A stretch of DNA of 64,000 nt, taken from assembly GCF_040838345.1 (NCBI RefSeq), contig NZ_JBAKFF010000001.1, positions 434,001 through 498,000 on the forward strand. The letters are read 5' to 3'. Origin of the DNA: Spiribacter sp. 1M189 (GTDB taxonomy: Bacteria > Pseudomonadota > Gammaproteobacteria > Nitrococcales > Nitrococcaceae). Each line of letters begins with the position of its first letter. Within the stretch, counting starts at the first letter, position 1. This document shows, in pieces, positions 1-64,000 of the stretch. A program made the translations under genes and the position numbers. The notes beneath the pieces are model-generated. The model had not been told where the DNA came from. It was given only the letters and a program-made list of their open reading frames with translations, and made no database searches.

Positions 1-1
1 G

Positions 2-325
2 GTGGGCGTCGGCATCTCGCTGCTCGTGGCGGCGCTGTGGATGCTGCGTACGCCCCGGGGCGTGGCACTCTCCTGGTGGATGGCGCCACTGGCGCTTCTG
101 GCCGCCTGGTCGTTCCGTTGGGCGGTCCTGATGGATGTGCAGACGGTGCCCAAATATGGCGCCGGGCTCTATCCCTACCACTTGCCGTTGGGCAGCGATG
201 GGCTGCTCGGCATTCTGGGCATCTTTGGTCTCTGGCTGGCGGTGATGATGGTCCTCCCCGGCATCATCGCCGGCCGTGAGGCCGCCAACGAATCAATGAA
301 AATGAGCGAGGTGGCTCATGGATAA
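2..325 (+). CDS. NrfD-family membrane subunit, TtrC-like (C-terminal part)
   Basis: The reading frame is open at the left edge, so only the last 107 residues are visible. It shows about three hydrophobic membrane segments and the conserved YGAGLYPY stretch near residue 52 typical of the last helices of NrfD/PsrC-type quinol-oxidising subunits. These proteins anchor periplasmic molybdopterin oxidoreductases and pass quinol electrons to an iron-sulfur subunit. The stop codon overlaps the start of the molybdoenzyme gene by 8 bases, so the two are translationally coupled. The order (membrane subunit, then catalytic subunit) matches ttrBCA of Salmonella, where TtrC is the NrfD-like subunit. The family is clear; the TtrC assignment is inferred from the neighbour. 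Confidence 0.75.
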   Translation: MGVGISLLVAALWMLRTPRGVALSWWMAPLALLAAWSFRWAVLMDVQTVPKYGAGLYPYHLPLGSDGLLGILGIFGLWLAVMMVLPGIIAGREAANESMKMSEVAHG

Positions 326-3300
326 CAAGCGCCGCAACCTTCTCAAGGGCAGTGCGGCCCTGGGTGGCCTGGGCGTGTTCGGCGCGGGCTATGTGGATCC
401 GGTCAAGAAGGCAGCCCAGGGGCTGCTCAGTGGCAGTGCCGGTGAACCGACCACGGACCGCATTACCGGCAACGCCCTGCCACCGGAATTCCGCATCGAC
501 GCCGAGACCGGCGAGCTCACGCCGGCCGACGGTCAGGTGGTGAGCCTGACCCAGTGCCTCGGCTGCTGGACGCAGTGCGGCATCCGCGCCCGCGTCGACA
601 CCGTCAATAACCGTGTGCTGCGGATCGCCGGCAATCCCTATCATCCGCTCTCCCATGAAAAGCCGCAGGTCTACGATGCCTCGGTGCGGGAGGCCTATAC
701 CGGTCTTGGTGGCGATCGCGGCATCGAGGGGCGCTCGGCGGCCTGTGCCCGGGGCGCAGCCATGCTCGAGCTGCTGGATAACCCCCAGCGCATCACCCGG
801 CCGATGAAGCGGGTCGGGCCGCGTGGCAGCGGGCAGTGGCAGACGATCAGCTTCGAGCAGCTCATCGAGGAGGTCACCGAGGGCGGTGACCTGTTCGGTG
901 AGGGGAGTGTGGATGGCCTGCGCGCCATCCACGATAACGACACGCTGATGGACCCGGAGAATCCGGAGTACGGGCCGGTGGCCAACCGGCTGCTGGTCAC
1001 CGATGCCGGCCCGGATGGACGCCGGGCCATCGTCAAGCGCTTTACCTTCAACGCGTTCGGGACGCGCAACTTCGGTCATCACGGCTCCTATTGCGGGCTT
1101 GGCTACCGGGTTGGGTCCGGAGCGCTGTTCGATGACATGAAGGGCTTCACCCACGCCAAGCCGGACTGGGATCACGCCCGTTTCATTATCTTCATGGGGA
1201 CGGCACCCGCGCATGCCGGCAACCCCTACAAACAGCAGGGCCGTCAGCTCGCCAGCGCCCGCACCGACCGGCGCTTTGAGTACGTCGTGGTGGCGCCCTC
1301 GCTGCCCAACTCCTCGAGTCTGGCGACCCGGGGCAATAATAACTGGGTCCCGATCCGTCCGGCGGGGGATTCGGCAATGGCCATGGCCATGATCCGCTGG
1401 ATCATCGATAACGAGCGATACGATCGCAATTACCTCATCCAGCCTGGCCCGGCGGCCCAGGAGGCCGCGGGCGAGCCGAGCTGGAGCAATGCCACCCACC
1501 TGGTGGTGAGCAGCGAAGATCATGCGCTGACTGGCCGTATCCTGCGCGGTCGTGATCTGGGCTGGACCGACAACGCCGATGACTCGGTGGTCGTCGATGC
1601 CGATAGCGGCGAATGGATGGCACACACAATGCCGCGGCCGGCGGAGCTGTTCGTCACGCGGGAGGTTGTCCTCGCCGATGGATCCAACGTGACGGTGAAG
1701 TCCGCCATGCAGCGGCTGGCTGACGAGGCACGGCGACTGACGCTGTCCGAGTACAGCGCCGAGTGCGATATCCCGGAGGCCACCATCGAGGCCCTGGCGC
1801 GCAAGTTCACCAGTTACGGCAAGCAGGCGGTGATCAACACCCACGGCGGCGTAATGAACGGCAGTGCGTTCTACACCTCGTATTCCATCGTCATGCTCAA
1901 TGCCATGGTGGGTAACCTGAATGCCCCGGGCGGGACCTTCGTCAAGGGCAAGCCCTATACCAACACAGGCGCCGGCGAGCGCTACGACATGGCCAACTTC
2001 CCCGGCAAGATCGGCCCCCAGGGAATCTTCCTGTCGCGCAGCCGGACCACCTACGAGGCGAGCAGCGAGTTCCGACGCAAGGTCGAGTCGGGGCGCAATC
2101 CCTATCCGGCCAAGGCGCCGTGGTACCCGGTCTCCCCGCCGCTTTTCACCGAGCATCTCTGCTCGGCCCTGGAAGGCTACCCCTATCAGGCCAAGATCTG
2201 GATCAACCACATGGGTAACCCGATCTATGGCCAGGCCGGGCTGCGCGAGGCGATCGATCAGCGCCTCAAGGATCCAAGCCGGATTGGGCTCATTATCGGT
2301 ATCGAGCCGTTCATCAACGAGACCAATGCCTATGCGGACTACCTGGTTCCGGATCTTGTGACCTACGAAGGGTGGGGTTTCTCCAAGGCCTGGGCCGGCG
2401 TCAAACAGCGCATGACCAGTGCCCGCTGGCCCATCGTCGAGCCCCGGGTCGAGGAGACCGCCGACGGCGAACCGATCAGCATGGAGGCGTTCCTGATTGC
2501 GGTTTCCAAGCGCCTTGGGCTGCCGGGGTTCGGGGACAACGCGATTCCTGATGCCGATGGCAATCTGCACCCGCTCAACACGGCGGCTGACTGGTACCTG
2601 CGCGGGGCAGCGAATGTGGCCTGGGACGGTGGTCCAGTGCCGGAGGCTGCCGAGGACGACATGCGGCTGACCGGCGTCGATCGGATTGCACCGGTGTTGC
2701 AGGCGCATCTCAAGCCTGAGGAATGGCGTCGGGCGGCTTATGTTTTCTGCCGCGGCGGCCGTTTTGGTGAGGCACCCGAGAAGGATGCCGGTCCGGTGAC
2801 ACACTGGCAGCGGCCGGCGACGATCTGGAACGAAAAGGTGGGCAGTAACCGCCATTCGCTGACGGGCGAGTACTTTACCGGCTGTCCTACCTGGCATCCG
2901 CCGCGTTTTGCCGATGGCTCACGAGTGGAGCGGCACTATCCGGTGGACCAGTGGCCGCTACGCCTTACTTCATACAAGTCGCATCTGCAGAGCCCGCATT
3001 CCATTGCGGCATCGAGGCTGCGGCAGATTCACCCGTATAACCCGGTGGGGATCAATACCCGCGACGCAGAGGCGGCCGGGATTCAGACCGGTGATCGGGT
3101 TCGTCTGGTTACGCCAGGTGGCTCGGTGGAGGGGGTTGCGTTGCTTCGCGATGGCGTCAAACGGGGGGCGGTGGCCATTGAGCATGGTTATGGCCACCGC
3201 GAGCTTGGCGCTCGAACCCATACGGTTGATGGCACGCCGCTCCCTGGCGATGAGGCCATCGGTGCCGGAGTCAACCTCAACGATCTGGGGCTGGTCGACC

Positions 3301-3392
3301 CCACCCATAGCTCGGGCAACGCCTGGGTGGACTGGGTGACCGGTGCCTCAGTCCGCCAGGCGCTGCCGGCGCGCATCGAGAAAGTCGGCTGA
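318..3392 (+). CDS. ttrA: Tetrathionate reductase-like molybdopterin catalytic subunit (TtrA-like)
   Basis: This 1024-residue molybdopterin oxidoreductase has the size of Salmonella TtrA (about 1020). The N-terminus KRRNLLKG followed by a hydrophobic stretch is a twin-arginine signal, so the folded enzyme is exported to the periplasm. Cysteines near residues 80, 83, 87 and 143 (CX2CX3C, then GRSAAC) would hold the proximal [4Fe-4S] cluster. A C-terminal molydopterin-dinucleotide-binding domain follows (LTSYKSHLQSPHSIAASRL region near residue 880). It is expected to reduce tetrathionate or a related sulfur oxyanion with electrons from the NrfD-like subunit encoded just upstream. Arsenate or selenate reductases are distant relatives, so the substrate is inferred from length, gene order and overall similarity. 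No TtrB iron-sulfur gene is visible; it should lie left of the window. Confidence 0.75.
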   Translation: MDNKRRNLLKGSAALGGLGVFGAGYVDPVKKAAQGLLSGSAGEPTTDRITGNALPPEFRIDAETGELTPADGQVVSLTQCLGCWTQCGIRARVDTVNNRVLRIAGNPYHPLSHEKPQVYDASVREAYTGLGGDRGIEGRSAACARGAAMLELLDNPQRITRPMKRVGPRGSGQWQTISFEQLIEEVTEGGDLFGEGSVDGLRAIHDNDTLMDPENPEYGPVANRLLVTDAGPDGRRAIVKRFTFNAFGTRNFGHHGSYCGLGYRVGSGALFDDMKGFTHAKPDWDHARFIIFMGTAPAHAGNPYKQQGRQLASARTDRRFEYVVVAPSLPNSSSLATRGNNNWVPIRPAGDSAMAMAMIRWIIDNERYDRNYLIQPGPAAQEAAGEPSWSNATHLVVSSEDHALTGRILRGRDLGWTDNADDSVVVDADSGEWMAHTMPRPAELFVTREVVLADGSNVTVKSAMQRLADEARRLTLSEYSAECDIPEATIEALARKFTSYGKQAVINTHGGVMNGSAFYTSYSIVMLNAMVGNLNAPGGTFVKGKPYTNTGAGERYDMANFPGKIGPQGIFLSRSRTTYEASSEFRRKVESGRNPYPAKAPWYPVSPPLFTEHLCSALEGYPYQAKIWINHMGNPIYGQAGLREAIDQRLKDPSRIGLIIGIEPFINETNAYADYLVPDLVTYEGWGFSKAWAGVKQRMTSARWPIVEPRVEETADGEPISMEAFLIAVSKRLGLPGFGDNAIPDADGNLHPLNTAADWYLRGAANVAWDGGPVPEAAEDDMRLTGVDRIAPVLQAHLKPEEWRRAAYVFCRGGRFGEAPEKDAGPVTHWQRPATIWNEKVGSNRHSLTGEYFTGCPTWHPPRFADGSRVERHYPVDQWPLRLTSYKSHLQSPHSIAASRLRQIHPYNPVGINTRDAEAAGIQTGDRVRLVTPGGSVEGVALLRDGVKRGAVAIEHGYGHRELGARTHTVDGTPLPGDEAIGAGVNLNDLGLVDPTHSSGNAWVDWVTGASVRQALPARIEKVG

Positions 3393-3411
3393 CGGCCTGC
3401 GTTCCTCCAGG

Positions 3412-4452
3412 TCATGGGCAGGGATTGGGTGCCTCGGCGTGAATCGCCTCGATCGCGTCGAGCACCTCGTCACTCAGCGCCAGGTCGGCACTATCAATAT
3501 CGCTTTGCAGCTGCGCCATCGTGGTGGCACCGATGATGTTGCTGGTGACGAAGGGTCGTGACGTGACCCAGGCCAGTGCCATCTGCGCCGGATCCAACCC
3601 GTGCGCCCGGGCCAGATTGACGTAGGCCTCAGTGGCTCGGATGCCCGGATCCTTGGTGTAGCGGGTGAAGCGGTCAAATAGCGTCAGTCGGGCGTTTTCC
3701 GGCCGCTCGCCGCCAAGATACTTGCCGCTCAGCACGCCGAAGGCGAGCGGCGAATAGGGGAGCAGGCCAACCTGCTCGCGGTGGGAGACCTCCGCCAGGC
3801 CCACCTCGTAGCTGCGATTGAGCAGGTTGTAGGGGTTCTGGACACTGACCATGCGCGGCAGGCCGTGACGTTCGGCCAGCTCGAGGAATTTCATCGTGCC
3901 CCAGGCGGATTCGTTGGACAGGCCCACGTAGCGGATCTTGCCGGCGTCGACCATCTTCTGGAGCGACTCCAGCACCGCCAGCATCTCGGGGACAGGATCC
4001 GCCTCGTCGGGGTCCGGCGTAAAGCCGAGTTTGCCGAAGAAGTTGCTGTTCCGGGCCGGCCAGTGGAGCTGGTAGAGATCGATGACGTCGGTCTGCAGGC
4101 GCTGCAGCGACTCGTCCACCGCGGTCTCGATGTTGGCGAGGCTGTAGTCACCCTTGCCGTCGCGTACCGTGCCGAGACCGGGGCCGGCGATTTTGGTGGC
4201 GATGATGAGATCGTCACGCTTGCCGCGCGCCGTGAGCCAGTTGCCGATCATGGTCTCGGTGGCGCCCTGGGTGTCCTTCTCCGGGGGTACCGGATACATC
4301 TCCGCGGTGTCGATGAAGTTGATGCCGCGCTCCACGGCCAGGTCGAGCTGCGCGGAGGCCTCCTCCTGGGTGTTCTGTTTGCCATAGGTCATTGTGCCCA
4401 GGCACAGGGCGCTGACCTCGAGGTCGGTATTGCCAAGCTTGCGGTATTCCAA
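3412..4452 (-). CDS. tas: NADP(H)-dependent aldo/keto reductase, Tas family
   Basis: At 346 residues it has the same length as E. coli Tas and is similar throughout. It is a TIM-barrel oxidoreductase reducing aldehydes or ketones with NADPH in the cytosol. The Asp-Tyr pair of the active site lies in FIDTAEMYPVP near residues 47-53, and the catalytic His in LYQLHWP near residue 126. The start codon is TTG: reading on the minus strand, AGGAG sits seven bases before it and no in-frame ATG is better placed. It converges on ttrA with only 19 bases between the genes. The physiological substrate is unknown. Confidence 0.85.
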   Translation of the reverse strand: MEYRKLGNTDLEVSALCLGTMTYGKQNTQEEASAQLDLAVERGINFIDTAEMYPVPPEKDTQGATETMIGNWLTARGKRDDLIIATKIAGPGLGTVRDGKGDYSLANIETAVDESLQRLQTDVIDLYQLHWPARNSNFFGKLGFTPDPDEADPVPEMLAVLESLQKMVDAGKIRYVGLSNESAWGTMKFLELAERHGLPRMVSVQNPYNLLNRSYEVGLAEVSHREQVGLLPYSPLAFGVLSGKYLGGERPENARLTLFDRFTRYTKDPGIRATEAYVNLARAHGLDPAQMALAWVTSRPFVTSNIIGATTMAQLQSDIDSADLALSDEVLDAIEAIHAEAPNPCP

Positions 4453-4605
4453 GATATCGCTCCTGTCGAATCGTTAATCCCGGATTGAAAAAGGTATCCC
4501 GATAGTGTGAAGCGGGGTGGCGGCTCGTGCCAGTCCGGCCCCGAAGTGTCGAAACCGGTCAGGACGTTCGTTAGACTGCCGCCTCATTCGAACCGGTTTA
4601 TACCA

Positions 4606-5514
4606 ATGCGCATTTTCAGCCGTTTTGCCTGTGCCACGGTGCTCGGGCTGGGGGTGGGTTTCGCCCAGGCTCAGTCGCCGGTGGTGGTTTCCTCGAAGAT
4701 CGACACCGAGGGCTCGGTGCTGGGCCAGCTCGTCATCCAGACCCTGGAGGCCAACGGCATCCCCACGGAGAACCGTCTGCAGCTCGGCGGTACCAGTATC
4801 GTGCGCGAGGCCATCAAGGCCGGCGAGATCGATCTGTACCCGGAGTACACCGGCAACGGCGCGTTCTTCTTCGACCGGGCCGACGAGCCGGGCTGGAACG
4901 ATGCCGAGACCGCCTATCAGACCGTCCGCGAACTCGACCGGGAGGCTAACGACCTGGTCTGGCTGGAGCCCGCTCAGGCCAACAACACCTGGGCGATGAG
5001 CGTGCGCCGTGATCTGGCCGAGTCCGAGGATCTGGAGACCCTCGATGACCTGGCGGCCTATCTGAATGCCGGGGGCGACTTCCGCTTTGCCGCGAGCGCG
5101 GAGTTCGTCGACTCCGAATCGGCGCTGCCGGCCTTCCAGTCGGCCTATGGCTTCGAGCTTACCTCCGATCAGCTGCTCACGCTCTCCGGGGGCGATACGG
5201 CGGCCACCATGCGCGCCGCGGCGCAGCCGGACAACAACGTCAACGGCGCCATGACCTATGGCACCGATGGCGGCGTCAATGCCCTGGGTCTGGTGGTGCT
5301 CGAGGATACGCGGGGTGTCCAGCCGGTCTATCAGCCGACGCCGGTGGTCCGGGCGGCGGTGCTGGATGCCTATCCGGAGATCGCCGATGTCCTCGACCCA
5401 CTGTTTGCCGGGCTTGATCTGGAAACGCTCCAGGCGTTGAACGCCCGGGTGGCCGTCGAGGGCCAACCGGCACGGAACGTGGCTGCCGACTATCTCGAGC
5501 AGCTGAACGACTGA
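4606..5514 (+). CDS. osmF: Periplasmic glycine betaine/quaternary amine-binding protein (OsmF/YehZ)
   Basis: This is the substrate-binding subunit of a YehZYXW-type ABC importer for betaine-like osmolytes. The start at 4606 gives 302 residues with a classical signal peptide ending at AQAQ (about residue 23); a longer in-frame start at 4507 would put 33 charged residues before the signal and is rejected. The mature part is an OpuAC-type bilobed domain (SSKIDTEGSVLGQLV, TSIVREAIKAGEIDLYPEYTG). It is the first gene of an operon with permease, ATPase and permease in the same order as E. coli yehZYXW. This system is usually a low-affinity, stress-related importer. The exact ligand cannot be read from the sequence. 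Confidence 0.88.
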   Translation: MRIFSRFACATVLGLGVGFAQAQSPVVVSSKIDTEGSVLGQLVIQTLEANGIPTENRLQLGGTSIVREAIKAGEIDLYPEYTGNGAFFFDRADEPGWNDAETAYQTVRELDREANDLVWLEPAQANNTWAMSVRRDLAESEDLETLDDLAAYLNAGGDFRFAASAEFVDSESALPAFQSAYGFELTSDQLLTLSGGDTAATMRAAAQPDNNVNGAMTYGTDGGVNALGLVVLEDTRGVQPVYQPTPVVRAAVLDAYPEIADVLDPLFAGLDLETLQALNARVAVEGQPARNVAADYLEQLND

Positions 5515-5536
5515 GCACGCCGCGCCCAGCGCTGTC

Positions 5537-6703
5537 ATGACGCGGACCAATCGGGTCAGTCTGTTCCTGGCTCTGCTGGCACTGGCGGGCGCCGTTGGGC
5601 TGGATGGCGTTCGCATCCAGCCCAATCGCATCGTAGCCGGCACCGGGTACAGCGTCCTTGAGGCGCTCGGTGCCAGCGGTCTCATGGCCGTCTGCCTGCC
5701 ACTTGGCCTGATTGCCGGCTTGGCCCTACGCCCCAACCGCGCCCGATCGGCGGCCATGTTGCTGCTGGTCATGGCCTTATTGCTCGCGGTGCCATGGGCG
5801 TTGGGTAGCGCCATCAGCGGGTTGATCGCGCCGGGCCAGACGGCGGCAAGGGCGGCTGTAGCAGGCGGCACCTGGCTTCTCGTCTTCGCCCTGGTGCTGA
5901 TGCTGGTGGACCTGCGCCAGCGCCTGCGCATGGGAGCCGGCGCGAGTGCACTGCTCTGGATCGCTCCACTGGCCTCCCTCGCGATCGCGCTGGCGCGTGG
6001 ATGGCTGGATCAGCTCGCGCTGGTCCGTGAGTACCTCGGCCGGCAGGCCGCGTTCTTCGATGCGGTGGTCGACCATCTCGTCCTGGTGGGAGTGGCTGTT
6101 GGTGCCAGCCTGGTGATCGCCGTGGCGCTTGCGCTGTGGATGCGCCGCGTGCCGCGTGTACGACAGGGGACGCTGGGGGTGCTGAGTTTCATTCAGACGA
6201 TCCCCAGTCTGGCACTTTTCGGTCTGCTGCTGGCACCGCTCGCCTGGCTGGCGGCGCGCTATCCCCTGCTGGGAGCGCTCGGCATACAAGGCATCGGTCT
6301 GGCGCCGGCGTTGCTCGCGCTGGTGGGATACAGCCTCCTGCCCATGACCCGGAATACCTACATTGCCCTCGAGAGTGTTGATGATGCGGTCATCGAATCG
6401 GCCCGCGGCATGGGGATGGGTTCTTTGCAGGTTTTCTTCCAGGTCCGCCTGCCCCTGGCGCTGCCGTTGCTGATCGAGGGCGTGCGCATCACCGCCGTTC
6501 AGGCAATCGGCCTGGCGGCGGTGGCGGCGCTGATCGGCGCCGGCGGCCTCGGGACCTTTATATTCCAGGGGTTGGGCCAGGCGGCGATGAACCTGGTCAT
6601 GCTCGGGGCGCTGCCCATCGTGATCATGGCGATGCTGGTGGACGCCCTGCTCAAGGGGCTGGCGGGCGCACTGCGCCGGGGGGATACCCATGATCGAGCT
6701 TGA
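5537..6703 (+). CDS. yehY: Quaternary amine ABC transporter permease (YehY)
   Basis: This 388-residue inner-membrane permease matches E. coli YehY in length and gene position. The N-terminal third has several hydrophobic helices of its own. The C-terminal half is the BPD_transp_1 domain with the coupling (EAA-like) loop ESARGMGMGSLQVFFQVRLP near residue 290, which contacts the ATPase. It starts 22 bases after osmF and overlaps the ATPase gene by 14 bases, so the operon is tightly coupled. It would form a heterodimeric pore with the second, smaller permease encoded two genes downstream. Confidence 0.88.
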   Translation: MTRTNRVSLFLALLALAGAVGLDGVRIQPNRIVAGTGYSVLEALGASGLMAVCLPLGLIAGLALRPNRARSAAMLLLVMALLLAVPWALGSAISGLIAPGQTAARAAVAGGTWLLVFALVLMLVDLRQRLRMGAGASALLWIAPLASLAIALARGWLDQLALVREYLGRQAAFFDAVVDHLVLVGVAVGASLVIAVALALWMRRVPRVRQGTLGVLSFIQTIPSLALFGLLLAPLAWLAARYPLLGALGIQGIGLAPALLALVGYSLLPMTRNTYIALESVDDAVIESARGMGMGSLQVFFQVRLPLALPLLIEGVRITAVQAIGLAAVAALIGAGGLGTFIFQGLGQAAMNLVMLGALPIVIMAMLVDALLKGLAGALRRGDTHDRA

Positions 6704-7631
6704 TGGCGTCAGCAAGTATTTCGGAGAAGAAGCCGCAGTGGATGGCATTTCACTGACCATCCCCGATGGCAGCCTCTGTGTGCTGGTGGGCACGTCGGGC
6801 TGCGGCAAGTCGACCACGCTGCGCATGATCAATCGCCTGATCGAGCACAGTGCCGGCGAGATCCGCATTGATGGCCACCAGATCCGCCGTTTTAACGAGG
6901 AGACGCTGCGGCGCCGCATCGGTTATGCCATCCAGAACACGGGGCTTTTCCCGCACTGGACGGTGGCCCGCAACATCGGCGTTGTTCCCCGACTCCTGAA
7001 GTGGGACAAGGCGGCGGTCGATCGCCGCGTCGAGGCCCTCATGGCGTTATTGAGCCTCGATATCGACGAGTTCGCTGATAAATACCCGCATCAGCTCTCG
7101 GGCGGACAGGCTCAGCGGGTCGGCGTAGCGAGGGCACTCGCCGCCGATCCGGAAATCCTGCTGATGGACGAGCCTTTCGGCGCGCTCGACCCCATCACGC
7201 GCTCCAGCCTTCAGGCCGAACTCCTGCGGATCCAGTCGCACATCCGCAAAACCATCGTCTTCGTCACCCACGACATGGATGAAGCGCTGCGTCTGGCCGA
7301 CCACATTGTGGTGATGCGGGCCGGCCGGATCATCCAGCAGGGCGCACCGGCGGACATCCTGTCCCACCCCGCGGACGATTTCGTCGAGACGCTGGTGGGT
7401 GGGCGTGACCGCGGCCTGAAGCGCGCTGCGCTGACCCGGGTGGGCGACATGATGGATCCTGCCGGCGATGACGCCCCTGCGGCCGCCGCAACGGTCACGC
7501 CGGAGGACAGCATGCGTCTGGCCGTTTCGCTGATGCTCTGGCACGGGGTGTCGCGGCTGGCGGTGGTGGACGAGGCGGGGCAGCGCGTGGGTACGCTTCC
7601 GCTGTCGCGACTGGTCGACGAAGCCGGATGA
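6690..7631 (+). CDS. yehX: Quaternary amine ABC transporter ATP-binding protein (YehX)
   Basis: This 313-residue ATPase energises the osmolyte importer. Walker A is GTSGCGKST near residue 33, the signature is LSGGQAQRVGVARAL near 135, Walker B is ILLMDEPFGALD near 154, and the switch His is in FVTHDMDEA. The last 60 or so residues (TVTPEDSMRLAVSLML...) resemble a single CBS-type extension, as in glycine betaine ATPases of the ProV/OpuAA class, where this region senses ionic strength. Its stop overlaps the next start by 4 bases (ATGA). Confidence 0.9.
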   Translation: MIELDGVSKYFGEEAAVDGISLTIPDGSLCVLVGTSGCGKSTTLRMINRLIEHSAGEIRIDGHQIRRFNEETLRRRIGYAIQNTGLFPHWTVARNIGVVPRLLKWDKAAVDRRVEALMALLSLDIDEFADKYPHQLSGGQAQRVGVARALAADPEILLMDEPFGALDPITRSSLQAELLRIQSHIRKTIVFVTHDMDEALRLADHIVVMRAGRIIQQGAPADILSHPADDFVETLVGGRDRGLKRAALTRVGDMMDPAGDDAPAAAATVTPEDSMRLAVSLMLWHGVSRLAVVDEAGQRVGTLPLSRLVDEAG

Positions 7632-8332
7632 TCCGCCTCACGCCGCCACTCGCCTGGCTGACACTGTTGCTGGCAGCGGCCTGGCTGATGCCGGCATTGA
7701 AGCCGGTGTTCGAGGCGGTTGCGCCCGATCGCAGTACGGTCATCTATCCGCGTGACACCTTTTTGTCCCTGCTCGGCGAGCATGTAGCGATCGTGGCCGT
7801 GGCCGCGGTGATGGCCATTGTCATCGGTGTGGGTTCGGCTGTGCTGGTAACGCGGCGCTCGGGCGAAGAGTTTCTGCCGCTGGTCAGCCAGCTCGCCTCG
7901 ATCGGTCAGACCTTCCCGCCGGTGGCGGTGCTCGCCTTGTCCGTGCCCGCCCTCGGCTACGGGGCCGAGGCGGTGGTCGTGGCACTCGTGCTCTACGGGC
8001 TGCTGCCCATCGTGCGCAATACGCTGGCCGGACTGCAGAGCGTGGACCGGGGTGTGATCGAGTCGGCCCGTGGCATCGGTCTGAGCCCGCGACAGGTGCT
8101 CTTTCAGGTGGAGCTGCCCATCGCCGCCCCGGCGATCATGGGCGGCATTAGAACGTCGGTGACGATCAACATCGCCACCGCGGCGATTGGGTCGACCATC
8201 GGTGCCAACACCCTCGGGGATCCGATTATCTCCGGCATCGTGAATAACAATATCGCCTTCACGTTGCAGGGCGCAGTGCTGATTGGCCTGCTCGCGGTGA
8301 CCGTCGATAGCGCGTTCAGCCGGATCGCCTAG
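7628..8332 (+). CDS. yehW: Quaternary amine ABC transporter permease (YehW)
   Basis: This 234-residue second permease closes the osmF-yehY-yehX-yehW operon. It is a compact BPD_transp_1 domain of five to six helices with the coupling loop ESARGIGLSPRQVLFQVELP near residue 142, nearly the same as that of the larger permease upstream. It starts on the ATGA overlapping the ATPase stop. The length is close to E. coli YehW (243). No clear terminator follows. The 195 bases up to the TRAP operon hold small G/C hairpins (for example GCGCC-GAAC-GGCGC near 8490) but nothing I can name. Confidence 0.87.
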   Translation: MIRLTPPLAWLTLLLAAAWLMPALKPVFEAVAPDRSTVIYPRDTFLSLLGEHVAIVAVAAVMAIVIGVGSAVLVTRRSGEEFLPLVSQLASIGQTFPPVAVLALSVPALGYGAEAVVVALVLYGLLPIVRNTLAGLQSVDRGVIESARGIGLSPRQVLFQVELPIAAPAIMGGIRTSVTINIATAAIGSTIGANTLGDPIISGIVNNNIAFTLQGAVLIGLLAVTVDSAFSRIA

Positions 8333-8527
8333 TGGCGACGAGGCGCTCTTGCCCGCGATCGCATTTGGTCGTCATGGAAACAAAGGGTTTAATCCCGTGG
8401 AACAGGTGTGATACACCTTGCCCGCGGACTCGCAGAAAACTGACGCCGCGCGGGAAACCTTCCCGAGTGACGGGTCTGACAAGGGCGCCGAACGGCGCAG
8501 ACGTCGAAAATTTGGAGGAGAGAAGCG

Positions 8528-9709
8528 ATGACCGAATCCACGGTAGAGAACGTCCAGCGGGATGCCGGACAGCCGGATCCCTCGCGACGCAAGCTCCTGA
8601 AAGGCGGCCTTGCTGCCGCTGGTGGTGTTGCTGCCGGCACGGCCATTATGGGTGCGCCGTATGTCAACGCGCAGGCGCCGCTTGTTCTGAAGATGCAGAC
8701 CGCCTGGGGCGGCGGCAACATCTGGAACGATTTCGCCCGGCAGTACGTCGAGCGCGTCGAGAGCATGTCGGGCGGTCGTATTCAGATCGATCTGCTGCCC
8801 GCCGGGGCGATCGTCAAGGCTTTCCAGGTGATGGACGCGGTGAGCGATGGCCTGATCGACATCGGTCATGACGTGCCGGTCTACTGGTATGGCAAGAACA
8901 AGGCCGCGTCATTGTTCGGCACGGGCCCGGTCTGGGGCGGCGATGCCAACAACATGCTGGCGTGGTGGTATGCCGGTGGCGGTCGCGAGCTCTACCGGGA
9001 GCTCACGCAGGACATCATGGGTCTGAACGTGGTCGGTTACTTCGGCTTCCCCATGCCGTCGCAGCCATTCGGCTGGTTCAAGAGCGCTGATGTCACCACG
9101 GTCGCCGATATCCAGGGCCTTAAATACCGGACGGTCGGCCTGGCAGCCGATCTGCTCCAGGAGATGGGGATGTCGGTTGCCCAGCTCCCCGGTGGCGAAA
9201 TCGTCCCTGCAATGGAGCGCGGCGTCATCGACGCGTTCGAGTTCAACAACCCATCCTCCGACAAGGACTTTGGCGCCCAGGACGTCGCCAAGAACTACTA
9301 CCTTGGCTCCTACCACCAGGCGAGTGAGTCGTTCGAGTGGTTGTTCAACCGCGACATGCTCGAGAGCCTAGACAGCGACATGCGAGCCATTCTCGTGTAT
9401 GCGGTGGAGGCTGCCTCGACCGCGAACTCCGCCACTGCGCTGGATCGTTACTCGTCCGACCTGGAGGCGCTGCAGAACGAGTCGGGCGTCACCGTGCATC
9501 GGACCTCTAATGAAATCCTCTCCGCCCAGCTCGAGGCCTGGAGCACCCTTATTCCGACCCTGGAAGAGGACAGCTTCATGCGCCGCGTCATGGAGAGCCA
9601 GAAGGAGTGGGTTGAGCGGACGGTGTTCTACGAGCTCATGAACCAGCCGGACCTGGAGCTCGCCTATGAGCACTTCTTCCCGGGCCGTCTGAACATGCAA
9701 GTCGGCTAG
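8528..9709 (+). CDS. TRAP transporter substrate-binding protein, Tat-exported (DctP/TakP type)
   Basis: This 393-residue extracytoplasmic solute receptor belongs to a TRAP transporter. The N-terminal region carries SRRKLLKG followed by an Ala/Gly-rich hydrophobic core ending near NAQAP, a twin-arginine export signal. The mature domain has the TakP-like region with an Arg in LKYRTVGLAADLLQEMGMS and a Glu in GGEIVPAMERGVIDAFEFNN, near residues 200-240; in this subgroup the conserved Arg typically binds a carboxylate. A strong ribosome-binding site (GGAGGAG) lies just before the ATG. It leads an operon with small and large TRAP permeases, an amidase and a small membrane protein. The ligand is not determinable, but a carboxylate-bearing amide would fit the downstream amidase. 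Confidence 0.87.
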   Translation: MTESTVENVQRDAGQPDPSRRKLLKGGLAAAGGVAAGTAIMGAPYVNAQAPLVLKMQTAWGGGNIWNDFARQYVERVESMSGGRIQIDLLPAGAIVKAFQVMDAVSDGLIDIGHDVPVYWYGKNKAASLFGTGPVWGGDANNMLAWWYAGGGRELYRELTQDIMGLNVVGYFGFPMPSQPFGWFKSADVTTVADIQGLKYRTVGLAADLLQEMGMSVAQLPGGEIVPAMERGVIDAFEFNNPSSDKDFGAQDVAKNYYLGSYHQASESFEWLFNRDMLESLDSDMRAILVYAVEAASTANSATALDRYSSDLEALQNESGVTVHRTSNEILSAQLEAWSTLIPTLEEDSFMRRVMESQKEWVERTVFYELMNQPDLELAYEHFFPGRLNMQVG

Positions 9710-9722
9710 GACGCCAACCGAG

Positions 9723-9748
9723 TTGCCCCGGTCAGTTGACCGGGGCAA
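9723..9748 (+). other. Intercistronic stem-loop between TRAP receptor and permease genes
   Basis: A perfect inverted repeat has left arm 9723-9734 and right arm 9737-9748. In practice it gives at least ten base pairs closed by a CAGTTG loop. No T-run follows, so it is unlikely to be a full terminator. Such hairpins after binding-protein genes commonly protect the upstream mRNA from 3' decay and allow more receptor than permease to be made. Confidence 0.6.
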
Positions 9749-9780
9749 ACCCATTGCAATCGTCCGGGCAAGAGTGATCC

Positions 9781-10398
9781 ATGCTTCAGGTCATCCATAC
9801 GATTGATCGTTTCACGACATGGGTCGGGCGGAGCTTCGCCTGGCTCATCCTCCTCATGGCCTTCGGCATGGGCTATGAGGTGATATCGCGTTACCTGTTC
9901 AGCGCACCAACCGCCTGGGCGTATGACATGTCGTACATCCTCTACGGCACCCTGTTCATGGTGGGGGGTGCGTACACGCTGTCGCGGAACGCGCATGTGC
10001 GTGGTGACTTCCTCTATCGGCTCTGGAAACCGCGGACCCAGGCCACGGTTGAGCTGATTCTGTATTTCCTATTCTTCTTTCCGGGGATTCTTGCGCTGGT
10101 GTTTGCGGGCTGGAAGTATGCCGCCCGCTCCTGGCAGTACATGGAGACAAGTGTCTTCTCGCCCGCCGGTGTGCCGATTTTCCACTTCAAGACAATGCTC
10201 GTGGTGGGCGCTGTTCTGTTACTGATTCAGGGTGTCGCGCAGGTCTGCCGCTGTCTTGTCTGCATTCGTACCGGTGAATGGCCGGCCGACGTACGGGATG
10301 TCACTGAACTTGAGGACCAGCTGCTGGAGAGCGGCGGCCAGGACGAGGCGGTCGACCCGTTGGATGATGTATCAACAACGCGAGGTAGCGAGCGATGA
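9781..10398 (+). CDS. TRAP transporter small permease (DctQ type)
   Basis: This 205-residue protein has four predicted membrane helices (starting around residues 18, 55, 95 and 138), typical of the TRAP small membrane subunit (DctQ fold). The conserved RxxxxxxPTAW element after the first helix is visible (VISRYLFSAPTAWAYD). It pairs with the large permease to form the Na+-driven importer. The hydrophilic, acidic C-terminal tail of about 40 residues is somewhat long. Its stop overlaps the large permease start by 4 bases. Confidence 0.88.
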   Translation: MLQVIHTIDRFTTWVGRSFAWLILLMAFGMGYEVISRYLFSAPTAWAYDMSYILYGTLFMVGGAYTLSRNAHVRGDFLYRLWKPRTQATVELILYFLFFFPGILALVFAGWKYAARSWQYMETSVFSPAGVPIFHFKTMLVVGAVLLLIQGVAQVCRCLVCIRTGEWPADVRDVTELEDQLLESGGQDEAVDPLDDVSTTRGSER

Positions 10399-11813
10399 CC
10401 GAACCCCAAATCGGGATTCTGATGCTGGTGGTTTTCATCCTCTGCATCTTTTTGGGGTTCCCCATCGCCTTTACCTTGATGGCGCTGGGTATCGCCTTTG
10501 GCTATTTCGCCTATTTCGACGCCGGCCGCATGTGGCGAGGCTATGATCGGCTGGTCGAGCAGGGCGCGGAGGGCTGGCAGGTCTGGCAGGCCTATATTGA
10601 AGGATTTCTGAACAACCGCATTTTCGACCTGTTCGTCAACCAGACCTACTCGGTCATGGCGAATGAAGTGCTGACCGCGGTGCCGCTTTTCCTCTTCATG
10701 GGCTACATCGTCGAGCGCTCGAACATCGTCGAGCGCCTGTTCTCGACTCTCTACATCGCCGCGCGCCGAGTCCCGGGCGCGATGGCAGTGGCGGCGCTCA
10801 TCACCTGCACGTTATTCGCGACGGCCACTGGCATCGTTGGCGCGGTGGTCACACTGATGGGTCTGCTGGCACTGCCGGCAATGCTGAATGCCCGCTACAA
10901 CCAGTCATTCGCCTCGGGCGTCATCTGCGCCGGCGGGACGTTGGGCATTCTCATTCCACCCTCGATCATGCTGATCGTCTATGCGGCGGCGACGGGGACG
11001 TCGATCGTCCGGCTTTATGCCGGCGCGCTGTTTCCCGGGCTGTTGCTGGCCGGGCTCTACATCACGTACATCGTGGTGCGCAGCCTGCTGCAGCCCTCAG
11101 TGGCACCCAAGCCAACGGATGACGAGGTGGGTGACATTCCCGTTGCCAAGCTCATCATCATGATCCTGACCTCGTTCGTGCCGCTGGCGGTGCTGATACT
11201 CGCGGTGCTCGGGTCCATTCTTTTCGGCCTGGCGACCCCCACCGAGGCCGCCTCCGCCGGTGCCCTGGGCGGGCTGCTCCTGGCCGCCATCTATCGGGCG
11301 CTGACCTGGGAGAAGCTGCGTGAGTCGGTCTATCTCACGCTCAAGACAACGGCCATGGTCTGCTGGCTTTTCGTGGGGTCGTGGACCTTCTCGTCGGTTT
11401 TCTCGTATCTCGGCGGGGAGCACCTGATCACCGAGTTCGTCACCGGGCTCGATCTCAACACCGTGACCTTCCTGATCCTGGCGCAGCTGATCATCTTTCT
11501 GCTCGGCTGGCCGCTCGAGTGGTCCGAGATCATCATTATTTTCGTGCCCATCTTCCTGCCGCTACTGGAGATCTTTGGCGTTGACCCGCTGTTTTTTGGC
11601 ATCCTCGTCGCGCTGAACCTGCAGACTTCGTTCCTGACGCCGCCGATGGCCATGTCGGCCTACTACCTGAAGGGGATTGCTCCCCCATCCGTGCAACTGG
11701 TGCAGATATTCAAGGGCTGTATGCCATTCCTGTTCTTCGTGGTCCTGGCGATGGTGCTGCTTTACAACTTCCCGCAGCTCGTCTACTGGCTCCCGGATAC
11801 CGTCTATGGTTAA
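10395..11813 (+). CDS. TRAP transporter large permease (DctM type)
   Basis: This 472-residue integral membrane protein with about 12 helices is the DctM family transport subunit. Recognisable pieces include ILMLVVFILCIFLGFPIAF at the N-terminus, GGTLGILIPPSIMLIVYA near residue 178, and GLATPTEAASAGALGGLLLA near residue 277, the helical-hairpin region that binds Na+ and substrate. An insertion between helices 1 and 2 (residues about 45-85) is typical of the mannitol/chloroaromatic/2-oxo-acid subgroup. The stop overlaps the amidase start by 8 bases, so transporter and amidase are probably translated from one mRNA. Confidence 0.9.
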   Translation: MTEPQIGILMLVVFILCIFLGFPIAFTLMALGIAFGYFAYFDAGRMWRGYDRLVEQGAEGWQVWQAYIEGFLNNRIFDLFVNQTYSVMANEVLTAVPLFLFMGYIVERSNIVERLFSTLYIAARRVPGAMAVAALITCTLFATATGIVGAVVTLMGLLALPAMLNARYNQSFASGVICAGGTLGILIPPSIMLIVYAAATGTSIVRLYAGALFPGLLLAGLYITYIVVRSLLQPSVAPKPTDDEVGDIPVAKLIIMILTSFVPLAVLILAVLGSILFGLATPTEAASAGALGGLLLAAIYRALTWEKLRESVYLTLKTTAMVCWLFVGSWTFSSVFSYLGGEHLITEFVTGLDLNTVTFLILAQLIIFLLGWPLEWSEIIIIFVPIFLPLLEIFGVDPLFFGILVALNLQTSFLTPPMAMSAYYLKGIAPPSVQLVQIFKGCMPFLFFVVLAMVLLYNFPQLVYWLPDTVYG

Positions 11814-13164
11814 GCGCATCGCGGTGGGTGAGCCGGCCGATCTGTCGGCCAGTGACGCGCTGGAGGCGATGGCTGAGGGCGCGCTCTCGGCGCAGGCGCT
11901 GACGGAGGCCTGCCTGGCGCGTATTGACACGGCCGACCCTCAGGTCCAGGCCTGGACGCAGGTTGATCATCGTCGCGCGGTTTTCGAGGCCCGCGCGCAG
12001 GACCGGCGGCGCGCCGACGGTCTGCCGCTCCCGGCCCTGCATGGTGTGCCGGTCGGCCTCAAGGACATTATTGATGCCAAAGGGCTGGCCACTGAGAACG
12101 GCACGCCTCTGGATGCAGGCAACCGGCCTTCGGAAGACGCCACCATCGTGCGGCGTCTGCGCGATGCCGGGGCGGTCATCGTCGGCAAGACCGTCACCGC
12201 TGAACTCGCCTATTTTCATCCCGGCGTGACCCGTAATCCGCATGATCCCGAGCGCACACCCGGTGGCTCGTCGAGTGGTGCGGCGGCCGCAGTGGCCGCC
12301 GGCATGGTGCCGTTTGCGGTTGGTACGCAGACCAATGGATCGGTCATTCGGCCGGCGTCTTTCTGCGGCGTCGTGGGCTATAAGCCGAGCTATGGCACGG
12401 TGCCACGGACGGGCATTCTGCAGGGCGCGCAGAGTCTGGATCAGGTCGGGTTCTTCGCCCGCAGCGTCGAGGATGTCGCCCTCGCTGGCGAGCTGATGGG
12501 GCCTGACGGTGTCGATGAGGACTGTCACCTGAACGCGGGGCCGCTGCGCGAGACGGTACTCTCAGAGCCGCCGTTGACGCCTGACCTTGCCATGGTGGAA
12601 ACACCGTTCTGGGATCGAGCGGCCGCGGATACTCGGGATGGTTTCGCGGAATTGCTCGACGTTTTGGGCGACCACGGCACCGCCGCTGGACTGCCGGAGG
12701 TATTCGGCCGCGGCGCCGGCTGGTTAGCCACTGTCATGGCGGCGGAAATGGGACGTAATCTGGGCCACTACGCAGACCGCGACCCCGATCAGGTCAGCGC
12801 TACGTTCAAGGCGCTCATCGAGCAGGGCCGGTCGATCCATGCGGTGGATTATCTGGCGGCTCGGGATATGCAGGCCGTGATGCGCGAGGCGCTCGATCCG
12901 CTCTTTGAGCGCTTCGATGCCATTCTGACGCCGTCGGCCCCCAGCGAAGCACCCCGCGACCTTGATACCACCGGGGACCCGATTTTCTGTACGCTGTGGA
13001 CATTCTGTGGGCTCCCGGCGGTTACATTGCCCCTGCTCGCCGGTGAGAATGGCCTGCCCATCGGGGTGCAGCTTGTCGGGCCCTACGGCCAGGATGCCAA
13101 ACTGCTGCGAACGGCCCGCTGGCTGGCTCGTCTTTGCGCTGCCAATGTGGAGGAGTCGGGATGA
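11806..13164 (+). CDS. Amidase-signature family hydrolase
   Basis: This 452-residue enzyme has the amidase signature. The catalytic Lys lies in VGLKDIIDA near residue 87, the cis-Ser in TPGGSSSGAAAA near residue 152, and the nucleophile Ser in QTNGSVIRPASFCG near residue 176. The start at 11806 sits inside the end of the TRAP permease gene; the frame can be opened further upstream only within that gene. It should hydrolyse a carboxamide in the cytosol, most plausibly the compound imported by the TRAP system. The signature region is like that of allophanate-hydrolase/GatA relatives, but no GatB/GatC is nearby, so it is not the tRNA amidotransferase. Confidence 0.85.
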   Translation: MVKRIAVGEPADLSASDALEAMAEGALSAQALTEACLARIDTADPQVQAWTQVDHRRAVFEARAQDRRRADGLPLPALHGVPVGLKDIIDAKGLATENGTPLDAGNRPSEDATIVRRLRDAGAVIVGKTVTAELAYFHPGVTRNPHDPERTPGGSSSGAAAAVAAGMVPFAVGTQTNGSVIRPASFCGVVGYKPSYGTVPRTGILQGAQSLDQVGFFARSVEDVALAGELMGPDGVDEDCHLNAGPLRETVLSEPPLTPDLAMVETPFWDRAAADTRDGFAELLDVLGDHGTAAGLPEVFGRGAGWLATVMAAEMGRNLGHYADRDPDQVSATFKALIEQGRSIHAVDYLAARDMQAVMREALDPLFERFDAILTPSAPSEAPRDLDTTGDPIFCTLWTFCGLPAVTLPLLAGENGLPIGVQLVGPYGQDAKLLRTARWLARLCAANVEESG

Positions 13165-13325
13165 TGGATCGCATAATGGCCATAACGGGCCTGCTCATGC
13201 TCTTCGCATTTCTCTCGGTGGTGCCGATCTTCGTGCCCCACATCGATCTCATTATTGTTGTTGCGGGCTGCGCGCTACTGGCTAGCTACGACGTCTGGCG
13301 CGGTATCGCCCTGCGGCGCAAGTAG
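13161..13325 (+). CDS. Small two-helix membrane protein, unknown function
   Basis: This 54-residue protein begins on the ATGA that overlaps the amidase stop. It consists of two hydrophobic segments (residues about 5-22 and 24-43) and ends with a basic tail (WRGIALRRK). The overlap, plausible membrane topology and position as last gene of the TRAP-amidase operon make it likely to be real. I do not recognise a family. A second in-frame ATG follows immediately at 13164. Confidence 0.55.
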   Translation: MMDRIMAITGLLMLFAFLSVVPIFVPHIDLIIVVAGCALLASYDVWRGIALRRK

Positions 13326-13372
13326 GGCGCGTCGAGCCCCGGCTGACGGGGCCGCGGGTCGCCTGGGCGTTT

Positions 13373-13882
13373 TTATTCAGCCTTCTCGAGGGCGCTCAGG
13401 GCAGCCTCGTAATCCGGCTCCTGGCGGATTTCCGGGACCAGCTCGACATGGACCACCCGGTTGGCACGATCCAGTACCAGAACGGCGCGCGCGGTCAGTC
13501 CTGCCATGGGGCCGTCGAGCTGGAGCACGCCGTAGTCGGTGGCGAAGCGCCGATCGCGCAGCATGGAGAGTGCTTCAACGCCGTCGATGCCTTCGGTCTC
13601 GCAGAAACGCGCTGCAGCGAACGGCAGATCCGCTGAAATGTTGAGTACCACGGTCTGGTCCAGTGCCGCCGCGCGGACGTTGAACTGGCGTGCCGACATG
13701 GCGCAGGTGGGTGTGTCGAGACTGGGCACGATGCTCAGGACCTTGCGCTTGCCGGCGTAGTCGGCAAGCGTCACGTCCGTCAGGTCGGTCCGGGTCAGGC
13801 GGAAATCCGGCGCCGTCGAGCCCACTCGGGGCAGCTCCCCGCTCAGTTGGACGGTCTCGCCGAGACGGGTCACGGTGGTCAT
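13373..13882 (-). CDS. tpx: Thiol peroxidase (atypical 2-Cys peroxiredoxin)
   Basis: This 169-residue protein (E. coli Tpx is 168) is cytosolic or periplasmic-facing and reduces lipid and hydrogen peroxides using thioredoxin. The peroxidatic Cys is in SLDTPTCAMSARQFN at residue 60 and the resolving Cys in ARFCETEGI at residue 94, matching E. coli 61 and 95. The ribosome-binding site GAGAGG lies nine bases before the ATG on the minus strand. It is transcribed away from the amide cluster, so it shares the upstream region with amiC and marks the left border of the AT-richer block. Confidence 0.95.
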   Translation of the reverse strand: MTTVTRLGETVQLSGELPRVGSTAPDFRLTRTDLTDVTLADYAGKRKVLSIVPSLDTPTCAMSARQFNVRAAALDQTVVLNISADLPFAAARFCETEGIDGVEALSMLRDRRFATDYGVLQLDGPMAGLTARAVLVLDRANRVVHVELVPEIRQEPDYEAALSALEKAE

Positions 13883-14082
13883 GTCGTTATCCTCTCGTGA
13901 ATGGCTGGCCGATTCGCCAAATGCTCTGCGCTCAAGTGTCGAGGATAATGCGGGTCAAGTCGAGCGGCGATGGCATGACCCGCTGGCGCGTCGCTCCCGC
14001 GATTCAGCTGCAGGAGGTCGAAGCAATGCAAAAATCGCTTGACAAACTGGGGATTACTGCCACACCTTTTAACCAACGTCGT

Positions 14083-14232
14083 GAGCAGTGGCGCTCCTCG
14101 GAGGTCAGCCTGCTGAGGCAGGGGACTCCAACGGCGACTTAGAGAATCGTGAATATGGTTGGCCATCGATACGGTGGTCAAAGGGCATCGGAGCCCCCCG
14201 ACTGGCAGCAAGCTGGTCTGGGGGTTTTTTTT
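14083..14232 (+). promoter_or_regulatory. Putative ANTAR (AmiR) antitermination leader: two AxxGxx hexaloop hairpins plus terminator
   Basis: The 360-base gap between tpx and amiC holds this leader. Hairpin P1 is 14083-14096: stem GAGC/GCTC, loop AGTGGC. Hairpin P2 is 14183-14196: stem GGGC/GCCC, loop ATCGGA. Both loops are six bases with A at position 1 and G at position 4, the hallmark of RNAs bound by ANTAR-domain proteins. The 3' strand of P2 is also the first part of the terminator stem at 14194-14224, so P2 and the terminator exclude each other. The 86-base linker is long for this class but holds two stable hairpins of its own (about 14100-14132 and 14161-14179). AmiR, an ANTAR protein, is encoded two genes downstream. 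A TTGACA hexamer at 14039 could be a -35 box, but its -10 is weak. The stems are short, so chance is not excluded. Confidence 0.55.
14194..14232 (+). terminator. Intrinsic terminator directly in front of amiC
   Basis: Six C (14194-14199) pair with five G (14220-14224) across an imperfect inner hairpin (GAC/GTC and CAG/CTG pairs), followed by eight T (14225-14232). The amiC ATG follows only ten bases later. A strong terminator before the first gene of an operon, rather than after the last, implies regulated read-through. It overlaps the second ANTAR-like hairpin. Confidence 0.85.
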
Positions 14233-14242
14233 GAGGGGCCGG

Positions 14243-15394
14243 ATGCTCAAAGAAAACATCAAGGTCGGCTGGTTGTTCTCCGAGACGGGTTCATACGGTG
14301 CGCTCGGACGAAGCATGCGGGCCGGCGCAACGCTGGCGGTGGATGAGATCAACGCCAATCCGACCTACGACTTTCAGATCGAACCGGTGCTTGTAGACCC
14401 GGGAGGCGAGACTGCCCGATACGCGGATGCCGCACGCGAACTGATGAGCAACTATGGCACGACGCATATCTGTGGTTGCTACACGTCAGCAAGCCGGAAA
14501 GAGATTCTTCCGGTAGTTGAGAAAAGGGACGCCCTGCTCTGGTATCCCTCGCATTACGAAGGCTTTGAAACGAACGATAACATTATTTACACCGGCGCAT
14601 CGCCGAATCAGCACATCATCCCACTCAGCCGCTATTTAATTGAACACCACGGCGCGCGGGGGTGGTTTGTCGGATCCAACTATGTGTGGGCATGGGAGAA
14701 TAATCGGATACTTCGGGAGGCATTGATATCCGCAGGTGGATTAGTGTTTGGCGAGCGCTATTTCCCGGTGGGCGATGTAGACTTCGGTAATCTGCCAGAG
14801 ACGATCATAGAAAATTCTCCGGACTTCGTCTTCGTAACGCTCATTGGGAATTCCTGCTACCGTTTTATAAAACGGCTTCGCGAGGCGGCTGCGAAAGCTG
14901 GTGTCGATCAACCTGCAACAATGCCTGTGGCGAGCTGCAGCCTGTCGGAAGCGGAACTGCCCTTCTTGGGTGATGAAGCCGATGGGCATCTCTGCTCATC
15001 GGTGTATTTCTCGACGGTCGATACGCCCGAGAATCATACATTCACGACTCGCTGGAACGCTTTTTACGCGGATCAGGGGGAGGCATCGGCTGATGCGGAA
15101 GCCACCTATATCGCTATGCATCTGCTCGCTCAGGCCATCCATCGGAGCGGCAGTATTGAGTTGGACGAGGTCAGAGAGGCCGTCACAAAGCTCGAATTCA
15201 GAGCGCCTCAGGGGCAGCTGAGGGTGGATTCAGACAATCTGCATTGCGAGATGCGGCCGCGGATCGGGCGATCGAACGTCAACGGTCGGTTTGACATCAT
15301 TCAGGAGGCGCATACTCCCGTGCGTCCGGACCCCTATCTCGTCTGGACCGAATGTCTGGACCGGCCGAAGACCGGCCTGCGGATAGCCCAGTGA
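14243..15394 (+). CDS. amiC: AmiC-type amide sensor / negative regulator of AmiR
   Basis: This 383-residue protein (Pseudomonas AmiC is 385) has a periplasmic-binding-protein type I fold but no signal peptide: it begins MLKENIKVGWLFSETGSYGA, so it stays in the cytosol. In Pseudomonas, AmiC sequesters AmiR until a small amide binds and releases it. The start at 14243 follows GAGGGG and lies just past the terminator T-run; an in-frame start at 14159 would have to be translated through the terminator and is rejected. The stop overlaps the GTG of amiR. The base composition is clearly more AT-rich than tpx or gltX. Confidence 0.9.
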   Translation: MLKENIKVGWLFSETGSYGALGRSMRAGATLAVDEINANPTYDFQIEPVLVDPGGETARYADAARELMSNYGTTHICGCYTSASRKEILPVVEKRDALLWYPSHYEGFETNDNIIYTGASPNQHIIPLSRYLIEHHGARGWFVGSNYVWAWENNRILREALISAGGLVFGERYFPVGDVDFGNLPETIIENSPDFVFVTLIGNSCYRFIKRLREAAAKAGVDQPATMPVASCSLSEAELPFLGDEADGHLCSSVYFSTVDTPENHTFTTRWNAFYADQGEASADAEATYIAMHLLAQAIHRSGSIELDEVREAVTKLEFRAPQGQLRVDSDNLHCEMRPRIGRSNVNGRFDIIQEAHTPVRPDPYLVWTECLDRPKTGLRIAQ

Positions 15395-16008
15395 GCCGGC
15401 GAATCAAGAACAACTTCCGTGGCTGTCAGGTCCTGATCGTGGCCGACGACGAGCTGAATTGCCAGCATCTGGAGCGCGCGCTTTTCCGCCTGGGTATGCA
15501 TGCTCATCGGTGTCGCGCAAATGAGCTGAACCGGATGGCGCTGCCGGCCTTGGACCTCGTGATCTTCGATGCCGACCAGGAAGATGAGCTTGCCTCACTC
15601 TCGGAGCTGGCTGGCGAACCCGCCCTCATTGCCTTGATCGGCAATGAGGCGCCGAGTCGGCTGAGCCGGGTTGTCGCGCTTGGATGCGACAGCCATATCA
15701 CCAAGCCCATCCGAACACTGGGTATCTATTCGGCGGTGGTGCTCGCGGCGAATGGACGTGCGGCACGTGCCGAGCTCAAGAAAAAAATCGCCCACCTGAA
15801 TCAGCGCATATTAGGTCGAAAAACACTGATCCGCGCTGTGGTCCGTTTGACTCAATATCATCAAATCGACGAGAGCGACGCCTATGACTACTTGCGTAAG
15901 GAGGCGATGTCGCGACGGATTTCCATCGAAGAAGCTGCAGACCAATACTTGCAGATGCAGACGAGTTCATCCGATTTCCGGGTGTTGAATGAAGAGCGAA
16001 AGGAGTGA
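15391..16008 (+). CDS. amiR: AmiR-type ANTAR antiterminator
   Basis: At 205 residues (Pseudomonas AmiR 196) it has an N-terminal receiver-like domain, a coiled-coil linker (RAARAELKKKIAHLNQRILG) and a C-terminal ANTAR three-helix RNA-binding domain (residues about 150-200: ALIRAVVRL-like start, DAYDYLRKEAMSRRISIEEA). It binds paired hexaloop hairpins in nascent RNA and prevents termination. The GTG start at 15391 overlaps the amiC stop (GTGA); an upstream ATG at 15352 would add 13 residues inside amiC and lacks a ribosome site. Unlike Pseudomonas AmiR, the receiver keeps an acidic pair (VADDE), an Asp at the phospho-acceptor position (VIFDAD) and the TKP lysine. Confidence 0.88.
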   Translation: MSRRIKNNFRGCQVLIVADDELNCQHLERALFRLGMHAHRCRANELNRMALPALDLVIFDADQEDELASLSELAGEPALIALIGNEAPSRLSRVVALGCDSHITKPIRTLGIYSAVVLAANGRAARAELKKKIAHLNQRILGRKTLIRAVVRLTQYHQIDESDAYDYLRKEAMSRRISIEEAADQYLQMQTSSSDFRVLNEERKE

Positions 16009-16013
16009 ACCAG

Positions 16014-17258
16014 ATGAGTACAGTTTTTAACCTGAAGGGCGGGCTATTGAGTCTAGCCAGTGCAACTGCCTTTGCTTGGGGGGCAGCGGCTATCGCTGAT
16101 GACGAGACGATCAAAATTGGTGTACTGGAGGATCAATCCGGAGACTTCGCCGCCGCGACCAATGTCAAGGTCAATGCAATTCGCCTCGCTGCTGATGAAA
16201 TTAATGAGGCCGGAGGCATCGACGGACAACCGGTAGAGTTGGTGATCTATGACACGCAGTCCGATAACCGTCGGTACCAGGAGTTCATGCGCCGTGTACT
16301 GCAGCAGGATGAAGTCGATGTTGTATTCGCTGGCTTCTCCTCGGCATCACGCGAGGCATACCGGCCTATCGTCAATCAGTTTGACGGGCTCGCTTTCTAC
16401 AACAACCAGTACGAAGGCGGTGTCTGCGACTCCAATATGATTGTTACCGGTGCCGTTCCGGAGCAGCAGTTCTCGACACTTATCCCCTGGATGATGGAAA
16501 AGTACGGCCCCAACGTCTACACCATTGCTGCCGACTACAACTTCGGTCAGATCTCAGCCGAGTGGGTCCGGGAGATTGTCGAGGAAGAAGGTGGTTCCAT
16601 GGTGGGCGAGGAGTTCATTCCCTTGGGCGTGTCTCAATTCTCGCAGACTATCCAGAACATTCAGCAGTCCGATGCGGATTTTGTCGTGACGCTACTGGTC
16701 GGTGCCGCCCAGGCGTCGTACTACGAGCAGGCGGCCTCGGCCAACGTTGACCTCCCTATGGCATCTTCTGTCAACGTGGGTCAGGGCTACGAGCACAAGC
16801 GGTTTACCCCGCCAAGCCTCGCGGACATGTACGTAACGACCAACTATATCGAGGAAATCGACACGCCTGAGAGCAATGCATTTGTCGAGAAATTCCGTGA
16901 GATGTTCCCCGATGAGCCGTATATCAACCAGGAGGCTGCCAACTCCTACATCGCGATGAACCTGTACAAGCAGATGGTCGAGCGGGCCGGTACAACGGAT
17001 CATGATGCGATTCGGGCGGTCCTGGCCGAGGGCGATGTTTGCTTTGACGGGCCTTCTGGCCGGACATGCCTTGATCCCGAGAGCCAGCACATGTCGCACA
17101 CCATTTATCTGGCTCGGGTGAACGATGATCACAGCATTTCCTTTCCGAAGGTCTGGGATGATATCGAGCCATACTGGCTTGGTGATGCCGGTTGTGACCT
17201 GACGGTCAACGACCCGAGTGCCCAGTACACACCGTCGAACCCTCCGCCGGCTAACTAA
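16014..17258 (+). CDS. Short-chain amide/urea ABC transporter substrate-binding protein (UrtA/FmdD type)
   Basis: This 414-residue periplasmic binding protein of the branched-chain-amino-acid (type I) class has a signal peptide of about 27 residues ending AAAIAD. The mature part starts with ETIKIGVLEDQSGDFAA. It resembles UrtA and FmdD, receptors for urea, formamide and acetamide. The ATG at 16014 follows AAAGGAG at a proper distance; GTG at 16005 is possible but overlaps the Shine-Dalgarno. It follows amiR immediately and precedes the two permeases, with a strong hairpin in between. Its fold is homologous to AmiC, so sensor and receptor probably share ligands. Confidence 0.87.
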   Translation: MSTVFNLKGGLLSLASATAFAWGAAAIADDETIKIGVLEDQSGDFAAATNVKVNAIRLAADEINEAGGIDGQPVELVIYDTQSDNRRYQEFMRRVLQQDEVDVVFAGFSSASREAYRPIVNQFDGLAFYNNQYEGGVCDSNMIVTGAVPEQQFSTLIPWMMEKYGPNVYTIAADYNFGQISAEWVREIVEEEGGSMVGEEFIPLGVSQFSQTIQNIQQSDADFVVTLLVGAAQASYYEQAASANVDLPMASSVNVGQGYEHKRFTPPSLADMYVTTNYIEEIDTPESNAFVEKFREMFPDEPYINQEAANSYIAMNLYKQMVERAGTTDHDAIRAVLAEGDVCFDGPSGRTCLDPESQHMSHTIYLARVNDDHSISFPKVWDDIEPYWLGDAGCDLTVNDPSAQYTPSNPPPAN

Positions 17259-17271
17259 GCCGCAATCGTTG

Positions 17272-17301
17272 TCGGGCGACCTCCATTAGGAGGTCGCCCG
17301 A
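17272..17301 (+). terminator. Strong intercistronic hairpin after the amide-binding protein gene
   Basis: A perfect 13-base-pair stem (17272-17284 with 17289-17301) closed by ATTA is followed by TTTCTTGT. It could act as a partial terminator or as a decay barrier, giving more binding protein than permease. The operon clearly continues, because urtB starts 30 bases later on the same strand. Confidence 0.7.
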
Positions 17302-17331
17302 TTTCTTGTCGGTATTGAGAGGTTGTCTGTC

Positions 17332-18204
17332 ATGGAGCTGCTAGCTGCGGCATTCGCCATGTTTTATCAGTTCGGCGATGCATTCGCTTTTCTGGTTATC
17401 GCGAGCGCTGGCCTTGCCGTGATCTTCGGGATGATGCGCATCATCAATCTGGCTCATGGTGAGTTCATTATGTGCGGTGCATACGTCACGGCCGTGGCCG
17501 CGCGTACAGGGTTGCCTCTGGCGCTCGCCATTTTGCTGGGTGCGATTACAGCCGGACTTATCGGGATGCTGATCGAGCGGTTGGTGATCCGGCACCTCTA
17601 TCACAGACCACTGGATTCGATTATTGCTACTTGGGGAATCAGCCTGATTGCCACCCAGGGTGTACTTATTGTTTTGGGATCAACGATGGCTGGCATCGGC
17701 ACGCCGCTTGGCAGTGTCGAAGTCGGCGGCCAGACTTTCTCAGCCTACCGGCTGGTGCTTATGGCCTGCGCAGGGGCGCTTTTGATCGGGCTGTACCTGC
17801 TTTTCTATCACACCCGTTTCGGCGTACTGGCGAGAGCAACCATCCAGAAACCCGAGACCGCGCGAGCGTTGGGTATCGATACGCGCCGGGTCTACGGACT
17901 CACTTTCGGTCTGGGTGCGGCGCTCGCCGGACTCGCCGGAGGACTCTATGCCCCGACCATGACGATGGTTCCAACGATGGGGGCTACCTTCATCGTCGAG
18001 AGCTTCGTCACCGTTGTCGTCGGCGGCGCCGATATCTTCGTCGGAGCCGCTCCGGCTGCGGCGATTCTCGCCGTTATCAAGGCTACCCTGACGGCGGGCT
18101 ATGGACAGCTCTTCGGCCAGATCGGCCTGCTCGTTGCTGTGATCGTCGTGATTCGACTGTTACCCGGGGGTCTTTCCGCCTGGATCAAGAAGACCGGGCG
18201 CTAA
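17332..18204 (+). CDS. urtB: Amide/urea ABC transporter permease (UrtB/LivH type)
   Basis: This 290-residue membrane permease of the branched-chain amino acid/urea class has about eight helices. It contains GMMRIINLAHGEFIMCGAY near residue 30 and GLAGGLYAPTM in the C-terminal half, both typical of LivH/UrtB. The ATG at 17332 lies nine bases after GAGAGG; an in-frame TTG at 17323 is too close to that site. It is the partner of the UrtC-type permease encoded 16 bases downstream. Confidence 0.88.
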   Translation: MELLAAAFAMFYQFGDAFAFLVIASAGLAVIFGMMRIINLAHGEFIMCGAYVTAVAARTGLPLALAILLGAITAGLIGMLIERLVIRHLYHRPLDSIIATWGISLIATQGVLIVLGSTMAGIGTPLGSVEVGGQTFSAYRLVLMACAGALLIGLYLLFYHTRFGVLARATIQKPETARALGIDTRRVYGLTFGLGAALAGLAGGLYAPTMTMVPTMGATFIVESFVTVVVGGADIFVGAAPAAAILAVIKATLTAGYGQLFGQIGLLVAVIVVIRLLPGGLSAWIKKTGR

Positions 18205-18220
18205 ATCGATGGAGCCGTCA

Positions 18221-19321
18221 ATGCAGAACCGCGATGTCACCCTGACTCCCGGGACAAAGGTCGATCGAAAAAAACTCCCGATCTGGCTTTCGAGACTGGA
18301 GGGTCCTCAGACCGTTGGAAGCGGCCCCGGTTTTTGGTCACTCTTTGTTGTGGCCTTGATCGTTGCCGCTCTGTATCCGCTTTTTGCTAATGACTATGCG
18401 GTCGGGAATACCGCCTACTTCATGGTCTGGACATTCATGGCGATGGGCCTTGGCGTTGTCTGGGGCTACGCTGGCGCACTCAGCTTCGGGCAAACCGCGT
18501 TTTTCGGTCTGTCCGGGTATGCTTATGGGGTCCTGACCATCAATTTCGGTAGCGCGTACGGGTTCACTCTCCTATCGCTCCTGCTTGCTGTTGCACTTGG
18601 AGCGCTGTTCGCGCTGCTTATTGGCTATTTCATGTTCTTTGGCCGGATCCGAGGCGTATTCATTGGCATTGTTACGCTTTCAGTCACCCTCGTGCTCGAG
18701 GCCTTCATGGCGCAGACCGCAGGGCCGCAATGGGCCATCGGCAGTGCGCGGTTGAACGGATTTAACGGCATGTCCGGAATGCCGCCGCTCACTATTCCCT
18801 GGTTTGACGGCCCCATTCTACTGTATGCCGGAACGTCTCTTTACTACGTTCTGCTTGGCCTGGTGCTATTCTGCTATCTCGGTCTTCGCATGCTATTGAA
18901 TGCGCCCTTCGGCAATGTTCTCGTCGCAATAAGGGAAAATCCCGAGCGCGCCGAGATGCTTGGCTACGACATTCGTATCTACCAAATGCTCGCTTTCACC
19001 CTGGGGGGAGCGCTGGCGGGCCTCTCCGGTGTGCTCTACACGGCATGGGGCCAGTACATCACGCCATCCAGCATGGGCCTCATGTCTGCGGCGCTTCCCA
19101 TCGTCTGGGTCGCCGTTGGTGGCCGGAGCGATATCACCGCCACATTGATAGGGAGTTTGCTGGTGCTCGCGACGTTCCAGTCGTTGACGATTTACGGCAG
19201 TCAATACGCGCTGGTTGTGATGGGCGCACTGCTCCTTTTCACGGTTCTCGTGACGCCTAATGGGCTCGTTCTGGAGGCGATGCACGCGATTCGCCGTCTA
19301 ACTGGGGGGCGGGGGCAATGA
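18221..19321 (+). CDS. urtC: Amide/urea ABC transporter permease (UrtC/LivM type)
   Basis: This 366-residue permease of the LivM/UrtC group has a hydrophilic N-terminus of about 40 residues and then some ten helices. Typical elements are VWGYAGALSFGQTAFFGLSGYAYG near residue 85 (shortened motif GALSFGQTAFFGLSGY) and GRSDITATLIGSLLV near residue 300. The start at 18221 is preceded by GGAG at seven bases; ATG at 18209 is a possible alternative adding four residues. The stop overlaps the ATG of the first ATPase. Confidence 0.88.
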   Translation: MQNRDVTLTPGTKVDRKKLPIWLSRLEGPQTVGSGPGFWSLFVVALIVAALYPLFANDYAVGNTAYFMVWTFMAMGLGVVWGYAGALSFGQTAFFGLSGYAYGVLTINFGSAYGFTLLSLLLAVALGALFALLIGYFMFFGRIRGVFIGIVTLSVTLVLEAFMAQTAGPQWAIGSARLNGFNGMSGMPPLTIPWFDGPILLYAGTSLYYVLLGLVLFCYLGLRMLLNAPFGNVLVAIRENPERAEMLGYDIRIYQMLAFTLGGALAGLSGVLYTAWGQYITPSSMGLMSAALPIVWVAVGGRSDITATLIGSLLVLATFQSLTIYGSQYALVVMGALLLFTVLVTPNGLVLEAMHAIRRLTGGRGQ

Positions 19322-20037
19322 GCGACATCCTGGTGGTCGAAAAACTCAACAAGCGCTTTGGTGGAGTCGTTGTCGCCAAGGACATCGACTTTCGTTTGCC
19401 CGCGGGGAGCATACACTGCCTCATCGGTCCGAATGGCGCGGGAAAGTCCACATTTTTCCGTCTTATACTAGGCGAGCATTTACCCGATAGCGGTTCGATT
19501 CGGTACAACAATGAGGAAATCAACAGGCTTCGCGCCTTTCAAAGAATCAGGCGTGGGATCAGTGTGAAGTTCCAGGTGCCTGGAATATTCAAGGCCCTCA
19601 GTGTCAGGCAAAATCTCGCTGTGGCTTTCCAGCACCATCTCCACGGCCACACCCTCAATGCAACGATTCATAGAGTGCTTGAGTTTACTGGGCTGACGGA
19701 AGAGGTGAGCACGCCAGCCGGGAACCTTGCGCATGGTCAGCAGCAGTGGCTCGAGATCGGCATGGCAGTCGGCGTGGAGCCGTCGCTTCTCCTGCTCGAT
19801 GAACCGACGGCTGGCATGTCACCCGACGAGACGAAAAAGACCGGCGAGATGCTGCACGAACTGAATCGTCAGGATATTACTATTCTAGCCGTGGAGCACG
19901 ATATGTCGTTTGTCGAGCAGATCGCCGATGCGGTGACGGTGCTGCATTTGGGTAGTGTCTTCGCGGCGGGCACCATCAAAGAGATCGTCAATCACCCAGG
20001 TGTTCAGCAGATTTATCTGGGAGTCTCTGATGACTGA
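19318..20037 (+). CDS. urtD: Amide/urea ABC transporter ATP-binding protein (UrtD/LivG type)
   Basis: This 239-residue ATPase has Walker A GPNGAGKST near residue 39, the signature LAHGQQQWLEIGMAV near 140, which is typical for this transporter family, and Walker B LLLLDEPTAGMSP near 159. It starts on an ATGA overlapping the UrtC stop and ends with an 8-base overlap with UrtE. It forms a heterodimer with the second ATPase to drive uptake. Confidence 0.9.
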   Translation: MSDILVVEKLNKRFGGVVVAKDIDFRLPAGSIHCLIGPNGAGKSTFFRLILGEHLPDSGSIRYNNEEINRLRAFQRIRRGISVKFQVPGIFKALSVRQNLAVAFQHHLHGHTLNATIHRVLEFTGLTEEVSTPAGNLAHGQQQWLEIGMAVGVEPSLLLLDEPTAGMSPDETKKTGEMLHELNRQDITILAVEHDMSFVEQIADAVTVLHLGSVFAAGTIKEIVNHPGVQQIYLGVSDD

Positions 20038-20743
20038 GGCAAACCTTTTGAAGGCTGAGGGTCTCTGCAGTGGCTATGGTTCCGAGACCGTCCTGCAGGG
20101 GGTGGATTTCCAGATCGAACCGGGTGAAATCGTAGCAATTATCGGGCGTAACGGGGTTGGTAAGTCCACGCTGATGCGTACGCTGATTGGTCTTCTCCCC
20201 GCGTCCTCCGGCCGCATTCACTTTCACGGCGAGGACATCACCCGCTTACCGGCCGACCAACGCGCACTATCCGGTATTGGCTATATTCCCCAGGGCAGGG
20301 AGGTGTTTCCAGAGCTCTCTGTCTCGGAGAACCTTATTGTCGGCGAAGTCGCAGCCGGGCGGCGCCGGAAGCTCGAATACGAGGTGATCTATCGCTTTTT
20401 CCCGATTCTTAAGGAACGCGCCGCCCAGCGTGCCGGCACGTTGTCGGGTGGCCAGCAGCAACAGCTTGCCATCGCACGCGCCATGATTTCGAATCCATCG
20501 ATCATGTTGCTCGACGAACCGTCGGAGGGTATCCAGCCCTCGATCGTGAAAGACATCGCGAAAAACATTCATGAGCTCAACACGATGACGGATATATCCG
20601 TTCTTCTCGTCGAGCAAAATCTCGAGCTGATTACTTCCATTGCCCAGCGGGGCTATGTGATGGAGAAAGGAAGAATCGTGAAGGCGTTGTCTTCCGAAGA
20701 AATCACTTCGAGAGATGAAGTACGGAATTATCTGACTATCTAG
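20030..20743 (+). CDS. urtE: Amide/urea ABC transporter ATP-binding protein (UrtE/LivF type)
   Basis: This 237-residue second ATPase has Walker A GRNGVGKST near residue 39, the signature LSGGQQQQLAIARAM near 140, and Walker B IMLLDEPSEGIQPSIV near 160. The SEGIQP wording is characteristic of UrtE/LivF. The start at 20030 lies inside the end of urtD; longer in-frame extensions reach into urtD and are rejected. The formamidase gene follows after 23 bases. Confidence 0.9.
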   Translation: MTEANLLKAEGLCSGYGSETVLQGVDFQIEPGEIVAIIGRNGVGKSTLMRTLIGLLPASSGRIHFHGEDITRLPADQRALSGIGYIPQGREVFPELSVSENLIVGEVAAGRRRKLEYEVIYRFFPILKERAAQRAGTLSGGQQQQLAIARAMISNPSIMLLDEPSEGIQPSIVKDIAKNIHELNTMTDISVLLVEQNLELITSIAQRGYVMEKGRIVKALSSEEITSRDEVRNYLTI

Positions 20744-20766
20744 GACTGCAACTGAGGAGTCGATCA

Positions 20767-21753
20767 ATGAGCTGGCATGAATCGTCGATTATGAACCGGA
20801 AGGGCCTCGCTGGGGGAAAGCCTGGTAGACGGCACACGATAACGATCGAGGATCAGAAAAATTATCACTACGTCTACGGTCCATATGCAGAGCCGATCAT
20901 CGAGGTAGATCCGGGTGATTTGGTAACGGTGGAAACACATGATGCTTTCGAAGGACAGATTCAAAAGGAGTCGGACAAGCCTTCGGAAAAATTAAATTTT
21001 CCATACCTCAATCCGCAGACAGGACCCATTCGGATTCGGGGGGCAGAAAAGGGTGATGCGCTCGCCGTTAGGATTATCTCGATTAAGCCGCGAGGGCCCC
21101 AGCCTGTCGGTACCACTTGCCTGATCCCACACTTCGGCGCGCTGGTGCCGACTGCAGCGACGGCCATGCTCAGTCCACAGCTGCCCGAGAAGGTCAAGAA
21201 GGTTGAAGTCGATGAGCAGGGGGTCTACTGGTCTGACAAAATAACGCTGCCCTATGAGCCCTTCATCGGGACCATCGGGACGGCGCCGGAGATTGAGGCG
21301 ATATCGTCGCTCCAACCGGATTATTACGGCGGTAATATGGACCTGCCGGATGTCGCGCCCGGGAATGTGATCTATCTACCCGTCAATCGGGCGGGGGGAT
21401 TACTGTATCTCGGGGATTGCCATGCCATTCAGGGCGATGGAGAGGTTTGTGGCGTAGCGCTCGAGATACCGGCGACGGTGGAGTTGCAAGTCGATCTGGT
21501 GAAGGCGCACGGAAATGCCTGGCCTCAGCTCGAGACTGAGGATACGTTCGGATTCATCGCCTCGGCACGCCCCATGGAAGATGCGGCACGGATCGGGTAT
21601 GTGGAGCTGATTAACTGGGTCGTTGAGCAGACGGGCCAGACTCCGGAGGAGGCCTATCTTCTGTTAACGATGTGCGGGAAGGTTCGGTTAGGGAATATGG
21701 TCGATCCTAAATACACGATGGGTGTTTCGATTGAGAAGAAATTTGTTAGGTAA
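20767..21753 (+). CDS. fmdA: Acetamidase/formamidase (FmdA family)
   Basis: This 328-residue acetamidase/formamidase-family enzyme hydrolyses short amides to ammonia and the carboxylate in the cytosol. Recognised stretches are GPIRIRGAEKGDALAVRI near residue 79, GNMDLPDVAPGNVIYLPV near 192, and GLLYLGDCHAIQGDGEV near 214, the metal/active-site region with conserved Asp, His and Cys. A good ribosome site (TGAGGAG) precedes the ATG. As last gene of amiC-amiR-urtABCDE-type-fmdA, it closes a sense-import-degrade pathway for small amides used as nitrogen or carbon source. Formamide or acetamide are the most likely substrates. Confidence 0.88.
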   Translation: MSWHESSIMNRKGLAGGKPGRRHTITIEDQKNYHYVYGPYAEPIIEVDPGDLVTVETHDAFEGQIQKESDKPSEKLNFPYLNPQTGPIRIRGAEKGDALAVRIISIKPRGPQPVGTTCLIPHFGALVPTAATAMLSPQLPEKVKKVEVDEQGVYWSDKITLPYEPFIGTIGTAPEIEAISSLQPDYYGGNMDLPDVAPGNVIYLPVNRAGGLLYLGDCHAIQGDGEVCGVALEIPATVELQVDLVKAHGNAWPQLETEDTFGFIASARPMEDAARIGYVELINWVVEQTGQTPEEAYLLLTMCGKVRLGNMVDPKYTMGVSIEKKFVR

Positions 21754-22005
21754 CTGAGTGATCGGACGGGGTTGCGCGGGAGCGGGTTCCTCATGCGACT
21801 TTTGATTGCAACTGAGTCTCGACAACCCCATTCATTCACCATGTTTATGCGCGTCTCCCAGTCAAGGGGGCCATCTGTTCCAGTCGGTCGAGGAGCCGCA
21901 TTCCAGTAGAGCACAGCGAGCTGACAACGCGAGCAAGCTCCACCCAGCGTTCCACCTTTTTCCCGGCGTCGCCGGACGCGGAAGCTCGTAAGTCCTTGAA
22001 AGTAT

Positions 22006-22080
22006 TGGTGGGCGGTGCTGGGATCGAACCAGCGACCCCTGCCGTGTGAAGGCAGTGCTCTCCCGCTGAGCTAACCGCCC
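22006..22080 (-). tRNA. tRNA-Val (CAC)
   Basis: On the minus strand the sequence begins GGGCGGTTAGCTCAG and ends with an encoded CCA. The seven-base acceptor stem GGGCGGT/ACCGCCC pairs fully, and the anticodon stem CTGCC/GGCAG encloses TTCACAC, giving anticodon CAC (codon GUG). The T arm has GGTTCGATCC. It lies directly right of the AT-richer amide block, with its 3' end facing that block, as at many integration sites. Confidence 0.95.
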
Positions 22081-22200
22081 AACCGAGCGAAGAGTTTAGG
22101 AAGTCGCCCCATGGCTGTCAACGCGACGCCGCCATCACAGGCTGGCCGTTTCCCTGCCTCAATCGCTAAACTGTAGCGTTTTCAGACAACGAAGGCTGCC

Positions 22201-23625
22201 ATGACCGTCACCACTCGTTTTGCACCCAGCCCCACTGGCTATCTGCATATTGGCGGCGCCCGCACGGCGCTTTTCTGCTGGCTCTATGCCCGACGTCATG
22301 GCGGCCGCTTCGTCCTGCGCATCGAAGATACGGATCTTGAGCGGTCGACGCCGGAGGCGATCAACGCGATCCTCGAGGGCATGAGCTGGCTCGGGCTGGA
22401 CTACGACGAGGGCCCGCTCTACCAGACCCACCGCTTCGATCGCTATCGCGAAGTGATCCAGCACATGCTCGAGGAGGGCATGGCCTACCGCTGCTACTGC
22501 TCGAAGGAGCGACTCGAGGCGCTTCGGGCCGATCAGCAGGCAAGAAAGGAAAAACCCCGCTATGACGGGCGCTGCCGCGACCTGACCGAGCCGCCGGAGG
22601 ACGTCGAAGGCGAGCCGGTGATCCGCTTTCGCCAGCCCCGCAGCGGCCATACCGTCGTCGACGACCAGGTCAAGGGCAAGGTGGTTTTCGACAACGCCGA
22701 GCTGGATGACCTGATCATCGCTCGGGCGGATGGCTCGCCCACCTACAATTTCGTGGTGGTGGTGGATGACATGGATATGAATATCACCCATGTGATCCGT
22801 GGTGACGATCACCTCAACAACAGCGCACGGCAGGGCAACATCCTCCGGGCGTTGGGTGTCGAACCGCCGGTCTATGCGCATGTGCCCATGATCCTGGACG
22901 CGGAGGGCAAGAAACTCTCCAAGCGCGCCGGTGCCGCCAGTGTCATGGAGTATCGGGATGCCGGCTACCTGCCCGAGGCAGTCATTAATTACCTCGTCCG
23001 GCTAGGGTGGGCGCATGGCGATCAGGAGGTGTTCGGCCTCGATGAGATGATCGAGCACTTTGATATCACGGATATCAACCACTCGGCCTCGAGTCTGAAT
23101 CCGTCCAAACTGGATTGGCTGAATCAGCACTACATGAAGACACTGGCGCCGGCGCATGTGGCGCGGCATCTGGCCTGGCACCTGGGCGCGATGGATATCG
23201 ACCCCGGTACCGATGACGGACCGGATCTGGAGCAGGTGGTGCAGGCCCAGGCGGAGCGCAGCAAGACGCTGGTGGAGATGGCCGAAAACAGCCGCTTTTT
23301 CTATCGCGAGCCGGCGGGTTATGACGAAAAGGCGGCGCGCAAGCATCTCAGCGGGTCGGAGGCGGTGCTAGCGGCGCTCGTCGAGTCGCTGTCGGCGCTG
23401 GAGGACTGGCATGCCGAGGCGATTCATCAGGCGGTGACGGGTGTTGCCGAGGAGCAGGAGCTCAAGATGGGCAAGGTGGCGCAGCCTTTGCGCGTGGCGG
23501 TGTCCGGCGGTCCTGTGTCACCACCCATTGACATCACGCTCGAGCTGCTAGGTCGCGAGACCGCACTGGCCCGCATTGAAAAGGCGCGTGAGTGGGCGCG
23601 GGCGCAGGCGGGAAGCGATGCCTGA
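22201..23625 (+). CDS. gltX: Glutamyl-tRNA synthetase
   Basis: This 474-residue class I synthetase charges tRNA-Glu. The HIGH-type motif is [12 protein letters not shown] near residue 14 and the KMSKS-type motif is [10 protein letters not shown] near residue 240. A zinc-type Cys arrangement (YRCYC near residue 97 and DGRC near 123) is present as in E. coli GltX. It is flanked by tRNA-Val on the left (opposite strand) and tRNA-Ala and tRNA-Glu on the right. The start at 22201 is the first residue of the conserved TRFAPSPTG region, so no upstream extension is needed. Confidence 0.96.
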
Positions 23626-23694
23626 GCATGTGGACGCAGTGGTTGGCCTTGACAGCATCGGGGCCAATTCCTAGACTGCGCATTCTCTGGAAAC

Positions 23695-23770
23695 GGGGCC
23701 ATAGCTCAGCTGGGAGAGCGCCTGCATGGCATGCAGGAGGTCGGCGGTTCGATCCCGCCTGGCTCCACCA
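23695..23770 (+). tRNA. tRNA-Ala (GGC)
   Basis: This is a 76-base cloverleaf with acceptor GGGGCCA/TGGCTCC. The third pair is G3-U70, the alanine identity element. The anticodon stem CCTGC/GCAGG encloses ATGGCAT, giving GGC (codon GCC). The CCA end is encoded. It follows gltX by 69 bases on the same strand. Confidence 0.97.
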
Positions 23771-23850
23771 TTCTTCCTTGCGGTGTGATCCAGCGTCGCC
23801 TTGACGGAGCGGCCTGTACTGCCTATTATCCGGTCCGTCGTATAGACAGC

Positions 23851-23927
23851 GTCCCCATCGTCTAGCCGGCCTAGGACACCACCCTTTCAAGGTGGCGACA
23901 CGGGTTCGAATCCCGTTGGGGACGCCA
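23851..23927 (+). tRNA. tRNA-Glu (TTC)
   Basis: This is a 77-base cloverleaf beginning GTCCCCATCGTCTAG, with acceptor GTCCCC-/-GGGGAC, anticodon stem CCACC/GGTGG around CTTTCAA (anticodon TTC), T arm GGGTTCGAATCCC and an encoded CCA. It lies 80 bases after tRNA-Ala. Its product is the substrate of the synthetase encoded just upstream. Confidence 0.97.
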
Positions 23928-24015
23928 ATTTCCCTCCCGCACTTCCATAACGCCGATTCACATTCCTGTAATACAGCCGGTCAATACTCTTGGAAAGACC
24001 GACAGGAGAGTCGAA

Positions 24016-24333
24016 ATGGGTGCACAAGCAAGCCCGCTGACCGAGACACTGCGTGGCGCCGAGTTCCACCGGATCATCAGTGACGAGTGCCGCCTGAGGG
24101 CGCTGACCTGTCTGTACGAGGCCGGCGAGCTGGAGGTCGAGGACCTCGTTGGTGCGCTGAGCCAGGATCCCACCCAGATTCGCGAGACGCTCGGTGAGCT
24201 GACCGCATGCGGCGTGCTATCGGAGCGACGCGAACGGTTTCGCGTGCATTATCGCCTGGCCGACGAACTGCCGGCCTGGGTAGGCATCGCCCTGGGCGCC
24301 GCCCGCGACTGGGGGGTGTCCGCGGCGCGCTGA
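24016..24333 (+). CDS. ArsR-type winged-helix transcriptional regulator
   Basis: This 105-residue cytosolic DNA-binding protein contains a single winged helix-turn-helix: AEFHRIISDECRLRALTCLY, then a helix-turn-helix around LVGALSQDPTQIRETLGEL, then a wing RRERFRVHYRLA. The usual metal-binding ELCVC box is absent, so it is probably not an arsenic/zinc sensor. GGAGAG precedes the ATG. It is alone between tRNA-Glu and the convergent trpB2 gene, so its target is unknown. Confidence 0.75.
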   Translation: MGAQASPLTETLRGAEFHRIISDECRLRALTCLYEAGELEVEDLVGALSQDPTQIRETLGELTACGVLSERRERFRVHYRLADELPAWVGIALGAARDWGVSAAR

Positions 24334-24364
24334 TTGGCGCCGCGATCCCCGAGGCCGAGATGTG

Positions 24365-25723
24365 CTAAACGCTCGGCAACCCTGACAGCGCCATGGACTG
24401 CTCCGCCGCGCTGGTCTGCTCCTCCTTGAGATTACCCGCCAGGTAATCCGTATAGGCCTGCATGTCGAAATGGCCGTGGCCGCAGAGATTGAACAGCAAG
24501 GCCTTTGACTCGCCGGACTCCCGGCAGGCGATGGCCTCGTCGATCGTCGCCTTGACGGCGTGATTGGCCTCCGGCGCCGGGATGATCCCCTCCGCCCGGG
24601 CAAACTCCAGACCCGCGGCGAAGCACTCGAGCTGGCCATAGGCACGCGGATGGATGTAGCCGAGATCGGTCAGGTGGCTGATCTGCGGGGCCATGCCGTG
24701 ATAGCGCAGCCCGCCCGCATGGAAGCCCGGGGGCATGAAGCCCGAGCCAAGGGTATGCATCTTGGTCAGCGGCGTGAGATGGCCGGTATCGCCCCAGTCG
24801 TAGGCGAACCTGCCCTTGGTGAGGGTGGGGCAGGAGGCCGGCTCCACGGCGATGAATTCGGTTGACGGCCCACCTCGCAGGCGCTCGCCGAGGAAGGGGA
24901 AGGCGATGCCGGCAAAGTTGGAACCACCGCCGGTGCAGCCGATGACCTTGTCCGGATAGTCGTCGACCATCTCCAGCTGACGCATGGTCTCCAGGCCGGC
25001 CACGGTCTGGTGCAGCAGCACGTGATTGAGCACGCTACCGAGGGCATATTTGGTGTCATCGCGCTGCACCGCCAGTTCCACGGCCTCGCTGATGGCGATG
25101 CCGAGGCTGCCGGTGGCCTTCGGGTTATCGGCCAGCACCGCGCGCCCGGCCTCGGTCGTGTTGCTGGGGCTGGCGATGCAGGTGGCACCGAAGCTTTCCA
25201 TGAACGCCCGGCGGTAGGGCTTCTGGTTGAAGCTGACCTTGACCATGAAGACCTCGATGGCGAGGTCGAACATGGCACCGGCCAACGCCAGCGACGAGCC
25301 CCACTGTCCAGCCCCGGTTTCGGTGGTGATGCGCTTCACGCCCTCGACCTTGTTATAGAAGGCCTGGGGGATGGCCGTGTTGGGCTTATGGCTGCCGGCC
25401 GGGCTGACGCCCTCGTACTTGTAGTAGATCCGCGCCGGGGTGCCGAGGGCCTTTTCCAGACGCCGGGCCCGATACAGCGGCGATGGCCGCCACTGGCGAT
25501 AGGCGTCGCGGACCGGCGCCGGGATCTCGACCTCCCGTTCGGTGCTCATCTCCTGCTCGATCACCGCCATCGGGAAAAGCGGAGCAAGGTCATCCGGCCC
25601 GACGGGCTCGAAGGTGCCGGGATGCAAGACCGGCGCCATGGGTTCGGGCAGGTCGGCGTTGATGTTGTACCAGTGCCGCGGGATTTCGGTCTCGGGCAGA
25701 ACGGTTTTCACGTTCTCGCTCAT
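24365..25723 (-). CDS. trpB2: TrpB2-type tryptophan synthase beta-like enzyme
   Basis: This 452-residue PLP enzyme is longer than classical TrpB (about 400), as TrpB2 paralogues are. The PLP lysine lies in AGSHKPNTA near residue 112, and the phosphate-binding loop is [10 protein letters not shown] near residue 238. It should make tryptophan from indole and serine or O-phosphoserine without needing TrpA. No other trp gene is nearby, which is common for TrpB2; indole salvage is the usual interpretation. The minus-strand start has GAGAGG upstream. Confidence 0.9.
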
Positions 25724-25805
25724 CTCAATGGTGCCTCTCGTGGAGAATCTGACAGGTGCGAAACCATATCACTGCCGGCCGGGTCGGCGCCTCATCAGCG
25801 ATGTC

Positions 25806-27164
25806 TCAGCTGCCCTCAACCAGCGCCCTGGCGAGTGCGTTATGACGTTCCACCATGGCACCCAGATCATGACCCAGTAACTCGCCCCCCTGGACCCGGG
25901 GCGTGCCGTTGACCACCACGAGATCGGCCCGTGCGGGCGGGCACAGGGCGAGTGCGGCCAGTGGGTCATGGATTGCACCGCCGGCCATCTCCAGGGCATC
26001 GAGCCGAAAGCCGGTGATATCGGCCGCCATGCCGGGTGCCAGCCGGCCGATGTCCGAGCGGCCCAGCACTTCGGCGCCACCGGCGGTTGCCAGTGCCAGT
26101 GCCCGTTCGGCGCTCATCGCGGCAGCGCCCTGGTCGACGCGCTGCAGGAGCATCGCCTGCCGCGTCTCGGCAAGCAGATTGCCGCCGTCGTTGGATGCCG
26201 CTCCATCAACACCGATACCTACCGGTACGCCACGGGCCAGCATCGAGCGAATCGGGGCAATACCATTGCCGAGACGCATGTTCGAGCACGGACAATGCGC
26301 GACGCCGGCGCCACTCATTCCAAGCCGCATGATTTCCGGTGCCGAGAGCGTGATCATATGGGCGAACCAGGCGTCATCGGCAAGCCAGCCCAGCGCCTCG
26401 ATATGCCCCAGCGGTGTCTGCTCCAAATTCTGCAGGCACCAGGCATGCTCGTCCCGGCCTTCGGCGAGATGCGTATGTAGACGCACACCATGCTGCCGGG
26501 CAAGTGCAGCGGTGTCGCACATGAAGCCATCACTCACCGAGTAGGGCGAACAGGGTGCGAGTACGACCTGCAGCAGGCTTCCACGGGTCGGGTCGTGGTA
26601 GCGGCCGATCACCCGCTCACTGTCGGCGAGGACATCGGCCTCGTTCTCGGCCACGGCATCGGGCGTGAGCCCGCCCTGAGAAGCGCCGATGGTCACCGAG
26701 CCGCGGGAGACGTGAAAGCGCAGGCCCATGGACTGCATGGCCTCGACCTGATCATCCACGGAACAGCCATTCGGCCAGAGGTAATTGTGATCCATGGTGG
26801 TGGTGCAGCCGCTGAGCAACAGCTCCGCGGCGCGAATCTGCGTGGCGCTCTGCAGTGCCTCGGGCGTTGCCCGCGACCAGATGGGATTGTGAATCCGCAG
26901 CCACTCGCCGAGTTCGGCATCCTGGGCGCCGGGTAGAGCCCGCGTGAGGCACTCCAGGCAGTGATCATGGGTGTTGATCAGGCCGGGGACGAGCACGAGG
27001 CCACGGGCGTCGATCGGCGTCAGGCCATCGGTTTCCACCTCGTCCGCCGGCCCGATCTCCGCGATGAAGCCATCGCGGATGATCAGGCTGCCGTGCTGCA
27101 GCGGTGGAGTATCGGCGCCGGGATTGATGATCCAGCTGGCGTTGACGATGGCGCAGTCATGCAT
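25806..27164 (-). CDS. Amidohydrolase, 8-oxoguanine deaminase / hydroxyatrazine hydrolase type
   Basis: This 452-residue metal-dependent TIM-barrel hydrolase belongs to the AtzB/8-oxoguanine deaminase group. Metal ligands appear as HxH in NTHDHCLECLTRA near residue 66, His in RLHTHLAEGRDEH near 232, His in WFAHMI near 265, and Asp in IGVDGAASNDGGN near 322. The family usually reads HHHxxQxLTR at the first site; here the middle His and the Gln are changed (HDHxxExLTR), so the substrate may differ. The start at 27164 gives the usual N-terminus (MHDCAIVNASWI); the frame stays open upstream, but that part overlaps the lon promoter and start. It is divergent from lon and its in-vivo substrate is unknown. 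Confidence 0.8.
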   Translation of the reverse strand: MHDCAIVNASWIINPGADTPPLQHGSLIIRDGFIAEIGPADEVETDGLTPIDARGLVLVPGLINTHDHCLECLTRALPGAQDAELGEWLRIHNPIWSRATPEALQSATQIRAAELLLSGCTTTMDHNYLWPNGCSVDDQVEAMQSMGLRFHVSRGSVTIGASQGGLTPDAVAENEADVLADSERVIGRYHDPTRGSLLQVVLAPCSPYSVSDGFMCDTAALARQHGVRLHTHLAEGRDEHAWCLQNLEQTPLGHIEALGWLADDAWFAHMITLSAPEIMRLGMSGAGVAHCPCSNMRLGNGIAPIRSMLARGVPVGIGVDGAASNDGGNLLAETRQAMLLQRVDQGAAAMSAERALALATAGGAEVLGRSDIGRLAPGMAADITGFRLDALEMAGGAIHDPLAALALCPPARADLVVVNGTPRVQGGELLGHDLGAMVERHNALARALVEGS

Positions 27165-27218
27165 GGTTGGGTCCTGCGGCGTGGTTAGTGAGTGAGCATG
27201 GCACAACCACAGGGTGCT

Positions 27219-27247
27219 CTTGAATCCATACGGCGGCGCCTCCATTT
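27219..27247 (+). promoter_or_regulatory. Sigma-32-like heat-shock promoter of lon
   Basis: CTTGAA at 27219-27224 and CTCCATTT at 27240-27247 are separated by 15 bases. The heat-shock consensus is CTTGAA, 13-15 bases, then CCCCATNT, so only one position differs. It ends 44 bases before the lon ATG, and lon is a classical heat-shock gene. It also overlaps the divergent amidohydrolase leader. Confidence 0.6.
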
Positions 27248-27291
27248 CCTTCGAAGACGCGTCGGGATCTCCCGAGTGCATGGAGGAATGA

Positions 27292-29700
27292 ATGACGAAC
27301 GACGAGACAACGATCGAGCAAGAGCCGGCAGTCGAGCCCTCCCGCAGCCTGGTCATCCCCAAGCTGCCGGATGACGCGCTGATCCTGTTGCCGGTCCGCA
27401 ACATGGTGCTGTTCCCCTCGATGCTTGTGCCAGTCGGGGTCGGCCGTGCGAAATCGATCCTGGCAGCCCGCCAGGCGGTGCAGCACGAGCAGCCCATGGG
27501 CGTGCTGCTGCAACGGGATGCCTCGGTGGAGGAGCCCGGTGGAGAGGATCTGCACACGGTGGGTGCAGTCGCGAACGTAATGCGTTTCGTGAACGGCCGT
27601 GAGGGGCATCACCACCTGGTGCTGCAGGGGATCGAGCGATTCCGGGTTACGGAATTTCTGGAGGGGTATCCGTTCCTGGTCGGCCGGGTGGAGCGGATCG
27701 CTGAGCACCAGCCCGAGGGGCCGGAGATCGATGCGCGGATGCTGGCGCTGCGCGACAAAGCCTTGGAGGCCCTGGAGTTGCTGCCACAGGCACCACAGGA
27801 GCTCGCCGGTGCCCTCACCAGCATCAAGGAGCCGGGCGTCCTCGCCGATTCCGTGGCTGGGTACCTCGATCTGGGCAGCGAGGAGCGCCAGGAACTGCTG
27901 GAGACATTCGACATCGAGACCCGGCTGGAGCGGGTTCTGTCGCTGGTGGACTACCGGGTGGAGGTGCTCAAGCTCTCGCAGAAGATCAGCGAGCGCACGC
28001 ACGAGACCATGTCCGAGCGCCAGCGTGAGGCCCTGCTTCGCGAGCAGTTGCGCTCGATTCAGGAAGAGTTGGGCGAGAGCGATGAAAAGGGCGAGGAGAT
28101 CCGCGAGCTCGAGCAGCGCATCGACGAGGCGCAGATGCCCGAGGAGGTGGACAAGCAGGCCCGCAAGGAGCTCCGGCGCCTGGAGCGCATGCCCGAAGGG
28201 GCTGGCGAATATTCGATGCTGCGCACCTACCTCGACTGGTTGCTCGAGCTCCCCTGGTCGCTGGAGCGGAGCGAGGATATCGACATCGATCGCGCCCGGG
28301 ACATCCTCGATGCCGACCACTACGGACTGGAACCGGTCAAGCGTCGCATCCTTGAGCATCTGGCGGTCCGCAAGCTCAATCCCGAGGGGCGCAGCCCGAT
28401 CCTGTGCTTTGTCGGGCCACCCGGCGTGGGCAAGACCTCGCTGGGCCAGAGCATTGCCCGCGCCACCGGGCGTGACTTCATGCGGGCGAGCCTCGGTGGC
28501 GTCCACGACGAGGCCGAGATTCGTGGCCATCGCCGGACCTATCTCGGTGCGCTGCCGGGTAAGATCATCCAGAGCATCCATAAGGCCGGTTCGCGTAATC
28601 CGGTGCTGATGCTCGATGAGATGGACAAGCTCGGCGGGGGAATCCAGGGCGATCCCTCCGCGGCGCTGCTGGAGGTCCTCGATCCCGCACAGAACGGCAC
28701 ATTCCAGGACAACTACCTGGGCGTGCCGTTTGATCTGACGGGCGTTTTCTTCATCGCCACCGCCAATGTTCCCGACCAGATACCCGGGCCGTTGCGTGAC
28801 CGTATGGAGATGATCGAGATCCCGGGTTACACCCAGGAGGAGAAGGTCGAGATCGCCCGTCGCTACCTGCTGGACCGGCAGCGCGAGGGCGCCGGGCTGA
28901 GTGCCGAGCAGCTCGAGGTCACAGATGGGGCCATGCACCGGATCGTCGCGGAGTACACCCGCGAGGCCGGTTGCCGTCAGCTCGAGCGCGAGCTGGGGGC
29001 CGTCGCCCGTCATTTCGCCGTGCGGATCGCCGACGGCAGTCTTCAGCAGGCACGGGTCGATGCCGATGATGTCCCCGAGATCCTCGGTGCGCCTAAATTC
29101 GAGGGCGAGGTGGCGATGCGCACCAGTGTGCCCGGAGTCGCCACCGGTCTGGCCTGGACGCCGGTGGGCGGCGATATCCTCTTCATCGAGGCCAATCGCT
29201 CCCAGGGCAGTGGACGGCTGGTGCTCACCGGTCAGCTCGGCGATGTGATGAAGGAAAGCGCACAGACCGCCCTCAGCCTCATCAAGGCCCGTGCGGACCA
29301 GCTCGAGCTCGATATCAGCTCGCTACAGTCCGATGATGTGCATGTGCACGTCCCCGCCGGCGCCATCCCCAAGGACGGACCCAGTGCCGGTGTGGCGATG
29401 TACAGCGCGCTGGTATCGCTGCTCACGGGCCGCTGCATTCGCGAGGATGTCGCGATGACCGGCGAGATCACGCTGCGCGGGCTGGTCCTGCCCGTGGGCG
29501 GCATCAAGGAGAAGGTCCTGGCAGCCCGCCGTGCGGGGATTCATACGGTGCTGCTGCCGGCTCGCAACCGCAAGGATTACGAGGACATTCCCGAGTCGGC
29601 CCGCGAGGACATGACCTTCCACTGGATCGAGCATGTCGAGGAGGCCACCGACATCGCACTGCGGGCTCGGGAAGCCGACCCGACGACGGCGACCGGCTAG
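27292..29700 (+). CDS. lon: ATP-dependent protease Lon
   Basis: This 802-residue cytosolic AAA+ serine-lysine protease degrades misfolded and regulatory proteins. It has an N-terminal substrate-recognition domain (residues about 25-210, LPVRNMVLFPSMLVPV), a coiled region, an ATPase domain with Walker A GPPGVGKTS near residue 375 and Walker B VLMLDEMDK near 440, and a protease domain with Ser in KDGPSAG (about 698) and Lys in GGIKEK (about 741). GGAGG lies seven bases before the ATG. It is transcribed alone, with a heat-shock-like promoter. Confidence 0.97.
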   Translation: MTNDETTIEQEPAVEPSRSLVIPKLPDDALILLPVRNMVLFPSMLVPVGVGRAKSILAARQAVQHEQPMGVLLQRDASVEEPGGEDLHTVGAVANVMRFVNGREGHHHLVLQGIERFRVTEFLEGYPFLVGRVERIAEHQPEGPEIDARMLALRDKALEALELLPQAPQELAGALTSIKEPGVLADSVAGYLDLGSEERQELLETFDIETRLERVLSLVDYRVEVLKLSQKISERTHETMSERQREALLREQLRSIQEELGESDEKGEEIRELEQRIDEAQMPEEVDKQARKELRRLERMPEGAGEYSMLRTYLDWLLELPWSLERSEDIDIDRARDILDADHYGLEPVKRRILEHLAVRKLNPEGRSPILCFVGPPGVGKTSLGQSIARATGRDFMRASLGGVHDEAEIRGHRRTYLGALPGKIIQSIHKAGSRNPVLMLDEMDKLGGGIQGDPSAALLEVLDPAQNGTFQDNYLGVPFDLTGVFFIATANVPDQIPGPLRDRMEMIEIPGYTQEEKVEIARRYLLDRQREGAGLSAEQLEVTDGAMHRIVAEYTREAGCRQLERELGAVARHFAVRIADGSLQQARVDADDVPEILGAPKFEGEVAMRTSVPGVATGLAWTPVGGDILFIEANRSQGSGRLVLTGQLGDVMKESAQTALSLIKARADQLELDISSLQSDDVHVHVPAGAIPKDGPSAGVAMYSALVSLLTGRCIREDVAMTGEITLRGLVLPVGGIKEKVLAARRAGIHTVLLPARNRKDYEDIPESAREDMTFHWIEHVEEATDIALRAREADPTTATG

Positions 29701-29763
29701 CCCAGCGGCGCCGGCGCCGTGTAATCCAGCCAGATCAGCAGGGCATAGGTCAGGTCCCCGTAC

Positions 29764-31590
29764 TCAGGCACTGCCGGGTCGCCAGGAGAGGGGCTGGAGC
29801 GGCATCGGGCGGTAGTTCTCCGCTGGTGGTCTCGCCTCATGTAATGACGCCGCCTGTGGCGCGGCGGTGACCGCATGACGGTTCATGGGGACATGGCCCT
29901 GCGCCTCCGCCGGCGTGGCCGGCAACCAAGCCGGTGCGGTCAGGCTGGTCAGCTGCAGGAACAACGGGAAGAGCAGCGGGCCGGCGAGAGCAGGTGCGAG
30001 CCATGGGAGTAGGGCCGGCGCCGTGGTGGCGACCACGGCCGCCACGGCCGCGGTAGCCAGCGCAATCGGCCATCCGAGTCGCCAGGCCTGCATTGCCTCG
30101 ATCTGTCGCCGGCCACGCACCCCGGTGTCCCAGCCGGCCGGCCGGCCAGCCAGCAGCCGCAGGATGAAACCGGTATAGAGCACCATCATCAGCGGCGAGC
30201 GCAGGATGCCGAAGCCAAGCTCGAGAAACCCGCCACGCAGCAGGGCCAGTCGACGCCCGGCACCCTCCCGGCTCGCGGCCGTGACGACAACCCCCAGGAC
30301 GCGCGGGCCGAACAGGACCAACAGACTCAGGCCAAGCAGAGGCACCAGCGGTTGCGCTGGTGAGGCCGCAGCCGCCACCCAGCGGCCGGCGTCAGGGGAG
30401 AAAATGGCATCAAGCACGCCGGCGGCGATCATGAGCAGCCACAACGGCGCGTTGACATAGGCCAGGCCGCCAAGCAGGAAATTCAGCCGTGTGACCGGGC
30501 GCCAGCCGCGCCCCGGTAACAGGCGGAGATGCTGGAGGTTTCCCTGGCACCAGCGGCGCTCGCGCTTGAGATCATCAACGAAGTTCCCGGGCATGCCTTC
30601 GAAGCTGCCGCCGAGCTCGGGCAGTACGTAGACACCGCGGCCATGGCGCCGCATCAACCCGGCCTCGACGTAGTCATGACTCATGATGTCGCCACCCAGT
30701 GGCGGCTTGCCGGGGAGTGTCGACAGCCCGCAGCAGGCCTGGAAATCGGCGATGCGGACAATGGCATTGTGCCCCCAGTAGTTGGTGCTGTTGCCCTGCC
30801 AGAAGGCCAGTCCATTGGCGATATGCCGGGCATGCAGACTGGCGGCCAGCTGCTGGAATCGCCCCAGGATCGTGCGCTGCCCCACCGGCAGAGGGACGGT
30901 CTGCAGGATGCCGGCCTGGGGGTTGGCCTGCATGCGTCGCACCAGCGCGAGAATGGCCTCGCCCGTCATGCGGCTGTCGGCGTCGAGTACGATCATGTAA
31001 TCGTAGTGCGCGCCCCAGCGTTCGCAGAAATCCCGGATATTGCCGGGCTTGCGGCCGGTGTTGCGTTCGCGGGCCCGATAGAAGAGGCGCAGCGTGTCAC
31101 CGAATCGGGCTCGGAGCCGGGTCACTGCCTCATGTTCCCGGGCGAGCTGGGCGGGATCGCTGCTGTCGCTGAGCAGATAGCAGTCGAAGTATTCACTCTC
31201 GCCGGTCTGCTGCAGCGAGCGCCAGGTGGCCGTCAGACAGTGCACCACGCCGGCCATGTCCTCATTATAGGCGGGCATCACCAATGCCGTGCGGGCAAGC
31301 GGCGGCGCCTCGGCCGGATCGGGGTCGCGCCGGCTCAGCGTGACCGGGTGTCTGCCGGCGAGGCGCAGTAAAATGCCCGCGATCATGGTCCAGAAAGCAA
31401 CGCAGGACGTGGTGAACGTGATGCTGAAGAGTATGAGTACGGCCCACTCGAGCGGTTGTACACCGCCCGGTGCAAGTAACCGCCAGAACGCATGGACCCC
31501 CGCGCTGGCGGTGGCGAGCACCAGCAGGGCCAGGGCCAGCCGTCGTAGGGGCAGTCCCGGCTGGGTGAGATGCCAGCTTGAATGGGTCAT
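29764..31590 (-). CDS. opgH: Glucans biosynthesis glucosyltransferase H (OpgH/MdoH)
   Basis: This 608-residue membrane glycosyltransferase 2 makes the beta-1,2 glucan backbone of osmoregulated periplasmic glucans from UDP-glucose. It has two N-terminal helices (residues about 15-35 and 48-75), a GT domain with TALVMPAYNED near 98, VLDADSRM near 195, a DYVEAGL segment and an RWCQGNLQH (R/QxxRW-type) motif near 345, then C-terminal helices. It is shorter than E. coli OpgH (847), mainly at the N-terminus and C-terminus. The start at 31590 leaves a normal N-terminus; the frame is open to 31743, but that would overlap the divergent gene. The usual partner opgG is not visible in this window. Confidence 0.88.
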   Translation of the reverse strand: MTHSSWHLTQPGLPLRRLALALLVLATASAGVHAFWRLLAPGGVQPLEWAVLILFSITFTTSCVAFWTMIAGILLRLAGRHPVTLSRRDPDPAEAPPLARTALVMPAYNEDMAGVVHCLTATWRSLQQTGESEYFDCYLLSDSSDPAQLAREHEAVTRLRARFGDTLRLFYRARERNTGRKPGNIRDFCERWGAHYDYMIVLDADSRMTGEAILALVRRMQANPQAGILQTVPLPVGQRTILGRFQQLAASLHARHIANGLAFWQGNSTNYWGHNAIVRIADFQACCGLSTLPGKPPLGGDIMSHDYVEAGLMRRHGRGVYVLPELGGSFEGMPGNFVDDLKRERRWCQGNLQHLRLLPGRGWRPVTRLNFLLGGLAYVNAPLWLLMIAAGVLDAIFSPDAGRWVAAAASPAQPLVPLLGLSLLVLFGPRVLGVVVTAASREGAGRRLALLRGGFLELGFGILRSPLMMVLYTGFILRLLAGRPAGWDTGVRGRRQIEAMQAWRLGWPIALATAAVAAVVATTAPALLPWLAPALAGPLLFPLFLQLTSLTAPAWLPATPAEAQGHVPMNRHAVTAAPQAASLHEARPPAENYRPMPLQPLSWRPGSA

Positions 31591-31699
31591 AGGCGGTCTC
31601 GATGGATGGATTGATGCGTTTCCTGCAGAGCGTCGACAGTGCGCGCGGTGTGAAGTTGCAGATTGACCGGGCGCGCGGATGCCCGATGGGGAATGATTG

Positions 31700-33334
31700 A
31701 TGAGACAGTTCATTGTCGCGCTACTGGTTGTCGTGGCGGTCAATCTACTGCTGGTGGCGCCGGAATGGTGGATGCCCTACACCGACTTCCCCTATCCATG
31801 GCTGGCCACCGAGATGGTGATGATGGTCGGCCTGCTCTGGATGCTGCCGGCCGCCTGGGCGGGCTGGGTCTCGGGCCTGCTGGCCGCGCTGCTGCTCCTC
31901 TCCGTGGCCCTGGCACTCTCGGATCTGGGGACGGGGCTGGCGCTGGGGCGGCCCATGAATCTGCTGATCGATCTTCCGCTGGCCGCTTCGGTAGAGCATC
32001 TGCTGCGTGGCGCCATCGGCGGGCCGCTGGCCTGGCTGACCCTGGCCCTGGCGGGACTGGGGCTCGTTGCCCTGATGATCGCGCTGACACGCGGTCTGCG
32101 GCATCTGGCACCGGCGCCTGGCGGTCTGCCGTTGCGTCTTCTGGGTGTGGCGCTGGTCGGGGTGGGGCTGTTGCTGAATCACTATCGCGATGCCTGGCCG
32201 ATTGGCCTCGCCGTGGATTCGCCGGCCCTGATCCGCTTCAGCGATCAGGCCGAGCGCATGCGCCGGACGGCCCACGAGCGCGAGGTCTTTGCCAGCGCAC
32301 TGGCCGCGTCCGAGGGCCCGGTCCAGCGGTCCATGGATCGGCTCGATGGCCGGGATGTCATCATGGCGTTCATCGAGTCCTACGGCGTGACGATGCTGCG
32401 GGATGCGCGCTATCGCGCCACCGGCGAGGCAGCCCTGGCGGATCTCTCGGAGTCGCTCGTCGCGGCCGGTTTAAGTGCGGTAACGACAACGCTGCGTTCA
32501 CCGGTGCAGGGTGGACAGTCCTGGCTTGCCCACGGCAGTGCCCTGAGTGGCCGGTGGATCAGCAACCAGATCCGCTACGATCTGTTTCTCAATGCCTCGG
32601 GACCCTCGCTGATCCGGGACTTTGATGCCGCGGGATACGAGACCGCGGCGGTCATGCCCGCCATTACCGACCCCTGGCCGGCCGGTCAGCGGTGGGGCTA
32701 TGACCAGATCCATGATCATGCCGGTATCGATTATGCCGGGCCGCCGCTTAACTGGGTCACCATGCCCGATCAGTACACCTGGCATTACTTTCAGACCGCG
32801 ATTCGCGAACCGGCCATCGACCCGCTGTTCGCCGAACTGGCGCTCATCAGCAGTCATGCCCCCTGGACGCCGATTCTGCCCATCGTCGACTGGGCCAACG
32901 TCAGGGACGGCTCGGTCTTTCAGCGCTGGGCGGACGCGGGGCCCTCGCCCGGCAGTGTCTGGAGCGACGGCGACCGCGTTCGGCGCCACTATGCCCGCGC
33001 CGTGGACTACGCGCTGCGCACCGCCGGCGAGTGGGCCGCCAGGGATCTGGGCGACGGCGTGCTCATTCTGCTCGGCGATCATCAGCCGGCACCGCTTATC
33101 ACTGGTGACAAGGCATCGCGTGAGGTGCCGGTGCACATCATCGCCCGCGACGGGGCGCTACTTGCCGATTTCCTTAGTGCGGGTTTTCGGCCGGGCCTCA
33201 AGCCTCCCAAGCAGGGCATCGGTACGCTCGCCGATTTGCGTGGCTATCTGCTCGCGGTTTTTGATGGTGGGCAAGAAAACCCCGTATTGGAGCCTGCGCC
33301 GGCGAAGGGCGCTGTGGCACCATCACCGCATTGA
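31700..33334 (+). CDS. Inner-membrane sulfatase/phosphatase-superfamily protein
   Basis: This 544-residue protein has four to five N-terminal helices (to about residue 170) and a large periplasmic domain of the alkaline-phosphatase/sulfatase type, like LTA synthase, OpgB and phosphoethanolamine transferases. Recognisable parts are DVIMAFIESYGVTML near residue 215 (metal and nucleophile region; the Thr/Ser nucleophile is less clear), SSHAPWTP near 390, and a C-terminal LLGDHQPA metal motif near 456. The start at 31700 has GGGGA upstream. It is divergent from opgH with about 110 bases between them. A role in decorating periplasmic glucans or lipids is inferred from that pairing only. Confidence 0.65.
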   Translation: MRQFIVALLVVVAVNLLLVAPEWWMPYTDFPYPWLATEMVMMVGLLWMLPAAWAGWVSGLLAALLLLSVALALSDLGTGLALGRPMNLLIDLPLAASVEHLLRGAIGGPLAWLTLALAGLGLVALMIALTRGLRHLAPAPGGLPLRLLGVALVGVGLLLNHYRDAWPIGLAVDSPALIRFSDQAERMRRTAHEREVFASALAASEGPVQRSMDRLDGRDVIMAFIESYGVTMLRDARYRATGEAALADLSESLVAAGLSAVTTTLRSPVQGGQSWLAHGSALSGRWISNQIRYDLFLNASGPSLIRDFDAAGYETAAVMPAITDPWPAGQRWGYDQIHDHAGIDYAGPPLNWVTMPDQYTWHYFQTAIREPAIDPLFAELALISSHAPWTPILPIVDWANVRDGSVFQRWADAGPSPGSVWSDGDRVRRHYARAVDYALRTAGEWAARDLGDGVLILLGDHQPAPLITGDKASREVPVHIIARDGALLADFLSAGFRPGLKPPKQGIGTLADLRGYLLAVFDGGQENPVLEPAPAKGAVAPSPH

Positions 33335-33351
33335 TGGAAGGAGTCCCCGGG

Positions 33352-34530
33352 ATGGAAGGCAATCGCGTGCTCGTGGTCGGTGGTGGGATGGTCGGTGCGG
33401 CGCTGGCCGTGGATCTCGGCCGCCGGGGCATTCCGGTGCGGGTGCTCGAGGCAAGCCCGCCGGCGCGTCCCAGTGGCCAGGAACCGCCGCGGTTGCGTGT
33501 CTCTGCCCTCAACCGACGCTCCATCGACTATCTGGAAGCCATTGGCGCCTGGCCCGCACTGGACGACGAGCGCCTCGCGGACTTCGACGAAGTGATGACC
33601 TGGGATATCTCGGGGGGCGGGCGCCTGCACTTCACAGCCGAGGAGCTCAGCCTCGATCGGCTGGGGCTGTTCATCGAGAACGACCATCTGCAGGCGGCGT
33701 TGCTCGAGACCGCTGCTTCGCTGTCAGCGGTCCAGCTCGATGCCCCGGCCGCCCCGCTGGATATCCAGCCGGGTCCCAATGGCCCGCGGCTGACGCTGGA
33801 GGGCGAGGGTGAACTCGAGCCGGCTCTCACCGTGGCGGCTGATGGGGCTGCCTCGCGCCTGCGGGATACGGCGGGGATCCCGGTGTGGGAGGGCGATTAC
33901 GGCCAGCATGCGGTGGTGGCGAGCGTCCGGCCAACCCCGGCCGCCGGCCGGCAGACTTGGCAGCGGTTTACGCCGGAGGGTCCACAGGCCCTGCTGCCCC
34001 TCGCCGATGGCAATGCCTCGCTGGTCTGGTACGTCCGCCCGGCGCGGGCTCGCGAACTCCTTGCCATGAGCGAGGCCGACTTCGTCCAGGCGGTGGAGGC
34101 GGCCTTCCCGATTGAGCTCGGTCTCATCGATACGCTGCATGCCCGCGGCAGTTTCCCGATTCGCCGAATGCATGCTCGGCGTTACTGGCAGGGCAACGTG
34201 GTCCTTGTTGGCGATTCCGCCCATGTCATCCATCCGCTGGCCGGCCAGGGAGTGAATCTGGGTCTGCGCGATGCCCGCATGCTCGCCGTGCAGATCGCCG
34301 AAGCGCACCGTCGCGCGCTTCCTCTGGCGCATCCGCCGCTGCTGGCTGCTTACGAGCGTGCCCGGCGGCCTGACAATCAGCTCATGCAGTCCACCATGAC
34401 CGCCTTCCATATTGGCTTCACGGCACCGGTCGGGCCGCTTGCACCCATCCGGGGCTGGGGAATGCAGCTCGCCGACCACGGCGGCTGGGTCAAGCGCCGT
34501 GTCCTGCGCTATGCCCTGGAGGGGCGCTAG
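33352..34530 (+). CDS. UbiH/UbiF-family FAD-dependent hydroxylase
   Basis: This 392-residue flavoprotein monooxygenase is of the ubiquinone-biosynthesis type. The dinucleotide-binding GxGxxG is in VLVVGGGMVGAALAVDL at the N-terminus, and the FAD/NAD motif GDSAHVIHPLAGQGVNLGLR is near residue 285. Such enzymes hydroxylate the aromatic ring during ubiquinone synthesis. Which ring position this one modifies (UbiH, UbiI, UbiF or UbiM) cannot be read from sequence alone. The ATG at 33352 follows AAGGAG by eight bases; an earlier ATG at 33334 would cover that site. It follows the membrane phosphatase-family gene closely. Confidence 0.85.
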   Translation: MEGNRVLVVGGGMVGAALAVDLGRRGIPVRVLEASPPARPSGQEPPRLRVSALNRRSIDYLEAIGAWPALDDERLADFDEVMTWDISGGGRLHFTAEELSLDRLGLFIENDHLQAALLETAASLSAVQLDAPAAPLDIQPGPNGPRLTLEGEGELEPALTVAADGAASRLRDTAGIPVWEGDYGQHAVVASVRPTPAAGRQTWQRFTPEGPQALLPLADGNASLVWYVRPARARELLAMSEADFVQAVEAAFPIELGLIDTLHARGSFPIRRMHARRYWQGNVVLVGDSAHVIHPLAGQGVNLGLRDARMLAVQIAEAHRRALPLAHPPLLAAYERARRPDNQLMQSTMTAFHIGFTAPVGPLAPIRGWGMQLADHGGWVKRRVLRYALEGR

Positions 34531-34551
34531 CCGCGGCGGCGGCTCTGTTCT

Positions 34552-35724
34552 TCAGCCGCCTGCGGGCAGCCTTGTGACCAGCTCACCGGCCAAGGCGCAG
34601 GCCGCGACCACGGCCCAGGCCGGTAACCGCAACAGGGCCAGGCCGGCGAGGGCGAGGAGGGCGATGAGGGCGTCCATCGGGCCGCCGATCCCCTGGATCA
34701 GGATCGGGTCCCAGAGCACCGCGGCAATCAGCCCGACAACGGCGGCATTAATGCCAAGCAGCGCCTGGCGGATTGGCGGGAAGCGACTGAGCGCGCTCCA
34801 GAAGGGAAGGAGCCCGGCCACCAGCAGCAGGCCCGGGAGGAAGATCACGACGATGGCGAGCAAGCCGGCCCAGAGGGCCTGATTCGGCATGATCTGCGCG
34901 CCGAGGTAGCCACCGAACGTGAAGATGGGGCCGGGGATGGCCTGGGCAGCGCCGTAGCCGGCCAGGAATCGATCGCCATCGATGAGCCCGGGGGTCACCA
35001 GCCCGGTCTCGAGCAGTGGCAGGACGACATGGCCGCCGCCGAATACCAGCGCGCCGCTGCGGTAGAGCACGCCCCACAGTGCCGACACGCCGGGGAGGGT
35101 GAGTATCACGAGTCCGGCGATGAAAATCCCCAGTGCGACCAGCCCCTGTCGACGGCTGATGTCGACATTCAGCCGGCCGCCGGTCGATGTCGTCGGTGTG
35201 TCGAGGAACGCCAGTGCGGCCAGGCCGCCCAGGATGATCATCGCGACCTGGCCGCCGACATTCGGTAACAGGCTTGCCCCCAGGGTGGCCACCACGGCGA
35301 TGCCAATGCGCGGCAGATCGGGGCACAGCTGGCGCGCCATCCCGTAGAGGGCATTGGCGACGACCGCGACGGCGGCGAGCTTCAGGCCCTGCAGCCATCC
35401 CGCCCCGGCAAACTCACCGAGGGTCGTGATTCCCATGCCGATGGCGATCATGATCAGCGCCGATGGCAGCGTGAAGGCCGTCCAGGCGGCGATACCGCCG
35501 ATCAGGCCGCCCCGATGGATGCCGATGGCAAACCCGGTCTGGCTGCTTGAGGGGCCGGGGAGCATCTGACACAGGGCGAGGGTCTGCGCGTAGGCCTCGT
35601 CGCCCAGCCACTGCCGTTCCTCCACGAACCAGCGCCGGAAATAGCCAAGATGTGCCACCGGTCCGCCGAAGGCGATCAGCCCCAGACGCAGGAACGTCCA
35701 GAAAATCTCCCCGATCCGCGGCAT
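34552..35724 (-). CDS. chrA: Chromate transporter ChrA (CHR family)
   Basis: This 390-residue protein is a two-domain (long-chain) CHR transporter. Each half has a CHR domain with the glycine-rich FGG and PGP motifs: LIAFGGPVAHLGYF and CQMLPGPSSSQTG in the first, LVFGGGHVVLPLLE and AIPGPIFTFGGYLG in the second. It has about ten membrane segments. Members export chromate, but many genomes carry ChrA without chromate exposure, so the natural substrate may be another oxyanion. It is convergent with the hydroxylase gene and divergent from ffs. Confidence 0.9.
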   Translation of the reverse strand: MPRIGEIFWTFLRLGLIAFGGPVAHLGYFRRWFVEERQWLGDEAYAQTLALCQMLPGPSSSQTGFAIGIHRGGLIGGIAAWTAFTLPSALIMIAIGMGITTLGEFAGAGWLQGLKLAAVAVVANALYGMARQLCPDLPRIGIAVVATLGASLLPNVGGQVAMIILGGLAALAFLDTPTTSTGGRLNVDISRRQGLVALGIFIAGLVILTLPGVSALWGVLYRSGALVFGGGHVVLPLLETGLVTPGLIDGDRFLAGYGAAQAIPGPIFTFGGYLGAQIMPNQALWAGLLAIVVIFLPGLLLVAGLLPFWSALSRFPPIRQALLGINAAVVGLIAAVLWDPILIQGIGGPMDALIALLALAGLALLRLPAWAVVAACALAGELVTRLPAGG

Positions 35725-35764
35725 GGATCCTCCCGATTGGCTCGCTCACCACAGGGTGAACTGT

Positions 35765-35770
35765 TAATAT
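35765..35770 (+). promoter_or_regulatory. -10 box of the ffs promoter
   Basis: TAATAT at 35765-35770 lies seven bases before the predicted 5' end of the SRP RNA at 35777, the usual distance for a sigma-70 -10 element. A convincing -35 hexamer at 16-18 bases upstream is not seen. Confidence 0.4.
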
Positions 35771-35776
35771 TTCATT

Positions 35777-35885
35777 GCGGTGGCGCCGGTCCCCCCGCGA
35801 CGATAAACCGCAAATCCCGTCAGGCCCGGAAGGGAGCAGCGGTAGCGGTGGACTCGGGCGCCGGGGTGTGGCTGGCGCCCCCGCC
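35777..35885 (+). ncRNA. ffs: Signal recognition particle RNA (4.5S RNA)
   Basis: The hallmark apical domain is present: CAGGCCCGGAAGGGAGCAGC at 35821-35840, which contains the GGAA tetraloop and the Ffh-binding internal loops. The ends form a long stem: 35777-35791 pairs with 35870-35884 with only one mismatch. The RNA is about 109 bases, similar to E. coli 4.5S (114). With Ffh and FtsY it targets membrane proteins to the translocon. It lies directly upstream of dnaX, a common arrangement. Confidence 0.95.
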
Positions 35886-35929
35886 TTCTTCTCTCCTTCA
35901 GCCGCGGACGCCGGTGATATACTGCCCCG

Positions 35930-37573
35930 ATGAGCTATCAGGTGCTTGCCCGCAAATGGCGCCCCCGTCGCTTTGACGAAATGGTCGGTCAGGGGCATGT
36001 GCTGCGTGCGCTGGCCAACGGTCTCGCCAACGGCCGGCTGCACCATGCCTACCTGTTCACGGGGACCCGCGGCGTCGGTAAGACGACGTTGGCGCGGATC
36101 CTGGCCAAATGCCTGAACTGCGAGGCGAATGGTGTCACGGATCATCCATGCGGGGAATGTGCCGCCTGCACCGAGATTGATGCCGGCCGCTTCGTTGACC
36201 TGATCGAGGTCGACGCCGCTTCGCGGACCAAGGTGGAGGATACCCGCGAGCTTCTGGATAACGTCCAGTACGCCCCGACCCGGGGGCGTTTCAAGATCTA
36301 TCTCATCGACGAGGTTCACATGCTCTCGGCGCACAGCTTCAATGCGTTGCTGAAAACGCTTGAGGAGCCGCCGGAGCACGTCAAGTTCCTTCTCGCCACC
36401 ACCGATCCGCAGCGCCTGCCGGTGACGGTGCTATCCCGGTGCCTGCAGTTTAACCTCAAGCCGCTGCTGCCGAAGATGATCGGTGAGCAGCTCGAGCACA
36501 TTGCCGCGGCCGAGGGCATTGACGCCGAGGCCGCGGCGGTCACCCGGCTCTCGCGCGCTGCGGATGGCAGCATGCGTGATGCGCTCAGCTTGACGGATCA
36601 GGCGCTCGCCTTCGGTGGTGGTCGGCTCGTGGATGCCGAGGTCCGCGACATGCTGGGCAGCATCGAGCAGGATTTCATGGTCGAGCTGCTGGAGCGTCTC
36701 GCGGCCTCGGACGGCCCGGGACTGCTGGAGACCGTGGGCCGCATGGCAGAGGGTGCACCGGATTTCGGCGAGGCGCTCGCTGAACTGCTCGCCATGCTGC
36801 ATCAGCTCGGCCTCGCCCAGACGGTGCCGGCGGTGTTCGATGGCGATGGTCCCGTCGCCGAGCGGCTGGCGGCGCTGGCCGAGCAACTCGATCCGGCCTG
36901 GGTGCAGTTGCTCTACCAGATTGCCCTTCAGGGTCGGCGTGACCTGCCGCTGGCACCGGACCCGCGCGCCGGCTTCGAAATGGTCATGTTGCGTATGCTG
37001 GCATTCGAGCCTGTTCCGGCCGATGGCCCCGGCGCGGCTGGGGTGTCCGGGCCGACGCCGGCCGCATCCGCGTCGCCGTCCAAGGCAGGTCAGTCGGCCG
37101 CCGCGAAGGCCACCGGCCCGACAGTGCCGGAGGCGCCATCGCAGGCCCCCGCCACCGACGCAACCGACGACGCGCCAGCCACTGAACCCGCTGCCGGCGG
37201 GGAGTGGCATCGCCTCGCCGCCGCCCTCTCGCTCTCGGGCATGGCGCAGGCCCTGGCCGATCACTGCGACTGGGTCGGTCGGGAGGGCAACCGGGTGACG
37301 CTGCAGATTGACGAGGGGCATCGCCACCTCGTGAACGACAACGTGATCGCGCGCCTCGCCGAGGCGCTGTCCGCGCATTTCGGCGAGCCCGTCAGCGTGC
37401 AGATCGAAGTGGGGGAAGTGGGCAGCGAGACGCCCGCCGCCGCGGCGGAGCGCCGCGAGGCCGAGCAACAGGCCGACGCCAGGGCGGCCATTGAGTCGGA
37501 TCCAAATATCGCGGCACTCAGGGCAACCTTTGATGCCGAAGTCATCAGCGAATCCATTCGTCCACGCGGCTAG
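35930..37573 (+). CDS. dnaX: DNA polymerase III subunit tau (DnaX)
   Basis: This 547-residue clamp-loader ATPase has Walker A GTRGVGKTTLARI near residue 45, a zinc site from Cys in CLNCEANGVTDHPCGECAAC near 63-82, Walker B/DEAD-like LIDEVHML near 126, and the sensor SRCLQF near 168. Residues about 365-420 form an Ala/Pro-rich linker, followed by a short C-terminal tau domain that should contact the polymerase. It is shorter than E. coli tau (643). I see no A-rich slippery heptamer like the one that makes gamma in E. coli. It is followed by ybaB and recR. Confidence 0.96.
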   Translation: MSYQVLARKWRPRRFDEMVGQGHVLRALANGLANGRLHHAYLFTGTRGVGKTTLARILAKCLNCEANGVTDHPCGECAACTEIDAGRFVDLIEVDAASRTKVEDTRELLDNVQYAPTRGRFKIYLIDEVHMLSAHSFNALLKTLEEPPEHVKFLLATTDPQRLPVTVLSRCLQFNLKPLLPKMIGEQLEHIAAAEGIDAEAAAVTRLSRAADGSMRDALSLTDQALAFGGGRLVDAEVRDMLGSIEQDFMVELLERLAASDGPGLLETVGRMAEGAPDFGEALAELLAMLHQLGLAQTVPAVFDGDGPVAERLAALAEQLDPAWVQLLYQIALQGRRDLPLAPDPRAGFEMVMLRMLAFEPVPADGPGAAGVSGPTPAASASPSKAGQSAAAKATGPTVPEAPSQAPATDATDDAPATEPAAGGEWHRLAAALSLSGMAQALADHCDWVGREGNRVTLQIDEGHRHLVNDNVIARLAEALSAHFGEPVSVQIEVGEVGSETPAAAAERREAEQQADARAAIESDPNIAALRATFDAEVISESIRPRG

Positions 37574-37582
37574 GAGCAGATC

Positions 37583-37903
37583 ATGAAAGGTGGACTCGGC
37601 AACATGATGAAGCAGGCCCAGCGCATGCAGGAAGAAATGCAGAAGGCGCAGGCCGAGCTCGCGGAGATGGAAGTGACAGGCCAGGCCGGTGGCGGCATGG
37701 TCAGTGTGGTCATGACTGGCCGCCACGAAGTCCGGCGGGTGACCATCGATGAGAGCGTCTACGAGGATCGCGAAATGGTCGAGGACCTCGTAGCGGCGGC
37801 CTGCAATGACGCCGTTCAGAAGCTCGAGCAGGTCACCCAGGAGCGGATGGGCAGCCTCACCGAGGGTCTGAACCTGCCGCCCGGCATGAAGATGCCCTTC
37901 TAG
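37583..37903 (+). CDS. ybaB: Nucleoid-associated protein YbaB/EbfC
   Basis: This 106-residue small DNA-binding dimer has a Met/Gln-rich first helix ([19 protein letters not shown]), then the conserved [20 protein letters not shown] core. It sits between dnaX and recR, nine bases after dnaX, as in most gammaproteobacteria, where it is linked to nucleoid structure and recombination. Confidence 0.95.
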
Positions 37904-37915
37904 GCCGCACCGCCA

Positions 37916-38515
37916 ATGGCGTATTCCCCCTCAGTCCAGTCGCTCATGGAGGCGCTGCGCTGCCTCCCGGGCGTGGGCCCGAAATCTGCGCAGCGGATGA
38001 CCTTCGCGCTGCTTCAGCATGATCGGGACGGGGCGCGGCGCCTGGCGCGTGCCCTCGAAACGGCGGCGGAGACGGTGGGCGAGTGCCGACGGTGTCGCAC
38101 TCTCACCGAGGAGGATCTCTGTCAGCTGTGTGCGAGCGACCGGCGCGATCCGGCGGTGCTTTGTGTGGTCGAGAACCCGTCCGATGTTCAGGCCCTGGAG
38201 GACGCGACCGATTACGCCGGTCAGTACTTCGTGCTCAAGGGAAGGCTCTCGCCACTCGATGGCATCGGCCCGGGTGAGCTTGGGCTTGAGGCACTCGAGG
38301 CCCGGTTCACGGATGGTGAGGTCCGGGAGATCATCCTGGCGGTCAGCCCCACGGTGGAAGGTGAGGCAACCGCCCAGTACATCGCCTCCATGGCGGCTGA
38401 AGCCGATATCCGCATCTCCCGCATCGCTCACGGCGTGCCGCTGGGCGGCGATCTTGACTACGTCGATGCCGGCACCCTCTCCCACGCCTTCGCCGGACGG
38501 GCCCGCTACGGCTGA
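37916..38515 (+). CDS. recR: Recombination mediator RecR
   Basis: At 199 residues it has the normal RecR length. It has an N-terminal helix-hairpin-helix ([15 protein letters not shown]), a four-Cys zinc finger ([16 protein letters not shown] near residues 57-72) and a Toprim domain ([12 protein letters not shown] and [14 protein letters not shown]). With RecF and RecO it loads RecA onto gapped DNA. It is the last gene of dnaX-ybaB-recR and starts 12 bases after ybaB. Confidence 0.96.
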
Positions 38516-38530
38516 ATTTCAGCCCGTTTT
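38510..38530 (+). terminator. Weak hairpin at the end of recR
   Basis: GGCTGA (38510-38515, covering the recR stop) pairs with TCAGCC (38519-38524) over a three-base loop and is followed by CGTTTT. It is a short candidate terminator of dnaX-ybaB-recR; read-through to uspA is possible. Confidence 0.35.
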
Positions 38531-38732
38531 CGCGCTGTCTCAGCGATTGCTCGGTTGACCCGCCAGAGATGGATACCTCAGGGTATTAAAGGGAACAACG
38601 ACGATAACGCGGTGAATCCGGCGCTTCCATGTGCCGTTACAGGCGCACTTCGCCCTTTCCATGCAGCAGGTATTGGGACCGCGGCGCTGCGCCGTCGGAT
38701 CACCTTCACCCGTCATGCAAGGAGCACAGGGC

Positions 38733-39152
38733 ATGTTCAAGAAAATATTGGTGCCGGTGGACCTGGCGCATCTGGAGGCGATCGAACGATCGCTGGCGGC
38801 CAGTGCCGACCTCGCCCGCCATTATGGCGCTGAGGTCTACTACCTGGGTGTCACCACGTCGACGCCGGGCACGGTCGCCCGAACCCCCGAGGAATATGCG
38901 CAGAAACTCGAGGCGTTCGCGCAGGAGCAGGCCGGGGTTCACGGCCAGCCGGCGCACTCCCGGTGTATCAACTCACCGGACCCGGTCGCCGATCTCGATA
39001 GGACCATTCTGAAATCCATCGACGAGCTGGGTGCCGATCTGGTGGTCATGGCCACCCATCTGCCCAAGCATCTCGATGCGGTCATTCCGGCGCATGGCGA
39101 CCGTATCGCTTCGCACACCGATATCTCCGTGTTCCTGGTGCGCCCCGCCTGA
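38733..39152 (+). CDS. Universal stress protein UspA family
   Basis: This 139-residue protein starts MFKKILVPVDLAHLEA and has a Usp alpha/beta fold. The C-terminal ATP-binding pattern GxxGxS is degenerate here (IPAHGDRIASHTDISVFLV). AAGGAG precedes the ATG at 38733. It stands 36 bases before a BCCT osmolyte carrier. In halophiles Usp proteins (for example TeaD with the ectoine TRAP system) modulate compatible-solute uptake, so a regulatory role for the neighbouring carrier is inferred. Confidence 0.85.
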   Translation: MFKKILVPVDLAHLEAIERSLAASADLARHYGAEVYYLGVTTSTPGTVARTPEEYAQKLEAFAQEQAGVHGQPAHSRCINSPDPVADLDRTILKSIDELGADLVVMATHLPKHLDAVIPAHGDRIASHTDISVFLVRPA

Positions 39153-39188
39153 TCGGGTGCCTCGAACTTCAGTAAGGGAGTCGTCCTC

Positions 39189-40844
39189 GTGACTAACGAC
39201 AACACCAACGAAAGCACCGAGCCGGCCGGCGTGCCGGCCCCGGAAGGACCGGCCAATCTCATCGACACCGATTATGTGATCGGCCAGGACAATATCGCTG
39301 CCACCAAATTCGGCGTCGATGTTGACTTGCATGGCAAGGTCTTTACCTTCTCGGCGCTCGTCATCCTGGCCTTCGTCATCATCACGCTGGCTCTGCAGGA
39401 CCAGGTGGGGCCGCTCTTCGAGGGGCTTCGTGCCTGGCTCACCAGTAATATCTCCTGGTTCTTCCTCGCCGGCGCCAATGTCTTTGTGCTGGTGTCCGTT
39501 GGGCTGATCTTCACGCCGTTGGGCAAGGTCAGGCTCGGCGGCCAGCACGCCAAGCCGGATTTCAGCTACGCCGGCTGGTTTGCGATGCTGTTCGCCGCCG
39601 GTATGGGCATCGGACTCATGTACTTCGGCGTGTCCGAACCGCTGGCCCATTTCAACAGTTCCATCGGCGGCACCAGTGTCGAGAACGGCATGCGCACGGA
39701 CTGGGCTCCGCTTGGCGCCGCTGGCGGTAATGAGAGTGGTGCCATTTCGCTCGCGATGGCGGCTACGATCTTCCACTGGGGGCTGCATCCCTGGGCCATC
39801 TACGCGGTCGTGGCACTCTCGCTGGCGCTTTTCTCGTTCAATAAGGGCCTGCCGCTGACCATGCGGTCGGTGTTCTACCCGATTCTGGGCGAGCGCGTCT
39901 GGGGATGGCCGGGGCATATCATCGACATCCTCGCCGTGTTCGCGACCCTGTTCGGGCTGGCGACATCGCTCGGGCTGGGGGCGCAGCAGGCGACGGCGGG
40001 GCTGGCGTATCTCTTCGGCATCCCGGGGGATGAGCTGACCATGGTTCTGTTGATTGTCGCCATCACGGTCGTCGCGCTGGGCTCGGTCATGCTGGGCGTG
40101 GACAAGGGCGTGCAGCGTCTCTCACAGCTGAACATGATCGTGGCGGCGCTGCTGCTGCTGTTCGTGGTCATCTTCGGGCCGACGCTGTTCATCGCCACGG
40201 GCTTTTTCCAGTTTCTGTTCTCCTACGTCGCCGATCTGCCCGCGCTCTCCAATCCGTTCGGCCGCGAGGACGCCAACTTCAGCCAGGGCTGGACCGCGTT
40301 CTACTGGGCCTGGTGGATTTCCTGGTCGCCGTTCGTGGGCATGTTCATCGCCCGGGTCAGCCGCGGTCGCACCGTGCGTGAGTTCCTGATCGCGGTGCTG
40401 ATTATCCCGACGCTCATCTCTGTGCTGTGGATGACGGCGCTGGGCGGCACGGCCATCGACCAGGTGGTCAACCTCGGGCTTGAGAACGTCGCGGGCGCCA
40501 GTGGCGATCTGCAGCTCTTTGAGATGCTCGGCAATCTGCCGCTGGGGATGATTACCTCAATCATTGCGATCTTCCTGGTGATCGTGTTCTTCGTGACATC
40601 CTCCGACTCCGGCTCGCTGGTCATCGATGCCATCACGGCCGGCGGCAAGGTCAACGCGCCCAAGCCGCAGCGGATGTTCTGGGCCATCATCGAGGGCGCC
40701 ATCGCGATTGCGCTGCTGCTCGGCGGCGGCCTGTCCGCCCTGCAGGCAATGGCGGTATCGGCCGGCTTCCCGTTCACGATCGTCCTGCTGGTGGCCTGCT
40801 TCGCGATCGTCAAGGGGTTGATGTCCGAGCCTCGGGAGGCCTAG
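39189..40844 (+). CDS. BCCT-family betaine/choline/carnitine transporter
   Basis: This 551-residue secondary carrier has about 12 helices. The glycine-rich Na+/substrate segment is GMGIGLMYFGVSEP near residue 140. The aromatic box region WAWWISWSPFVGMFIARV is near 375, followed by SRGRTVREF, the BCCT signature. The N-terminus of about 55 residues is long and acidic, as in osmoregulated members. The start is GTG, nine bases after AAGGGAG. It probably imports betaine or a related solute with Na+. Its 3' end overlaps the convergent exonuclease gene by 4 bases. Confidence 0.9.
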   Translation: MTNDNTNESTEPAGVPAPEGPANLIDTDYVIGQDNIAATKFGVDVDLHGKVFTFSALVILAFVIITLALQDQVGPLFEGLRAWLTSNISWFFLAGANVFVLVSVGLIFTPLGKVRLGGQHAKPDFSYAGWFAMLFAAGMGIGLMYFGVSEPLAHFNSSIGGTSVENGMRTDWAPLGAAGGNESGAISLAMAATIFHWGLHPWAIYAVVALSLALFSFNKGLPLTMRSVFYPILGERVWGWPGHIIDILAVFATLFGLATSLGLGAQQATAGLAYLFGIPGDELTMVLLIVAITVVALGSVMLGVDKGVQRLSQLNMIVAALLLLFVVIFGPTLFIATGFFQFLFSYVADLPALSNPFGREDANFSQGWTAFYWAWWISWSPFVGMFIARVSRGRTVREFLIAVLIIPTLISVLWMTALGGTAIDQVVNLGLENVAGASGDLQLFEMLGNLPLGMITSIIAIFLVIVFFVTSSDSGSLVIDAITAGGKVNAPKPQRMFWAIIEGAIAIALLLGGGLSALQAMAVSAGFPFTIVLLVACFAIVKGLMSEPREA

Positions 40845-41557
40845 ACCCAGAGATCGCCGATGGCCGTCGAGCGGCTGTAGTGGTGTTGTATCTGCGCCTG
40901 CAGCAGCTCGGCGGTCCCGATGGCGTCGATCACCGCCTGGTGGCCCTCGTAGGCCGGCAGGTTGTAGCGGGCCCGGCTGTCGTTCAGCCGAATGGAGATC
41001 GGCGGTTTGCCCAGCAGTCGCCGCAGGCCCATGCGCCAGCGCTGTCGGTAACGTCTGGCCTCAATGGCCATGGTGTCGATCAGCGGAAACCGGAATGGCC
41101 CCTGGCCGCGCTGCCGAACCGCTCGCTCGAGAAAGCCGCGCTCGATGGGGTGGTAGTGAACAACGGGCAGGCGACCGGCAAGCGCATCCAGCAAGTCCGG
41201 CAGGATCTCGGCAAAATCCGGCGCCTGCTCGGTGTCTGCATGGGTGATGTGGTGATAGGCCACGGACCCGCCGGAGAAGCCCCGCGGCGGCCGCAGGATC
41301 CAATAACGCCGTCTGGCGATGCTGATCCCGTTCAGATCAAAAGGCACCACCCCGATGCTGAGGATGGCATGCCGTCGCGGATCCAGTCCGCTGGTCTCGA
41401 GGTCGAGGGCTACCAGCGGCGTCTCGCCAATGCTTTGACTGGCATTGGCAGGAAAGCGCTCGTAAAACGCCCTTAGGGCGGGAGCCGCCGCGCGCCGCGT
41501 CTGATCCTTTAGCCAGCCGGACCATCCACCTCCGAGTGCCTCGCTCTTCGTCCTCAT
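40841..41557 (-). CDS. DnaQ-like 3'-5' exonuclease
   Basis: This 238-residue DEDDh exonuclease is of the DNA polymerase III epsilon type. ExoI is VALDLETSGLDP near residue 49, ExoII lies around AYHHITHAD and VVHYHPIERGFLERA near 130, and ExoIII is the final LPAYEGHQAVIDA near 205. It is not the replicative epsilon gene by context: its ATG overlaps the stop of the upstream cNMP/CBS/DUF294 gene, a pair also found together in other proteobacteria. The substrate is unknown. Confidence 0.82.
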   Translation of the reverse strand: MRTKSEALGGGWSGWLKDQTRRAAAPALRAFYERFPANASQSIGETPLVALDLETSGLDPRRHAILSIGVVPFDLNGISIARRRYWILRPPRGFSGGSVAYHHITHADTEQAPDFAEILPDLLDALAGRLPVVHYHPIERGFLERAVRQRGQGPFRFPLIDTMAIEARRYRQRWRMGLRRLLGKPPISIRLNDSRARYNLPAYEGHQAVIDAIGTAELLQAQIQHHYSRSTAIGDLWV

Positions 41558-43479
41558 CAACCGGGCCGACCGGCACGCACGCCACCGGCCGGCATCGGGT
41601 AGCGGAAGCGCAGAAACTTCTGTGCCTGACTCAATGCGCGGAAGGCTTCCTTAATGTCGGCACGTTCCTTGGCGGGCACGTTCTCTGGCTCGATGTTGTT
41701 ATCCGGTTCACGCTCCTGCTCGATATCGATGGCCTGGTGCCGGAGACGCGTCATACTGAGTATTTCCAGCGCATAACTGAGCCGGTCGGCGACACCCGGC
41801 CCCAGGAGCTGGGTCTCCGCAATATCGTTAAGCCGCTCGAACGAGTTCTGGGCGCGGGACCCACAGGCGAGCGCATGGACCCGGATCAAATCGGTGAGGG
41901 GAGCCGTGCCGCGGCGCTTCACATTAATCGAGTTGTTCTGGCGGCCATCCTTCTCCATCACGAAGTCGCGGAAAAAACCGATGGGCGGCGTCCGGTTGAG
42001 GGCATTCCGCGCCATCGCGGCGAGGAAGGCCTTGCTCTGTCCGGCCTCCGTGGCGACCAGCTCCTGGAGGACTTCGATAAAACGCTCCTCGCCGTGGGCG
42101 TTGTCCAGATCGAAGAAGATATTACTATGCAGGAGCCGCTCCGGATTGGGCTGCTCGATCCAGTGGTGGAAGTAACGCTTCCAGACCGACAGCGGCTGTC
42201 GCCAGCGGGAGTTGGTGGCCATGATCCCGCCTTTGCAGTAGCCATAGCCGCAGGCATTGAGGCCGTCACTGACTCGCTCGGCCAGGGTCTGGAAGTAGTC
42301 GTCATGGCGCTGGGGGTCAAAGGCGTCATCGAGCACCAGGGCATTGTCCTGGTCGGTGACGAGCGTCTGCTCACTGCGGGCCATGGAACCCATCGCCATG
42401 AAGGCATAGGGCACTGGCGGTGGTCCGAGCTCGGCCTCGGCCAGTTCCAGCAGTCGACGCACGAAGCTCCGGCCGATGGACGATAGGGCGGTGCTGACCG
42501 TACGTGAGTCGGCGCCGTCGCGGATCATGCGCACGGCTGAGGTCCGGACGTCCGGGAGCAGTTTGGCAAGCCCGGCCGGCGTGGCCTGGCTGAATATGCT
42601 GTCGATGAGGTAGAGGCTGCTCTGAGTCTCATAGCGCACCACATCCTCGAGCCGGATGAGCCCGATCGGTCGGCGCCGGTGCACCACCGCCAGATGATGC
42701 ACGTTGTGCCGGAGCATGGTGAGCATGGCCTCCTGCACGGTTTCGTCCGATTGCACCGCCACCAGACGATCGCTGACGATCTCGCCCACCGGCGTGTCGG
42801 CGGACAGTCCGGTGGCAACGACCCGGGCGCGGAAGTCAGCGTCGGTCAGGATGCCGCGGACCTGCCATAGCGCGCCCTCGGCGTCGGCGTAGGTATAGCG
42901 CGGATCATCGCCGCTTGCTTCGACAACCAGCAATGCTGCGGACGGCTCGTCGGCCAGGCGGAGCGCCGCCTCGCGGGCGGTCTCGCCGGATTCGGCGATC
43001 AGGGGAGCGCGGGTGACGAGCTTTCGGACCCGCGTGGTCATCAGATCATTGCTGCGGCGCTGGGTCTCCACGGCGGCCTCCAGCCGCGGGCGTCCCAGCT
43101 CGACGAAGTCGGCAAAGTCGTCGTCCGCCTCGCATAGATGATCGAATATCGTCACCGGAATGGCATAAATGAGGGTGTCTTCGATCGCAACGGCGGGATA
43201 GTGAACCCTGCGTCCGCGGAGCAACCCGTAGTGGCCGAAAATGCTTCCCTCGCCCAGTCGGTCGAATAGATCGCCGGTGCGGCGGTAGACTTCGACGGCG
43301 CCACTGCGCACGTAGCACAGCGAGTCGATGGACTGATTGGCCGCCAGGATCTGGCTGCCGGCACGGTAGTAGCTGATCTCGATGTGCTCCGCGACTTCGT
43401 CCAGCAACTCGTCGGAGAGCGCATCGAAAGGCGGATAGGCGCCCAGGTGGCGGCGGATTTCCAGCAGTTCCGGGTCCAT
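41557..43479 (-). CDS. cNMP-binding, CBS and DUF294 nucleotidyltransferase-like signalling protein
   Basis: This is a 640-residue multidomain protein. A cyclic-nucleotide-binding domain occupies residues about 18-130 (YYRAGSQILAANQ, GSIFGHYGLL). Two CBS domains lie at about 150-290 (LAVVHRRRPIGLIRLEDVV). A DUF294 nucleotidyltransferase-like domain follows from about 340 (FMAMGSMARSEQTLVTDQDNALV, a GS...DxD pattern like GlnD), with a DUF294 C-terminal domain to the end. Such proteins are thought to sense nucleotides and modify partners. It is translationally coupled to the exonuclease downstream. Confidence 0.88.
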   Translation of the reverse strand: MDPELLEIRRHLGAYPPFDALSDELLDEVAEHIEISYYRAGSQILAANQSIDSLCYVRSGAVEVYRRTGDLFDRLGEGSIFGHYGLLRGRRVHYPAVAIEDTLIYAIPVTIFDHLCEADDDFADFVELGRPRLEAAVETQRRSNDLMTTRVRKLVTRAPLIAESGETAREAALRLADEPSAALLVVEASGDDPRYTYADAEGALWQVRGILTDADFRARVVATGLSADTPVGEIVSDRLVAVQSDETVQEAMLTMLRHNVHHLAVVHRRRPIGLIRLEDVVRYETQSSLYLIDSIFSQATPAGLAKLLPDVRTSAVRMIRDGADSRTVSTALSSIGRSFVRRLLELAEAELGPPPVPYAFMAMGSMARSEQTLVTDQDNALVLDDAFDPQRHDDYFQTLAERVSDGLNACGYGYCKGGIMATNSRWRQPLSVWKRYFHHWIEQPNPERLLHSNIFFDLDNAHGEERFIEVLQELVATEAGQSKAFLAAMARNALNRTPPIGFFRDFVMEKDGRQNNSINVKRRGTAPLTDLIRVHALACGSRAQNSFERLNDIAETQLLGPGVADRLSYALEILSMTRLRHQAIDIEQEREPDNNIEPENVPAKERADIKEAFRALSQAQKFLRFRYPMPAGGVRAGRPG

Positions 43480-43494
43480 CGAGGCAGCCTCGTT

Positions 43495-44481
43495 CTAGGC
43501 GTTGGTCCCGCCGAGCATTGGCTCCAGTTTCTCCTCGAGCGCGGTGCGCTGTTCGGGGGTGCGAGCCTGGATAGCCTCGGCCACCACATCCTCGGTGAGA
43601 TGCGGTGCAAAGGTCTCGATAAAGGCCAGCATGTAGCGCCGCATGTAGGCGTTGCGCCGAAACCCGATGCGTGTGGTGCTCGGCTCGAACAGGTGGCTCG
43701 CATCCAGTGCCACCAGACCGTCGTCGCGCTGGGCATCGAAGGCCATGCTGGCCATGATGCCAACACCGAGGCCGAGTTGAACATAGGTCTTGATGACCTC
43801 CGAGTCGGTGGCTGTGAACACCACCTCCGGAGACAGGCCGCGTTCGGCAAATGCCTCATCAAGCCGCGAGCGCCCGGTGAAGCCGAACACATAGGTAACG
43901 ACCGGGTATTCTGCGATGGCTTCCAGCGTAAGCGGGGTGCGCTCGCAGAGCGGGTGTCCCTCGGGGACGATGATGCTGCGATTCCAGCGATAGCAGGGCA
44001 GCATGACCAGGTCCTCGTAGAGCTCCAGTGCCTCGGTGGCGATGGCAAAATCCACTTCACCGGCAGTGGCCATTTCGGCGATCTGCATGGGCGTGCCCTG
44101 GTGGAAGTGCAGGCTCACCCGCGGGTACCGCTGGCGGAAATCCTGGACGGCGCCCGGTAGGGCGTGGCGGGCCTGGGTGTGGGTGGTGGCAATCGCCAAG
44201 CTGCCGGATCGGTCGTCACCATATTCCTCGGCGATGGCGTTGATATTGCGCGTTTCGGCGAGTATCCGCTCGGCGACTGCCATGACCTCCTCACCCGCGC
44301 GGGTGAGCCGCGTGAAGTGTTTACCGCTGCGCTCGAAAATCGGCACACCGAGCTCGTCCTCGAGCAGACGAATCTGTTTGCTGACCCCGGGTTGCGACGT
44401 GTAGAGCGCATCGGCGGCGGCCGAGACGTTGAGCCCACGGCGCTTGACCTCGACGATATAGCGCAGCTGACTGAGCTTCAT
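43495..44481 (-). CDS. cysB: LysR-type transcriptional regulator CysB
   Basis: This 328-residue protein (E. coli CysB 324) is the activator of sulfate assimilation and cysteine synthesis. The helix-turn-helix is AAADALYTSQPGVSKQIRLL near residue 20, and the sulfate/acetylserine-binding domain contains TTHTQARHALP near 99 and TYVFGFTGRSRLDEAF near 197, both typical of CysB. It is alone on the minus strand upstream of the DUF294-exonuclease pair. An upstream AT-rich patch (AATTATTCTAAAAT) may hold its promoter. Confidence 0.94.
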   Translation of the reverse strand: MKLSQLRYIVEVKRRGLNVSAAADALYTSQPGVSKQIRLLEDELGVPIFERSGKHFTRLTRAGEEVMAVAERILAETRNINAIAEEYGDDRSGSLAIATTHTQARHALPGAVQDFRQRYPRVSLHFHQGTPMQIAEMATAGEVDFAIATEALELYEDLVMLPCYRWNRSIIVPEGHPLCERTPLTLEAIAEYPVVTYVFGFTGRSRLDEAFAERGLSPEVVFTATDSEVIKTYVQLGLGVGIMASMAFDAQRDDGLVALDASHLFEPSTTRIGFRRNAYMRRYMLAFIETFAPHLTEDVVAEAIQARTPEQRTALEEKLEPMLGGTNA

Positions 44482-44591
44482 GAGAATTATTCTAAAATGC
44501 AGCAGAATGGCTGTCTGTTATAGCGTCTCACTATTAACGCTTCAACCAGTGGCACTCCATGCCAGAGCGGAGTCCAGTCCGGGCTAAAAGA

Positions 44592-44628
44592 AAAGCCCCG
44601 GCCTGCCCGAGAGGCAGGCCGGGGCTTT
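44592..44628 (-). terminator. Terminator of the YccA/BI-1 gene
   Basis: A 16-base perfect inverted repeat (44592-44607 with 44613-44628) has a five-base loop. Read on the minus strand it is followed by TTTTCTTTT, a classic intrinsic terminator 25 bases after the stop of the yccA-like gene. Confidence 0.9.
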
Positions 44629-44652
44629 CGAGAGGCTTTGTCCGGCCGCGTC

Positions 44653-45336
44653 CTAGCGCTCCCCGGCGAAGGCGGACAGCAGCTGGAGCAGGCTGAGGAA
44701 CAGGTTGTAGATGGTGACGTACAACGTGATCGTCGCCATGATGTAGTTGGTCTCGCCGCCGTTGATGATCTCGCTGGTCTGGTAGAGGATCAGCGCGCTC
44801 ATCAGCACCACGAAGGCGGCACTGACGGCCAGGGACAATGCGGGGATGGAAAAGAGAACCGCGACGATGGAGCCCGCGAAGGCCACCAGCACGCCGGCGA
44901 AAATGAACCCGCGCATGAAGCTGAAATCACGCTGGGTGGTCAGCGCATAGGCGGACAGGCCGAGGAAGATCACGCCGGTGCCGCCAAGGGCCATCATGAC
45001 CAGCTCGGCGCCGTTGCTGAAAGCACCGAGGTAGAGGCTGATGATTGGGCCCAGCGTGTAGCCCATGAAGCCCGTGAGCGCGAAAACGCTTACTAATCCC
45101 CAGACGCTGTTACGAAGGGAGGTGGTGAGAAACAGGAGTCCGAAATACCCGCCCAGCACCAGTAGCCAGTGCATGGGTGGCGCGCTGGTGGCCATGGCCA
45201 CCCCGGCCATCATGGCGCTGAACAGCAGCGTCATTGCCAGAAGCGCATAGGTATTGCGCAGCACCTTGTTGGTGGCGAGTACCGAGCCACCCGTCGTGCT
45301 GCGGCCTGCCGTGGCTGCGCGAAAATCCTGAGCCAT
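44653..45336 (-). CDS. yccA: Bax inhibitor-1 / YccA family membrane protein
   Basis: This 227-residue inner-membrane protein has seven predicted helices and ends with the helix LYVTIYNLFLSLLQLLSAF typical of YccA/YbhL. The N-terminus is hydrophilic (to residue 24). In E. coli YccA is a substrate and modulator of the FtsH protease that protects SecY. It is monocistronic, with a strong terminator behind it. Confidence 0.9.
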   Translation of the reverse strand: MAQDFRAATAGRSTTGGSVLATNKVLRNTYALLAMTLLFSAMMAGVAMATSAPPMHWLLVLGGYFGLLFLTTSLRNSVWGLVSVFALTGFMGYTLGPIISLYLGAFSNGAELVMMALGGTGVIFLGLSAYALTTQRDFSFMRGFIFAGVLVAFAGSIVAVLFSIPALSLAVSAAFVVLMSALILYQTSEIINGGETNYIMATITLYVTIYNLFLSLLQLLSAFAGER

Positions 45337-45509
45337 CGTTGTCTACCTCCGTCGGTGTTCGGGCATAAGCCTCATCAACATGCCATTAGATGGGGGCGAT
45401 GTCACGTTGGTTCAATGGCATGACGTTTTGATGAAACACGGGCGTCCGGCTTGCAGGCTTCCGGGAAAAGCCTTACTGTCCGCCACCCTGATTATTTGGG
45501 CATTATCAA

Positions 45510-46118
45510 GTGAATATCGTCTGTCTCGACCTCGAAGGGGTACTCGTCCCCGAAATCTGGATTGATTTCGCCGAGCTCACTGGCATTGAAGCACTGCGCG
45601 CCACCACACGCGACATCGCCGATTACGATGAACTGATGCAGATGCGGCTGGATACACTGGCGCAGCACCGCCTTGGTCTGCCCGACATCCAGGCGGTGAT
45701 CGACCGCATGGCGCCGCTGCCGGGTGCCAGGGCATTCCTTGACCGGCTGCGCGAGCAATACCAGGTGATCATCCTTTCAGACACTTTCTACGAATTCGCT
45801 CGCCCGCTCATGCGCCAGCTCGACTGGCCCACGCTGTTCTGCCACACGCTTGAGACGGCGGAGGATGGCAGGATCAGCGGCTATCGCCTGCGCATGGCGG
45901 ATCACAAGCGTGCCGCCGTCTCGGCGCTGCGCGAACTCAACTTCAGCGTGGTGGCGGCGGGCGACTCTTACAATGACACGGCTATGCTGGGAGCCGCGCA
46001 GCAGGGCATTCTTTTCCGGGCCCCTGACAACGTGATTCGTGAGTTCCCCCGCTTCCCGGTGACCAACGAGTACGAGCAGCTCAGCGATGCCATCGCGGAG
46101 GGCTTCGCTCGGTCATGA
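45510..46118 (+). CDS. thrH: Phosphoserine phosphatase / homoserine phosphotransferase ThrH
   Basis: This 202-residue HAD-family enzyme closely resembles Pseudomonas ThrH (205). HAD motif I is CLDLEGVLVPEIW at the N-terminus, motif II is VIILSDTFYEF near 87, Lys is in MADHKRAAV, and motif IV is AAGDSYNDTAML near 150. It dephosphorylates phosphoserine and can move the phosphate to homoserine, linking serine and threonine metabolism. The start codon is GTG. It overlaps the phosphoesterase gene by 4 bases. Confidence 0.93.
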   Translation: MNIVCLDLEGVLVPEIWIDFAELTGIEALRATTRDIADYDELMQMRLDTLAQHRLGLPDIQAVIDRMAPLPGARAFLDRLREQYQVIILSDTFYEFARPLMRQLDWPTLFCHTLETAEDGRISGYRLRMADHKRAAVSALRELNFSVVAAGDSYNDTAMLGAAQQGILFRAPDNVIREFPRFPVTNEYEQLSDAIAEGFARS

Positions 46119-46702
46119 TCGACCGGTCGGTTCGTGTCGCCATTCTCGCGGATACCCACGGGTTCCTCGACAGCCGGGTGGCCGAGCAGGTCAGCCACTG
46201 CGACATCGCGCTCCATGCCGGCGATGTTGGCGGGGCGGATATCCTCTTCGCCCTGCATCCGCGCGAGGAAGTGATTGCCATTCGTGGCAACAATGACAAC
46301 GCCGTCCACTGGCCGGATACCGAGCTCGATACGCTGGAGAAACTGCCGCGCGAGGCCTCGGTGGAACTGCCGGGCGGGCGCGTCAAGCTGATTCATGGCG
46401 ATGACGGCGGGAGTATCGAGCAGCGGCATCGCCGCTATCGCCGGGACTACGCCGATTGCCGCGCCGTTGTGTACGGGCACAGCCATCAACAGCTCACCGA
46501 ACAGTCGATCACGCCCTGGATGCTCAACCCCGGCGCCGCAGGCCGCACCCGCACCTATGGCGGGCCGGCCTGCCTGATCCTGACCTGCGGCGAGCATGAC
46601 TGGCACCTCGAGGCGCTGCGTTTCGAGCCGCGCAGTACCCGCCGTCGTCGACGCCGACCCGACACTCGAACAGTGGACGATTCCTACGACCCGGATGACT
46701 GA
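46115..46702 (+). CDS. YfcE/MJ0936-type metallophosphoesterase
   Basis: This 195-residue calcineurin-like phosphoesterase has metal motifs VAILADTHGFLD, LHAGDVGG, IRGNND, KLIHGDDG and YGHSHQQ in order. A similar small family hydrolyses phosphodiesters. After residue 168 an Arg-rich tail (STRRRRRRPDTRTV) is unusual for the family. Its last 8 bases overlap the start of hrpA, which itself begins with an Arg-rich stretch from the next frame. Confidence 0.88.
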   Translation: MIDRSVRVAILADTHGFLDSRVAEQVSHCDIALHAGDVGGADILFALHPREEVIAIRGNNDNAVHWPDTELDTLEKLPREASVELPGGRVKLIHGDDGGSIEQRHRRYRRDYADCRAVVYGHSHQQLTEQSITPWMLNPGAAGRTRTYGGPACLILTCGEHDWHLEALRFEPRSTRRRRRRPDTRTVDDSYDPDD

Positions 46703-49700
46703 ACGCCGACGTCGCCGCCGGGACAACCGTCGCCGTCAACGCCCGGAAGGCACTCACGACCCCTTGCGGGAGCGCGCGCGCGCTGCCCGCGAAGCCATCG
46801 ATCTGCGTCCGGATTTCCATCTCGACCTGCCGGTCCTCGAGCACGCCGAGGAGATCAAGGCAGCCGTGCGTGATCACCAGGTCGTGGTCATCTGCGGCGA
46901 GACCGGATCGGGCAAGAGCACCCAGCTGCCAAAGCTCATGCTGGCGCTCGGGCGCGGCATCGATGGCGTGATCGGGCATACCCAGCCTCGCCGTATCGCC
47001 GCACGCAACCTCGCCAGTCGGGTGGCGGAAGAGTGTGGGACCGAGCTGGGCTCGGGTGTGGGTTATCGCGTCCGCTTCAGCGATCGAAGCAGCCCACAGA
47101 CGCGGGTGAAGCTGCTGACCGATGGCATGCTGCTCGCAGAGACCCAGGCTGATGAGATGCTGCGGGGCTACGATACCCTGATCATCGATGAGGCCCACGA
47201 GCGCAGCCTCAACATTGATTTCCTGCTGGGGTACCTCAAGCGACTGCTACCGCGACGGCCCGACCTGCGGGTGATCATCACCTCGGCGACCATCGACCCG
47301 GCCAGGTTTGCCGAGCATTTCGGCGATGCACCGATTATCGAGGTCTCGGGGCGGACCTGGCCGGTGGAAGTCCTCTATCGGCCCCTGGTTGAGGCGTCGG
47401 AGGATGAACGCGAGCGCAGCCTCCGGCAGGCGGTGCTGGAGGCAGTGGACGAGCTCGCCGGGCTGGGCCGCGGGGATGTGCTGGTATTTCTGCCGGGTGA
47501 GCGCGAGATCCGCCAGTGTGCTGAGGCGCTGCGCAAGCACCACCCGCCGCATACCGAGATTCTGCCGCTCTATGGGCGCCTCTCCGCCGCCGAGCAGCAG
47601 CGCGTATTTGCATCCCACCGCGGCCGTCGCATCGTTCTGTCAACCAATGTCGCCGAGACGTCGCTGACCGTTCCCGGTATCCGTTACGTGGTGGATAGCG
47701 GCCTCGCCCGGATCAGCCGCTACAGTTACCGCACCAAGGTTCAGCGTCTGCCGGTGGAGCCAGTGGCCCAGTCGAGTGCGGATCAGCGCGCCGGACGCTG
47801 TGGCCGTGAGGGGCCGGGTGTCTGCATCCGGCTCTATGACCAGGCCGACTACGAGGCGCGGCCGCGTTTTACCGACCCAGAGATCCTGCGGACCAATCTG
47901 GCCTCGGTCATCCTGCAGATGAAGCATCTGCGATTGGGGGCCATCGAGGATTTTCCGTTCATCGAGCCGCCGGACCCGAGGTACGTCAAGGATGGTCTGA
48001 AGCTGCTGGACGAGCTCGGTGCCCTCAACCGGCGCCAGAACCTCTCCCGCCTCGGCCGTCAACTGGCGCGACTGCCGGTGGACCCGCGGATTGCCCGGAT
48101 CCTGCTTGCCGGCGAGCGCGAGGGCGCCCTGCGGGAGTTGCTGGTTCTGGCCGCCGCGCTGTCCATCCAGGATCCGCGGGAACGCCCCATGGATCATCGC
48201 GAAGCGGCGGATAACGCGCAGTCCCGCTGGCAGGACCGCCAGTCGGACTTCGCCGGGCTGCTCCGACTCTGGGACGAGTACCGTGAGCAAGGGCATCACC
48301 TGAGCCGGCGCAAGCTGCAGGCCTGGTGTCATGAGCATTTTCTCTCGCATGTCCGCATGCGCGAGTGGGCCGACGTGCATGGCCAGCTCCACGGGCTGGT
48401 CCGCGATATGGGGCTTGCCGAGAATGAGCGACCGGCGAAGCCCATCGCCATTCACCGGGCGCTGCTCAGCGGTTTCCTTTCCAATATCGCCCGCCGCGAC
48501 GAGGGTGAGGAGTACATCGGCCCGCGCGGGCTGAAGCTCGCCATCCATCCCGGTTCGGGGGTTGCCCGGAAACGGCCGCGCTGGATCATGGCCGCGGAGC
48601 TTGTCGAGACCCGCCGGGTGTTTGCCCGGACGGCAGCCGAGGTTCGGCCGGAGTGGATCGAACCGCTGGCCCGGCATCTGGTCAAGCATCGCTTTCACGA
48701 TCCCTGGTGGGATGCGCAGAAGGGCAAGGTCTTTGGTCGCGAGGATGTGACGCTCTATGGCCTGCCCATCGTCAGTGGCCGCAAGGTCGATTATGCCCGT
48801 GTGGCTGCGCAGGAGGCGCGCGGGATCTTCATCCGTGATGGACTGCTCGGCGACCTGCCACCGAAGGCCCCGGCGTTCCTGAAAGCCAATCAGGCGCTCA
48901 TAGAGGAGGTCGAGGCGCTCGAGGCCAAGGCGCGACGCCGCGATGTGCTGGTCGAGCCGGAAGCGCTGGTGGCGTTCTATGAGGCGGCGATTCCTGAATC
49001 GGTGGTGGACGGCCCGAGCCTGGATCGCTGGCTGCGGGAAGTCGGCGATGACCAGCCCCTGCGACTGGATCGCGGGCAGCTCATGGCCCGGGCCGTGGAC
49101 ACCGGCGAGGTGGACTACCCGGATCATCTCGAACTCAATGGCATCCGCCTGCCTCTGCAGTACCACTTCGCACCGGGGAGCGACGACGATGGTGTGACGG
49201 TCCGTATTCCGTTGGCCGCGCTCAATGCGCTCCCGCCCGAGCGCTTTGAGTGGCTGGTGCCGGGATTGCTGGAGGAGAAGGTCATCACCCTCATCCGGGC
49301 ACTGCCCAAGGCACTGCGACGCAACTTCGTGCCAGTGCCGGATTTCGCCCGCGCTGTGCTGGAATCGATCACGGCGCGGGAGGGCTCGCTGGAGTCGGCG
49401 GTCCGCGGTGAGCTTCGCCGCATGACCGGTGTCGATCTGCCCGCCGGGATCTGGGACGAGGTCGCGGTGCCGAGCCACCTGCGCATGCGCTTTGCCGTCA
49501 TCGACCGGCAGGGCCAGGTGCTTGGCAGCGGCCGGGACTTACCGGGGCTGCAGCGCGAGTTTGCCGAGCATGCTGCCGAGGGTTTCGAGGCGCCGGGTGA
49601 TTCGGGTTTCGAGCGCACCGGCATCAGCGATTGGGATTTTGGCGAGCTGCCCGAGCGGGTGCCCTTCGAGCAGGGCGGCATTACCCTGCAGGGCTATCCG

Positions 49701-50471
49701 GCGCTGCGGGTCGAGGACAATGGTCTCGCGCTGCGACTGCTGGATGCGCCCGAACGGGCGGCGGCCTGCCATCGCGCGGGTGTCCGAGCTCTGCTCATGA
49801 AGCGTTTCGCACAGCAGGCTCGGCATCTGCGGCGCGGCCTGGAAGGACTGGATCGCATGGCCATCGACTACCGCGATGTCGATACGGCCGACGCGTTCAA
49901 GCGTGAGTTCGCCGAAGCGGTATTCGACCATGTGTTCCTCAGTGGAAATGTCCCGAGGGATCGGGAAAACTGGCTCGCGATCTGTCAGCGAGGGCGTTCC
50001 GAGATCATATCGACGGCGGAGCGGCTCCGGGATCGCGTCTCTGATATCCTTGCGCGGCAAAAGGTTGTGCGCCGCGCCGTCACCGGTACGATCCCGCTGG
50101 GCCTGGTGGATAGTTACCAGGACTTACGCCATCAGCTCGAAGGGCTGGTGCATCCAGGATTCATGCTGGACACCCCGGTGGAGAGACTCGAGGATCTGCC
50201 GCGCTATCTCGCGGCGATGCAGCGACGGGTGGAGCGGATCCAGCGCGATCCGAGTCGGGACCAGGCGGGACTCGCCACCATACAACCGCATCAGCGACGC
50301 CTGGACGAGGCCATGGCCCGCCATGTACGCAAGGCCATTCGCGATCCGGCGCTTGAACAGATCCGCTGGCTGATCGAGGAGTACCGGGTGTCGCTGTTCG
50401 CGCAGGATCTGGGGACACGAGAGCGGGTCTCCGAGAAGCGCCTGGCCCGCGCCTGGGAAGCGGTGCGCTGA
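46695..50471 (+). CDS. hrpA: ATP-dependent RNA helicase HrpA
   Basis: This 1258-residue DEAH-box helicase (E. coli HrpA about 1300) has motif I GETGSGKSTQLPK near residue 74, DEAH in IIDEAHERSLN near 165, SAT in ITSATIDP near 200, and motif VI QRAGRCGREGPG near 365. HA2 and OB-type domains plus a long C-terminal region complete it. It unwinds RNA and helps clear stalled or collided ribosomes. The start at 46695 overlaps the preceding stop (ATGACTGA); a longer frame upstream lies inside the phosphoesterase gene. Confidence 0.95.
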   Translation: MTERRRRRRDNRRRQRPEGTHDPLRERARAAREAIDLRPDFHLDLPVLEHAEEIKAAVRDHQVVVICGETGSGKSTQLPKLMLALGRGIDGVIGHTQPRRIAARNLASRVAEECGTELGSGVGYRVRFSDRSSPQTRVKLLTDGMLLAETQADEMLRGYDTLIIDEAHERSLNIDFLLGYLKRLLPRRPDLRVIITSATIDPARFAEHFGDAPIIEVSGRTWPVEVLYRPLVEASEDERERSLRQAVLEAVDELAGLGRGDVLVFLPGEREIRQCAEALRKHHPPHTEILPLYGRLSAAEQQRVFASHRGRRIVLSTNVAETSLTVPGIRYVVDSGLARISRYSYRTKVQRLPVEPVAQSSADQRAGRCGREGPGVCIRLYDQADYEARPRFTDPEILRTNLASVILQMKHLRLGAIEDFPFIEPPDPRYVKDGLKLLDELGALNRRQNLSRLGRQLARLPVDPRIARILLAGEREGALRELLVLAAALSIQDPRERPMDHREAADNAQSRWQDRQSDFAGLLRLWDEYREQGHHLSRRKLQAWCHEHFLSHVRMREWADVHGQLHGLVRDMGLAENERPAKPIAIHRALLSGFLSNIARRDEGEEYIGPRGLKLAIHPGSGVARKRPRWIMAAELVETRRVFARTAAEVRPEWIEPLARHLVKHRFHDPWWDAQKGKVFGREDVTLYGLPIVSGRKVDYARVAAQEARGIFIRDGLLGDLPPKAPAFLKANQALIEEVEALEAKARRRDVLVEPEALVAFYEAAIPESVVDGPSLDRWLREVGDDQPLRLDRGQLMARAVDTGEVDYPDHLELNGIRLPLQYHFAPGSDDDGVTVRIPLAALNALPPERFEWLVPGLLEEKVITLIRALPKALRRNFVPVPDFARAVLESITAREGSLESAVRGELRRMTGVDLPAGIWDEVAVPSHLRMRFAVIDRQGQVLGSGRDLPGLQREFAEHAAEGFEAPGDSGFERTGISDWDFGELPERVPFEQGGITLQGYPALRVEDNGLALRLLDAPERAAACHRAGVRALLMKRFAQQARHLRRGLEGLDRMAIDYRDVDTADAFKREFAEAVFDHVFLSGNVPRDRENWLAICQRGRSEIISTAERLRDRVSDILARQKVVRRAVTGTIPLGLVDSYQDLRHQLEGLVHPGFMLDTPVERLEDLPRYLAAMQRRVERIQRDPSRDQAGLATIQPHQRRLDEAMARHVRKAIRDPALEQIRWLIEEYRVSLFAQDLGTRERVSEKRLARAWEAVR

Positions 50472-50507
50472 CGCGATACCGGTAACGCATCAAGCAAGAG
50501 GAACAAC

Positions 50508-51606
50508 GTGCTCGATACCAACCAACTGACGAGTCAGCTCGATGATCTCAAGGGACGCACCGAGTCCCTGAGGGGGTATCTTTGACCTCCCTGAGCAGGA
50601 GGAACGCTTTGAGGAAGTCACCCGCGAACTGGAACAGCCCGACATCTGGAACGACCCGGATCGTGCCCAGGCGCTGAACCGCGAGCGCGCCGCGCTGGAG
50701 AAGATTGTCGGGCGGATGCAGGGGTTGATCACGGGCCTCGAGGATGCCGGTGAGCTGCTGGAGATGGCCCGCGAGGAAGACGATGAGGAGACACTGGCCG
50801 CCGTGGCCAGCGATCTCGCTGACTATGAGAAGACCGTGCAGGGCCTCGAGTTCCGGCGCATGTTCTCCGGTGAGATGGACCCCGCCAACGCCTTTCTCGA
50901 CATCCAGGCGGGCTCTGGGGGTACCGAAGCGCAGGACTGGGCGGAAATGCTGCTACGCATGTACCTGCGCTGGATCGAGCACAAGGGGTTCAAGGGTGAG
51001 CTCATCGAGGTGTCCGAGGGCGAGCAGGCGGGCATTAAGAGCGCGACGATACGTGTTGAAGGCGATCATGCCTTCGGCTGGCTGCGCACCGAAACCGGTG
51101 TCCACCGCCTGGTGCGAAAATCGCCGTTCGACTCTGGCAACCGCCGGCATACCTCGTTTGCTTCGGTGTTCGTGAGCCCGGAGCTGGACGAAGACGTTGA
51201 GGTGGAGATCGATCCGTCCGACCTGCGTGTGGATGTCTACCGGGCGAGCGGCGCCGGCGGCCAGCATGTCAACCGGACGGAGTCGGCGGTGCGGATTACC
51301 CATCTGCCCACCGGCATCGTGGTGCAATGCCAGAACGATCGCTCCCAGCACAAGAACCGCGCCACGGCCATGAGTCAGCTCCGTGCCAAGCTCTACGAGC
51401 GCGAGATGGAAGCGCAACGCGAGCAGGCCGCGGTGGTGGAGGATTCCAAGGCCGACATTGGCTGGGGAAGCCAGATTCGGTCCTATGTGCTCGATCAAAG
51501 TCGAATCAAGGATTTGCGTACCGGTGTTGAAGTCGGTAACACCCAGGGCGTCCTCGATGGCGATCTGGATCCTTTCATCGAGGCAAGCCTCAAGGCCGGG
51601 CTTTAG
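50508..51606 (+). CDS. prfB: Peptide chain release factor 2 (programmed +1 frameshift)
   Basis: Decoding starts at GTG 50508, runs 25 codons to CTT, meets TGA at 50583, and continues after a +1 slip as GAC from 50584. The joined product is 365 residues, exactly the E. coli RF2 length. The SPF stop-recognition tripeptide is in [11 protein letters not shown], and GGQ lies at residues 250-252 (GAGGQHVN). RF2 terminates at UGA and UAA, so low RF2 favours the frameshift and restores its own level. It is followed by lysS. Confidence 0.97.
50571..50586 (+). other. RF2 programmed +1 frameshift site
   Basis: AGGGGG (an internal Shine-Dalgarno), TAT, CTT, TGA, C: the same signal as in E. coli prfB. 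The AGGGGG pairs with the ribosome three bases before CTT and pushes it into the +1 frame at the UGA. Confidence 0.97.
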
Positions 51607-51644
51607 GCCACGGCTCAGTCAAGTACCCGCAAGAAGAGAACATC

Positions 51645-53132
51645 ATGGCCGAAGAGCAGGAAGAGCATCGTCTGATCGCCGAGCGGCGGCGCAAGCTGGA
51701 TGAGTGGCGGGCGCGCGGCGAGGCATTCCCGAACGACTTCCGACCCCGGGATCGGGCCGGCGATCTGCAGGAACGCTGCGCGGACTGGGATGCCGGGCGC
51801 CTGGAGGCGGAGGCCGTCCGCGTCAGCATCGCCGGGCGCATGATTCTCAAGCGGGTCATGGGCAAGGCGAGCTTCGCCACCGTGCGCGACATGTCGGGCG
51901 ACCTCCAGCTCTTCATCCGGCGTGACGAACTGCCGGAGGGCGTCTATGAGGATTTCAAGGGCTGGGATGTCGGCGATATCGTCGGTGCCACGGGCAAGCT
52001 GATGCGCACCCGGACAGGAGAGCTCTCGGTGCGATGCGACGAGCTGCGCCTGCTGACGAAATCGCTACGGCCCCTGCCCGAGAAATACCACGGTCTCGGC
52101 GACACCGAAGCCCGTTATCGCCAGCGCTACCTGGATCTGATGACCAATCCCGAGGCGCGGCGCATTTTCAACATGCGCAGCCGGATCGTGCGCTATATCC
52201 GCGATGTCTTCCACGAGCAGGGGTTTCTCGAGGTGGAAACGCCCATGATGCAGCCCATTCCGGGCGGGGCGGCGGCCAAGCCCTTCGTGACTCACCACAA
52301 CGCCCTGGCGCTGGATCTGTACCTGCGTGTGGCCCCGGAGCTCTACCTCAAACGCCTGGTGGTAGGCGGTTTCGAGCGGGTCTACGAAATCAACCGCAAT
52401 TTCCGCAATGAGGGCGTCTCAACCCGGCACAACCCCGAGTTCACCATGCTGGAGTTCTACGAGGCCTATGCCGATTACCGTGATGCCATGGACCTCACCG
52501 AGGTCCTGCTACGGGGCCTGGCTCGGGAAGTGGTGGGCAGCGAGCGGATCGAATGGCAGGGTGAGCGCATCGATCTGGCGCCAGCCTTTACGCGACTGAG
52601 CATGCGCGATGCCGTGCTGGCCGAGAACCCCGATCTGGCCGGGCAGCTGGATGACCGCGCCGCACTCGCCGCACATGCCGAGGGGCTCGGTATCGATGTC
52701 CAGTCTCAGTGGGGCGCCGGCAAGCTGCTGTTGGAGATCTTTGAGAAGACCGCCGAGAGCCGGCTGCGCCAGCCCACCTTCGTCATCGACTATCCCACCG
52801 AGGTGTCGCCGCTGGCCCGGCCCCGCGACGACGATCCGACCGTGACCGAGCGCTTCGAGCTCATCATCGCCGGCCGGGAGATCGCCAACGGATTCTCTGA
52901 GCTCAACGATGCGGAGGACCAGGCCCGCCGCTTCCGGCACCAGGCCGAGGAAAAGGCCGCCGGTGACGAAGAGGCCATGCATTACGACGAAGATTACATC
53001 CGTGCCCTCGAATATGGCATGCCGCCGGCGGTGGGTGAGGGCATCGGTATCGATCGGCTGGTGATGATGCTCACCGACAGCCCGTCCATCCGCGACGTGC
53101 TGCTGTTCCCGGCGATGCGGCCGGAGGCCTGA
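51645..53132 (+). CDS. lysS: Lysyl-tRNA synthetase (class II)
   Basis: This 495-residue synthetase has an N-terminal OB-fold anticodon-binding domain (residues about 60-165) and a class II catalytic core: motif 1 near [15 protein letters not shown], motif 2 [18 protein letters not shown] near 250, and motif 3 [15 protein letters not shown] near 465. It follows prfB by 38 bases, as in many proteobacteria. Its stop lies inside a hairpin shared with the convergent ygfZ. Confidence 0.96.
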
Positions 53133-53149
53133 GCGGTCGCCTCAGGCCG
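53127..53149. terminator. Hairpin between convergent lysS and ygfZ
   Basis: GGCCTGAG (53127-53134) pairs with CTCAGGCC (53142-53149) over a seven-base loop. It covers the lysS stop and reaches the ygfZ stop. No T-run is present on either side, so termination may be partial or factor-dependent. Confidence 0.4.
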
Positions 53150-54149
53150 GCGGCGGATAGGGCAGGTCGAGCAATTCGAGTCCGACGCCGTTGACCGTCA
53201 GCGCCTCATTGCCGGCCTTGTCGATCCGCAGGACGGCGAGCAACTCACTCGCCTCCCCGGCGGCCTCGGCGGCGCTGACCACCACCCCGGCCTCAGCGCC
53301 CTCGTGATCGTTCACCGCGGTGCCCGGCGCCGGCGGATCACCGGCCATGCGGGCGTGGTAGAGCCGACGCTTGAGTTGTCCCCGGTAGTGCATGCGGGCC
53401 ACCACTTCCTGTCCTGGATAGCAGCCCTTTTCGTAACTGATGCCCCCCAGGGGCTCGAGGTTGAGCATGGTGGGGATCACCGATTCACTGATCGCCGGCG
53501 TGACGGCGGGCAGCCCGGCGCGGATGTCCTGTAGCCGCCAGAAAGACTCACTGCCCTCGGTCAGTGTCTCCTGGAAGCGATCCGAAAAGGCATCGATCTG
53601 TTCGGTCGGCGCGAGGAGCAGGTAGCGCAGACCATGGTGGCCGGGCAGTGCGATGACGTGCAGATCGCCGGCCCGCACCAGTCCGCCGGGTTGGCTCGGC
53701 AGTGAGCCAGCGGCCTCGGTGAGCAGGGTCTCGGCCACTGGCCCCGCGAGCCCCAGCAGCGCCTCGCTCGTCGTCAGATCCGTGAGGGCCACCCGTGAGC
53801 GCAGGATGAACATCTGCAGCTTTGGCTGGATTGCCTGGAGCAGCCCGGCATCGGCGATCAGCAGCAGGCCGGTGTCGCTCGGCACAACGCGGAACAGCGC
53901 CCGGGTCCGCCCCTTGGGGTTGCACCAGGCGGCGAGCGTCGTCGCCGATTCACCCAGGTTGCTGACGGCCTGAGTGAGCTGGTTCTGAAGGAATCCGCCG
54001 CTGTCCTCGCCTGCCACATGAAGAACGCCCAGCGAGGGGAGGGGGCAGACAATGCCACTATCCGCGAGGGCCATTTCCATTTCATCGACGGTGGGCAAGG
54101 GCTGATGCATGCTCGGCTCCGGATCGAATGCGTTCGGATGGATGTCCAT
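53142..54149 (-). CDS. ygfZ: Folate-binding Fe-S cluster repair / tRNA-modification protein YgfZ
   Basis: This 335-residue protein (E. coli YgfZ 326) carries the family signature KGCYPGQEVVARMHYRG near residue 240, including the conserved Cys. It has a GcvT-like tetrahydrofolate-binding fold and supports maturation of [4Fe-4S] enzymes such as MiaB and, in several bacteria, succinate dehydrogenase-related functions. It is divergent from the SDHAF4-like gene and the sdh operon, 47 bases apart. A later ATG (14 residues in) could be used instead. Confidence 0.9.
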   Translation of the reverse strand: MDIHPNAFDPEPSMHQPLPTVDEMEMALADSGIVCPLPSLGVLHVAGEDSGGFLQNQLTQAVSNLGESATTLAAWCNPKGRTRALFRVVPSDTGLLLIADAGLLQAIQPKLQMFILRSRVALTDLTTSEALLGLAGPVAETLLTEAAGSLPSQPGGLVRAGDLHVIALPGHHGLRYLLLAPTEQIDAFSDRFQETLTEGSESFWRLQDIRAGLPAVTPAISESVIPTMLNLEPLGGISYEKGCYPGQEVVARMHYRGQLKRRLYHARMAGDPPAPGTAVNDHEGAEAGVVVSAAEAAGEASELLAVLRIDKAGNEALTVNGVGLELLDLPYPPPA

Positions 54150-54196
54150 GAGATGATGCCATTGGCGTCATCCAACGTGCACCCGGAGGTAATCCC

Positions 54197-54394
54197 ATGA
54201 CTGATGAACGCGAAGAACAGCGCCCGGAGACCGCCGAGAACACCCCGGCGGATGCCGAGGCATCTCCGTCCGCCGCGCCGGAGCCCGACTGGCAGCGACC
54301 GGAGACCTGGCCGAAGGAGGTTGGCGGTAAACGCGGGCCGGAGCCTACCCGCTACGGCGACTGGGAGAGTAACGGCCGTTGCACTGACTTCTGA
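54197..54394 (+). CDS. SDHAF4/DUF1674-type succinate dehydrogenase assembly factor
   Basis: This 65-residue protein has a disordered acidic N-terminus and the conserved C-terminal core GGKRGPEPTRYGDWESNGRC. In yeast and human, SDHAF4 binds flavinylated SdhA and helps it join SdhB; DUF1674 proteins in bacteria are its relatives. GGAGGT precedes the ATG. It lies 108 bases upstream of sdhC, on the same strand, which strongly supports a role in SDH assembly. Confidence 0.88.
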   Translation: MTDEREEQRPETAENTPADAEASPSAAPEPDWQRPETWPKEVGGKRGPEPTRYGDWESNGRCTDF

Positions 54395-54501
54395 GTGGTC
54401 GGTCGGCGATTTGTTGCACTGCCGCGATCTTGCGCGCGAAGCCGTGTGAGCGTAGTTTATTGGGATAATTCCAAAACACATGGCCCCCGGAGAGAGCCAC
54501 G

Positions 54502-54882
54502 ATGAGTACGGATAACCGTCCACTTTCCCCGCATCTTCAGGTCTATCGTCTGCCATTCACCGCGCTGACCTCCATCAGCCACCGGATCAGTGGCGTCCTG
54601 CTGTCCGGCGGATCCCTGGTGCTGGTTTACTGGGTGCTCGCCGCAGCCGCTGGCCCGGAGAGTTATCAGACGGCCAGCGCCATTCTTGGCAGCCTGCCGG
54701 TGCAGATTCTGCTTTTCCTCTGGACGTTCGTCCTGTTCTACCACCTCTGCAACGGCATCCGGCATCTGGTGTGGGATGCTGGCCATGGCTTCGAGCTGGA
54801 GACAGCCGAGCGTTCCGGTCAGATCGCCATTGGTGCGGCGGTGGCTCTGACGCTCATCGCCTGGCTTATCGCCCTGGTCTGA
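54502..54882 (+). CDS. sdhC: Succinate dehydrogenase cytochrome b556 subunit (SdhC)
   Basis: This 126-residue protein has three membrane helices and anchors SDH; the heme-axial His lies in FYHLCNGIRHLVWD near residue 84. The N-terminal PLSPHLQVYRLP is the family signature. It opens the sdhCDAB operon and supplies, with SdhD, the heme b and quinone site of complex II. Confidence 0.95.
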   Translation: MSTDNRPLSPHLQVYRLPFTALTSISHRISGVLLSGGSLVLVYWVLAAAAGPESYQTASAILGSLPVQILLFLWTFVLFYHLCNGIRHLVWDAGHGFELETAERSGQIAIGAAVALTLIAWLIALV

Positions 54883-54893
54883 GGAGAGATCCC

Positions 54894-55274
54894 ATGCAAT
54901 ATCGAACACCGATCAAAGAGGCTCGAGGCCTTGGCGCCTCTCACCATGGGACGGCGCACTGGTGGATGCAGCGCATGACGGCGATCGGCATGGTGCCGCT
55001 CATGCTCTGGCTGGTGGTCGGTCTCGCGATGCACACCGGTGGCGGCTACGCGAACGCCGTGGCGTGGCTGGGCAGTCCGTTCAACGCGATCGTGATGGTC
55101 CTCACCTTCGGCGTTCTGTTCTATCACGCTTCCCTCGGGTTGCAGGTCGTGCTCGAGGACTACGTGAGCCATAAAGGGGTGCGGCTTGCCCTGGTGCTGG
55201 CAGTGCGTTTTCTCGCCCTGCTGCTCGCCACGGCGGCGATCTTCGCCGTCCTAAAGATTGCATTCGGAGGCTGA
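54894..55274 (+). CDS. sdhD: Succinate dehydrogenase membrane anchor subunit (SdhD)
   Basis: This 126-residue protein has three helices. The N-terminal GTAHWWMQRMTAIGMVPL is typical of the alphaproteobacterial/mitochondrial-like SdhD group, and the heme/quinone-side His-Tyr motif is in FYHASLGLQVVLEDY near residue 75. The ATG at 54894 follows GAGGAGAG, 12 bases after sdhC. The frame is open further upstream only inside sdhC. Confidence 0.93.
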   Translation: MQYRTPIKEARGLGASHHGTAHWWMQRMTAIGMVPLMLWLVVGLAMHTGGGYANAVAWLGSPFNAIVMVLTFGVLFYHASLGLQVVLEDYVSHKGVRLALVLAVRFLALLLATAAIFAVLKIAFGG

Positions 55275-55277
55275 CCG

Positions 55278-57065
55278 ATGACCGCCGATTACGAGATTGT
55301 CGATCACACCTATGACGTTGTGGTGGTGGGTGCCGGTGGCGCCGGTCTGCGTGCCACCTTCGGAATGGCCGAGAAGGGCCTGAAGACCGCCTGTGTCACC
55401 AAGGTGTTCCCGACCCGCAGCCACACCGTCGCGGCGCAGGGCGGTGTCAGCGCGGCCCTTGGCAACATGGGCGAGGATGACTGGCGCTGGCATGCCTACG
55501 ACACCATCAAGGGCTCGGACTGGCTGGGCGACCAGGATGCCATCGAGTACATGTGCCGGGAGGCGATCCCGGCCATCATCGAGCTCGAGCACTATGGCGT
55601 TCCCTTCTCCCGGACCGAGGAGGGCAAGATCTATCAGCGGCCGTTTGGCGGCATGACCACGCACTTCGGCGAGGGCACCGCCCAGCGGACCTGTGCGGCG
55701 GCGGACCGGACCGGTCATGCCATTCTGCATACGCTCTATCAGCAGTCTCTGGCCCATCAGGCGGAGTTCTACATCGAGTTTTTCGCCCTTGACCTGATCA
55801 TGGAAGACGGCGCATGCCGCGGGGTGATCGCACTGGAGCTCGCCACCGGCAGGATCCATCGTTTCCGTGCCCATATCGTCGTCCTGGCGACGGGTGGCTA
55901 TGGACGGGCCTGGTTCTCCTGCACCTCGGCGCATACCTGCACCGGCGACGGCGGTGGCATGGTGCTGCGGGCCGGCCTGCCCCTGCAGGACATGGAGTTC
56001 ACCCAGTTCCACCCCACCGGCGTCTACGGCGCCGGCTGCCTGATCACCGAGGGCGTTCGTGGCGAGGGGGGTTATCTGACCAACTCCGAGGGCGAGCGCT
56101 TCATGGAGCGCTACGCCCCGAATGCCAAGGACCTCGCGTCGCGCGACGTGGTGTCCCGGTCGATGACCGTGGAAATCCGCGAGGGGCGCGGTGTCGGGCC
56201 CAATGCCGATCATATCCATCTGCATCTCGAGCATCTCGGCCCGGAGGTGATCCATCAGCGCCTGCCGGGTATCGCCGAGACGGCGCGGATTTTCGCCGGC
56301 GTGGATGTCACCAAGGCGCCCATCCCGGTGCTGCCCACGGTGCACTACAACATGGGCGGTATACCAACCAACTACCGTGCCGAGGTGGTGGCGCCGCGTG
56401 ACGGCGATCCCGATGCGGTGGTGCCGGGGCTGATGGCCATCGGCGAGGCGGGCTGCATCTCCGTTCACGGGGCCAACCGCCTCGGCTCGAATTCGCTGCT
56501 TGACCTCGTGGTGTTCGGACGGGCCGCTGCCATTCGCGCTGCCGAGATCGTCTCGGAATCCGGCGAGCATAAGCCGCTTCCCGCGGACAGTGCCGAGTAC
56601 TCGCTCTCGCGCCTCGACCGCCTTCGCAATGCGGACGGCGAGCACCCGACCGCGGGCATCCGCGAGCAGATGCAGAAGACCATGCAGGATTACGCCGCCG
56701 TCTTCCGCACGCAGGAAACGCTTGAGCAGGGTCACAAGCGCATTCACGAAATCCAGTCGATGTTCGACGATGTGAAGCTGACCGACCGCTCACTGGTGTG
56801 GAACACCGATCTGGTGGAGACGCTGGAACTCGAAAACCTGCTAGGCAACGCGGTGGTCAGCATGGACTCCGCGCTCAACCGCCGGGAAAGCCGCGGTGCT
56901 CACGCCCGCGAGGATTACAGCGAACGTGATGACGAGAACTGGATGAAGCACACGGTCTCCTGGCTGCAGGAGAGTGGCGATGTCCAGCTCGACTATCGAC
57001 CGGTACACATGACCACGCTGACTGACGAAATGGAAGTCATTCCGCCCAAGAAGCGCGTGTACTGA
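55278..57065 (+). CDS. sdhA: Succinate dehydrogenase flavoprotein subunit (SdhA)
   Basis: This 595-residue subunit oxidises succinate to fumarate in the cytosol-facing part of complex II. The FAD-binding [20 protein letters not shown] is at the N-terminus, and the His that bonds FAD covalently is in [11 protein letters not shown] near residue 50. Active-site residues lie in [11 protein letters not shown] and near [15 protein letters not shown] (about residues 240-275). It starts 4 bases after sdhD. Confidence 0.97.
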
Positions 57066-57082
57066 CCCAGGAGAGGTTTGCC

Positions 57083-57862
57083 ATGGCCCAGTTCATCCTG
57101 CCCCCCAATTCCCGTATCAAGCAGGGCGAGCATTACGCCGCGCCGAGTGGTGCGGTGAATACCCGGATCTTCAAGGTCTATCGCTGGGAGCCGGACTCCG
57201 GCGAGAACCCGCGGCTGGACACCTACGAGGTGGACCTGGATAGCTGCGGGCCGATGGTTCTCGACGCCATCATCAAGATCAAGAACGAGATCGACCCGAC
57301 GCTGACCTTCCGCCGCTCCTGTCGTGAGGGGATCTGTGGTTCCTGCGCGATGAACATTGACGGACGGAACACCCTGGCCTGCACCAAGGCCATCGACGAA
57401 ATCGACGGCGATGTGCGGATCTACCCGTTGCCATCGATGCGGGTCGTCAAGGACCTTGTCCCGGACATGACGCACTTCTACGCCCAGTACGCCTCGATTC
57501 GGCCCTGGATCCGGACCGAGACGCCACCGCCGCCGGACCAGGAGCGCCTGCAGAGCCCCGAGGATCGCGAAGAGCTGGACGGGCTCTACGAGTGCATTCT
57601 CTGCGCCTGCTGTCAGACGTCCTGCCCGAGCTACTGGTGGAACCCGGACCGCTATCTGGGGCCGGCCGTTCTACTGCAGGCCTATCGGTGGATTGCCGAT
57701 AGCCGGGACGAGGATACCGGCGGGCGCCTTGATGATCTCGATGACGCCTTCAAGCTCTATCGTTGTCACACGATCATGAATTGCGCTTCGGCGTGTCCCA
57801 AGGGGCTGAATCCCGCCAAGGCCATTGCCGAGATCAAGCGCCTCATGGTTGCTCGGCAGTGA
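57083..57862 (+). CDS. sdhB: Succinate dehydrogenase iron-sulfur subunit (SdhB)
   Basis: This 259-residue subunit passes electrons from FAD to quinone. The [2Fe-2S] ligands are in [12 protein letters not shown] and the following Cys near residue 100; the [4Fe-4S] and [3Fe-4S] clusters use [12 protein letters not shown] near 172 and [17 protein letters not shown] near 230. The N-terminus is slightly extended ([15 protein letters not shown]) as in alphaproteobacterial SdhB. sdhE starts 13 bases later. Confidence 0.97.
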
Positions 57863-57875
57863 TCTGCCCTGGCGT

Positions 57876-58139
57876 ATGAGTGAAATGTCCAGGCTGCGCT
57901 GGCGTTGTCGGCGCGGCACGACAGAGCTGGACCGCCTGCTGACCCGGTTTCTCGAGTCGCCGTCCGGCGGCTATGGGTCACTCGATGCGACGGGGCGAGC
58001 GGCCTTCGAGCAGCTGCTTGATTGCGAGGATGATCACCTTATTGATTGGCTCGTCAACGGCCAGCGGCCCAGGGAGGGTGCCCTTGTCGATATCGTCAAC
58101 CGAGTTCGAGCCGTCTCTGGCCTACCGACTCAGGCCTAG
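57876..58139 (+). CDS. sdhE: FAD assembly factor SdhE
   Basis: This 87-residue SdhE/YgfY protein has the conserved RWRCRRGTTELDRLL motif (RGxxE) that promotes covalent flavinylation of SdhA, plus the C-terminal FEQLLDCEDDHLIDWL helix pair. It is the fifth gene of the sdhCDAB operon, so flavoprotein and flavinylation factor are co-expressed. The ATG at 57876 is supported by family alignment; a TTG extension inside sdhB is rejected. Confidence 0.93.
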   Translation: MSEMSRLRWRCRRGTTELDRLLTRFLESPSGGYGSLDATGRAAFEQLLDCEDDHLIDWLVNGQRPREGALVDIVNRVRAVSGLPTQA

Positions 58140-58518
58140 CCTCCGCTTGCGCATCGCGCTGGTACTCCTGCCCGGCCTTGCGGTCACCGGGCTGCTTTTC
58201 AGTACCGGTCTGCCAGAGGCGCTGCGCCTCTTTGGAGTGCTTGTCACGCTGGTGGTCACCGTCTTTGCCCTGCGCCGGCACTGGCCGGATTGCATCCACG
58301 GGCTGTGGGGTTTCAGGCTGGAATCGGGGAGGCGATGCCGCCTTTTCACTGCGGATGGCGGAGAAGAGTTGGTGAGTGTGAGCGATTCGCTGGTTCTACC
58401 GTCTCTGGTCCTTCTCTCACTGCGGGGCACCGGCCGCCGCAGAGCCCTGGTCATTCCGTCGGATGCGCTTGATGCCGAGTCGCACCGCCGTCTACGCCGT
58501 GAGGCGAGGGCATGGTGA
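58084..58518 (+). CDS. ygfX: YgfX-like inner-membrane protein (SdhE partner)
   Basis: This roughly 144-residue protein has two membrane helices (residues about 22-65) and a soluble basic C-terminal domain, the YgfX/CptA architecture; E. coli YgfX (135) is encoded next to sdhE. The start is uncertain. TTG at 58084 lies six bases after AGGGAGG and inside the end of sdhE; GTG at 58078 is too close to that site, and a longer frame from 57973 gives a non-family N-terminus. YgfX has been described as a membrane partner or toxin of SdhE/CptB; the role here is inferred. Confidence 0.65.
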   Translation: MSISSTEFEPSLAYRLRPSLRLRIALVLLPGLAVTGLLFSTGLPEALRLFGVLVTLVVTVFALRRHWPDCIHGLWGFRLESGRRCRLFTADGGEELVSVSDSLVLPSLVLLSLRGTGRRRALVIPSDALDAESHRRLRREARAW

Positions 58519-58564
58519 GGCGTTTGCGGGGCTCCGGGGCATCCGCTAGCCTTGCCATCACTGT

Positions 58565-58591
58565 GAACTTCTACTGTGTTCCCTGGTCAGT
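58565..58591 (+). promoter_or_regulatory. Sigma-E-like promoter of rpoE
   Basis: GAACTT (58565-58570), a 16-base spacer, and TCAGT (58587-58591) resemble the sigma-E consensus (GAACTT, 16 bases, TCTGA). It lies about 50 bases before rpoE, so the operon can be self-activating as in other gammaproteobacteria. Confidence 0.55.
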
Positions 58592-58639
58592 TTGTTCTGG
58601 CAGCGTCCGGCTGTCGGGGGCCCCGGGCGCGGAGGGCAA

Positions 58640-59227
58640 ATGAGTACCGCGAATGCGGACAAGGAGTTGGTTGAGCGTGTACAGGCCGGTGACAAGCAGG
58701 CCTTCGATATGCTGGTACTCAAGTACCAGCACAAGCTCGTCAAGCTCATTTCCCGCTACGTCCACGATCACGCCGAGGCACTCGACGTCTCCCAGGAGGC
58801 CTTCATCAAGGCCTACCGGGCTCTCCCACGATTCCGTGGTGACAGCAGTTTCTACACCTGGCTCTACCGCATCGGCATCAACACGGCGAAAAATCACCTG
58901 GTCTCCCAGGGCAGACGTCCGCCGGATAACGACATCGATGCCCAGGATGCTGAACGTTACGACATCGAATCGCGTCTCAAGGATCAGGAGTCACCGGAGG
59001 CACTGGCCCAGCGTGACCAGGTGCAGGAAACCGTGATGAGTGCCATCGAGGACCTGCCGGATGATCTGCGCACCGCGATCACGCTGCGTGAATTCGAGGG
59101 ATTGACGTATGAGGAAATCGCGCAGGCAATGGACTGCCCGATCGGTACGGTTCGGTCACGGATTTTCCGTGCCCGTGAGGCAATAGATAAACGGCTCCAG
59201 CCGCTTATGTCCGGGACAGACGGGTGA
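58640..59227 (+). CDS. rpoE: RNA polymerase sigma-E factor (RpoE/AlgU)
   Basis: This 195-residue ECF sigma factor has region 2 (AFDMLVLKYQHKLVKLISRY, DVSQEAFIKAYRAL) binding the -10 and region 4 (ITLREFEGLTYEEIAQAM, GTVRSRIFRAREA) binding the -35. It responds to outer-membrane stress once RseA is cut. The ATG at 58640 follows GGAGGG. Its stop overlaps the next reading frame, which continues with the anti-sigma factor. Confidence 0.96.
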   Translation: MSTANADKELVERVQAGDKQAFDMLVLKYQHKLVKLISRYVHDHAEALDVSQEAFIKAYRALPRFRGDSSFYTWLYRIGINTAKNHLVSQGRRPPDNDIDAQDAERYDIESRLKDQESPEALAQRDQVQETVMSAIEDLPDDLRTAITLREFEGLTYEEIAQAMDCPIGTVRSRIFRAREAIDKRLQPLMSGTDG

Positions 59228-59232
59228 CGACG

Positions 59233-59835
59233 ATGCAAGACGATTCACTGGAACAACTCTCCGCTTTCGTGGACGGTGAACTGGGGCGGGATGAGTCTCG
59301 CTTCCTGCGCCGCCGGATCGAAGCGGATCCGGCCCTCCGCGAGCGGCTCATGTACTATCACGCAATAGGCCCCGCCGCCCGTGGAGACTATGTCCCCGGA
59401 GCGGAGCAGCTGGCCAATCGGGTCAGCGAAGCGCTGACGGACGAGCCGGCCCATCAGGCCGCAGCCGGAGACACCGGCCAGAACCGTGGCTGGCGCCGAC
59501 TCTCACCGATCCTCCAACCGGTGGGCGGCGTCGCGCTTGCCGCCAGCGTGGCGCTGGGCCTGGTGGTGGCATGGCCAATGGTCTCCGGACCATCCCAGCC
59601 ATCCCAGCCGTCAATGGATGTTGCCGTTCGCGTGCCTGCCGAACCGGCTGCCGGCAATCTGTCCCGGGTTGGCGGCGAGGGCCGTGTCGAATCCGGCATC
59701 GTCGCATCGGGGGACACGGAGGTTCGGCGTCGTCTCAGCCCCTATTTCGTCAACCACAGTGAGCACGCGGCAACCGGACGCCTCGGCGGAACGCTGAAAT
59801 ACGCCCGTATTGTCAGTCATGATGCGGAACGATAG
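59233..59835 (+). CDS. rseA: Anti-sigma-E factor RseA/MucA
   Basis: This 200-residue single-pass inner-membrane protein has a cytosolic sigma-binding domain that begins MQDDSLEQLSAFVDGEL, matching the RseA/MucA start. The membrane helix is near residues 94-112 (GGVALAASVALGLVVAWPM), followed by a periplasmic tail that RseB binds and DegS-type proteases cut. GTG at 59224 is an alternative start overlapping the rpoE stop. Its end overlaps rseB by 17 bases. Confidence 0.9.
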   Translation: MQDDSLEQLSAFVDGELGRDESRFLRRRIEADPALRERLMYYHAIGPAARGDYVPGAEQLANRVSEALTDEPAHQAAAGDTGQNRGWRRLSPILQPVGGVALAASVALGLVVAWPMVSGPSQPSQPSMDVAVRVPAEPAAGNLSRVGGEGRVESGIVASGDTEVRRRLSPYFVNHSEHAATGRLGGTLKYARIVSHDAER

Positions 59836-60856
59836 ACGCCTCGGACATCCCCTTGGGTTCCCGGCCCTGGCCGCGCTCCTGCTCGCCCTCATCGCCGTCT
59901 CTCCGGGCGCCTTCGCCAGCGAGTCACCCGAGTCGGCCGCCGAATGGGTCGAGTGGGCCAACGAGGCCCGCGACAGCAACAGTTTCATTGGCGAGTTCGT
60001 CTATCAGCACGGCAGTGATATTGGCAGCATGAAGATCTGGCGCTCCGCGGATCCGGAGACCGGAATCCGTGAGCGTCTCGTCTCCCTCTCGGGGGAGCCC
60101 CGCGAAATCCTCCGCGGCGGTGACTCCGTCACCTGCATTCTGGGTAACAGCGAGTCGGTGCTCATCGACCAGCGGCAGCTTCGGCGTCCCTTGAGTGCAC
60201 GTATTCCGGAGGACGTCGACCGCCTGCGGCCGCATTACGAGCTGCGCCTGGTGGGCGAAGATCGTGTTGCCGGCCGTGCCGCCATGCAGGTCAACCTCGA
60301 GCCGCAGGATGCGTTTCGTTACGGCTACTCGGTCTGGCTTGATGTCGAAACCGGCCTGCTCACGCGGGCGGAGGTGCTCGGGCCCGATGACGAGGTGATC
60401 GAGCAGTTGATGATGCTGGATATCGAAATCCTCGATCAGATCGATCCGGCGCTGCTTGAGCCCATGCTGGCGAGCGAAGGGGAGGGGTATACGCAGATCA
60501 CCAATAACCTCCCCCGCGATGAGGGTGAACTCGAGGCGCATCAGGAATGGGCGATGGCAGAGCAGCTCGCGGGGTTCGCGGTGCAGATGGACCGTATGCA
60601 ACAGCTCCCCGGGCGTCCCCATCCCGTCCGCCATCTGATGCTCTCCGACGGGCTGGCGACGGTATCGGTGTATATCGAGCCGGAGAGCCAGGCCGGGAAC
60701 TTTGAGGGCGGCATGCAGATGGGCGCGATGAACGCCTATGGAAGAACCGATGATGGCTATCAGACCATCGTTGTAGGCGAGGTGCCGGCAGTGACGGTGG
60801 AACGCATCGCCCGCTCGCTTGTCCCGAATACCGACAGCAGTCAGCCAGGACAATAG
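59819..60856 (+). CDS. rseB: Periplasmic sigma-E regulator RseB/MucB
   Basis: This 345-residue protein has a signal peptide ending near AFASES (residue 33), then a LolA/LppX-like domain (about 40-220; NSFIGEFVYQHGSDIGSMKI) and a smaller C-terminal domain. It binds RseA in the periplasm and shields it from proteolysis until lipopolysaccharide or misfolded proteins displace it. The ATG at 59819 is inside the end of rseA; the degP-type gene follows after 4 bases. Confidence 0.92.
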   Translation: MMRNDRRLGHPLGFPALAALLLALIAVSPGAFASESPESAAEWVEWANEARDSNSFIGEFVYQHGSDIGSMKIWRSADPETGIRERLVSLSGEPREILRGGDSVTCILGNSESVLIDQRQLRRPLSARIPEDVDRLRPHYELRLVGEDRVAGRAAMQVNLEPQDAFRYGYSVWLDVETGLLTRAEVLGPDDEVIEQLMMLDIEILDQIDPALLEPMLASEGEGYTQITNNLPRDEGELEAHQEWAMAEQLAGFAVQMDRMQQLPGRPHPVRHLMLSDGLATVSVYIEPESQAGNFEGGMQMGAMNAYGRTDDGYQTIVVGEVPAVTVERIARSLVPNTDSSQPGQ

Positions 60857-60860
60857 ATCC

Positions 60861-62321
60861 ATGAAAACCCTAGCAAAGCGTTTATGCATGCCCCGCATGC
60901 TCATCATGGCGTTCGTCATCCTCACAGCGATGCCCGCCGGCAGCGCCATCGCCCAGAATCTGCCTGAATTCACCGGGCTGGTCCGTGATAACAGCGCCGC
61001 GGTGGTCAACATCAGCACCACGCAGGAGATTGAAGCCCATCAGGGTGGTATGCCGAATATCCCGGGCATGCCCGACCCGGATGAGTTGCCGGAGGGGCAC
61101 CCCTTCCGGGACTTCATGGATCGGTTCATGGATGAGGATGGCAATGGTGATCCGGCGCCCCGGCGGGATTCGCGCTCGCTCGGGTCGGGTTTCATTCTCT
61201 CGGAGGATGGCTACATTCTGACCAACCACCATGTTGTTGACGGCGCCAGCGAGATCGTCGTGAGACTGAATGATCGACGGCAGATGACAGCGGAGCTGGT
61301 CGGTGCTGACGATCGCACTGATCTGGCCCTGCTCAAGGTGGACGGAAACGATCTGCCGACGGTGAAAACGGGAGAATCCTCCGCTGTCGAGGTGGGCGAG
61401 TGGGTGCTCGCCATCGGTGCGCCCTTCGGATTCGAGCACTCGGTGACCGCCGGCATCATCAGCGCCAAGGGCCGCAGCCTGCCGACCGAGAACTATGTGC
61501 CATTCCTGCAGACCGACGTGGCGATCAATCCCGGTAATTCAGGTGGCCCGCTGTTCAACCTCGACGGTGAGGTGGTCGGCATCAATTCGCATATCTACAG
61601 CCGCTCGGGCGGCTTCCAGGGCATCTCTTTCGCCATCCCCATTGAGCTGGCGATGGAGGTCGCGGATCAGCTCCGCGAGGGGGGTGAGGTCAGTCGTGCC
61701 TGGCTTGGCGTCGTGATTCAGGACGTCACCCGGGACCTCGCTGAATCCTTCGGCATGGATCGGCCCGAAGGGGCGCTCGTGGCACAGGTGCTACCGGATA
61801 GCCCGGCGGCGGCGTCCGGGCTGGAGCCGGGCGACGTCATCGTGGAATTCGATGGACGTGATGTGCCCACCTCGGGTTCGCTACCCCCGATGGTCGGCCG
61901 GGCGCCGGTCGGATCCACGGTCCCCGTGGTTGTGATGCGGGATGGTGGACGTGAGACGGTCGACGTGACGCTGGCGCAGCTGCCGGAAGATGCGGGTCAG
62001 CGGCGGACCGACGGCGGCAATGGCCAGTCGGGTGACTTCGAGGACCTGGGGTTGAGCGTCGAGCCACTCAACGCAGAACGGCGCGAGGCGCTCGGGCTTG
62101 AAGCGGATGTCGAGGGTGTTGTGGTGACCGGCGTCAGCGGCGGCCCGGCGGCGGAAGCCGGCCTGGAGCCGGGCGATGTAATCACCCGGGTCAACCGTGA
62201 GTCCATCGACAGTCTCGGGCAGTTTACGGACATCCTCTCCGGCATCGAGTCTGGCCGGAGTGTGCCGTTGCTCGTCCTCAGGAATCAGGGCCAGCGGTTT
62301 CTTGCCCTGCGTATGCCCTGA
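60861..62321 (+). CDS. degP: Periplasmic serine endoprotease DegP/MucD
   Basis: This 486-residue protein has a signal peptide ending AIAQN (about residue 32). The trypsin-like domain has the catalytic triad His 124 (TNHHVVDGA), Asp 154 (RTDLALLKVD) and Ser 227 (NPGNSGGPLFN). Two PDZ domains follow (LEPGDVIVEFDGRDVP near 325; LEPGDVITRVNRESI near 430). It degrades or refolds misfolded envelope proteins, the output of the sigma-E response. Its placement after rpoE-rseAB matches algU-mucA-mucB-mucD of Pseudomonas. Confidence 0.95.
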   Translation: MKTLAKRLCMPRMLIMAFVILTAMPAGSAIAQNLPEFTGLVRDNSAAVVNISTTQEIEAHQGGMPNIPGMPDPDELPEGHPFRDFMDRFMDEDGNGDPAPRRDSRSLGSGFILSEDGYILTNHHVVDGASEIVVRLNDRRQMTAELVGADDRTDLALLKVDGNDLPTVKTGESSAVEVGEWVLAIGAPFGFEHSVTAGIISAKGRSLPTENYVPFLQTDVAINPGNSGGPLFNLDGEVVGINSHIYSRSGGFQGISFAIPIELAMEVADQLREGGEVSRAWLGVVIQDVTRDLAESFGMDRPEGALVAQVLPDSPAAASGLEPGDVIVEFDGRDVPTSGSLPPMVGRAPVGSTVPVVVMRDGGRETVDVTLAQLPEDAGQRRTDGGNGQSGDFEDLGLSVEPLNAERREALGLEADVEGVVVTGVSGGPAAEAGLEPGDVITRVNRESIDSLGQFTDILSGIESGRSVPLLVLRNQGQRFLALRMP

Positions 62322-62364
62322 TGGGTATCGTGTCGGACTGATGCGTCGGCCGTCGGCCGGCCGG

Positions 62365-62400
62365 GCCGCAGCAACATGCGTTGCTGCGGCTTCCTTGTTT
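62365..62400 (+). terminator. Terminator after degP
   Basis: GCCGCAGCAAC (62365-62375) pairs with GTTGCTGCGGC (62380-62390) over ATGC and is followed by TTCCTTGTTT. It ends the rpoE-rseA-rseB-degP unit 70 bases after degP and 32 bases before lepA. Confidence 0.75.
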
Positions 62401-62431
62401 CCGCAAGCGGCCTGAGCCGGGCCAGGACTTC

Positions 62432-64000
<1,569 letters not shown>

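Follow-up and report, generated by a model that had tools for sequence, protein, structure and literature searches.

A putative AmiC/AmiR antitermination leader with a long linker precedes an amide transport and hydrolysis operon in Spiribacter sp. 1M189

Main finding

In the window (the whole 64,000-nt stretch of Spiribacter sp. 1M189 DNA that was analysed), the region upstream of amiC was interpreted, from its sequence, as the AmiC/AmiR antitermination leader of an operon that encodes AmiC, AmiR, an ABC transporter and a hydrolase of the acetamidase/formamidase family (probability about 0.9). Counted against this reading were a linker longer than in the eut leaders and than the curated range, the choice of P1 and of a linker hairpin partly by pairing, the missing P1 hairpin in Halomonas and Arhodomonas, and a weak -10 box. 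Unless stated otherwise, all coordinates are those of the window and all features are on the forward strand.

Anatomy of the leader

The -35 box TTGACA (14039-14044) was read from the sequence and was missed by a consensus promoter scan; in homologs, TTGAC lies equally far from the P1 loop. A weak putative -10 box is located about 17-19 nt downstream of the -35 box. Hairpin P1 (GAGC-AGUGGC-GCUC, 14083-14096) was recognised by sequence, fold prediction, homologs and covariation, and the candidate antiterminator hairpin P2 (GGGC-AUCGGA-GCCC, 14183-14196) by sequence, fold and homologs. Both hexaloops carry A at position 1 (A1) and G at position 4 (G4), exactly as an earlier note on this DNA had read them (loops AGTGGC and ATCGGA), and both are closed by a C:G pair. 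The leader therefore has the two hairpins of at least 3 bp with six-base loops that define ANTAR-target RNAs, and its closing C:G, A1 and G4 agree with NasR SELEX (PMC7496416) and EutV data (PMC3369931).

P1 and P2 are separated by a linker of 86 nt (14097-14182). Fold prediction placed linker helices at about 14100-14129, 14134-14150 and 14159-14181, with 16 nt unpaired outside them. The last helix is a 10-bp hairpin (UUGGCCAUCG-AUA-CGGUGGUCAA, 14159-14181), here called J, directly 5' of P2, and hairpins occupy the same place in homologs.

The intrinsic terminator (14191-14232) is composed of the stem 14191-14198/14220-14227, a 7-bp upper helix and a U8 tract (T8 in the DNA) at 14225-14232, and the ATG of amiC (14243) follows the T-run by exactly ten bases. 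Sequence and fold thus agree with the earlier description of the 3' strand of P2 as part of an eight-T terminator ten bases before amiC. The minimum free energy fold of the leader includes P1 and the terminator (z = -2.96), and the terminator folded alone reached -24.4 kcal/mol. Positions 14193-14196 are claimed both by P2 and by the terminator stem, so P2 overlaps the terminator and the two pairings are mutually exclusive. When P2 was imposed on 14193-14196, the best remaining hairpin had -14.2 kcal/mol and ended 2 nt before the U-tract. The window terminator was not listed by a simple terminator scan, probably because of its internal mismatch, and none of the 4227 Rfam families reached its gathering score in the leader; permissive thresholds likewise gave no ANTAR-like family.

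Genes of the operon

The first gene, amiC (14243-15394), encodes an amide-sensor protein (Peripla_BP_5) that matches P. aeruginosa AmiC (1pea/1qo0, E 1.7e-71); it has the periplasmic-binding fold, no apparent signal peptide in its sequence (consistent with a cytoplasmic protein) and a position beside amiR. The product of amiR (15391-16008; GTG start at 15391, with ATG 15352 as alternative) contains AmiR_N and ANTAR domains (PF21332 and PF03861, both over cut-off) and matches P. aeruginosa AmiR (1qo0 chain D), which bears out the identification of the second gene in the earlier note. Pseudo-receiver, coiled coil and ANTAR domain with its conserved alanines are all present, and A149, A164 and M173 are invariant in eight AmiRs.

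Downstream, the operon encodes the substrate-binding protein of a urea/amide ABC transporter (16005-17258; apparent signal peptide; TIGR03669 598.9 bits, cut-off 494.8), an UrtB-like permease (17323-18204), an UrtC-like permease (18209-19321) and an UrtD-like ATPase (19318-20037), these three assigned by profile matches, the ATPase UrtE (20027-20743, over cut-off) and a hydrolase of the acetamidase/formamidase family (20767-21753). For this last gene, the earlier term formamidase holds at the level of the family (PF03069, E 1e-36) but not for the name FmdA, as the NCBIfam model NF045496 gave 73.1 bits against a cut-off of 500. The reading frames overlap by GTGA at the amiC/amiR and the amiR/binding protein junctions, an arrangement suggestive of translational coupling.

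The gene order of the operon recurs in the annotations of Palleronia, Paracoccus, Methylobacterium, Skermanella, Rhizobium and Shinella, and most of these operons are preceded by the same type of leader. In the same-genus locus L006 (1493-2648), amiC runs through two reading frames (matches 3-140 and 115-377), owing to a frameshift either in the gene or in the assembly. Upstream of the amide operon and on the same strand (10395-13164), the window also carries a TRAP-type permease gene followed by an Amidase-family (PF01425) gene, and this pair is separated from the operon by a minus-strand redoxin gene.

Conservation of the leader

AmiC searches in GTDB contigs, plasmids and whole genomes yielded about 55 leaders, of which 33 (window included) had a clear P1 and P2: the two of the genome itself, one from the same genus and 30 that are mostly alphaproteobacterial. 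The P1-P2-terminator plan is kept in these 33 leaders. Covariation of P1, computed over 31 distinct P1s, gave a score of 0.636, compared with 0.172 ± 0.036 for shuffled pairings (reached by 0/500 shuffles); cells with both sides changed numbered 40, compared with 16.4 after shuffling (0/500), and slid registers scored lower. The P2 stem is GGC:GCC in 32/33 leaders and, being almost invariant, carries no covariation information; this near-invariance probably arises because P2 has to match the terminator as well.

The closing C:G pair was present in 33/33 leaders, a count that reflects the selection of the leaders themselves with a closing C:G pair. Loop position A1 was found in 32/33 P1s and 28/33 P2s. 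The earlier note had looked for covarying stems with invariant A1 and G4: the P1 stem covaries and A1 is nearly invariant, but G4 is less strict (27/33 in P1 and 27/33 in P2), and A, U or C also occur in its place among relatives. In four leaders (L031, L032, L033, L035), position 4 of the P1 loop is U, C or G (AGCUCA, AAGCCU, AGUUCG, AGAGCU) and P2 loops start with G (GAGGGC, GAAGGC), perhaps a sign of changed AmiR specificity.

P1 and the linker hairpin were chosen partly by their pairing, so that pairing percentages are inflated. Because of this partial selection of the P1s, a promoter-anchored scan was run on the 38 leaders with TTGAC (criteria: closing C:G, A1, R4 and at least 4 bp). Eight leaders had a P1-type hairpin at 39-42 nt and ten had one at 46-48 nt; there was no other match 20-80 nt from TTGAC, and the matches beyond 80 nt were P2s. 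Measured from the start of TTGAC to the P1 loop, the distance is 46-48 nt in 16 leaders (48 in the window, 48 in the same-genus species and 47 in the second operon of the genome); most leaders of the Rhodobacterales type have 39-42 nt. Since this distance is nearly fixed, P1 is likely to adjoin the 5' end of the transcript.

Some leaders depart from the common plan. L046, L047 and L066-L069 (the latter upstream of amiC) have P1 and P2 loops without a usable T-run terminator, and control may there be exerted at translation or be Rho-dependent. The amiC leaders of Halomonas/Vreelandella (L018, L020, L022-L024, L027, L029) and Arhodomonas (L008/L019) carry P2-like hairpins over terminators (GAGC-AAUAGG-GCUC; GGAGC-GAAAAA-GCUCC), with no recognisable P1 at the usual place; AmiC is 47% identical in Halomonas and Arhodomonas. 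In a class-wide search of amiE leaders, most had no hexaloop pair before amiE and were of little value for comparison.

The retention of P2 without a clear P1 in Halomonas is what would be seen if AmiR needed P2 only and P1 served as a stabilising hairpin at the 5' end or had some other role, and ANTAR proteins do accept a single hairpin, at reduced affinity (PMC7496416; PMC8934654). We regard such a minor part for P1 as unlikely, however, because its loop keeps A1 in nearly all leaders, G4 in most and the closing C:G in all, none of which would be required for mere protection of a 5' end.

Chance level and the second amide operon

Hexaloop hairpins with A1 and G4 and at least 4 bp (G-U allowed) occur in the window at 0.19-0.23 per 161 nt, and at about 0.05 with Watson-Crick stems. 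A lone A1/G4 hairpin is therefore weak evidence, and the case requires the overlap of P2 with the terminator and the comparison of relatives. On both strands of the 64 kb, no 4-bp A1/R4 hexaloop with closing C:G other than P2 lies over a strong terminator. A weak P2-like hexaloop of 3 bp (GGGC-AUCGAU-GUC) precedes a T-run at 58939 on the minus strand.

The 1.95-Mb genome contains exactly two ANTAR genes. The pattern of promoter (TTGAC), P1 loop and P2 was matched about 26 times in this genome before any stem or terminator filter, which is the chance level and no commoner than in the reversed control; the scan covered two gap ranges, one on each side of 51-60 nt. Filtering for P1 stems of 4 bp or more and T-runs of 5 or longer left only two sites, the window leader and C1:658969-659060. 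The latter precedes a second amide operon (C1:658969-668050; L007, L074) with genes for a binding protein, permeases, ATPases, amiE, an AAA protein, amiC2 and amiR2, in that order, and its own P1-P2-terminator leader has a linker of 22 nt. The two filtered sites thus front the two AmiC/AmiR operons of the genome, giving two leaders for two AmiRs.

With two AmiR genes and similar targets in one genome, and with nearly equal promoter-P1 spacing (47 and 48 nt), the window leader might be controlled by the other AmiR (C1:667822) or by both, as a shared regulon. This appears quite unlikely: each AmiC-AmiR pair sits in an operon behind its own leader, the loops differ (AGUGGC/AUCGGA in the window and AGUGUU/AGAGCG in the second operon), and in many genomes the same leader type is found beside its own amiC-amiR.

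The long linker

In the accepted model, the two hairpins held by an ANTAR dimer lie a closely defined distance apart. The linkers of eut leaders measure 5-12 nt, and induction falls sharply when they are altered to 3 or 14 nt (PMC3369931); EutV antitermination in vitro is abolished by 20 added nt (PMC8934654), and longer linkers abolish EutV action both in vivo and in vitro (PMC3369931; PMC8934654). Linkers of 2-25 nt were accepted in a curated actinobacterial survey (PMC8164766). The linker of 86 nt in the window, which had escaped the earlier note, lies at the upper end of the 22-86 nt (median 40) found across the 33 leaders; 32/33 linkers exceed 25 nt and so fall outside the published 2-25 nt (5-12 nt in eut). 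On this account the leader was classed with a known type of RNA switch, as a variant with a long linker. The 2-25 nt limit combines a curation range with a requirement of EutV, and a need of AmiR for it would be presumed by analogy.

A P1 within about the known range could be sought in a nearer hairpin, GAU-ACGGUG-GUC (14168-14179), which ends three bases before P2, carries A1 and G4 and would make the 14083 hairpin irrelevant. This candidate was rejected and is judged highly improbable: it has only 3 bp and a closing U:G, as against the C:G of 33/33 leaders and of NasR SELEX, it is not conserved, and it overlaps the stronger 10-bp hairpin J. Within the published range, no nearer A1/G4 hexaloop of at least 3 bp was present in 28/33 leaders, and those of the other five have neither sequence nor place in common.

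The spacing would be naturally loose, with no folded linker bridging it, if two AmiR dimers (or a higher oligomer) bound P1 and P2 separately, or if P1 recruited AmiR that is then transferred to P2. A recruitment step and a 2:1 stoichiometry have been proposed by Walshe et al., and linker lengths do range between 22 and 86 nt. The linker of L014 has grown to 75 nt, almost twice its size, through a tandem duplication (GAGACGCGA...GTCCGGCTGCGCCGGA); minus the duplicated copy, it would have the length usual for the family. Against such loose binding, which we hold to be possible but with the odds somewhat against it, stand the strict spacing rule found for EutV and a hairpin directly 5' of P2 that recurs in many leaders and covaries, suggesting that compaction matters. 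In ten alphaproteobacterial leaders, picked since the hairpin is visible there, its covariation score was 0.900, compared with 0.218 for shuffles (0/500 reached it). If the predicted linker helices form, the unpaired remainder amounts to 2-28 nt across the leaders (16 in the window). Overall, the linkers are only slightly more structured than shuffled sequence (mean z -0.63 over 33 leaders), and the claim of compaction therefore rests on the covarying hairpin that adjoins P2.

Taken by itself, the sequence would fit one dimer spanning both hairpins across a folded linker as well as P1 recruiting AmiR that later meets P2. We consider it rather probable that leaders of amiC-amiR-transporter-amidase operons, as a class, function with 30-90 nt between P1 and P2, either because the linker is folded by a third, covarying hairpin that adjoins P2 or because no fixed distance is required by AmiR.

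Comparison with known systems

The amiEBCRS operon of P. aeruginosa likewise has an AmiC sensor, an AmiR with pseudo-receiver and ANTAR domain, and a leader whose terminator is read through on amide induction; here, in contrast, the leader lies before amiC, and in place of amiE the operon encodes an ABC transporter of the urea type together with an enzyme of the acetamidase/formamidase family. Pseudomonas AmiR is also encoded within the operon under its control. Read by eye, the amiE leader L065/L081, from a gammaproteobacterium that carries amiC-amiR next to it, appears to have a linker of some 7 nt and a U-C mismatch in P1.

EutV is activated by phosphorylation, whereas AmiR has a pseudo-receiver. 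The E. faecalis eutP/G/S/A leaders on which EutV acts share the two hexaloop hairpins, A1 and G4 and a second hairpin exclusive with the terminator, but their linkers are 5-12 nt instead of 86 nt (PMC3369931; PMC8934654). NasR/nasF of Klebsiella and NasS-NasT/nasA of Paracoccus denitrificans are also nitrogen-source antitermination systems in which P1 is essential, and NasS-NasT is a sensor-ANTAR pair as AmiC-AmiR is; they differ in ligand (nitrate/nitrite) and in the operons controlled.

The claim of the earlier note that the operon goes beyond an amidase alone is sustained by the transporter genes, but an AmiR operon with a transporter was already known from Klebsiella plasmids (PMC13209695), where amiC and amiR also come first, followed by an ABC transporter and an amidase. 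That AmiR is about 30% identical and the transporter is of another type. In the Klebsiella plasmid leader, a hairpin resembling P2 (CAGGU-AAUGAA-GCCUG) lies over a terminator, and no clear hexaloop P1 was seen by eye. Actinobacterial ANTAR-target RNAs (PMC8164766) resemble the present leaders in their dual hexaloop hairpins; they differ in that their linkers were curated to 2-25 nt, so that a search of that kind passes over most leaders found here, and in that many act at the ribosome-binding site (RBS) and not at a terminator.

Proposed mechanism and implications

We propose that the TTGACA promoter drives transcription from a start site a short way upstream of P1, and that by default the RNA would fold into the terminator (14191-14232), so that transcription would stop before amiC. 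Basal read-through would supply AmiC and AmiR, and AmiC would hold AmiR in check as long as it has not bound a small amide (or a related ligand such as urea). Once released, AmiR dimers may bind P1 and stabilise P2, which would take four bases of the terminator stem and leave a shorter stem detached from the U-tract. The polymerase could then read into amiC-amiR (amiR itself included), the ABC transporter genes and the amide hydrolase gene. The folded linker, above all the hairpin directly 5' of P2, would shorten the path from P1 to P2 and might allow one dimer to hold both.

If leaders of this class do work across such long linkers, the rule on spacing taken from EutV would lack generality, and searches for short linkers would miss leaders of this kind; that 32/33 natural leaders lie beyond the published range challenges the idea of tight spacing as essential. 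As a single genome combines two AmiR genes with one linker of 22 nt and another of 86 nt, the spacing rule, the role of P1 and that of the third hairpin are directly testable in it. The analysis also provides a regulatory reading for amide operons that are spread through the Proteobacteria.
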